DNA of 34,944 nucleotides, taken from Rhodobacterales bacterium (GTDB lineage Bacteria > Pseudomonadota > Alphaproteobacteria > Rhodobacterales > Rhodobacteraceae). A model generated the notes under the pieces. The model worked only from the letters and a program-made list of their open reading frames with translations, had not been told where the DNA came from and made no database searches. The DNA lies in the NCBI GenBank assembly GCA_003228875.1, contig QIGK01000055.1, positions 1-34,944 of the forward strand, read 5' to 3'. Below, in pieces: positions 1 through 34,944 of the stretch (position 1 is the first letter of the stretch; the number at the start of each line of letters is the position of its first letter). A program made the translations under genes and the position numbers.

Positions 1-218
1 TTGATAGTATCCGCATCTCGATCTCTCCATGTTTGAAGAGCATCGCGATGCCCTAGGTTACAACAATACCCAGGCGAGGCAACGATAACGGTGGTGGTTG
101 TGATTTGCAAAAAGGATTTTGGCTTGCAACATCCTTGAACACTGAAACACATAGCTTCGCGTTCAAATGGGTGGCTTAAAAGGGGGTCTGAAAATATTGA
201 CCCTGTATTATTGTTCAT
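1..218 (-). CDS. Partial open frame, unknown, runs off the left edge
   Basis: This minus-strand frame begins at an ATG (base 218) directly after an in-frame TAA and stays open for 72 codons to the window edge. Its start lies 23 nt past the 3' end of tRNA-Thr in the same direction. I recognise no domain; the product begins MNNNTGSIFSDPLL and has a Cys pair near residue 30 and another near residue 50. No convincing ribosome binding site precedes the ATG. An open run of this length is not rare by chance, so this may be noncoding. Position next to a tRNA 3' end would also suit the edge of an inserted element, but nothing here resembles an integrase. Confidence 0.3.
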   Translation of the reverse strand, partial: MNNNTGSIFSDPLLSHPFEREAMCFSVQGCCKPKSFLQITTTTVIVASPGYCCNLGHRDALQTWRDRDADTI

Positions 219-241
219 TTACAATGCATTACAAAACTTAA

Positions 242-316
242 TGGTGCTGCTGGGGAGAATCGAACTCCCGACCTCTCCATTACCAATGGAGTGCTCTACC
301 GCTGAGCTACAGCAGC
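242..316 (-). tRNA. tRNA-Thr (anticodon GGT)
   Basis: On the minus strand the full cloverleaf can be drawn: acceptor GCTGCTG pairs with CAGCAGC, the D stem is GCTC/GAGC, the anticodon stem CTCCA/TGGAG encloses loop TTGGTAA with anticodon GGT, and the T arm is GGGAG-TTCGATT-CTCCC. The discriminator base is A and the CCA end is encoded. It reads Thr codons ACC and ACU. All stems are perfect. Confidence 0.97.
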
Positions 317-424
317 AACGAGGGCCTTCTAACCAATCCTGATAGGGGTTCACAAGCGGATTCTTGCGAAAAAATTCAAGGCATGTCTGGACCCTGCGGG
401 TTGCCTTGGGATAAACTGGGTTGC

Positions 425-586
425 ATGAATGAAAAGACAGGCATAAATGCTAAACACAACGCGCAAAAAACCTCTGACAAGGCTGGGCGCGCGGAACGGT
501 TGCAGGCGCAATTGCGGGCCAATTTGCAAAAACGCAAAGGGCAGGCAAGGGCGCGGGTAGCTGAAGCAACCGAAAAAAACAAATAA
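425..586 (+). CDS. Small basic conserved-type protein upstream of murA
   Basis: A 53-residue protein beginning MNEKTGINAK and rich in Lys, Arg, Ala and Gln. The second half is a likely amphipathic helix with alternating basic residues. An in-frame ATG at 383 would add 14 residues (MSGPCGLPWDKLGC), but that stretch does not look like the rest and neither start has a strong ribosome binding site. Small basic proteins of this kind sit just upstream of murA in related Rhodobacterales; I cannot name a family or function. It ends 36 nt before murA and is probably cotranscribed with it. Confidence 0.6.
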   Translation: MNEKTGINAKHNAQKTSDKAGRAERLQAQLRANLQKRKGQARARVAEATEKNK

Positions 587-622
587 CCGAATAAACGGTT
601 TATCATTTGAAGGGCAGGGCAG

Positions 623-1888
623 ATGGATAAAATAATTATAGAGGGCGGACATGCTCTGGACGGCATCATAGAGATTGCCGGAGCAAAAAACGCCTGTTTA
701 ACTTTGATGCCGGCTGCGTTGCTGACCGATGAACCCCTGACCCTAACCAATGTGCCGCGCTTGTCGGACATCCATACCATGACACAATTGCTGGAGTCGC
801 TTGGTGCTGAAGTGGCATCCTTAAAAGACGGGCAGGTGGTTACCATTGCCACCGAAAATATTTCCAGCGACACAGCAGATTATGAAATTGTGCGCAAAAT
901 GCGCGCCTCGAATTTGGTGCTGGGGCCAATGCTAGCGCGCAACGGTAAGGCCATTCTATCGCTTCCCGGCGGGTGCGCCATTGGCGCGCGGCCAATGGAT
1001 ATTCATCTGTCCGGTCTGGAAGCCATGGGCGCAAAGATGGAATTGCGTGATGGATACATTCATGCGCAAGCGCCAAACGGGCTGCATGGGGCCGAATTTG
1101 AATTGCACTTTCCCTCAGTCGGGGCCACGGAAAACCTGATGATGGCGGCAACGCTGGCATCGGGTGTGACTGTTTTGAAAAATGCCGCCAAAGAGCCCGA
1201 AATTGTTGATTTGGCAAAATGCCTGACCGCGATGGGGGCCAAGATAGACGGGGCCGGCAGTGCAACCATAACCATCATAGGTGTGGCCAAACTGCACGGT
1301 GCTACCCACCGCGTGGTTTGTGACCGGATCGAACTTGGCACCTATATGATTGCGCCGGTTATTGCGGGCGGCTCTATTGAACTAATAGGCGGCAAGCGCG
1401 AACTGTTGGAAACATTTTGCAAAAAGCTGGAACAGGCGGGCGCGATCATTGAGACCACCGATGACGGGCTGCGGGTATCACGCCGCGAAGGGCGCATTCA
1501 GCCCGTTGATATTGTGACAGAGGTGCATCCGGGGTTTCCAACCGATTTGCAGGCGCAAATGATGGCATTGCTGGCTTTTGCCGATGGCGACAGCATCTTG
1601 GAAGAAACCATTTTTGAAAACCGGTTTATGCACGCGCCGGAATTATTGCGCATGGGTGCGCAGATTGATGTTCAGGGTGGCACGGCAACGGTTACCGGTG
1701 TTGCCGGATTAAAAGGCGCACGGGTTATGGCGACCGATCTTCGGGCTTCGGTTTCGCTGATCCTTGCGGGGTTGGCGGCATTAGGCGAAACAACAGTGGC
1801 ACGAGTTTATCACCTTGATCGGGGCTATGAACAGCTGGTGCGAAAACTGACCGCATGTGGCGCGGTAATCCGACGGGAGAAAGAATAA
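623..1888 (+). CDS. murA: UDP-N-acetylglucosamine 1-carboxyvinyltransferase
   Basis: MurA transfers enolpyruvate from PEP to UDP-GlcNAc, the first committed step of peptidoglycan synthesis in the cytoplasm. The 421-residue product has the usual length and matches the EPT fold throughout. The catalytic cysteine is visible as Cys118 in the motif [12 protein letters not shown], so this is the Cys (fosfomycin-sensitive) form, not the Asp form. Other family landmarks are the N-terminal GAKNACL segment and the VNYHTxPxFPTDLQ-like region, here [11 protein letters not shown] near residue 304. The start ATG is preceded by AAGGGCAGGGCAG. It abuts the DUF2948 gene with no gap, so the two are one operon. 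Confidence 0.97.
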
Positions 1889-2368
1889 ATGGTTGATGCA
1901 AGCTTTCAGGATGGCAATGAAAATCCGGTGCGGCTTTTGGCCCAAACCGTTGAAGATTTAGAAGTTATTTCTACGCTGGTTCAGGATGCAGTCGGGCAAA
2001 ATTCTGAGGTATCATGGATGCCGCGCCACAATCGTTTTGCGTTGATGATAAACCGGTTTCGGTGGGAAGATCAGGCCAACGCGACTTTGCAAAGCCGCCC
2101 GTTTGAGCGGGTTCAGGCAACGCTGGTGATTTCAAATGTGTTAAAAGCTGGTGCTGACGGTATCAATTCGCGTGATAAGGAATCAATTTTTTCGGTGCTG
2201 TCGATCGCGTTTGTATCACAAGAAGATGCGGCTGGCGAAGTTGTCGTAACCCTTGCGGGGGATGGTGCGATCCGGCTTAAAGTTGAATGTCTGGATGTCT
2301 GTCTAACCGACATGTCGCGCCCTTATAAAGCCCGAGCTAAATTGGCCCCGGCCCATAAGCTGACCTAA
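1889..2368 (+). CDS. DUF2948 family protein
   Basis: A 159-residue protein of the DUF2948 family, whose function is unknown. The ATG follows the murA stop codon with no intervening base, which indicates translational coupling. The product opens with MVDASFQDG and contains the family-like core LLAQTVEDLEVISTLVQDAV and an Arg/Trp-rich stretch (MPRHNRFALMINRFRWE). There is no signal peptide or membrane segment. In many Rhodobacterales murA-DUF2948 is followed by hisD; here no hisD follows and a minus-strand pair of unrelated genes begins instead. Confidence 0.85.
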   Translation: MVDASFQDGNENPVRLLAQTVEDLEVISTLVQDAVGQNSEVSWMPRHNRFALMINRFRWEDQANATLQSRPFERVQATLVISNVLKAGADGINSRDKESIFSVLSIAFVSQEDAAGEVVVTLAGDGAIRLKVECLDVCLTDMSRPYKARAKLAPAHKLT

Positions 2369-2537
2369 GTTTTACGACGTGACTATTAGCCCAAGGCTTG
2401 CCAGAGTGGGCCGTCGAGTGATCTGATCGGATCAATGCCAAAATCAAGGGAGGCTCCCGCAGTGCAGCGGCGGAATTGCAGGTGCAATTTACTACTTTCC
2501 TTTGGGCCATGCCTCGGCTTTGCTTCGGCGGGCTTGA

Positions 2538-3179
2538 TCAAGGTTTTTTGCTGGCGCTGGACTTGGTCGACTTGGCTGACGCGGATTTGCCCTTTGCAGA
2601 AGTGATTTTGCCTTTTGCCGCAGCGGTTTTACCTTTTGCCGAGCTGGCTTTGCCTTTGGCCGCAGCTGTCTTGCGCTTTGCTGGCGCTTTCGCGGCGGGC
2701 ACTTTTGATTTTACCGGTGCCGGTTCGACTTCGGCTTTCTCGTCTATTTTGCGGGTTGAGGTGTATTCCTTGACAGTTTCATCCTTGCAACTGGCACAGG
2801 TATAAGTGCCTTTCACATCATAGATTTCTTCTGTCCAAGTAGTGACTTTGGTCGAAAAATCCTCTTGCGCGTCGCGGGTTTCTTTGGCGGTGCTGCTTTT
2901 CAATGTTTCGGTATGGTCGGTTTTGCAAATACTGAACGCGGTTGAACAATTGCCGCATTGGGCTGATTTGGAATTTGCAGCAAAACGCCATTTGAAAATT
3001 GCCACCAAGAAAACAAGGCCGCCTATCGCAGCTGCCGCTAACCGGATTAATATGCTTTGACCACCCAATGCCCAAAAAGCGATTGTGGCCACGGCCAGAG
3101 CAAAAACCACGCTCCAGATCATGGCGCTTTTCTGAATGGATTGGCGCATTTCTTCTTGTTCTTGAGATAAGTTTGTCAT
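2538..3179 (-). CDS. Two-TM membrane protein with Cys pairs and histone-H1-like tail
   Basis: This 213-residue protein has three parts. Residues 1-19 are polar; about 20-38 and 44-62 form two membrane segments; the middle has Cys75-x2-Cys78 with Cys85, and Cys128-x2-Cys131, which could bind a metal as a zinc-ribbon-like unit; residues 156-213 are almost wholly Lys, Ala, Ser, Gly and Pro with a repeated xxxAKGK heptad. The tail resembles the C-terminal domain of histone H1 and of bacterial H1-like proteins. It likely sits in the inner membrane with the tail free to bind DNA, RNA or other polyanions. The upstream gene ends 9 nt before its ATG, so the pair is an operon. GGGGA precedes the start. 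No named family is recognised. Confidence 0.75.
   Translation of the reverse strand: MTNLSQEQEEMRQSIQKSAMIWSVVFALAVATIAFWALGGQSILIRLAAAAIGGLVFLVAIFKWRFAANSKSAQCGNCSTAFSICKTDHTETLKSSTAKETRDAQEDFSTKVTTWTEEIYDVKGTYTCASCKDETVKEYTSTRKIDEKAEVEPAPVKSKVPAAKAPAKRKTAAAKGKASSAKGKTAAAKGKITSAKGKSASAKSTKSSASKKP
2568..2669 (-). repeat. 21-bp coding tandem repeat (xxxAKGK heptads)
   Basis: Within the tail of the membrane protein, codons 171-204 consist of nearly five heptads of the form TAAAKGK, ASSAKGK, TAAAKGK, ITSAKGK, SASAKS. At DNA level this is a diverged 21-bp minisatellite. Such arrays can change copy number between strains by slippage. Confidence 0.8.
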
Positions 3180-3188
3180 GGTTTCCCC

Positions 3189-3581
3189 TTACTTATTTTT
3201 TACCGTCATTTTACGAACAATTGTGGCGCGCAGATCATGCATGGCCATCAGCACCGGATCACCGATTTTTTTGATCTGGTCCTGATTTGCTTCGTTTTCG
3301 ACCCAGTTTGCTGCATGGTTCAGGCTTTCGACCAGTCTGTTAATGTCATTTTGGCTTCGCAATTCAAGCTGATCCTCCCGCATATTGCGCCAGTTATGCA
3401 TGTCGGATTGCTCTTCCTCAGATAATTCTATGCCTTTGATTTGCACAATGCTTTTGGTGTTCAAGTCGATTTCTGCAATTTTTTGAAGATCCAGCCGCCG
3501 CAGCCGGTTTTGCAGATCGATCCGATAAACGTCAGCGCCTTGTTTGCTGACTCGATAAAATAGTTTTTGCAAAGTTTGCAC
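3189..3581 (-). CDS. Hypothetical protein, 130 aa
   Basis: An unrecognised 130-residue soluble protein opening with MQTLQKLFYRVSKQGADV. The start codon is GTG. The sequence is rich in Asp, Glu, Gln and Asn with a predicted mostly helical second half (RSQNDINRLVESLNHAANWV) and a basic C-terminus. No signal peptide, membrane segment or catalytic motif is apparent. It is the first gene of a two-gene operon with the H1-tailed membrane protein and ends 9 nt before it, so the two products may act together. The divergent gene on the other side is sdhE. Confidence 0.65.
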   Translation of the reverse strand: MQTLQKLFYRVSKQGADVYRIDLQNRLRRLDLQKIAEIDLNTKSIVQIKGIELSEEEQSDMHNWRNMREDQLELRSQNDINRLVESLNHAANWVENEANQDQIKKIGDPVLMAMHDLRATIVRKMTVKNK

Positions 3582-3709
3582 GTTTTAAATCGCCCGATTA
3601 GTTCAATTCGGACAAAATGCCGAAATTACCCCGTAATAGCAAGAATTTCCGCAATTGTGTTTCGGGGGCAAGGTATTCTAGATTGCTGCATCAGTCCAAG
3701 GAGGCCAAA

Positions 3710-3970
3710 ATGCCTGAGACCCCTGAAAATCGCCTTAAGCGGCTTCGAATGCGCAGTTGGCGGCGGGGTATTAAGGAAATGGACCTTATTCTGGGCACTT
3801 ATGCAGATGCTGAACTGTCGATCATGGATGGGGAAACTCTGGAAAAATTTGAGTCGTTACTGGAAGAAAATGACCAAGATCTTTACCCTTGGTTTACCGG
3901 TCAGGTTCAATGCCCTGCCAAACATCAGCAAATATTGGCCAAAATCAGGGATGCTGAGAAGTTTCGATGA
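3710..3970 (+). CDS. sdhE: FAD assembly factor SdhE (succinate dehydrogenase flavinylation)
   Basis: An 86-residue SdhE/DUF339 protein, which helps attach FAD covalently to the SdhA subunit of succinate dehydrogenase. The diagnostic RGxxE motif is present as RRGIKEMD near residue 19-24, followed by the usual LILGTYAD helix and a C-terminal acidic LLEENDQDLYPWFTG. The chosen ATG has AAGGAGG at 3698-3704, five bases upstream. A longer in-frame extension to 3617 would add 31 residues with no family similarity and is rejected. It stands alone, away from the sdh operon. Confidence 0.92.
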   Translation: MPETPENRLKRLRMRSWRRGIKEMDLILGTYADAELSIMDGETLEKFESLLEENDQDLYPWFTGQVQCPAKHQQILAKIRDAEKFR

Positions 3971-4048
3971 ATTTTCTCCGGTTTTAACCAGTTATTTCCT
4001 CTCTTCTGTTGAAAGTCGTTTCAGGAACGAGATTTGACGGAGAAAGCA

Positions 4049-4579
4049 ATGGCTATGCAAACAGCGATTCGAGAAGAAACCGGAAATGGCAACCCAGCCT
4101 TTACCGGCACTGAAACATCGATTTTCCTTAATGGATATTTGGAAAGTCTGGCAATCATAGAACGGCTGCACCGGTTGTTGCTTGATGTTGTAAAGGATGA
4201 ATTTGAACGGTTGCAAATTATTGACATTAATTCTGTTCAGGCACTTTTGCTTTACAATATTGGTGAAAATGTTGTGACCGCAGGTGAATTAAAATCCCGT
4301 GGATATTATCAAGGATCGAATGTGTCCTATAATCTTAAAAAACTGGTTGAATCCGGCTATATGCATCACCAGAAATGTGAAGTAGACCGCCGCGCGGTTC
4401 GGGTTCGGTTAACCGAAAAGGGCCGCGATGTCCGCCAGACAGTGGCCGAATTATTTGAACGACATGCCAGTATTTTGCAAGATAAAGCCATTGTCGATTC
4501 TGAGGAAATCAACGACACAAATGATGCAATGCGCCGGATAGAGCGATTCTGGACCGACCAGATCCGGTTCATTTACTGA
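4049..4579 (+). CDS. MarR-family winged-helix regulator, LdtR-like
   Basis: A 176-residue MarR-type transcription regulator. The core VVTAGELKSRGYYQGSNVSYNLKKLVESGY (read here in two parts: recognition helix around GSNVSYNLKKLVE, wing around KCEVDRRAVRVRLTEKG) matches the LdtR group of alphaproteobacteria, which is tied to L,D-transpeptidase and stress control in Rhizobiales. The start is taken at ATG 4049, with ACGGAGA six bases upstream; a TTG at 4034 is in frame and less likely. The C-terminal helix supports dimerisation. It lies 121 nt upstream of hemA on the same strand; whether it controls hemA is unknown. Confidence 0.85.
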   Translation: MAMQTAIREETGNGNPAFTGTETSIFLNGYLESLAIIERLHRLLLDVVKDEFERLQIIDINSVQALLLYNIGENVVTAGELKSRGYYQGSNVSYNLKKLVESGYMHHQKCEVDRRAVRVRLTEKGRDVRQTVAELFERHASILQDKAIVDSEEINDTNDAMRRIERFWTDQIRFIY

Positions 4580-4700
4580 TCAATATTGTTAAATAAATTG
4601 TGATAATTCAATTCTGCTGCGGCATTTTGCATGGTGATAAAGTGATATACAGGTTTAATACTATGTGTTGAGCCCATGCGATTCGCCGGAGATACTGTAA

Positions 4701-5924
4701 TTGGATTATGATAGCTGCTTAGATACTGCCTTAGCGGCATTGCACAACGAAGGCCGGTATCGGGTGTTTTTGAACATTGTTCGGAAAAACGGTAGCTTTC
4801 CGCGAGCAAAATGGAATCGTCCCGATGGTTCGGTTCAGGATATTACCGTTTGGTGTGGCAATGATTATCTGGGCATGGGGCAAAACCCCGAAGTGCTGAG
4901 CGCCATGCACAACGCGTTGGATAAAGCTGGCGCCGGTTCGGGCGGCACGCGCAATATCTCGGGCACAACTGCTTACCATTCAGCATTAGAAGCTGAAATC
5001 GCCGATCTTCACCAAAAAGAATCCGCGCTTGTCTTTACGTCTGCCTATATTGCTAACGAAGCTACTTTGTCGGTATTGCCAAAACTGTTTCCCGGCATGA
5101 TTATATTTTCTGATCAGCTAAACCATGCCTCGATGATCGAAGGCATTAAAAATGGCCCCTGTGTTAAAAAAATCTGGCGACATAATGATCTGGCCCATTT
5201 GCGTGAATTGTTGGAGGCCGCAGACCCTGACGCGCCAAAACTGATTGCGTTTGAATCGGTCTATTCGATGGATGGCGATTTTGGACCTTTGCAGCAGGTT
5301 TGTGATTTGGCTGATGAATTTGACGCGCTGACCTATCTGGATGAGGTTCATGCAGTTGGCATGTATGGGCCGCGCGGCGGCGGGGTTTCTGAACAGGATC
5401 GTTTGACCGACCGGATTGATATAATTAACGGCACATTGGGCAAAGCGTATGGCGTGATGGGCGGATATATTGCGGCATCCGCTAAAATGGTTGATGCGGT
5501 GCGGTCTTATGCGCCCGGATTTATATTCACCACGTCCTTGCCACCTACGGTTTTGGCGGGTGCTGCGGCCTCGATCCGGTATTTGAAAACCCATCAGGAA
5601 TTGCGTGATCAGCAGCAAAGCGCCGCAAAAATATTGAAAATGCGACTAAAAGCACTGGGTTTACCTGTGATGGACAGCCCTAGCCATATTGTGCCTGTGC
5701 ATGTTGGTAATCCGGTCAAATGCAAAATGCTGTCTGATGCATTATTGGATGATTTTAGCATTTACGTGCAACCAATCAATTTTCCGACAGTGCCACGCGG
5801 CACCGAGCGGTTGCGCTTTACGCCCTCGCCGGTGCATGATTTTGAAATGATCGATGCTTTGGTCAAAGCGCTGGATTCACTTTGGCAAAAATGCGAATTG
5901 TCCAGAAACGCCGTAGCCTCCTGA
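4701..5924 (+). CDS. hemA: 5-aminolevulinate synthase
   Basis: The PLP enzyme joins glycine and succinyl-CoA to make 5-aminolevulinate, the first step of tetrapyrrole synthesis by the Shemin pathway, typical of alphaproteobacteria. The 407-residue length is standard. Visible landmarks are [14 protein letters not shown] near residue 77, the [12 protein letters not shown] segment carrying the PLP-binding Asp, and [14 protein letters not shown] with the Schiff-base lysine at Lys248. Related alpha-oxoamine synthases (KBL, BioF) lack this exact combination. The start is TTG, with GGAGA at 4688-4692 eight bases upstream; no ATG alternative fits. Transcription ends at a hairpin that overlaps the last codons. 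Confidence 0.95.
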
Positions 5925-5940
5925 TAATAGGCGTTTTTTT
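5906..5940 (+). terminator. Intrinsic terminator overlapping the hemA 3' end
   Basis: Arms AAACGCC (5906-5912) and GGCGTTT (5930-5936) pair over seven bases, and a run of seven T follows directly (5934-5940). The left arm lies inside the final hemA codons and the stop codon sits in the loop. Confidence 0.8.
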
Positions 5941-6075
5941 GCCTAAGCAGTCTGGACAAAATACTGTAATTTCCCTAGGAACACATTTAGGTGATAAACT
6001 TTCTGTTAACCCGCATTAGGCTGGGGACAATATGTGTAAACCACTGGCAGATAATAAAAAGGTTACCGGCAAATA

Positions 6076-7245
6076 ATGACGAAAGATCCGTCAGTCGAGG
6101 AGCTTCAAGGCTTTGATTCATTTGAATTAAGGCTCGGCGATGAGCTGCGCGGTGAGCGGGCGACCTTAGGGAAATCCCTGCTGGATGTTCAGCGGGATTT
6201 GCGAATCAAAGCGGCATATATCGCGGCAATTGAAAATTGTGATTTGTCAGTTTTTGAAAACACCGGATTTCTTGCCGGATATGTGCGTTCCTATGCCCGA
6301 TATCTGGAACTGGATGCCGAAGAAACCTATGCGCGTTTTTGTCTGGAAGCAAATTTTCAAGGCGCGCACGCTGATTTGGGCCGGCATCGTGAAGGCCATA
6401 AAAAAGCGCCTGTTGCAGCAATCAGCGCATCTGAACTGGGTAAAAACCTGTCGCCGGGTCTGTCCGGCGTTGCCATGCAAACCCGAGGCGCGGGATTTGA
6501 TCTTGCCGGGTTTGGGCCGCTTTTGGTTATCATCGCGTTGGTCGCGGGAATTGGCTATGGTGGCTGGACAATGTTGAAAGATATTCAACGGGTTGAAATT
6601 GCCCCGATTGAATTGTCGCCAGTGGTGTTGGACACCATCGACAGCGGCGAATTTGCAGCTGGGGTGAATATTGAAACAATGGATCGTGTGTCTGAACAGG
6701 TCAATGACTTAAGCCTGCTTTATTCCCGTCAATCGCTGGATGTGCCAATTGTCACGCCACGCGATGGTCCGATCGCCGATATAGACCCTTCGGCATTTGG
6801 TTCGTTTGAAATAGCGGCGGTGGTTGAACCTGTTGTGCCTGAAATTATTGTTACGGCAATTGAAGTGGCCATTGGTGAACCTCAGCTTACTGTCCAAATC
6901 CATGAACCGATCATTAGCATTTTTGCTCAGCAAGAGGCATGGGTTCGTGTCACTGCTGACGATGGGTCCATTCTTTTTGAATCGATATTGGACGCGGGCA
7001 AGGAATATACCCTGAAATCCGGCATGCAGCTTGCAACCTTGCGGGCGGGAAATGCGGACAATGTGTTTTTGCTGGTTGATGGTCAGGTTTTTGGGCCGCT
7101 CAAAGGCAGGAATGGTGTTATAAACGGGCTTTCACTGGCCGCCGCTGACATTGAATCCAGCTTTGAGGCATTGGGCAGTATGACTGCTGAAATGCGGGTG
7201 GTATCCGAACAGCAAATCCGTGCCGCCTCGCTTGCGTCTGAATAG
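6076..7245 (+). CDS. rodZ: RodZ-like cytoskeletal protein (HTH_25, DUF4115)
   Basis: A 389-residue RodZ homologue. RodZ links the MreB cytoskeleton to the cell-wall machinery across the inner membrane. The N-terminus holds a helix-turn-helix (about residues 17-90: LGDELRGERATLGKSLLD, then FLAGYVRSYARYLELD), a single membrane segment lies at about 147-166, a long acidic periplasmic linker follows, and a DUF4115 domain spans about 283-350 (QQEAWVRVTADDGSILFES). The order rodZ-ispG is common in this group. There is a 151-nt gap after hemA, and no strong ribosome binding site before the ATG. Confidence 0.88.
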   Translation: MTKDPSVEELQGFDSFELRLGDELRGERATLGKSLLDVQRDLRIKAAYIAAIENCDLSVFENTGFLAGYVRSYARYLELDAEETYARFCLEANFQGAHADLGRHREGHKKAPVAAISASELGKNLSPGLSGVAMQTRGAGFDLAGFGPLLVIIALVAGIGYGGWTMLKDIQRVEIAPIELSPVVLDTIDSGEFAAGVNIETMDRVSEQVNDLSLLYSRQSLDVPIVTPRDGPIADIDPSAFGSFEIAAVVEPVVPEIIVTAIEVAIGEPQLTVQIHEPIISIFAQQEAWVRVTADDGSILFESILDAGKEYTLKSGMQLATLRAGNADNVFLLVDGQVFGPLKGRNGVINGLSLAAADIESSFEALGSMTAEMRVVSEQQIRAASLASE

Positions 7246-7294
7246 AATTGCTATATTCTAAGGGCTGTAATTTCGGCAGCACTGGCACCCAGTT

Positions 7295-8416
7295 ATGAAC
7301 CATAATCCTATTCGTCCTTGGCGCAATATCGAACGGCGAAAAAGCCGGCAAATTATGGTTGGCAATGTGCCGGTTGGTGGCGATGCGCCCATCACCGTGC
7401 AAACCATGACCAATACATTAACCCATGATGTGCAGGCAACATTGGCACAAATACGAGCCTGCGCGGACGCAGGTGCTGATATTGTGCGGGTTTCCTGCCC
7501 CGATCAGCAATCCAGTTTCGCCATGAAAGAAATTGTCGCTGCCAGCCCCGTTCCTTTGGTGGCAGACATTCATTTCCATTATAAACGGGGTGTTGAGGCC
7601 GCCGAAGCTGGCGTGGCCTGTCTGCGTATTAACCCCGGCAATATCGGCTCAGCGGATCGGGTGCGCGAAGTTATTAAGGCTGCAAAAGACAATAATTGTT
7701 CGATCCGAATTGGTGTGAATGCAGGCAGTCTTGAGAAACACCTGCTGGACAAATACGGAGAGCCTTGCCCTGATGCGATGATTGAAAGCGGGCTGGACCA
7801 TATTCGGATTTTGCAAGACAACGATTTTCACAATTTCAAAATCAGTGTCAAAGCATCGGATGTATTTATGGCAGTGGCTGCGTATCAGGGGTTGGCTGAC
7901 GCCACAGACGCGCCAATTCATCTGGGCATTACCGAGGCAGGGGGCCTAACATCGGGTTCTATAAAGTCCGCGATTGGCATGGGAAATTTGTTATGGGCGG
8001 GCATTGGCGATACCATTCGGGTGTCGCTTTCTGCTGATCCGGTGGCCGAAGTCAAGGCGGGGTTTGAAATTCTTAAGTCGTTGGGGTTACGGCATCGCGG
8101 CGTTAACATTATTTCATGTCCAAGCTGCGCGCGCCAAGGCTTTGATGTGATTTCGACAGTGGCTGAACTTGAAACCCGACTGGAACATGTTCGCACGCCG
8201 ATGAGCCTGTCAATTATCGGTTGTGTGGTTAATGGCCCCGGCGAGGCCCTGATGACTGATTTTGGCTTTACCGGCGGCGGCGCGGGTTCTGGCATGGTGT
8301 ATATTGCAGGAAAACAGGACCATAAGCTGGACAATCCGGCCATGATTGATCATATCGTAGAACTAGTAGAGCAGCGCGCAGAAGAAATTGCTGCGCAAGA
8401 AGCAAAGGTTATTTAA
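7295..8416 (+). CDS. ispG: 4-hydroxy-3-methylbut-2-en-1-yl diphosphate synthase (flavodoxin)
   Basis: IspG (GcpE) converts methylerythritol cyclodiphosphate to HMBPP in the non-mevalonate isoprenoid pathway, using a [4Fe-4S] cluster. The 373-residue product is the short bacterial form. The TIM-barrel N-terminus carries [15 protein letters not shown] and VSCPDQQ; the cluster ligands are seen in [12 protein letters not shown] and in [13 protein letters not shown], giving three Cys plus the Glu of NGPGE. The stop TAA overlaps the ATG of the DUF1499 gene by one base, so the two are coupled. Confidence 0.96.
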
Positions 8417-8904
8417 TGCTACGGGTGGCGATTTATCTGGTATTTGGCATCGGAGCTTTGCTGGCGGTTCTATTTTTTCGGGTTGCCACAGTTGGCAGTG
8501 ATCCGGCTGAATGGCATATTGACCCGCTTGATTTTATTCGTGTGACCACGCCGAACTCTTATCTGGTAGCCTCGCAATCGCTGACCGATCAAACCCCTGA
8601 CCGGGAGGCGCCGGTTTATAGCGCCAATCCAACGCTGATGGCCAAAGCTTTTGATGATTTTGTGTTGTCACAAAATAGCACCACCCGCATTGCTGGCTCC
8701 CCTGAAACGGGTTGGTTTACCTATGTGCAACGCACCCCTACTTTGCGTTTTCCCGATTACATTTCGGTTAAATTTGTTGACCTGACCGAAGGACGGTCCA
8801 CCATCGCGATCTATTCCCGCTCAAGGTATGGGCAGGGTGATCTGGGGGTTAACAAAGCCCGGGTTGAGGCGTGGCTGGCAACATTATCCACCTTTGAGGA
8901 ATAG
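8416..8904 (+). CDS. DUF1499 family membrane-anchored protein
   Basis: A 162-residue protein with one N-terminal membrane segment or uncleaved signal (about residues 4-24, VAIYLVFGIGALLAVLFF) and a periplasmic DUF1499 domain. Family-like features are the segment after PVYSANP, the RTPTLRFPDYISVKF strand and the SRSRYGQGDLGVNKARVEAWL ending, which closely follows the family pattern. Function is unknown. The start overlaps the ispG stop, and prfA starts 45 nt downstream. Confidence 0.8.
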   Translation: MLRVAIYLVFGIGALLAVLFFRVATVGSDPAEWHIDPLDFIRVTTPNSYLVASQSLTDQTPDREAPVYSANPTLMAKAFDDFVLSQNSTTRIAGSPETGWFTYVQRTPTLRFPDYISVKFVDLTEGRSTIAIYSRSRYGQGDLGVNKARVEAWLATLSTFEE

Positions 8905-8949
8905 CAAGGCAGCACCGCTGTCTTCTTAAAATCCCCGAAAGCCAAGATT

Positions 8950-10002
8950 ATGATTCCCGAAGAAAAACTTGAACAAATTGCGCAAAGATTTGCGTTTCTC
9001 GAAGCGCAGCTAAATGAGGGCGTGGCTCAATCTCAGCTCGAAACGATTTCGCGTGAATATGCGGAATTGCGGCCTGTGGTTGAACAAGTTACCCAATATC
9101 GCCAAATGTTGTCAGATCAGGCCGAAGCTGAGGAAATGCTTGGTGATCCCGAAATGAAGGAACTGGCGCAGGAAGAACTGCAAAGCCTGAAATCCACGTT
9201 GCCAGAGGCCGAACATCAGGTGATGCTGGCGCTTTTGCCTAAAGACAAAGCAGATACAAAACCGGCCATTCTGGAAATCAGGGCTGGCACAGGCGGCGAC
9301 GAAGCCGCGCTTTTTGCCGCAGATTTGTTTCGCATGTATCAACGGCTTTGTGAAAAACGCGGCTGGAAGCTGGATGTGGTTGAGGAATCGCAAACTGAAT
9401 TGGGTGGCTATAAGGAAATTATCGCCAATCTTTCGGGGCCAAATGTTTATGCTGAAATGAAATTTGAAAGCGGTGTGCATCGGGTGCAACGGGTGCCGAG
9501 CACCGAAAGCGGCGGGCGGGTGCATACATCTGCGGCCACAGTCGCGGTGCTGCCCGAAGCTGAGGAGGTGGATATTGATATTCCCAACACCGATATCCGC
9601 ATTGACACCATGCGTTCAAGCGGCGCGGGCGGGCAGCATGTTAACACCACCGATTCAGCCGTGCGCATTACCCATTTGCCCACCGGAATTGTGGTGACCA
9701 GTTCGGAAAAATCCCAACACCGTAACCGCGCCAAGGCCATGCAGGTGCTGCGCACGCGGCTGTATGATATGCAGCAGCAAAAGATCGATTCAGAGCGTTC
9801 AGACGCGCGCAAAGGGCAGGTGGGTTCAGGCGACCGTTCTGAGCGGATCCGCACCTATAACTTTCCACAAGGGCGGGTGACCGACCATCGAATTAATCTG
9901 ACGTTGTATAAACTTGATCAAGTTTTGCAGGGCGATCTGGATGAATTGATTGACGGGCTAACAGCCGCTGATCAAGCTAACCGTTTGGCTGAATTGAAAT
10001 GA
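8950..10002 (+). CDS. prfA: Peptide chain release factor 1
   Basis: RF1 recognises UAA and UAG stop codons and triggers release of the finished peptide on the ribosome. The 350-residue product has the catalytic GGQ at residues 227-229 ([17 protein letters not shown]). The stop-codon reading tripeptide is PST at 183-185 ([12 protein letters not shown]), a variant of the RF1 PxT motif, and not the SPF of RF2. The start is ATG 8950. The last codons overlap prmC, whose product methylates the GGQ glutamine; this pairing is near universal and supports both calls. Confidence 0.97.
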
Positions 10003-10841
10003 TGGAAACTGCCCGTTCAGCCTTGCAACGGGCTACTGCGCTGTTGAATAGGGCCGGAATTGACGGTGCAGAACGCGACGCGCGGGTATTGTTGGCATTT
10101 GCCATGGATATAGATCGGGTGCAGCTTGGCCTGCGGCTGGATGATGTCTTGCCCAATTCTGCGGGTTATCAGTTTGACCAGATTATTGCCTTGCGCGGCT
10201 GCCACAAACCGGTATCCCATATCACCGGCAAACGGGATTTCTGGGCCCATGAATTTTTGGTAACGGATGATGTGCTGGACCCGCGCCCAGACACTGAAAC
10301 GCTGGTGGCGCTGGCGTTGGAACACCCGTTTGAGCGGTTGCTGGACCTTGGCACTGGCAGCGGTGTGATTGCGCTTAGTCTGCTGGCTGAACAACAAAAT
10401 TCGAAAGCTGTTGCCACGGACATTTGCGAAAAAGCGTTGGATGTTGCCAGCCGCAATGCCGTGCGCTTAAAGCTCTCGAAGCGGGTTCAGTTTATGCAAT
10501 CAAACTGGTTTGACCAGGTGCAAGGCCGATTTGATCTGATCGTTTCAAACCCGCCTTATATTTCTGAGGGTGAAATGGCCAATTTGGCACCAGATGTTGT
10601 GGACTGGGAACCGCATTTAGCCCTAACACCCGGCGGTGACGGGCTGGATGCCTATCGCCAAATAGCAACTGCTTTGCCTGATTTTTTGACCAAGAACGGA
10701 CGCGCCATTTTTGAGATCGGCTTTAACCAAGCCAAGGCTGTTGAGGAAATATTTACCAATGCCGGCTTTCAACAAGCCAAAATATACAAAGATTTGTCCG
10801 GCAATGACCGAATTTTGGCAATTAATGCAAAATTTCTCTGA
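9999..10841 (+). CDS. prmC: Release factor glutamine N5-methyltransferase
   Basis: PrmC uses S-adenosylmethionine to methylate the glutamine in the GGQ loop of release factors. The 280-residue product has an N-terminal helical domain, the SAM motif [13 protein letters not shown] near residue 110, and the catalytic NPPY at 184-187 ([11 protein letters not shown]). Its ATG overlaps the prfA stop as ATGA; a second ATG directly follows (10002) and either may be used. The enzyme would act on the product of the gene it is coupled to. Confidence 0.95.
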
Positions 10842-10987
10842 AAATTGGGAAATTTGGTCTAAAAGCCTTGATTAGGCCTAACTGTTTAGATAAAATAACG
10901 CATCTGCAAGGATTGAACCAGTGGCTCTCCAGTTTAGGCGCAGATCTTTTAATCGAAAATCGGATACGCATTTTAATAATCGTAGAT

Positions 10988-11002
10988 CAGGCATATGGCC
11001 TG
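10988..11002 (+). promoter_or_regulatory. Hairpin in the 191-nt leader of the DUF4167 gene
   Basis: CAGGC and GCCTG pair around loop ATATG, 30 bases before the DUF4167 start, within a 191-nt gap after prmC. A CCTCCC stretch follows and could pair with the weak AGGG ribosome binding site. No specific regulatory family is recognised. Confidence 0.3.
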
Positions 11003-11032
11003 AACCTCCCGATAAAGGGCAACCAAAATCAA

Positions 11033-11554
11033 ATGAGACCGTCAAACAAATCGCGTCAACGCAAAAACAATAACCGTCGCCAAAACCCTAATGCAAACGC
11101 GGTTAACCGTGTTTTTGATTCTTCCGGGCCAAGTGGAAAAGTGCGCGGCACGCCGCAACAGATCGTGGAAAAATACGCGACCTTGGCTGGTGATGCCACT
11201 TTGGCCGGTGATCGTGTTGCTGCGGAAAATTATCAACAACATTCGGAGCATTATTCACGCATGTTAACGGCCGCCTTAAAAGAGCAGGCAGAGAAACAGG
11301 CGGAGCATCAAAAGCAACAACAAGCCCAACAACAAGCGCATCAGGCAAGACAGCAACGCGAAGTCGAAGATAAGCCTCGTGTTGAACCTGAAAATGACCA
11401 GCCGCCTATGGCTGCGGTTGATACCAAAGAAACCGATCTGGTAGAAACACCGGAAAGCAGTGCCTTGCCCAAGCCAAAATCCCGTTCCCGCACCCGACAG
11501 GCCGCCCCAAAATCCGAATCAGTACCCGCGCAAGAATCTCCGGTTAGTGAATAA
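11033..11554 (+). CDS. DUF4167 domain protein
   Basis: A 173-residue protein with the DUF4167 domain at the N-terminus: basic, Asn/Arg-rich [16 protein letters not shown], then [16 protein letters not shown] and the helical [14 protein letters not shown]...[11 protein letters not shown] segment. The rest is a Gln-rich low-complexity region (about residues 88-115) and an acidic, Ser/Pro-rich tail. The basic start suggests RNA or ribosome binding, but the function is not established. The start is placed at ATG 11033, where family similarity begins; the open frame extends upstream to 10868 but that part looks noncoding. Its 3' end overlaps convergent rsmA by 11 bases. Confidence 0.88.
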
Positions 11555-12404
11555 CCTGTTGGCCGCGCTGTTGACGCAGGATTTCGGATAAGGCACAGAA
11601 TTGTTGCAGCGTAACTTGTTCTGCCCTTTGTTTTGGGTCAATGCCCGCTGCAATCAAGTGGATTTCAATATCCGGCAGCAACCCTTTTAGACTGGCTCGC
11701 ATCATCTTTCGCCGTTGATTAAATGCGCGCGCCACCACTTCGTTCAAAATTTTCTGGTTGGCGGGAAACCGTGGTTTTTCCAGCCGTTCAAAATGCACCA
11801 CAGCGGATGTAACCTTGGGCGGTGGCGTAAAAGCCGATGCTGGAATTTCAAAAGCCAGTTTGGGTTCCGCCCGCCATTGCGACAGGATGGATAGCCGCCC
11901 AAAGGCTTTGCTGCCCGGTTGGGCGGTGATGCGTAGCGCCACTTCTTTTTGGAACATCAAGGTCAGGCTTTGCCAATAGGGTGGCCAGTCGGCTGGGGTT
12001 AACCAGCGGATCAGCAATTCGGTGCCCACATTATAGGGCAAGTTTGCCACGACCCGAACCGGCCCGTTCAGGTGGTCGCGCGGATCAATTTTAAGGGCAT
12101 CGCCGGAAAGCGTAATTAGACGCCCTTCATAGGCCTCTGAAATCTGTTGCAAGGCCGGCAGGCAGCGGTCGTCCATTTCTATGGCAACAACTTTACGCGC
12201 GCCCTCAGCCAGCAGCGCACGCGTCAGCCCGCCGGGCCCGGGGCCAATTTCAAGCACATCACATTTGCTTAAATCACCGGCACGCCGTGCGATCTTTCCG
12301 GTCAGGTTCAGATCAAGCAGAAAATTTTGGCCCAGCGATTTTCGCGCTGCCAGCCCATGGGTTGCAATGACTTCCCGAAGCGGCGGCAGCGGGTCTTGGT
12401 TCAT
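11544..12404 (-). CDS. rsmA: 16S rRNA adenine(1518/1519)-N6 dimethyltransferase
   Basis: RsmA (KsgA) dimethylates two adjacent adenines in helix 45 of 16S rRNA during 30S assembly. The 286-residue product shows the N-terminal LGQNFLLD motif, SAM-binding [16 protein letters not shown] near residue 48, and the catalytic [11 protein letters not shown] near residue 119. The C-terminal helical domain ends [17 protein letters not shown]. Its start overlaps the surA stop by four bases. In relatives pdxA commonly lies between surA and rsmA; here it is missing. Confidence 0.96.
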
Positions 12405-13624
12405 TGTTTTTCAATAATCGAACTGCGGCGCAGTTCCAGCATAAACCCTTCAGCAAGCGATTGCAGATTGCGGCCTGTCAACTGGCTGCGCAGCGCAGCG
12501 CGGGATTCGTCAGTCATTTCAGACACACGGTCACACAACACCACAACGCTGACCTGATTATCACCAGTCATCAAAGCAGATTCGCGCGGTTCAAGCCGTG
12601 CCAATTGCAAACCAATATTAGCGGGTATCTGGCCCAAAGCCACAGGGCCAAACACACCGCTGCCTGTGCCATAATCAGCAACGCGGGTTTCCAAACCACG
12701 GCAACCGTCCAGATCACGTCGCAATCGGGTGGCGTTCTCGATAGCTTCAGCTTGTTGTCCCGTTCCGTGTGGCAAAACCAAACGGCCATAAGTGACATTG
12801 ATTTTTGTCGGAATTAAAATTTGTTGGGTCTGGGTCCGGCTGTCGAGAATTTTTATGATTATAATCCCCGTTGGAATGAAAATCGGGTCTGCCACCTGAC
12901 CTCGGCCCAAGCCACGCACCGCTGCTGCCAGTTGCGGCGGCAAACGCCCGGGCGCAACCCAACCGATAACGCCGCCATTCTGATTGGAGCGTGAACGTGA
13001 ATATTCCCGCGCCATGTTCTGGAAATTTGCGCCGTTTCGCAATTGTCCGACCAGATCATTGGCCAGATTAACCGTCGCTTGTTGACCACGTTCAGTATAA
13101 AGCAATGCGATTTCACCTAGTTGAATGCTGGAAGACGAAGAAACTGCTATGGTGTTAAGCTGTGAATTCAGTTCGTTTTCCGTTGGGCTAGCCATATTGC
13201 CAAATCTTGCCCTGACTAAGGACTGCCAGATGGCGCTTGCGGAAACAAAATCTTCAAAAGCCTCAACAGATACACCGCGCCCGCGCATTTGTGCCAATAA
13301 TCTTTCACTGGTCAGGTTACGTTGTTCTGCATAACGTGAAATTGCCCGTGCCAATTGCTGTTGATCCAGCGCAACCCCAAAATTTCGTGCAGCCTCTACC
13401 TGCAAACGTTCATCAATTAGCGCGTCAACTGCCTGTTGGCGCAGCTCGGGGCCACTGGCACCAAGGGCCCGTAATAGTCTTATTCGTTGATCAATGTCAT
13501 AAAACGAAATGATGCTGGTATTGACGCGATAAGCTGCCGAAAACGCATTTTGCGCAATACTGGCGGCAGGCAAAGAAAACACCACTAGAAAAACTGCTGC
13601 CAGTCTTTGAATGAAACGAACCAT
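12401..13624 (-). CDS. surA: SurA-like periplasmic chaperone / peptidyl-prolyl isomerase
   Basis: A 407-residue SurA homologue that escorts outer-membrane proteins across the periplasm. A cleavable signal peptide is clear: [26 protein letters not shown] SurA N-terminal domain follows (INxxVISxxDIxxRI-like: [17 protein letters not shown]), then one parvulin-type rotamase domain around residues 155-260 (QLGEIALLY ... [21 protein letters not shown]). The ATG at 13624 is chosen because it gives the signal peptide directly and has AAGGGTGAT upstream; a longer frame to 13681 would overlap lptD. It lies 23 nt after lptD, and LptD is a known SurA client. Confidence 0.92.
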
Positions 13625-13647
13625 TAATCTATCACCCTTTGCCTTGT

Positions 13648-15792
13648 TCACTGCAACTGCAGACATTGTTGATTTGGCCACTCATTTTGCAACCCTCCAC
13701 CAAAACCTGCAAGCCTTACCGACACATCAAAGCTGGTTTCCGCCGGAACACTAATCGAATTGGTGAAGCGGCGCGAGAGATAAAGGTCAATTTCTACACA
13801 TTCGCTGCCATAAGTCAGGCCTAAACCAGCAAAAATGTCCTGTTCTGCGATCAGATCCCTGCGCCAATCCACCCGCGCCTCCCAATTTGACCGGAATCGA
13901 TAGCTTGCGGAAAAGTTGGCTTCTGAACGGGCCGTTGGCGAACCCGCTGTTACATCGGGGGCCAAGAACACAAAAGAAGCATCCAGACCAACATTTTGTA
14001 AGTTAAGCAATATTTCTGTTTCAGCCCTGCGAACCTGAAATTGTTGGCCCATTAGTAACCGGTTGATGACCCTGACCCTGCCCGGCAATTCAAAGCTGAC
14101 GGCCGCCAATGTATCGGAACTTAAGCCCGCCAATCCGGAACCGTTGGAAAACTGGTTGTTGTCCTCAAGCCGAAAAACCTGACCAAGATCAAAACCCAAA
14201 GTCCAGCCAGACGGATCATACCGTCGATAACTGGCGCCAACATTGGCACGAAACCCTGTTTCAAATTGGTCAAACCCGGGAAAACGATTGATAGAAAACA
14301 GGTTTGTTTCATCAAATTCAACCTGCAAACTATCCTCGTTCGGCACGATGTCGTTAAATCCGAGTTCGGGCGCATAGACAATTTGTATAACCGGCTCAAT
14401 TACATGCAAAACACCGTCAGCCCCGTAACGCACCAGCGGCAGCCGCACTTCTGCGCCGATAACGGGGGTGACGCGCACCAAAATGTCATTGCCAAATGTT
14501 ATGTCATCCCAGACTTTATAGGCATTGGCGTGAAGCTCGGCAAAAGTGCTGGCGCGAATGCCGAACGGGGCGTTCCAGTCTCGCCGCCAATCTGCTGAAC
14601 CGCTGACGCGGAAAACATCGCGACCGGTTTCGCGAAACAAACCGACCGAGCTGAAATTTATGCCAACGCGTCCGCCCAAAAGCGGGTCTTCCCATGTTCT
14701 ACGAAAACTGATTTCTGGCAACGCAAATGGCACTTCGGCGTCTATTTCATCGTCGCGGAGGCTTTGAAAAAATACCGCGCCGATCTCAAAAAAACTGTCA
14801 TCACGGTAACGGCGGACGCCAGCGGTATTTACCAGCCTGTCAGCTTGATCAAAGCCAAAACGGCGCAAAAATCCGTCATCATTGGCCAATTTGATATTGG
14901 CAAATAAAGTGCGGTCGCGGCTTAGTGCAAATTCAGTAACAACGGCTAAAAAGCCGTCTCCCGAAACGCCTTCTCCGTTATCAAATGCAAAAGCGGCGTT
15001 GATGTCAATTCTGCCATTTGTGTAAACGCGACGGTATTCGCCTTCTAACAAAATGGCACCAGTTGAGGTGACAAACGGGGTCAAAGTCGCATCTGCATTA
15101 TCCCCAAGGGTAATAAAATAGGGCTGTTTTACGGCAAACCCATATAAATCAGAGGAAATAAAGCTTGGTGCCAGCAATCCGGTGGCGCGTTTTACCGAGG
15201 GGTCAACCATGGTTAGCCGAGGCAAATATAATACCGGAAAGCCAAGCACGTCAAAACGGGCATTCTCAAAATAAAATCGTTTTGCTTCTGTGTCTTGAAT
15301 TATGCGACTGGCCCTGATTTGCCACAAAGGTACCGGACGGCCAAAACACACCAGACAAGAAGACCCGACAGACCGGTATAGCGTGTTGAACCGACCCTCG
15401 TTGCGGCGAATTTCGGTCGCAGAGATCTGAAACTGGTTCGCCATTAAAAGCTTGGCGCCTTTAATTAGCCCTTCGCGTAGATCGGTGGATAATTCTGCAA
15501 TGTCAGCAATAAATACATCGCCACTGCCGTCAGTGATAAGAATATTGCCTGTGGCAAATACCCGCCCCAATCCTGCATCATAGACGATTTCATCAGCTTC
15601 CAGTCGTGTTTCCTCAAATATCACCACAACACTGCCACTGGCGGTCAGGCGTTGTGCGGCCGAATCGTAAGAAATATTGTCTGCAATTAAGGAAGTAAAA
15701 GCATTGGCTTGCGCTTGCGCCATGCTATTGATTCCAAACAAAGAAATCACAAGAACCAATAATGTGGTCTTTAGGCGAGTTGGAAAAATCAC
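13648..15792 (-). CDS. lptD: LPS-assembly protein LptD
   Basis: LptD is the outer-membrane beta-barrel that inserts lipopolysaccharide into the outer leaflet together with LptE. The 714-residue product has a signal peptide ending around SMAQAQA, an OstA-type beta-jellyroll domain (LEADEIVYDAGLGRVFATGN), and a long barrel domain rich in aromatic strands. It has only four cysteines, Cys146 and Cys149 (SSCLVC) and Cys665 and Cys710 near the C-terminus, which could form the inter-domain disulfides known for this family. The start is GTG, with GGAG seven bases upstream. It is preceded by lptG and followed by surA in one operon. Confidence 0.95.
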   Translation of the reverse strand: MIFPTRLKTTLLVLVISLFGINSMAQAQANAFTSLIADNISYDSAAQRLTASGSVVVIFEETRLEADEIVYDAGLGRVFATGNILITDGSGDVFIADIAELSTDLREGLIKGAKLLMANQFQISATEIRRNEGRFNTLYRSVGSSCLVCFGRPVPLWQIRASRIIQDTEAKRFYFENARFDVLGFPVLYLPRLTMVDPSVKRATGLLAPSFISSDLYGFAVKQPYFITLGDNADATLTPFVTSTGAILLEGEYRRVYTNGRIDINAAFAFDNGEGVSGDGFLAVVTEFALSRDRTLFANIKLANDDGFLRRFGFDQADRLVNTAGVRRYRDDSFFEIGAVFFQSLRDDEIDAEVPFALPEISFRRTWEDPLLGGRVGINFSSVGLFRETGRDVFRVSGSADWRRDWNAPFGIRASTFAELHANAYKVWDDITFGNDILVRVTPVIGAEVRLPLVRYGADGVLHVIEPVIQIVYAPELGFNDIVPNEDSLQVEFDETNLFSINRFPGFDQFETGFRANVGASYRRYDPSGWTLGFDLGQVFRLEDNNQFSNGSGLAGLSSDTLAAVSFELPGRVRVINRLLMGQQFQVRRAETEILLNLQNVGLDASFVFLAPDVTAGSPTARSEANFSASYRFRSNWEARVDWRRDLIAEQDIFAGLGLTYGSECVEIDLYLSRRFTNSISVPAETSFDVSVRLAGFGGGLQNEWPNQQCLQLQ

Positions 15793-15825
15793 AGGTGGCT
15801 CCGGCGCAGGAATGGCATGCGTATA

Positions 15826-16926
15826 CTACCCGTCTTCAAGATGGAGCAGCAAGCCCAAGGTCAATAAAATACCGGCACTTGGCGGCCCCCAAGCCGCCAG
15901 AAATATAGATATCTTTTGCGCGGAACCCAAGGACTCTGCGATACTTTGCATCGAATACAATAAGAAGGCGGAAAAAACCGCAACCAGCACCATAACGCCG
16001 GTCTGCCCAAACCGTGAATGACGCATGGAAAACCCTGCGCCAATTAAAACCATGGCCACAAGCATAATGGGGCGAGCAATTTCGGACTGGATAAATAATC
16101 GCTGTCGGTGGGTTGAAAACCCCGAGGTCTCAAGTTGGGTGATCAAGGCCGGTAAATCCCAGATCGATATCCCATCGGGTGACGCAAAGTTTTTCAAAAT
16201 TTCTTGCGAAGTCAGATTTGTTGGCAAGCGCAGTTCATCAAATTCGGATTCGGTCACTAAGGTTTCGGGGCCGGTTGTGTCAAATTGCCATTGTTTGCCG
16301 TTCCGAATGACCCATTCACCTTCAATCAATTGGGCGCGGCTGGCTTCTATTCGGCGGGTTAGGTGGCCGTCTGGGGTGAATTCGTGCCAGCCAACCTGAT
16401 ATAAAACTGTGCCGTTAAAGCTGGCGCGCGCGGCCTGAATGACAAATTGGCTTTCGGCATCGCCTTGCCGCAACCAAATGCCACCACCACTTAACGAAAC
16501 TAGTGAGCGGCCGCCAACGTTATACTTATCAAGAATCACATCTGCCTGTCGCACTGTTGCCGCCACAATCGGATTATAAAGCGCGGTCATTGCTGCGCCG
16601 ACCACCAATGTGGCCATCACCGGAACCATCAAAAGCCGCAACGCCGACTGCCCTGCTGCTCGTGAAATTACCAATTCAGAACTGCGCGACAGGCCAACAA
16701 ATGTCGACAAAGCTGCCAACATGATAACCAGAGGGAAAATCTGCATGACATAACTGTTTAAACGCAACAGCGTTAACATGATCGCGTCTTTTACCGGCGC
16801 ATCAAATTGGGACAAAATCCGCAATTGCTCCACCCCGTCAATGATCATTATCAAGAACAAAAATGCAAACTGGACCCGAAAAATATTCCAGAGAAATTTA
16901 CGCAAAACATACAAGGACAGAGTCAC
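15826..16926 (-). CDS. lptG: LPS export ABC transporter permease LptG
   Basis: A 366-residue YjgP/YjgQ-family permease, one of the two inner-membrane subunits of the LptB2FG lipopolysaccharide extractor. There are three N-terminal membrane segments, a periplasmic beta-jellyroll domain (about residues 130-265, GGGIWLRQGDAESQFVIQ) and three C-terminal segments. The GTG start overlaps the lptF stop as GTGA, indicating translational coupling and equal subunit production. lptD starts 33 bases downstream, so transport and assembly genes are one unit. Confidence 0.93.
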   Translation of the reverse strand: MTLSLYVLRKFLWNIFRVQFAFLFLIMIIDGVEQLRILSQFDAPVKDAIMLTLLRLNSYVMQIFPLVIMLAALSTFVGLSRSSELVISRAAGQSALRLLMVPVMATLVVGAAMTALYNPIVAATVRQADVILDKYNVGGRSLVSLSGGGIWLRQGDAESQFVIQAARASFNGTVLYQVGWHEFTPDGHLTRRIEASRAQLIEGEWVIRNGKQWQFDTTGPETLVTESEFDELRLPTNLTSQEILKNFASPDGISIWDLPALITQLETSGFSTHRQRLFIQSEIARPIMLVAMVLIGAGFSMRHSRFGQTGVMVLVAVFSAFLLYSMQSIAESLGSAQKISIFLAAWGPPSAGILLTLGLLLHLEDG

Positions 16927-18044
16927 GCCAGTGCCTCTGCCCTAGGTTTTTTGATGCGCCCGGTTCGATAAAGGAAGAACAACGCCAAGGCCAGCCCGCT
17001 GATCGATGGCACATACATGGTCCAAGCCAGTTCTGGTGCGGATTGCACCGCTGATTTTGCAACAATCACGCTGGATTGCAATAAAACTCCGATTGCAATG
17101 GCAATCATCACCCGCCGCATAAAACCGCCGCGCCGAAAGCCCCCCAAAACGATTGCACCGAGTGCAACCAAAGGCAATACCAGCGCGGATAAAGGCATGA
17201 CCACCTTATGGTGGCCTTCAGCGGCATAATCGCCCAAGCTCCAGCGTTCATCATCAAGCATTTCCTGACTGGGAAACAGCAATTCATTCGGAAACATTTC
17301 AAAAGGTGCGCGTTCGAATTCCTGAACGCCCGGCAAAACTTCCCCAAGATCATAAGAAAATCGTTCAAACTGGATGGTATTCAGCAAATTGCTGGTGCGG
17401 TCAAATTGCTGGATAATGCCGTCAATCATCACAATTCGCATATCGAACCCATCTTGCAAAAAAAGTGCTTTTTGCGCAGAATACGTCACAATAATCAGCG
17501 GATCGCTCTGATCGTGTAAAAACAGGCCGGCCATTTCGCCGTCTCGCGATGTGTCGCGCACATAAATGGTGATCACATCGGTGGGATGCACAAATTGGCC
17601 CTCACGGATTAGGCTTCCGGTTAATTCAGTGCGGATTTCGTTCATACGGGTTTTTAGCTGTGTCTGACTGGCGGGAACCAGATAAAACGTGGTTACGACC
17701 ATTATCAACATGACAAAAGTACCAAATATGGCCACCGGTTTTGCCAGCGCCAATGGCGATTGGCCAGAGGTCATCATCACCACCAGCTCGGCTTCGGAAT
17801 AAAGTTTGTTAAGCGCATAAAGTGCTGCGCCAAAAGAGGCGAACGGCAGAGCAACCATCATAACGCGCGGGATAAGAAGCGATGTAACTTCCAGAAAAAC
17901 CAGCCCAGACTGACCGCTTTCGATTACTTTGTCCACCAAGGGCAATGCTTGGGCAAGCCACAGAATGCCGATGATCACCAGTGAGAAAAACCCGAAAGGT
18001 GCCAAAAGCTGTCCCATAAAATATCTGTCAAGCCGGTTCAACAT
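16923..18044 (-). CDS. lptF: LPS export ABC transporter permease LptF
   Basis: A 373-residue YjgP/YjgQ-family permease, partner of LptG. The N-terminus MLNRLDRYFMGQLLAPFGFFS is typical of LptF, followed by membrane segments near residues 13-33, 54-78 and 100-122, a periplasmic domain, and a C-terminal membrane bundle (VVMPLSALVLPLVALGAIVL). It is the first gene of the lptF-lptG-lptD-surA-rsmA operon, transcribed away from pepA. AAGGA precedes the ATG. The ATPase gene lptB is not in this window. Confidence 0.93.
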   Translation of the reverse strand: MLNRLDRYFMGQLLAPFGFFSLVIIGILWLAQALPLVDKVIESGQSGLVFLEVTSLLIPRVMMVALPFASFGAALYALNKLYSEAELVVMMTSGQSPLALAKPVAIFGTFVMLIMVVTTFYLVPASQTQLKTRMNEIRTELTGSLIREGQFVHPTDVITIYVRDTSRDGEMAGLFLHDQSDPLIIVTYSAQKALFLQDGFDMRIVMIDGIIQQFDRTSNLLNTIQFERFSYDLGEVLPGVQEFERAPFEMFPNELLFPSQEMLDDERWSLGDYAAEGHHKVVMPLSALVLPLVALGAIVLGGFRRGGFMRRVMIAIAIGVLLQSSVIVAKSAVQSAPELAWTMYVPSISGLALALFFLYRTGRIKKPRAEALA

Positions 18045-18121
18045 TTTTCCTTGTCGGTATAAGTCGCTAACTATGGCCTATTTGCAATCGGACAACTGGT
18101 CAAGTTACGTTGCAAAGGCTA

Positions 18122-18136
18122 CTGTAAAACTTACAG
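18122..18136. promoter_or_regulatory. Inverted repeat in the lptF/pepA divergent region
   Basis: CTGTAA and TTACAG are separated by AAC, 21 bases before the pepA start. The 113-nt divergent gap must hold the promoters for both operons. The repeat could be an operator or a small hairpin in the pepA leader; nothing else supports a specific regulator. Confidence 0.3.
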
Positions 18137-18157
18137 ATTCTCGCCGAGGAGCCGCAG

Positions 18158-19621
18158 ATGACCGAAGCAATCCATATCAGCTTTATTGCCAATGACACCA
18201 ACGCTATTGCATCAATTCGCGGAAAAATTGCGATTGTTGTGGGGGCGGACGGAACAATGAATGTTCTGACTCGTAAAATTAATACGCTGACAGAAGGCGC
18301 GGTAAAGCGATTGCTGGAATCAAAGGCTTGGGCAAAGATAAAAGAAGGCGAAGGCCATGTGCTGGCTTTCCCTGCTAATTTAGCGACCTCTGCGGTGCAG
18401 GTTGTCAAACTCGGGCGCTCGGTTTCGGCGCAAGAGGCCCGCAAAGCAGGGGCATCTATGGCGGTTTTTCGAGGCGACGAACCTTTGACCGCGATGCTGG
18501 CCTCCCATTCTCGGGCGGCGGATATTGCCCATGGTTTGGCGTTGCGGTCCTATAATTTTAACGTGCATAAAACCGATACCAACATGATTTTGCACATGGT
18601 TTCAGCCATGGTAGCTGACCCCGCCGCTGTGTCTGCGGAACATGCGCCAATGGCGGCGCTGACAGAGGGCGTGTTTTTCACCCGTGATCTGACCAATGAA
18701 CCAGCTAACATTCTGACCACCACTGAATTCGCCAAACGGCTGACAGACCTGCGTGGCATTGGCATAGATGTTGAAGTGCTGGAGGAAGACGCGTTGGAAC
18801 GCCTTGGCATGCGCACCTTGTTATGTGTAGGGCAGGGGTCTCGTAGCCCGTCTAAGGTTGTGGTGATGCGCTGGAATGGCGGCGACACTGAACCGCCTTT
18901 TGCGCTTGTGGGCAAAGGCGTGGTGTTTGATACGGGCGGTATTTCCCTTAAACAGGCTGGCGGCATGGAAGATATGACCATGGATATGGGCGGCGCGGCG
19001 GTGGTGGCGGGCGTGATGCGCAGTTTGGCTTTGCGCAAAGCCAAAGCCAATGTTGTGGCAGTGGTTGGCATTGTTGAAAACATGCCTGATGGTAACGCGG
19101 TGCGACCCGGCGATGTGATCAAATCCATGAAGGGGGACACCGTTGAAGTGATCAACACTGATGCCGAAGGCAGATTAGTGCTGGCTGATATTCTTTGGTA
19201 TACGCAAGAAAAATACAATCCGGTCGCGATGGTAAATCTTGCCACCTTGACAGGTGCTGTGATCGTTAGCCTTGGCCATGAAAACGCAGGTGTGTTTTCA
19301 AATAATGATCGATTTTGTAATCAATTTCTGAAATCCGCCAGCGCTGAAGGCGAAGGTGCTTGGCGGCTGCCCTTGGGTTCTGCCTATGACAAGCTGTTGA
19401 AATCCCGCATTGCTGACATGAAAAATATTGGCGGGCGGTCGGCGGGTTCGATAACAGCAGCGCAATTTTTGCAACGCTTTGTGCGCGAAGAAACCCCGTG
19501 GGTCCATCTTGATATTGCCGGCGTTACCTCACCCGGGCCAACCACGCTTGCGCCCAAAGGTGCCACCGGCTGGGGCGTTTGTGCGTTGGATCGTCTTATC
19601 CGCGACCATTTTGAAACCTAA
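18158..19621 (+). CDS. pepA: Leucyl aminopeptidase (M17)
   Basis: A 487-residue cytosolic leucine aminopeptidase of family M17, a two-metal exopeptidase that in some bacteria also binds DNA. The catalytic domain shows LVGKGVVFDTGGISLK, with the first metal-binding Lys and Asp, and the signature NTDAEGRL at residues 333-340, followed by NLATLTGA and ITAAQFLQRF. The N-terminal macro-like domain is less conserved, as usual. The ATG has GAGGAGCC upstream. holC begins right at the base after the stop, an arrangement seen in many proteobacteria. Confidence 0.96.
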   Translation: MTEAIHISFIANDTNAIASIRGKIAIVVGADGTMNVLTRKINTLTEGAVKRLLESKAWAKIKEGEGHVLAFPANLATSAVQVVKLGRSVSAQEARKAGASMAVFRGDEPLTAMLASHSRAADIAHGLALRSYNFNVHKTDTNMILHMVSAMVADPAAVSAEHAPMAALTEGVFFTRDLTNEPANILTTTEFAKRLTDLRGIGIDVEVLEEDALERLGMRTLLCVGQGSRSPSKVVVMRWNGGDTEPPFALVGKGVVFDTGGISLKQAGGMEDMTMDMGGAAVVAGVMRSLALRKAKANVVAVVGIVENMPDGNAVRPGDVIKSMKGDTVEVINTDAEGRLVLADILWYTQEKYNPVAMVNLATLTGAVIVSLGHENAGVFSNNDRFCNQFLKSASAEGEGAWRLPLGSAYDKLLKSRIADMKNIGGRSAGSITAAQFLQRFVREETPWVHLDIAGVTSPGPTTLAPKGATGWGVCALDRLIRDHFET

Positions 19622-20101
19622 ATGCCAGAGGTCCGTTTTTATCACTTAAAAAGCACAATGCTGGAAGCGACCCTGCCGGGATTGTTGGAAAAATCCCTGC
19701 AACGGGGCTGGCGGGTGTTGGTGCAATCTGGCGCGCAAAACCGTCTGGATTTTTTGGATGATCGCCTGTGGACCGCACAGTCGGACAGTTTTTTGCCCCA
19801 TGGCAAAGCCTCAGAAGCGGATGCAGGCAAGCATCCGATTTTGCTGACTATGGATGATGAAAACCTGAATGATGCCAATGTGTTAATGCTGGTTGAAGGC
19901 GCAAGCGCCGTGCCTGCGCGCATGGCCAAATTTGAATTGGCTTGTCTGTTCTTTGATGGCAATGACCCTGCGGCGGTGGATGCTGCACGCACCGATTGGA
20001 AAGCAGTTACCAAGGCAAACATGCAGGCGGTTTATTGGGCGCAGGATAATAATGGCCGTTGGGTCGAAAAGGCAAAACCTTCGGGCATTGAAGTTGCATA
20101 A
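19622..20101 (+). CDS. holC: DNA polymerase III subunit chi
   Basis: HolC (chi) links the clamp-loader complex to single-strand binding protein at the replication fork. The 159-residue product shows the family start VRFYHLKSTMLEATLPGLLEKSL, a RVLVQSGAQNRLDFLDDRLWT segment and SFLPHG, all standard in chi. The C-terminal ANMQAVYWAQDNNGRWVEKA is also typical. It starts immediately after the pepA stop. The convergent retropepsin gene ends 21 bases downstream. Confidence 0.93.
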   Translation: MPEVRFYHLKSTMLEATLPGLLEKSLQRGWRVLVQSGAQNRLDFLDDRLWTAQSDSFLPHGKASEADAGKHPILLTMDDENLNDANVLMLVEGASAVPARMAKFELACLFFDGNDPAAVDAARTDWKAVTKANMQAVYWAQDNNGRWVEKAKPSGIEVA

Positions 20102-20122
20102 GCCTTATTAGCGGCCAATATC

Positions 20123-20713
20123 TTAACGGATCAACAGCAAACGATCACTGGTGATTTCGATTTTGGTAAATCGTTTTAGATAATCCATGCCAAGCAAAGA
20201 TGTATCAAGTTCCCCGCCATTGACCGAAGCCCGCAAGTTCCTGTCTCTGAATCGGCCCAGATCCATGGATTGTAGTTGCACCGGCGCGGTGCTGACAATG
20301 CCATTGGCAGTGCGGGCTCTTCCGGAAAAATCAAGCGTATCGAGGTTAATACCAACGCTTTGCGCATCGCTTTTGCTTAAAACAATATTGCTGGCGCCAG
20401 TATCGACAACAAATTCGATGGTGCGGCCATTAACCACCATATCAACATAGAAATGGCCGTCCCAAGCACGGTTAACCGCAACGCTGCCACGGTCTATCAT
20501 CATTGGGCGCGACGGGAAAAGCTGTTCCTCGATCTGGGTGCGCATACTATACGCCCCGATCATGCCGATGAAAATCAAACCCCAGATCGCAAGTTGTTGC
20601 AAAGTCCGGTTTAATTGCCGCCGAGATCCGATCATCATGGAGCCACCAATAACGATCAGCAATAGGATAAGATAAATCAGCGTTGCTTCGTTATATCCGT
20701 TTGGGTCACGCAT
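20123..20713 (-). CDS. Membrane-anchored retropepsin-like aspartic protease
   Basis: A 196-residue protein of the TIGR02281 clan AA group. Two N-terminal membrane segments (about residues 12-29 and 41-57) are followed by a periplasmic single-lobe aspartic protease domain. The catalytic DTG is at residues 104-106 (FVVDTGASNIVLS), and the C-terminal LLGMDYLKRF gives the hydrophobic-hydrophobic-Gly partner motif. Such proteases are expected to act as dimers. The substrate is unknown. It is the last gene of an apparent ABC-F-marC-protease operon, nine bases after marC. Confidence 0.9.
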   Translation of the reverse strand: MRDPNGYNEATLIYLILLLIVIGGSMMIGSRRQLNRTLQQLAIWGLIFIGMIGAYSMRTQIEEQLFPSRPMMIDRGSVAVNRAWDGHFYVDMVVNGRTIEFVVDTGASNIVLSKSDAQSVGINLDTLDFSGRARTANGIVSTAPVQLQSMDLGRFRDRNLRASVNGGELDTSLLGMDYLKRFTKIEITSDRLLLIR

Positions 20714-20722
20714 TTAGCCCCC

Positions 20723-21331
20723 TTAAAAGCCAATTTGTTTAATGCCGTCGATGACAAATTGCACCGAAAGCGCTGCCAGAAACATGCCAAACAGCCGTGA
20801 AATCAGGTTGATTCCGGTTTGACCCAACAAGCGTTCAATCATGTTTCCTGCCAGAAACATAATCAACACCATACCCAAAACCAAGGCCATGATACCAAAT
20901 ACCATGGCTTGTCCGGCAATGTCGCCGGAATATTCGCCGGTTAGCAAAATCATTGTGGTCATGGCACCGGGGCCGGCAATTAGCGGCATGGCAATCGGAA
21001 ACACCGAAGGATCATTGGCGGGTTCAGCTTGATTTTCACGGCGCTGGGTGCGTTTTTCAAACAGCATTTCCATGGCGGTGATAAACAGTAATATCCCCCC
21101 TGAAATGCGAAAAGCGGGCATTCCGATGCCGATGGCATCCAGCACAGCTTCTCCGGCCAAACCAAAAATTGCCAGAATGGAAAATCCGATCAGCACAGCC
21201 CGAAAAGCGATTTTGCGCCGCTCTGCTCTGGTGTTGTTTTGGGTTAACGCCAGAAAAAGCGGTGCAAGGCCAATTGGGTCTATGATTACAAACAAGGCCA
21301 CAAAAGCAGTTAGGGCCAGTTCAAATTCCAT
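20723..21331 (-). CDS. marC: MarC family (UPF0056) integral membrane protein
   Basis: A 202-residue MarC/UPF0056 protein with six predicted membrane segments, the first around residues 4-26 (ALTAFVALFVIIDPIGLAPLF). The motif DPIGLAPLFLALT and the central PLIAGPGAMTTMILL are characteristic of the family. Despite the name, a role in multidrug resistance is not supported for MarC, and its function is unknown. The ATG is adjacent to the stop codon of the upstream ABC-F gene, so translation is likely coupled. Confidence 0.92.
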   Translation of the reverse strand: MEFELALTAFVALFVIIDPIGLAPLFLALTQNNTRAERRKIAFRAVLIGFSILAIFGLAGEAVLDAIGIGMPAFRISGGILLFITAMEMLFEKRTQRRENQAEPANDPSVFPIAMPLIAGPGAMTTMILLTGEYSGDIAGQAMVFGIMALVLGMVLIMFLAGNMIERLLGQTGINLISRLFGMFLAALSVQFVIDGIKQIGF

Positions 21332-23182
21332 CTAGATGCGCTCCAGTTTTTCCATGGCCTTCATCCACATGTTTTCAGCCCGTTCCAGCCCCTTGATAAC
21401 TTCTTTTCGCTTTTTGGTCCATTTATCAATTTCTTCAATGTCGCCGCGTTCATAAAGCGCTTTGTTGCCAAGACGACGGTCAATGTTATCGCGCATTTCT
21501 GTCAATTTGGCGACGCGGGCCTCGCAAATTTTTGCGTCTTTCTTAAGGGCAGCATTCGGGATCGCCTTGGCTGCTTTATTTGGCGGCTTGGCCTTTTTAA
21601 CATGGTCTTTGCTAACGCCGCCGCGCTCAGACAACAGCATGCGACGATAGGCTTCCATATCTTCGTGGTAAGGCACAACTTTGCTGTCTTTCACCAGCCA
21701 AAGCCGGTCAGCAACCAACCCGACAAGGCTGGCGTCGTGTGACACTAGAATGACCGCACCATTATAAGCAGTTAAGGCTTCGACCAGCGCCTCGCGGGAT
21801 TGAATATCAAGGTGGTTGGTGGGCTCGTCCAGAATAATCAGATGGGGTGCGTCAATTGTGGCCAGCAGCATCGAAAGCCGAGCTTTTTGCCCACCTGACA
21901 ATTTGGCCACAACTGTTTCAACGGCTTCCGGCCCCAAACCACCGGCCGCCAGTCGACCCCTGATTTTGGCAGGGGTTTCCGTGGGGCGTTCGCGCAGAAC
22001 GTGCTGGATCGGGGTTTCATCTATGTAAAGCTCGTCAACTTGATGCTGGGCAAAATAACCGATGCGCAGTTTGTTGGAGGTATGCATAACGCCCTTCATC
22101 ACGTCCAACCGCCCTGCGATCAGTTTTGAAAGGGTAGATTTGCCTTGGCCATTTGCGCCCAGCAATGCGATGCGGTCATCTTGATCAATGCGCAGGTCCA
22201 GCCCCGCCAGAATAATTTTGCCGTCATAGCCAACGGCGGCATTTTCCATGCGCACAATGGGCGGCGATAATTCTTCGGGCTCGGGAAAATTAAAACTGGC
22301 AACCGCGTCACCAACCACGGCTGCAATCGGCTTCATCCGTTCCAGTGCTTTTAGCCGCGATTGGGCTTGCTTGGCTTTTGATGCCTTGGCGCGAAACCGG
22401 TCAACAAAGCTTTGCATATGGTCGCGTTCGCGATCCTGTTTGCGTTTTGCAGCGATCTGCTGTTCGATCTTGGCGCGGCGTTGATTGGCAAAATTATCGT
22501 AGTTGCCTTGATACAGTGTCAATTTTTGCTGATCCAGATGCAGAATGGCGTTCACTGATCGGTTCAACAAGTCTTTGTCATGGCTGATAATCAGCACCGT
22601 ATAAGGGTATTTGGCCAGATAATTTTCCAGCCAGATTGTGCCCTCAAGATCCAGATAATTGGTTGGCTCGTCGAGCAGCAAAAAATCCGGTTTGCTGAAC
22701 AATACCGCCGCAAGGGCAACCCGCATACGCCAGCCACCGGAAAAGTCTTTGCAAGGGCGGGCCTGCGCGGCTTTGTCAAACCCCAATCCATTCAAAATGG
22801 CGGCGGCGCGGGCTTCTGCGGTATGGCTGTCTATATCGGCAAGCCGTGCATGGATTTCTGCTATCCGGTGGGCATCATCGGCGGTTTCAGCTTCAATTAG
22901 CAGGGATGCGCGTTCTTTGTCAGCCTCCAGCACGGTTTCGAGCAGGGACAGATTAGATGCAGGTGCTTCTTGTGCCACGCCGCCAATGCGGGTGTTGCGC
23001 GGGATTTTAACGGTGCCGTCATCCAGGGTCCAATCCCCATAGATCAATTTGAACAAGGTGGTTTTACCGGTACCATTGCGCCCGACAATCCCGACTTTGT
23101 GGCCAGATGGAATGGAGACCGATGTGTTGTCAAACAACACCCGGCCTTCAAGGCGAAAAGTTATATTATTGATGGCTAACAT
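21332..23182 (-). CDS. ABC-F family ATPase, YheS-like
   Basis: A 616-residue ABC-F protein with two nucleotide-binding domains and no membrane segment; ABC-F proteins act on the ribosome. The first domain has Walker A GRNGTGKTT, FSGGWRMR signature and LLLDEPTNYLD; the second has GANGQGKST, LSGGQKAR and IILDEPTNHLD. The linker FVDRFRAKASKAKQAQSRLKALERM and overall spacing match YheS more than Uup or EttA. The C-terminal extension is a charged coiled coil (EARVAKLTEMRDNIDRRL). It leads the operon with marC and the retropepsin and is divergent from ndk. Confidence 0.92.
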   Translation of the reverse strand: MLAINNITFRLEGRVLFDNTSVSIPSGHKVGIVGRNGTGKTTLFKLIYGDWTLDDGTVKIPRNTRIGGVAQEAPASNLSLLETVLEADKERASLLIEAETADDAHRIAEIHARLADIDSHTAEARAAAILNGLGFDKAAQARPCKDFSGGWRMRVALAAVLFSKPDFLLLDEPTNYLDLEGTIWLENYLAKYPYTVLIISHDKDLLNRSVNAILHLDQQKLTLYQGNYDNFANQRRAKIEQQIAAKRKQDRERDHMQSFVDRFRAKASKAKQAQSRLKALERMKPIAAVVGDAVASFNFPEPEELSPPIVRMENAAVGYDGKIILAGLDLRIDQDDRIALLGANGQGKSTLSKLIAGRLDVMKGVMHTSNKLRIGYFAQHQVDELYIDETPIQHVLRERPTETPAKIRGRLAAGGLGPEAVETVVAKLSGGQKARLSMLLATIDAPHLIILDEPTNHLDIQSREALVEALTAYNGAVILVSHDASLVGLVADRLWLVKDSKVVPYHEDMEAYRRMLLSERGGVSKDHVKKAKPPNKAAKAIPNAALKKDAKICEARVAKLTEMRDNIDRRLGNKALYERGDIEEIDKWTKKRKEVIKGLERAENMWMKAMEKLERI

Positions 23183-23329
23183 GGGCGGGCTTTTGCCTTA
23201 AGGGCAGGGGGGTGTCAACGCCCAGCATAAAAGGGAGCCGGTTTTCATTTTGGCAAGTCGGGCTTTTCAATTGCGGGTGGCCATGTTATGCGCCGCCCCA
23301 AGATTTCAAACTTATCAAAGGACAGCCAA

Positions 23330-23752
23330 ATGGCCATTCAACGCACTTTTTCGATTATTAAACCAGACGCAACCAAACGCAACCTGACAGGCGCGATTGT
23401 TGCTAAATTTGAGGCGGCTGGGTTGCGGATTGTGGCCTCCAAGCGCATTCAGTTGACTTTGGCACAGGCGCAAGAATTTTATGGTGTGCATGCTGAACGC
23501 CCGTTTTTTGGTGAATTGTGCGAATTTATGATTTCCGAGCCAATCGTAGTGCAGGTTCTGGAAGGCGAAGACGCAATTGCGAAAAACCGTGAAGTCATGG
23601 GCGCAACCAATCCGGCAGATGCGGATGCGGGTACTATTCGTAAAGAATTTGCGCTGAGCATTGGCGAGAATTCCGTGCATGGGTCCGACGCGCCTGAAAC
23701 TGCTGCTGAGGAAATTGCATTTTTCTTTAGTGGGCTTGAATTGGTGGGATAA
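23330..23752 (+). CDS. ndk: Nucleoside diphosphate kinase
   Basis: Ndk transfers the gamma phosphate between nucleoside tri- and diphosphates, balancing the NTP pools. The 140-residue product has the usual length, with N-terminal [11 protein letters not shown] and the phosphorylated histidine at His117 in NSVHGSDA. The ATG at 23330 gives the canonical length and has AAAGGA eight bases upstream; an in-frame start at 23288 would add 14 unrelated residues. A strong GC hairpin follows the stop. Confidence 0.97.
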
Positions 23753-23757
23753 CAAGG

Positions 23758-23795
23758 CTGGGGGGCCAGCCCCCCAGACCCCCGGGATATTTTTA
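23758..23795 (+). terminator. GC-rich hairpin and T-rich tract after ndk
   Basis: CTGGGGGG (23758-23765) and CCCCCCAG (23770-23777) pair perfectly over eight bases with loop CCAG, five bases past the ndk stop. CCCCCGGGATATTTTTAC follows, and the T run is somewhat displaced. From memory, this C/G-block plus ATATTTTT pattern recurs after many genes in Rhodobacterales, so it may be both a terminator and a dispersed repeat. Confidence 0.65.
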
Positions 23796-23830
23796 CAAAA
23801 TAGAAGAGGGGCGGCTTTGGTTGCCCTTTT

Positions 23831-24481
23831 TTATAGTGAACAACGCAGATAAACAACGGGTGTGACAAAAGTTCTATCGCTATAATCGACGATCTGAACA
23901 CGTGTTGTTTCGGTTGGGTTCATTATGTCGGCCAAGCCCAATCCTGATAATTGGCCGGGGGTCATTGTCAGCAATGCGCCAAGATTTCCGCCAACAGCGC
24001 CTTGGACATTTGCGCGCTGTTCTTCGGTCAACGGGGCAGGGCGTTTAAGCGGGCGGTCATCAGCAGCGACCATTCCATTGACACAAATAGACCGTTTTGC
24101 GACCAATTTTGCCAATTGCAATGCTTGGGATGAAAACCTCGGGTTGGTTAAATCGCTGGCAAGTGTGGCTGCCAAATCAGTTGGAATATCAGTGACATGC
24201 GGAGATGGGATGCGGAAATCACGTGCGACGCCACTGCTGGCTTCTAAAATAATTGCTGTAAAATAGAATGTTCGTCCAGCGGTTTTGGCAAAACGACTGC
24301 GGTCATATTCAATACGAATGTTAAGCGCATCAACTCTGGCAACTTTGGCATAGCTACTTTGAATTGAATCCAAGCTGGGTTGGACTGGCGGGCCAACAGG
24401 GGCTTGGCTGGCATTATTGGTGCTGCAACTTGCCAAAAAGATAATGAATCCGGACGCAGTAAAAAATTTTGTTAATTTCAC
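23831..24481 (-). CDS. Putative lipoprotein, unknown
   Basis: A 216-residue protein with a lipoprotein signal: a short basic N-terminus (MKLTKF), a hydrophobic core and the lipobox LASC, with the lipidated residue at Cys19. The mature part shows no named domain; a beta-rich central stretch (RTFYFTAIILEASSG) and two further Cys (in RSICVNG and at LRCSL) could form a disulfide. The start is GTG with AAGG upstream. It is flanked by 80-180 nt gaps and appears to be a single-gene unit, convergent with ndk. Confidence 0.7.
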   Translation of the reverse strand: MKLTKFFTASGFIIFLASCSTNNASQAPVGPPVQPSLDSIQSSYAKVARVDALNIRIEYDRSRFAKTAGRTFYFTAIILEASSGVARDFRIPSPHVTDIPTDLAATLASDLTNPRFSSQALQLAKLVAKRSICVNGMVAADDRPLKRPAPLTEEQRANVQGAVGGNLGALLTMTPGQLSGLGLADIMNPTETTRVQIVDYSDRTFVTPVVYLRCSL

Positions 24482-24664
24482 CGAATGGTTACCTTAAGGT
24501 TGAAACGCTGCGATGAAAACTTTATCGTTGTGCAATCACAATTGCCACATCTTTATCAGGTCTAATAGCTGTATTGCGAAAATGTGGGATGCTAGCGGCA
24601 AATTCAGGGCTAATTGGATATTGGTGCGGAAATCAAGGACCAAATAAAGAGCGGACTACCTTTA

Positions 24665-24988
24665 TTAAATAATACCAAGCTTGTTTAGGTGTTTCTCGAT
24701 TTCAGATATTGGCTCGGTTGAGCCGGTGCTTGCTTTCAATTGATCGAATTTTTGTCTTAAGGCGGTTTTCTCATCGCCTTGGCAATCATTCCACGGGCGG
24801 CCTTGCAGGCCCATTACCAGTGCGTAATAGCCGATGAAATGCGGGCGGATGCCAGCGGCCAGCAAGCGTTTGTATGCTTCGTCCGCGCCGAGATCGCGTA
24901 GGGTTTCTGCGTCGTGTATCCCGGCGCGTTTAAACATTTCTTGGGTGGCCGGGCCTAGGTTGCGGATGGTGGAAATTTGATCAGGCAT
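24665..24988 (-). CDS. TfoX C-terminal-domain protein
   Basis: A 107-residue protein consisting of a TfoX C-terminal domain only: ISTIRNLGPATQEMFKRAGI is the helix-hairpin-helix-like start, followed by RDLGADEAYKRLLAAG and the family-typical LMGLQG-like VMGLQGRPWND. Full-length TfoX/Sxy controls competence genes in gammaproteobacteria; lone C-terminal domains are common in alphaproteobacteria and have no known role. The ATG overlaps the end of the saccharopine-dehydrogenase-like gene by eight bases, so it is translated as part of that unit. Confidence 0.85.
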   Translation of the reverse strand: MPDQISTIRNLGPATQEMFKRAGIHDAETLRDLGADEAYKRLLAAGIRPHFIGYYALVMGLQGRPWNDCQGDEKTALRQKFDQLKASTGSTEPISEIEKHLNKLGII

Positions 24989-26009
24989 GGCTTACCGCTT
25001 TGTTAAATGATGCTTGCGCAGCCTGCCATTCGGGGCCTTTTGGATAGGTCAGCAATGATTTAAGAAGCTGGCTTGAAAAATCTATAGATGCCTCACGCGG
25101 GAGCAGTGAGGGCAGGTTGTCTATGGCGGTTAATTCCACGCCGTTTCCAAGGTCAATGAACGGCTTTTTCCATGATGTTGGCGTGTCGTAAATTGGCAGC
25201 GGGTTAAAGCTGCTGAACGGGTCGCAGGACACATCTGAGATCATTTTCAAGTTGCTTTTGCCGATGTTCTTTTGACTTAGAAGTTGTAATTCTGGGGCAG
25301 TCATCAATACACAATTTACAAGTAAACCATGGGCTTGCAGGGCTTTGTTGTCAAGGGTTACCGTTTCTTCCATGTCCCATTCGGTGACGTTGTATCCGGC
25401 CAGTTTTAAGGCCTCAACCGCGCCGCTGCCGGAGCGACCTTTGGCGCCGATTACCACGGCGTTTTGTTGGGGGGAGCGTGCGGCGAGGCCTTTTAGAATT
25501 GCTTCGACTTCGCTTCGGCTTTCAAAGCTGGAAACGCCGCTTTCGGGGCCGGTTTCATTCAGGCTTTTGGCCAGTTGACGCCATGCTGCAAGGGCTGCGC
25601 CCATCCACCCCGCCCAATAGCCAAAAGCAGCGGTGCGACGGTTGTTGATGGTCAGGTATTCGATGTCATACAGGTGGCCGCCGCCGGTTGTGAAACGGGC
25701 TATTTCGTCTTGCCAACCGGTTTGGTCCTTATAAACATGGGCAAAGTGAATCATCGGGTTTGGTAATTCAGCAGGCAGCTTTGGCAATTCCTTGAGGCCG
25801 AGGATGGTTGTATCAACCGCTGTCTGCCAGCTTTTGGGGGCGATCAGTTTACAGCCTGCTGTTGCATATTCCGCGTCAGAAAATATTCGTTTCTGGCTGC
25901 GCTCTACTAATAATTCAAACCCTGCCGTTTGAAATGTTTTGGCGTCGTCGGGGGTGATCGGGGTGCGGCGTTCGGTTTGGCGGGCCTCGTAGCGGAGAAT
26001 GAATTTCAT
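24981..26009 (-). CDS. Saccharopine dehydrogenase (L-lysine-forming type)-like
   Basis: A 342-residue protein of the alanine-dehydrogenase/saccharopine-dehydrogenase superfamily, close in length to the single-domain, LYS1-type NAD enzymes that interconvert saccharopine with lysine and 2-oxoglutarate. The N-terminal RYEARQTERRTPITPDDAK and HFAHVYKDQTGWQ segments match that type, and VVIGAKGRSGSGAVEALKLAG is the nucleotide-binding loop. The start is ATG 26009 (MKFILRYEA); a nine-residue upstream extension is unlikely. Whether it works in lysine breakdown or another reaction cannot be told, since no lysine-ketoglutarate reductase is nearby. Confidence 0.82.
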   Translation of the reverse strand: MKFILRYEARQTERRTPITPDDAKTFQTAGFELLVERSQKRIFSDAEYATAGCKLIAPKSWQTAVDTTILGLKELPKLPAELPNPMIHFAHVYKDQTGWQDEIARFTTGGGHLYDIEYLTINNRRTAAFGYWAGWMGAALAAWRQLAKSLNETGPESGVSSFESRSEVEAILKGLAARSPQQNAVVIGAKGRSGSGAVEALKLAGYNVTEWDMEETVTLDNKALQAHGLLVNCVLMTAPELQLLSQKNIGKSNLKMISDVSCDPFSSFNPLPIYDTPTSWKKPFIDLGNGVELTAIDNLPSLLPREASIDFSSQLLKSLLTYPKGPEWQAAQASFNKAVSHA

Positions 26010-26124
26010 TATGTGATTCCTGTATTTTCGAGACACATGTTAGGCGCCAAAATACCGGCGTGGCAACCGTTGCGTTCGCAGTGTTAAGGAAATACCGGAA
26101 GGGGCGGAATATCAAATAATTATT

Positions 26125-26146
26125 GTATAAGTTTTGTATAAGTTTT
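26125..26146. repeat. Perfect 11-bp tandem repeat upstream of the saccharopine dehydrogenase gene
   Basis: GTATAAGTTTT occurs twice in direct succession, so the copies are one helical turn apart. On the minus strand this reads AAAACTTATAC twice, 116 bases ahead of the start codon, in an AT-rich stretch that also offers TATACAAT as a -10-like element. It may be promoter or operator sequence. Confidence 0.5.
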
Positions 26147-26173
26147 CCATATGCCGTTGAAAGGTTAACGGCG

Positions 26174-26198
26174 GGGTGGTCGGGTGAACCCCACCCTA
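26174..26198. repeat. Short palindromic repeat overlapping the purN stop codon
   Basis: GGGTG (26174-26178) pairs with CACCC (26192-26196) and inner GGGT with ACCC, ending in CCCTAC like the palindromes at 28031 and 33556. The TAG stop of purN is read from the CTA of CCCTAC. It may serve as the 3' hairpin of the purM-purN transcript. Confidence 0.5.
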
Positions 26199-26786
26199 CA
26201 TAATTGTTGTTTTTGTTTCGTCACCCAGTGCAAACTTTTTCAGCACTGTCGGATAAAGTTGATGTTCCATCGGTAACACCCGCGCCGCCAGATTTTCGGG
26301 AGTATCACCGTTTAAGACCGGAATAACGGCTTGGCCCAAAATCGGCCCGCCATCCAGTTCCGACGTTACCAGATGCACCGAACATCCATGCACTGCCATG
26401 CCCGCATCCAGCGCCCGTTGATGGGTGTGCAACCCCGGAAACAGCGGCAGGATTGACGGGTGGATGTTCAGGATTTTTCCGGTCCATTCTTCAGTAAAAC
26501 CTGCTGTGAGAATTCGCATGAAACCGGCAAGGCAGATGATATCTGGTTTGGCCGTCAAAAGCGCTTTGTGCAGAGCGGTTTCAAAATCAGGACGGGTGTT
26601 AAATTGGCGATGATCGACAACAGCGGTTGGGATGCCAAGATCAGCAGCTTTTTGCAACCCGCCAGCATCGGGGGCGTTGGATAAAACCAAAACCGGTTTG
26701 GCAGGGTGATCTGCCCCCATGCTGCGGGCTAGCGCCTCCATATTTGAACCGCCACCCGAGATTAGAATCGCGACACGTTTTTTCAA
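26196..26786 (-). CDS. purN: Phosphoribosylglycinamide formyltransferase
   Basis: PurN formylates GAR using 10-formyltetrahydrofolate, the third step of purine synthesis. The 196-residue product has the phosphate loop [11 protein letters not shown], the folate-site segment [12 protein letters not shown], and the catalytic residues Asn107 and His109 in LNIHPSILP and Asp145 in [11 protein letters not shown]. The ATG overlaps the purM stop by four bases, the standard purM-purN arrangement. Confidence 0.96.
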
Positions 26787-27829
26787 ACCAATGTGCCGGA
26801 ATAGGTGATGCTGTCACCTTTGACGACGCGACCCATTTGCACGACATCCTCATCGTTTTCCTCGAATATTGTTTGTAATGCCTCGACGCGGTCGGGGGCG
26901 ACCACGGCAATCATGCCAATGCCGCAGTTGAAAGTTTTTAGTAATTCAGCCTGTGCCATGCCTGCCTGATCAACCAGCCATTTGATGACCGGGGGCAGGG
27001 ACCACGCCGATAGATCAATTTCTGCGCCCAAACCCACTGGCAGGGCGCGGGGCAGGTTTTCGGTTAGGCCACCGCCGGTGATATGGGCCAGCGCGTGCAG
27101 GCCACCGCTGCGATATGCGGCAAGGCCGGAGCGCACATATAGTTTGGTTGGGATCAACAGGGCTTCAGCCAAGGTGCCATCGGAAAACGGGCTGTTTGCA
27201 TCCCATTTAAGGCCGGAATTTTCAACGATTTTACGCACCAGTGAATAGCCATTGGAATGCAGGCCGCTGGATTTCAGGCCCAGCAGAATGTCGCCATCTG
27301 CCACGCCATCAGGCAGCATTTTGCCGCGCTCCATGGCACCAACCGAAAAACCGGCGAGATCAAAGTCGCCTGACGCATACATGCCGGGCATTTCAGCAGT
27401 TTCACCGCCAACAAGCGCGGAATTTGAGCGGCGGCATCCCTCGGCTATGCCTTCTATCACTTGTGCGGCCTCATCAATATTCAGCTTGCCGGCGGCGAAA
27501 TAGTCGAGGAAAAACAATGGCTCAGCGCCTTGGCACACCAGATCGTTAACGCACATTGCCACCAGATCTATGCCAACCGTATCCAGAATGCCGGTATCAA
27601 TGGCGATGCGTAATTTGGTGCCAACACCATCGGTAGCAGCAACCAAAATCGGGTCTTTATATCCCGCTGCTTTCAGGTCAAACATCGCCCCAAAACCACC
27701 TAAGCCGTCCATCACGCCGCTGCGTTTTGTGCTTTTGGCCATGGGTTTTATGCGTTCCACAAGCGCATTGCCCGCGTCAATATCCACACCGGCATCCGCA
27801 TATGTCAGACCATTGGGGTGCTTAGCCAT
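26783..27829 (-). CDS. purM: Phosphoribosylformylglycinamidine cyclo-ligase
   Basis: PurM (AIR synthetase) closes the imidazole ring of purines using ATP, the fifth step of the pathway. The 348-residue product shows [17 protein letters not shown] at the start, [12 protein letters not shown] near residue 64, the [17 protein letters not shown] segment and [12 protein letters not shown], all landmarks of the PurM superfamily. The start ATG at 27829 gives full length. It leads the purM-purN operon, which is transcribed toward the saccharopine-dehydrogenase-like gene. Confidence 0.96.
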
Positions 27830-27933
27830 GACCGTATCCTTATGTTGGGGTTTGGCGCTGATTTAGACCATCTGAATTCAAAAGGAAACACCCTTGACCC
27901 CAGCACATTGCAGCAGGTAAGTAACGCCTAGGC

Positions 27934-28010
27934 GGGCCTGTAGCTCAGTTGGTTAGAGCAGAGCGCTCATAACGCTTTTGTCGTAGGTTCAAATCCTACC
28001 GGGCCTACCA
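27934..28010 (+). tRNA. tRNA with CAT anticodon, probably tRNA-Ile2
   Basis: A full cloverleaf of 77 bases with encoded CCA: acceptor GGGCCTG/CGGGCCT, D stem GCTC/GAGC, anticodon stem GAGCG/CGCTT around loop CTCATAA, T arm GTAGG-TTCAAAT-CCTAC. It has no initiator features such as a mismatched first pair of the fMet type or three GC pairs in the anticodon stem. The C4-G69 and C5-G68 acceptor pairs favour recognition by TilS, which would convert C34 to lysidine and make it an AUA-reading tRNA-Ile. An elongator tRNA-Met is the alternative. Confidence 0.9.
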
Positions 28011-28030
28011 AATTCAAACGGCATTGCGGA

Positions 28031-28056
28031 GCGTGGAGACCACGCACCCTATGGGT
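28031..28056. repeat. Palindromic repeat at the 3' end of the YCII gene
   Basis: GCGTGG-AGA-CCACGC (28031-28045) is followed at once by ACCC-TAT-GGGT (28046-28056), one base past the YCII stop codon. The same two-part motif, CCACGCACCCTAyGGGT, occurs at 33613-33629. It belongs to a dispersed family and may act as the transcript's 3' hairpin. Confidence 0.7.
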
Positions 28057-28057
28057 T

Positions 28058-28390
28058 TTAGCGGGGCATTTGCATCAATTCGGCAACTTCAAGGCTGCCC
28101 ATTTCCAGATATGGGCAACCCTTGGCCATTTCGATTGCGGCGTCCATATTTTTAGCTTTAACAATTGTGTAACCTGTTGAGCCTTGTTTGCCTGCGTCAC
28201 TGACGCCATTTGGGCTGACGATTTTACTGTGCATCATTGGCGTGCCGGGATTTACGGCGGCAGCGCCAAGGTCTTGCACCCATTTGCCCCATTTTGCTTT
28301 GCTGGCAGTTTGGTCAAAATTCGGGTCTGGAGGGTTATTGTTTTCCGGGAAACGATCACCGCCCAGATACAGGATGATATATTGTGCCAT
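28058..28390 (-). CDS. YCII-related domain protein
   Basis: A 110-residue single-domain protein of the YCII-related (YciI/DGPF) superfamily, opening MAQYIILYLGGDRFPENNN. The ferredoxin-like fold is suggested by YIILYLGG, the helix WGKWVQDLGAA, the strand GYTIVKAKNMDAAIEMAKGCPYL and a final strand SLEVAELMQM. Family members bind small molecules or act as hydrolases; the substrate here is unknown. It stands alone between the CAT-anticodon tRNA and the desaturase. Confidence 0.8.
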   Translation of the reverse strand: MAQYIILYLGGDRFPENNNPPDPNFDQTASKAKWGKWVQDLGAAAVNPGTPMMHSKIVSPNGVSDAGKQGSTGYTIVKAKNMDAAIEMAKGCPYLEMGSLEVAELMQMPR

Positions 28391-28524
28391 ATGGAATAAT
28401 CCTTTTGGTAAGTCTTTTGCGAGGCCATGAAGATACAGTATCCAGTATTTTAAGGACAGCCATACAAAGTATCACGCCAAAAGCTTTATTCTGTCAAGAC
28501 CCGCGCCTTGTCTGGGGGCTTGGC

Positions 28525-29556
28525 TTAACGCAGCTGCGAAAAGGACACCAGTTTTTGGTTTTGCTCATCCCACAGATGCAGGCGCGCGCAAGCAAAGCTT
28601 TCGCGTAGGGTCATGCGATTGATGTTGGCCAGCACGGTATTATCACGAAGCACTTCGGTCAGGCGATAAAACGGGATACGGCTGTAAAGGTGGTGCACAT
28701 GATGCACACCGATATTGCCGCTAAACCAACGCAACACCGCCGGAAGCACGTAATAGGAGCTGCCGTTGAGGGCTGAATCGTGCAACTGCCAGTCGGTTTC
28801 CTCTTGCCATTGAGTGTCTTCAAACTGGTGTTGAACATAGAATAACCACATGCCCAAAGTTGCGGCAACCAGAACCGTTGGCAAAAAGACCAGCAACACC
28901 GCTGCCAATCCGCCCAGCCAAATCAGCAACGCGACCGCTGCAACAATGACAATATTGGTGCCCATGGCGCTTAGCCAGTATTCCCAGGATTTCATCAGGC
29001 CAAACGGCAATCTGTTTTGCAAGAAAAACAGCAAAAACGGCACCATGCCAAACAAAAACAACGGGTTACGATAAAGACGATACTGAATTTGTCTGAAGGT
29101 CGATTTCAGCTTAAATTCATCAACGGTCATTGTATACACATCACCGACGCCGCGTTTAGCAAGGTTTCCGGCGTGGGAATGGTGAATGGTATGAGTGCGC
29201 CGCCATACTTTGTAAGGGGTCAGGGTGAATACGCCCAATACTCGCCCGAGCCAGTTATTGGCGTGCCGGTTCCTGAAAAAGCTGCCATGGCCGCAATCAT
29301 GCTGGATGATGAAAAGCCGCACAAGAAAGCCGCCATTGGCCAAAGCAATGGCAAATGCCAGCCAGTAATTGACAGGCATGGCCAGATAGGCCAGCAGCGA
29401 TAGCCCGAAAAACGGCAGAATGCTGACGGAAAGTTCAAAAATGGAGCGTTTGGTATCAGGTTCGCGGTATTTTGCTAGAACCCGAACCCAGTTACGGGCC
29501 TCGTCTGAACATGATTCTTGGGCTGGCGGTATCTTGATTGCTGAAACGGAGGACAT
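28525..29556 (-). CDS. Membrane fatty acid desaturase
   Basis: A 343-residue integral membrane di-iron desaturase that introduces a double bond into acyl lipids. The three histidine boxes are complete: HDCGH at 86-90, HTIHH at 122-126, and HHVHH at 285-289, with membrane segments between (about 44-60, 64-82, and two near 170-230). The set matches the acyl-lipid delta-12/delta-9 type; position specificity cannot be read. The start is set at MSSVSAIKI (29556) because similarity begins there; the open frame continues 51 codons upstream. The ribosome binding site is weak. Confidence 0.85.
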   Translation of the reverse strand: MSSVSAIKIPPAQESCSDEARNWVRVLAKYREPDTKRSIFELSVSILPFFGLSLLAYLAMPVNYWLAFAIALANGGFLVRLFIIQHDCGHGSFFRNRHANNWLGRVLGVFTLTPYKVWRRTHTIHHSHAGNLAKRGVGDVYTMTVDEFKLKSTFRQIQYRLYRNPLFLFGMVPFLLFFLQNRLPFGLMKSWEYWLSAMGTNIVIVAAVALLIWLGGLAAVLLVFLPTVLVAATLGMWLFYVQHQFEDTQWQEETDWQLHDSALNGSSYYVLPAVLRWFSGNIGVHHVHHLYSRIPFYRLTEVLRDNTVLANINRMTLRESFACARLHLWDEQNQKLVSFSQLR

Positions 29557-29834
29557 GCGGTTGCCGGGACTTTCATATATAAATAAGGCAATTTTGCCTG
29601 AGATTATTCGGTTTTGTAGCCTAAAAGCATTAAATTTTACGAAACCGATAAACCCGAATTGCCGAGCCCGCTGCACAATAAACATGTAACTTCGCATAAG
29701 TCGATGCAAAGGGCAGTTTTTAGCTTGGCAGGGTCATATATCAGTGCCTTAAAAAGCGTATTGTCGGGCAAGCGCATGGTTACAGGCGCTAATGGCAGCA
29801 TTACGGTACCAGCGGCGATCGGCGTGAATATCGC

Positions 29835-30217
29835 TTAAATCCATGTGACGTCAACCGGATTTGCGCGACCATCTTTGGGTATATAAAACCTCGCCAACAC
29901 GTCTGACAGATCGGCGATTGGAAACAAGTCTGCGGTCTTCTTGGGGGATATTTCCTGAATATTGATACCATGCCGCCGCATGAACGGCACAATGCGGCGC
30001 ATCTCAGCACGCGTTCCGCGCTTGAGGCAATCTGTAAATATCCGACATCGCGAAACCCGGCTGGCAGGCCGGTTTCCTTTTCCAGATTGGCATATAGATC
30101 ACGGACATGGGTGTATATTTCGCATTCTGCCTCGGAGGTCAGTAGCCCTGCCACTATTAGCCCCGCCGCATACCATGTGGTGCCCGAACATGGACGTAGT
30201 AGATCAATTCGCAACAT
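29835..30217 (-). pseudogene. Decayed FAD oxidoreductase fragment (dimethylglycine/sarcosine dehydrogenase type)
   Basis: Two overlapping frames on the minus strand together give a continuous match, from memory, to dimethylglycine-dehydrogenase-like FAD proteins: SGTTWYAAGLIVAGLLTSEA then YANLEKETGLPAGFRDVGYL in one frame, and MRRIVPFMRRHGINIQEISP then DLFPIADLSDVLARFYIPKD in the other. The frames join near 30004-30010, which implies a single-base loss or equivalent. The FAD-binding N-terminus is missing, and the second frame stops at 29835, so only about 130 of some 800 residues remain. It cannot make a working enzyme. Confidence 0.8.
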
Positions 30218-30234
30218 AGCGCAGGGATCTATTT

Positions 30235-30410
30235 GACGGTGAAACTTATTTTTGGTTGTTGCTGAAGGCACCACGCCTGAAACCCTGACCACGTTTTCTG
30301 ATGACCTGAGCGATTGGGATGGCGATATTCACTTGATCAGCGATTGTTTGTCGCCACGGACAGTAGAAGAAGCGGTGCTGGAAGGTTTTAGAATTGGGTC
30401 GCGGATTTGA
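30235..30410 (+). pseudogene. C-terminal remnant of a NADH:flavin oxidoreductase / trimethylamine-dehydrogenase-like gene
   Basis: A plus-strand stretch encodes VAEGTTPETLTTFSDDLSDW, DGDIHLISDCLSPRTVEEAV and LEGFRIGSRI then TGA. This fits the end of a flavin oxidoreductase whose C-terminal nucleotide-binding domain finishes with a DCxxPRT/xxAVLEG motif. The left part, DLFDGETYF, is in a different frame, so one base has been lost near 30250. No upstream coding part survives. It abuts the other pseudogene head to tail, which suggests a deletion brought two genes together. Confidence 0.65.
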
Positions 30411-30527
30411 TCAGCCATCTATCATACCTTTGTAAAAAAATCGACTGTCAGACAAAACGACAAAATACCCGTTACCGGAAAAATAGGGTCAAGGCGGGAT
30501 CGAGCATTTTAAATGCCCTGTTGCCTG

Positions 30528-31709
30528 TTATTCTTTGTCCATTGGTTTTTCGTTTTTACCTAAAAAATCTATAATTCTGTCCAGCCCATCTTCCAGAATT
30601 TGCTCGTCCAGAGCAAAATTGATCCGCACCATGCCGCGCAAATCCTCCCCGAATGCTTGAGCATCCAATACTGAAACCTTTGTTTGTTCAAAAAGCGCGC
30701 GAACAAATGTTTTGCTGTCCATGCCGGTTTGTTCAACACAGAGCAAGATAAACATACCTGATTGCGGGTGCAGAAACTTGACGTTTGGTAGGGCGGACAG
30801 TTTTTTTAACGCAATGTCGCGACGCTTTTGGTAAAGCTGTCTGGTTTTGGAAGTATCCAGTTGCAAAGCCACAATCGCTGCTTCTTGAATGAACCCGGGC
30901 AAGCCATAGGTCACGTTAAGACAAAACGCTGCAGCCTTGCTTGAAAATATTTCAGGGCCTATGGCCCAGCCCGCTCTCCAACCAGTCATGCTGTGGGATT
31001 TGGAAAGGCTTCCGATTGTGATGCAACGGTTTTGCATGTCGGGCAACGTCGCGATGGATAGATGCTCGCCTTCAAAAATCAGTTCGCTGTAAACTTCATC
31101 GGCGACAACCCACAGATCATGGCGAATGGCGACATCTGCTATTTTTTCAAGGGTTTTTTGGTCAAATACAACCCCGGTCGGGTTGACTGGCGTTGCAAAG
31201 AAAATAGCTTTTGTGCGGTTTGTGACCAGCGATTCCAACTTGGCGACATCGGGCAGAAAACCGTTTTCGCGCGGGCATTGCAAACATACGATCTTTGCGC
31301 CTGTGGCTGAAAGCGTTGCGCCATAAGTGGCATACATCGGGTCAGCCACAATTACTTCATCACCCGGATCAAGCAGCAGGCTTGCCGCCATGAACAATGC
31401 GTTTTGTGTGCCTGCGGTAATGGTGACGTTGCTTGGCGTAACATTTAGGCCAAAAAGCCTGTTTTGGCGATCTGCCACAGCGCTGCGCAATGCTTTTTTG
31501 CCCTCAACAGGCGAATAATGGGTATCACCGCGTTGCAAAGCGGAAATTGCGGCATTTACAACGATGGCAGGGGTGTCGACTTCGTTGTCGCCAACGCTCA
31601 TCACGACAACATCTTCGCTGCGTTCTTTTGCCAAAATGGCACGGGTGTGGGTCTCCCATACACTGGCACCAGTAAGCGAAATTCGTTCTGAAAAGGCTGA
31701 TAGCTTCAT
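30528..31709 (-). CDS. PLP-dependent aminotransferase class I, AruH (arginine:pyruvate transaminase)-like
   Basis: A 393-residue fold-type I aminotransferase. The residue pattern is close, from memory, to Pseudomonas AruH: SVGDNEVDTPAIVVNAAISA, ALQRGDTHYSPVEGKKALR, VADPMYATYGATL, VADEVYSELIFEGEHLS, and the Schiff-base Lys237 in GSLSKSHSMTGWRAGW. The start is placed at MKLSAFSERI (31709); the frame runs a further 34 codons upstream but that part shows no similarity. A role in arginine catabolism is possible, but no other aru gene is present, so substrate identity is uncertain. Confidence 0.82.
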   Translation of the reverse strand: MKLSAFSERISLTGASVWETHTRAILAKERSEDVVVMSVGDNEVDTPAIVVNAAISALQRGDTHYSPVEGKKALRSAVADRQNRLFGLNVTPSNVTITAGTQNALFMAASLLLDPGDEVIVADPMYATYGATLSATGAKIVCLQCPRENGFLPDVAKLESLVTNRTKAIFFATPVNPTGVVFDQKTLEKIADVAIRHDLWVVADEVYSELIFEGEHLSIATLPDMQNRCITIGSLSKSHSMTGWRAGWAIGPEIFSSKAAAFCLNVTYGLPGFIQEAAIVALQLDTSKTRQLYQKRRDIALKKLSALPNVKFLHPQSGMFILLCVEQTGMDSKTFVRALFEQTKVSVLDAQAFGEDLRGMVRINFALDEQILEDGLDRIIDFLGKNEKPMDKE

Positions 31710-31869
31710 CGCGGGTCTTTCATTGACAAATCGGCTGTTGCGCGCGGTTTGGACGTTAATGGTGTTGAGTGATTGCGTAACAGTTCGGACCTTTTGTGTT
31801 TCTGGCGGCACTGGTTGTTGGTATGACTGTTACCCCAAGGATTTTCCGCTGGCTATAACGCACTTGCAT

Positions 31870-31913
31870 AATCGGGTTTTGCATGCAAAATAGGTGCCAT
31901 GAGACACCCGATT
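31870..31913. promoter_or_regulatory. Nested inverted repeat and palindrome ahead of the cysS leader
   Basis: AATCGGGT (31870-31877) pairs with ACCCGATT (31906-31913), eight of eight bases. Between them lies the perfect 14-bp palindrome TTTTGCATGCAAAA (31877-31890) and the candidate ribosome binding site and start of the Cys-rich leader. In the 320-nt gap between the aminotransferase and cysS this is the strongest structure. It could be an operator for the divergent genes, an RNA hairpin that masks the leader start, or both. A TATAAC at 31854-31859 is a possible -10 element. Confidence 0.55.
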
Positions 31914-31943
31914 TGTATTTGTGATATTTGCATTATCTGCTGA
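31899..31943 (+). CDS. Candidate Cys-rich leader peptide (MRHPICICDICIIC) upstream of cysS
   Basis: A 14-codon frame, ATG to TGA, encodes MRHPICICDICIIC: Cys at positions 6, 8, 11 and 14, that is four of the last nine codons. AGGTG lies just upstream of the ATG. It ends 86 bases before cysS on the same strand. Enrichment for the amino acid that the next gene's product charges onto tRNA is the hallmark of attenuation by a leader peptide, in which the ribosome stalls at Cys codons when Cys-tRNA is scarce. This is inferred from sequence; the stretch is T-rich, which raises the chance of TGT/TGC codons. Confidence 0.5.
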   Translation: MRHPICICDICIIC

Positions 31944-32008
31944 CATTATGTCTGCGGCGGGTTCTTTTTATTTCCAATTCTTTGATGAAATGTTAGGCCC
32001 GTCGCGGG
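31939..32008 (+). promoter_or_regulatory. Candidate attenuator hairpins between the leader and cysS
   Basis: Three pairings compete. (1) GC-T-GACA (31939-31945) with TGTC-T-GC (31949-31955) around TTA; its left arm contains the last Cys codon and stop of the leader. (2) GCGGCGGG (31954-31961) with CCCGTCGC (31998-32005), seven Watson-Crick pairs and one G-U. (3) CCCG (31998-32001) with CGGG (32005-32008) around TCG. ACCCG (31906-31910) in the leader could also pair with CGGGT (31958-31962). No clean T run follows any stem, so translation control of cysS is as likely as transcription termination. Confidence 0.35.
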
Positions 32009-32029
32009 AAACCTGCGTTTGGACAACTG

Positions 32030-33484
32030 ATGACTGAAATCAAGCTATATAATACCAAGATCCGCCGTAAAGAGGTATTTGCGCCGATTGATCCTGACAA
32101 TGTGCGCATGTATGTTTGTGGGCCAACGGTGTATGATCGGGCGCATATTGGCAATGCCCGCCCCGTGGTGGTGTTTGATGTATTGTTTCGGTTGTTGCGG
32201 CACAAATATGGGCATGACAACGTAAACTATGTGCGTAATTTTACCGATGTTGATGATAAAATTAACGCCAAAGCGGCTGAAACAGGGCGTGATATTCGCG
32301 ATATTACCGATGAAACCATCGGTTGGTATCATGAGGATATGGACGCGCTGGGGGCGCTGCGCCCTGTGCATGAGCCTCGTGCCACGGAATATATTGAGCA
32401 GATGGTCACGATGATTGAGAGGTTGGTTGCCAACGGTCATGCTTATACGGCTGAGGGGCATGTGCTGTTTGATGTGAATTCTTACGAGGCTTATGGTGCG
32501 TTGTCGGGCCGCAAGCTGGAAGATATGCGGGCTGGTGAGCGGGTGGAAGTTGCCGATTACAAACGTGATCCGTTGGATTTTGTTTTGTGGAAGCCCTCCA
32601 GCGGCGATCAACCGGGCTGGGAAAGCCCATGGGGGTTTGGTCGTCCGGGTTGGCATATTGAATGTTCGGCCATGGCGCTGGAATTATTGGGGGAAAGCTT
32701 TGATATTCATGGCGGTGGGCTTGATTTGCAATTCCCGCATCATGAAAACGAGATTGCGCAGAGTTGCTGTGCCAATCCTTCGGGGGAGTTTGCAAATTAC
32801 TGGCTGCATAATGAAATGTTGCAGGTTGAGGGTAAGAAGATGTCCAAAAGCTTGGGTAATTTCTTTACGGTGCGGGATTTGTTGGATCAGGGCGTGCCGG
32901 GGGAAGTAATAAGGTTTGTTTTGTTGAGCACGCATTATCGGTCGCCGATGGACTGGACGGAGAAGAAAGTTCGCGAGGCAACAGCGACATTGCGCAAGTG
33001 GCGCGGAATGACCAAGGGCATTGAGCCCTCGGCCAATCCGGCATCGACAGTGGTCGATGCGCTGGCCGATGATCTGAATACAGCCGGTGCGATTGCGGAG
33101 ATGCATAAGTTGGCAACCGATGGTGATGTGGCGGGACTTAAGGCATCAGCGGCTCTGCTAGGACTGTTGGGCAATACGATGGGGGTGTTAGTAAGTGCTG
33201 CCATCTCCAGTCAACCTATTTGGCCATCTGCGTTTGCAAATGTTGCGCCGTTGAATGCATTTTGGGTTGATGGAAAATCGAGTCTATCAAGTAAAGAGAT
33301 TGACCGTATTGATTATTGGATTCGTGCAAGAAGCGATGCCAAAAGTCGCCGTGACTTTGAAGAAGCTGATCGTATCCGTGAAGCTTTATTAGCCGCAGGT
33401 GTGAGTTTGCAAGACTCTTTTTTGGAGACCAATTACGAGGTTGAAGGTGTGTTTGATCCGTCTAAGCTGGAGGCATTGAAATGA
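32030..33484 (+). CDS. cysS: Cysteinyl-tRNA synthetase
   Basis: CysS charges tRNA-Cys with cysteine. The 484-residue class I enzyme shows the HIGH motif as HIGN at residues 39-42, the zinc ligand Cys30 in [10 protein letters not shown], the remaining zinc site in WHIECSAMA and HHENEIAQS, and KMSKS at 270-274. The C-terminal helical DALRD-type anticodon region ends [20 protein letters not shown]. The ATG at 32030 is used, with a weak GGA seven bases upstream. The stop codon overlaps the ATG of a mini-ORF (ATGA). A Cys-rich leader precedes the gene. Confidence 0.97.
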
Positions 33485-33639
33485 CCGATCAATTATTTGA
33501 GGCCTGCGCCGTCAAGGGAGGGCTGCCGGGCAAAGGGGTTGTTATAATGGTGGGGTGTAGGGTGCGTGGTTTCCACGCACCGATTCCGCGTTTGGCCAAC
33601 GGTGCGTGGGGACCACGCACCCTACGGGTGTTGTTATGA
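33481..33639 (+). CDS. Mini-ORF linking cysS and cimA, containing a palindrome pair
   Basis: A 52-residue frame begins at an ATG that overlaps the cysS stop (ATGA) and has GGAGG seven bases upstream, an excellent ribosome binding site. It opens [20 protein letters not shown] and continues straight through both palindromes to a TGA at 33637 that overlaps the cimA ATG (ATGA). The second half is an artefact-like reading of repeat DNA ([20 protein letters not shown]). It resembles no family. It may be a relic or a spacer kept open because it passes ribosomes from cysS to cimA. Confidence 0.4.
33556..33629. repeat. Inverted pair of palindromic repeats (REPIN-like)
   Basis: Copy one is GGTGCGTGG-TTT-CCACGCACC (33561-33581); copy two is GGTGCGTGG-GGA-CCACGCACC (33601-33621). 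Both have perfect nine-base arms. GTAGGG just left of the first (33557-33562) mirrors CCCTAC right of the second (33620-33625), so the two units are in inverted orientation around a 19-base spacer, forming one long hairpin. This is the layout of REP pairs mobilised by RAYT transposases in other bacteria. No RAYT gene is in the window. Confidence 0.75.
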
Positions 33640-34944
33640 CCGAACGCCTCTATCTCTACGACACCACCCTGCGGGATGGCCAACAAACCCAAGGGGTTGA
33701 TTTCTCGGCTGAGGATAAAACCCGCATTGCCCATGCGCTGGATGATCTCGGCATTGATTATGTTGAGGGCGGCTGGCCGGGGGCTAACCCGACCGATAGC
33801 GATTTTTTTGACGCGCCGCCCAAGCTGAAAAACGCCACCTTCACGGCTTTTGGCATGACCAAACGCGCGGGGCGCTCGGCTGCGAATTGTGATGTTTTGG
33901 CGGGGGTGGTGAATGCGGGCACATCGGCGGTTTGTCTGGTTGGCAAAACCCATGATTTTCATGTGACCACTGCGCTTAACATGCCGCTGGCGGATAATGT
34001 CGCTGTTATTCGCGATTCGATTGAACATCTGGTCAGCCTCGGGCGCGAGGCTTTGTTTGATGCGGAGCATTTCTTTGACGGATTTCGCGCCAATCCTGAA
34101 TACGCGTTGGAATGTATCATAGCGGCTTACACAGCCGGTGCGCGCTGGATGGTGCTTTGTGATACCAATGGTGGTGTTCTGCCCGACGATATTCGCAGCG
34201 GTGTCAAAGCGGCGATCAAGGCGGGTATTCCGGGTGATCATCTGGGCATTCATACCCATAATGACACCGAACACGCGGTGGCCAATTCCTTGGCGGCGGT
34301 GGACGCAGGGGCGCGGCAGGTGCAAGGCACCTTGAATGGTTTGGGAGAACGCTGCGGCAATGCCAATCTGGTGGCGCTGATCCCGACCTTAAAGCTGAAA
34401 GAACCCTATGCCAGCCGGTTTGACATCGGGGTTAGTGACATTTCCGGTCTGACAAAATTATCGCGTTTGCTGGACGATATTTTGAACCGCGTGCCTAACG
34501 CAACGGCGGCTTATGTGGGGGCGTCAGCTTTTGTGCATAAGGCAGGCTTGCATGCCAGTGCCATTTTGAAAGACCCAACCACCTATGAACATGTGCCACC
34601 CGAATCTGTTGGCAATGCGCGACTGGTGCCGATGTCAAATCAAGCGGGGCAAAGCAATTTGCGGGCGCGGCTGGCGGATGCGGGGATTGCCGTGGAAAAG
34701 GATGACCCGAGGCTGAGCGATATTCTTACCCAAGTAAAAACCCGCGAGGATAAGGGTTATGCCTATGATAGTGCGCAGGCCAGTTTTGAGCTGATGGCGC
34801 GGGATATTTTGGGGCAGTTACCGCAGTTTTTCGAGGTTAAGCGATATCGTGTAACGGTTGAGCGGCGCAAAAACAAAAGCAACAAAGTGGTGACATTGTC
34901 CGAAGCTGTGGTGGCGGTAAAAGTCGATGGCAAAAAGGTTTTGT
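33636..34944 (+). CDS. cimA: (R)-citramalate synthase, truncated by the window end
   Basis: A LeuA/CimA-family enzyme joining pyruvate and acetyl-CoA to citramalate, an entry to isoleucine synthesis that bypasses threonine. The window holds 436 codons of an expected 530 or so, open to the edge. The N-terminus YDTTLRDGQQTQGVDFS carries the catalytic Arg13-Asp14; metal-binding HTHND starts at His206; GLGERCGNANLVALIPTL and the SAFVHKAGLHASA loop follow. The two-domain TIGR00977 form is favoured over 2-isopropylmalate synthase. The ATG overlaps the mini-ORF stop, with GGGTG five bases upstream. Confidence 0.93.
   Translation, partial: MTERLYLYDTTLRDGQQTQGVDFSAEDKTRIAHALDDLGIDYVEGGWPGANPTDSDFFDAPPKLKNATFTAFGMTKRAGRSAANCDVLAGVVNAGTSAVCLVGKTHDFHVTTALNMPLADNVAVIRDSIEHLVSLGREALFDAEHFFDGFRANPEYALECIIAAYTAGARWMVLCDTNGGVLPDDIRSGVKAAIKAGIPGDHLGIHTHNDTEHAVANSLAAVDAGARQVQGTLNGLGERCGNANLVALIPTLKLKEPYASRFDIGVSDISGLTKLSRLLDDILNRVPNATAAYVGASAFVHKAGLHASAILKDPTTYEHVPPESVGNARLVPMSNQAGQSNLRARLADAGIAVEKDDPRLSDILTQVKTREDKGYAYDSAQASFELMARDILGQLPQFFEVKRYRVTVERRKNKSNKVVTLSEAVVAVKVDGKKVL

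Follow-up and report, generated by a model that had tools for sequence, protein, structure and literature searches.

Described relatives of the cysS leader

The closest described system is uORFC-8-2, a computational prediction from 2021 for which the available text of the article gives 145 examples, located exclusively before cysS of Rhodobacterales (PMC8632094). That text reports tandem cysteine codons, which typically occupy positions 14 and 15, describes two stems and a U-run, and proposes attenuation; the first stem holds the Cys codons, and the 3' U-run fits an intrinsic terminator (PMC8632094). An earlier note on the DNA analyzed here knew of no such leader for alphaproteobacterial cysS, a statement that these examples overturn. 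A second alphaproteobacterial case is trpL of S. meliloti, whose leaderless ORF is shown in the available parts of two reports (PMC10117765, PMC7298713). As described there, it resembles the leader reported here in having a 14-codon ORF, an RNA beginning at the AUG and an association with an amino-acid gene, and differs in having Trp codons, in preceding trpE and in having been shown experimentally, whereas the present leader is known from sequence.

Here we analyze the region upstream of cysS in a stretch of 34,944 nucleotides from a Rhodobacterales bacterium (contig QIGK01000055.1), referred to throughout as the window. Leaders with codons of two amino acids have a precedent in the thr attenuator of E. 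coli, in which a single leader carries codons for threonine and isoleucine, two amino acids that share one biosynthetic branch; the leader described here differs in joining the synthetase gene for one amino acid with a biosynthetic gene for another. Cys-rich attenuation peptides precede Cys-supply genes in the actinobacteria, and thus differ from the present leader in both gene and phylum; to our knowledge they have no isoleucine part. Among the matches listed from the open-licence literature, we saw neither an Ile-Cys leader nor a cysS-cimA attenuator described.

The window leader is like uORFC-8-2 in having a conserved, Cys-containing short ORF that starts with AUG and precedes cysS, and ribosome-mediated attenuation is proposed for both; its RNA pairings and U-rich tract may correspond to the stems and U-run of the motif. 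The closest named relatives of the window are Rhodobacteraceae. However, the Cys codons of the window ORF are its codons 6, 8, 11 and 14, with no adjacent pair, and because they are not in tandem we file it as a divergent relative of uORFC-8-2. The published positions 14 and 15 also disagree with the ATG used here, which places the tandem codons near codons 9–10. The available text on uORFC-8-2 names only Cys and cysS, whereas we find Ile codons, linkage to cimA and members in the Hyphomicrobiales, together with an Ile-only leader of cimA, a predicted leaderless start and a second promoter-like element; the isoleucine half thus appears to have been missed in the 2021 cysteine-only account, as far as its available text goes.

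A conserved short ORF precedes cysS

The leader ORF lies at coordinates 31899–31943 on the plus strand and runs from ATG to TGA, encoding 14 residues (MRHPICICDICIIC) with five Ile and four Cys codons; it is predicted to be leaderless. Translation bears out the earlier description of a frame with four Cys in its final nine codons, lying 86 nt upstream of cysS and on the same strand; the five isoleucines of the ORF went unmentioned there. The downstream gene (32030–33484, plus strand) is cysS, coding for cysteinyl-tRNA synthetase (TIGR00435, 466 bits, cutoff 340), and is followed by cimA (33636–34943, plus strand, truncated by the window end; TIGR00977, 481.7 bits, cutoff 450), coding for citramalate synthase, which leads to isoleucine. 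An Rfam search of 31600–32200 with E up to 5 gave no T-box and only a chance sR60 match under the cutoff, and the absence of a known RNA family above cutoff agrees with the earlier remark that T-box control is not expected in this group.

Taken by itself, the window ORF is only moderately unlikely as a chance occurrence: in dinucleotide shuffles of the upstream region an ORF with at least four Cys appeared in 13 of 2000, and one with at least two in 229 of 2000. We accept it as real because it is conserved across the family. Upstream regions were taken from the window and from 129 family genomes, one per genus, out of 145 with a cysS match; with L153 left out because it is cut short, 99 of the 129 regions contain an ATG ORF of 8–20 codons with at least two Cys that ends 55–145 nt before cysS. 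The same rule was passed by 3 of 129 regions on the reverse strand, and by a mean of 3.45 and a maximum of 8 of 129 in 20 shuffles. Start codon, frame and Cys codons are kept in the aligned Rhodobacterales regions, and the losses and frameshifts that the earlier note had named as counting against the leader are not the pattern found. Comparison therefore confirms the leader ORF as real and conserved, and with conservation extending over two orders, the shuffle counts leave a chance ORF in the spacer as a refuted and practically negligible explanation.

Of 27 named Rhodobacterales loci, 21 match model R1 strongly and 2 weakly; ten that had no part in its training have E values of 3.7e-17 or lower. 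Within the genome that contains the window, only the leader matches R1 better than E 0.7, the second match standing at E 0.73. The ORF criteria used Cys, and R1 and its Hyphomicrobiales counterpart R2 were trained on such ORFs, so that Cys is favored in both. Weak R1 matches (10 genomes, E 9e-4 to 0.009) and the weak R2 matches at G180, G298 and G356 were not counted as leaders; that at G356 looks like chance on inspection. The ORF MDWICCLCRA at L087, which fits the ORF rule, was likewise counted as a non-leader, having neither cimA nor an R1 match.

Related leaders are present in the Hyphomicrobiales, where 42 of the 92 upstream regions contain an ORF with at least two Cys, compared with 6 on the reverse strand and a mean of 2.6 (maximum 6) in shuffles. 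With at least one Cys required, the count is 71 of 92, compared with 21 on the reverse strand and 14.6 in shuffles. R2 matches 69 of 90 Hyphomicrobiales loci, many of them in the R2 alignment, and 12 of 24 named alphaproteobacterial loci; the matches include Bradyrhizobium, Ensifer, Devosia and Cohaesibacter, all outside that alignment. Because R1 also matches the Devosia leader (1.8e-8), the Rhodobacterales and Hyphomicrobiales leaders are probably a single family on sequence grounds.

Isoleucine and cysteine codons dominate the leader

We compiled 136 Rhodobacterales leader ORFs from 156 loci, admitting only those that had one or more Cys and whose ending was Cys/Ile-like. Ile makes up 29.6% and Cys 22.0% of their codons, compared with 5.3% and 2.9% in mononucleotide shuffles of the same ORFs and with 0.6% and 0.8–1.3% in the other two frames. 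In 52 Hyphomicrobiales leader ORFs the values are 26.4% and 10.7%, and Ile is the most frequent residue in both orders. Ile or Cys occupies positions -3, -4 and -5 relative to the stop in 95, 96 and 88% of the Rhodobacterales leaders. All 85 readable ORFs at R1 matches contain Ile and 84 contain Cys; the sole Cys-free ORF, at L199 (MNAPNRIIGIIIGG), has five Ile. At R2 matches both residues are present in 63 of 65 ORFs, the remaining two being false ATGs.

The earlier note proposed that the leader senses Cys-tRNA on behalf of cysS. The retention of Cys codons in 84 of the 85 ORFs speaks for that part, but sensing of Cys-tRNA alone would account for only half of the ORF, because the Ile codons are equally conserved and the operon runs on into cimA; overall, the earlier interpretation is partly supported. 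A cysteine-only attenuator, along the lines of the earlier note and of PMC8632094, would have stalling at Cys codons block an intrinsic terminator, with Ile codons as mere filler and cimA simply the next gene. It draws on the same Cys retention and on the adjacent Cys pair present in 87 of the 136 leaders, which in 79 of those 87 sits 5–6 codons before the end. Against it stand the prevalence of Ile and the lack of any Ile-free leader among the 136 ORFs, a set whose selection filter partly favored Cys and Ile, and we regard it as unlikely for these and further reasons given below.

The composition also bears on whether the peptide itself acts, rather than its translation, as a small hydrophobic, metal-binding or trans-acting product. 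The peTrpL peptide of S. meliloti, also of 14 residues and from a leaderless ORF, works in trans according to the available text (PMC7298713), and lends this idea a precedent. A merely hydrophobic peptide is unlikely, however, because Leu (1.6%), Val (0.9%) and Phe (0.8%) are nearly absent from the 136 ORFs and do not substitute for Ile; moreover, the order and number of Ile and Cys vary freely, and the ORF is bound to its own RNA pairings and operon. An active peptide is thus very unlikely.

Could the RNA structure alone matter, the ORF being a by-product of conserved nucleotides? Third positions are indeed conserved, with AUU in 119 leaders against AUC in 7 at position -3, and a last codon NGC that is part of the paired segment B described below. 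But codon gaps in alignment A2 come in multiples of three, AUU or AUC interchanges with UGC or UGU at positions -4 to -6 with several base changes per swap, and the AUG and frame are retained far above the controls, making a structure-only element highly improbable.

The leader follows the cysS-cimA operon

Among family genomes with cimA beside cysS, R1 matches in 111 of 121, or 113 of 121 if two hits lacking a short ORF are included; it matches in none of the four (G011, G047, G105 and G045) in which cimA is missing or lies away from cysS. The Fisher p of 1e-4 (111/10 versus 0/4) is overstated, since the genomes are related and p values are therefore too small. Of 22 named Rhodobacterales loci labelled as having a leader, 20 have cimA after cysS in the same orientation and two lie on contigs that end before that point; cimA is also present at 2 of 5 loci lacking the label. 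Four leader loci (L101, L147, L164 and L173) were left out of the comparison across family genomes, three of them having no contig room on the cysS side, with cimA missing or on another contig. In the Hyphomicrobiales, cimA was sought in 71 genomes from the 90 loci, chosen by hand rather than at random; R2 matches in 61 of the 68 with cimA and in none of the three without, and cimA is on the same contig and strand in 67 of 68, 35–3263 nt downstream. The absence of leaders where cysS stands without cimA, in four family and three Hyphomicrobiales genomes, argues further against a cysteine-only attenuator.

The reverse does not hold: cimA can stand without a leader, since it does so at those 2 of 5 unlabelled loci and since no leader match is found in 8 of 121 operons with adjacent cimA or in 7 of 68 Hyphomicrobiales. 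At L113, L133, L171, L182, L200, L201 and L210, cysS and cimA are adjacent with neither an R1 match nor a rule-passing ORF, and these are possible leader losses.

Two genomes of a single genus, G157 and G291, have an R2 match directly ahead of cimA, with cysS elsewhere in the genome and no match at cysS. Their leader ORFs, MNIINAIITKGLIISG and MNIINAIIIKGLIISG (MNIINAII[TI]KGLIISG), contain six and seven Ile, respectively, and no Cys. With the Cys-free ORF at L199, these Ile-only leaders are difficult to accommodate if Cys codons are the signal and Ile codons are filler. The architecture of the two cimA leaders (L333, 263–380; L334, 2718–2586) is like that of the cysS leaders. In G045, where cysS and cimA are apart, a leader at cimA was not seen.

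Promoter-like elements and a predicted leaderless start

A sigma-70-like pair scoring at least 8 has its -10 element ending 6 nt before the ATG in 51 and 7 nt before it in 48 of the 136 Rhodobacterales leaders, compared with 0–8 at other offsets; in the Hyphomicrobiales the corresponding counts are 7 and 25 of 52, with 0–5 elsewhere. In 70 of the 136 Rhodobacterales leaders, a TTGNC starts at position -36 or -35 relative to the ATG. In the window, the putative upstream promoter P1 has a -35-like TTGCAT (31864–31869, plus strand), whose position fits the family and whose own match is weak (3 of 6), and a -10-like element at 31886–31892 on the plus strand, read as CAAAAT with a 16-nt spacer or AAAATA with a 17-nt spacer, 6–7 nt before the ATG. 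The window P1 elements are weak, and a scan of the window with a strict consensus found no promoter.

Because the promoter signature peaks at a fixed distance before the ATG, the ORF is predicted to be leaderless, with transcription probably starting at the leader ATG. The predicted start is thus not downstream of 31900, the alternative that the earlier note had named as adverse. The AGGTG cited there as a ribosome-binding site is present at 31892–31896, overlapping the interval that separates the predicted -10 element from the ATG; in a leaderless ORF it would not be needed, and it is probably unused as a Shine-Dalgarno sequence. An ORF resembling an aminotransferase by eye occupies 30528–31811 on the minus strand, and because it diverges from the leader, P1 falls in an intergenic region between divergent frames.

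A second promoter-like element, P2, lies between the leader and cysS, with a -35-like TTTCCA (31971–31976, plus strand; TTTYC in the family) and an extended -10-like TGTTAGGCC (31991–31999, plus strand) that overlaps segment D. Extended -10 elements are present in 72 of the 136 Rhodobacterales leaders, and in 46 of these 72 the spacing in TTTYC-N17-TGnTA is 17. In the window (31971–31999) and in Rhodobacterales cysS upstream regions, P2 has a G+C-rich stretch after its -10, and by eye the -10-like element is kept in L127, L183 and L194, all of which are without a leader ORF.

Two mutually exclusive RNA pairings

Three plus-strand segments are implicated in pairing. Segment B (31935–31945) comprises the last codons and the stop, segment C (GCGGCGGG, 31954–31961) can partner either B or D, and segment D (CCCGTCGC, 31998–32005) lies 24 nt before cysS; a U-rich tract (TTCTTTTTATTT, 31962–31973, plus strand) follows immediately after C. 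In the window B:C is a 10-pair hairpin (31935–31945 with 31953–31962) of -8.8 kcal/mol and the C:D duplex has -22.7 kcal/mol; the family medians are -10.1 kcal/mol for B:C (127 leaders) and -16.9 kcal/mol for C:D (126 leaders).

RNAalifold applied to 119 MAFFT-aligned leaders gave no structure, and the helices were therefore tested through anchored counts. For C:D we used the 113 of 136 leaders with GCGGG and [CT]CCGC cores. The outer pair, which adjoins the core, is formed in 83 of 113 (permutations, mean 46.9 and maximum 66), with G-C in 44 leaders and C-G in 37. The C+1 by D-1 pair lends weak support (91/113 versus 85.2; 10 of 5000), and four other flanking pairs showed no covariation in the 113 leaders. 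For B:C, 87 of 106 leaders have the base that follows the stop paired with its partner (permutations, mean 63.4 and maximum 76). Of the cells in alignment A3, 97.2% are paired for C:D and 99.6% for B:C, percentages biased upward since the sequences of A2 (53) and A3 (41) were chosen for their cores. These comparisons suggest that B:C and C:D are two covarying, mutually exclusive pairings with C common to both. Own C:D complementarity, scored free of alignment, exceeds cross-paired complementarity in only 96 of 136 leaders, a weak contrast because the GC core is common to the leaders, and folding of the window leader is not exceptional compared with shuffles (z -0.78; 46 of 200 equally good).

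The U-rich tract counts in favor of the cysteine-only attenuator. In the family, T frequency is 45–79% at 10 of the 11 positions from +4 to +14 after C (35% at +5), and in the window the B:C hairpin runs directly into TCTTTTTATTT; this window arrangement resembles an intrinsic terminator and suggests a role for B:C opposite to the one proposed below. As a terminator, however, B:C would be allowed to form by a ribosome stalled at early codons, which would be the wrong sign for relief of attenuation. A terminator scan found none on the plus strand of the window and one terminator-like site on the minus strand, and a U-run after D was not found, T being at most 21% at each of 22 positions. Nor does folding support C:D as a cover for the ribosome site of cysS, whose start has a mean unpaired value of 0.44 with C present and 0.38 without it (129 leaders).

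A proposed two-amino-acid attenuator

We consider it likely, from sequence comparison, that 31899–31943 is an Ile and Cys leader of the cysS-cimA operon, whatever the direction of its response. Comparison supplies the ORF and its frame, the Ile and Cys codons, the linkage to cimA, the promoter position and the covariation of B:C and C:D, and from these we infer stalling at the Ile and Cys codons. As in trp-type attenuators, there are codons for the amino acids of the operon (Ile and Cys, with cimA and cysS) and, as judged by comparison, covarying and mutually exclusive pairings that share segment C.

In the model that we propose, transcription would begin within about two bases of the ATG and ribosomes would load at the 5' end without a Shine-Dalgarno site. 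A shortage of charged tRNA-Ile, which CimA would relieve via isoleucine synthesis, would stall the ribosome at Ile codons, and a shortage of charged tRNA-Cys, the product of CysS, would stall it at Cys codons. Segment C would pair with B around the leader stop or with D before cysS, never with both. With the ribosome stalled, B would be accessible for pairing with C and the operon would be expressed; a ribosome that got as far as the stop would mask B, leaving C to pair with D and lowering expression. The output step may be transcription termination or another process. This trp-like polarity is drawn from the span of RNA that a ribosome covers, and we hold it about evenly balanced with its alternatives.

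On balance we favor, with some reserve, a broader reading in which the leader belongs as much to cimA as to cysS. It would be an attenuator of ancient origin in the alphaproteobacteria, monitoring Ile and Cys charging jointly through a leaderless ORF, one sensor adjusting a synthetase gene and the biosynthetic gene of a different amino acid; Ile would be the core signal and Cys codons would persist only as long as the operon includes cysS, the cimA-only case coming from one genus. This reading would correct the published cysteine-only account, and it predicts, in genera that include laboratory strains, a two-amino-acid sensor tying tRNA-Cys charging to isoleucine synthesis; the Hyphomicrobiales members widen the family beyond Rhodobacterales.

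A dispersed repeat between cysS and cimA

Between cysS and cimA the window contains a palindromic element, GTAGGGTGCGTGG...CCACGCACCCTAC, at coordinates 33557–33625. With at most one mismatch, GTAGGGTGCGTG has 56 copies in the genome compared with 10 for the reversed control, and the element is a dispersed repeat inside the operon.
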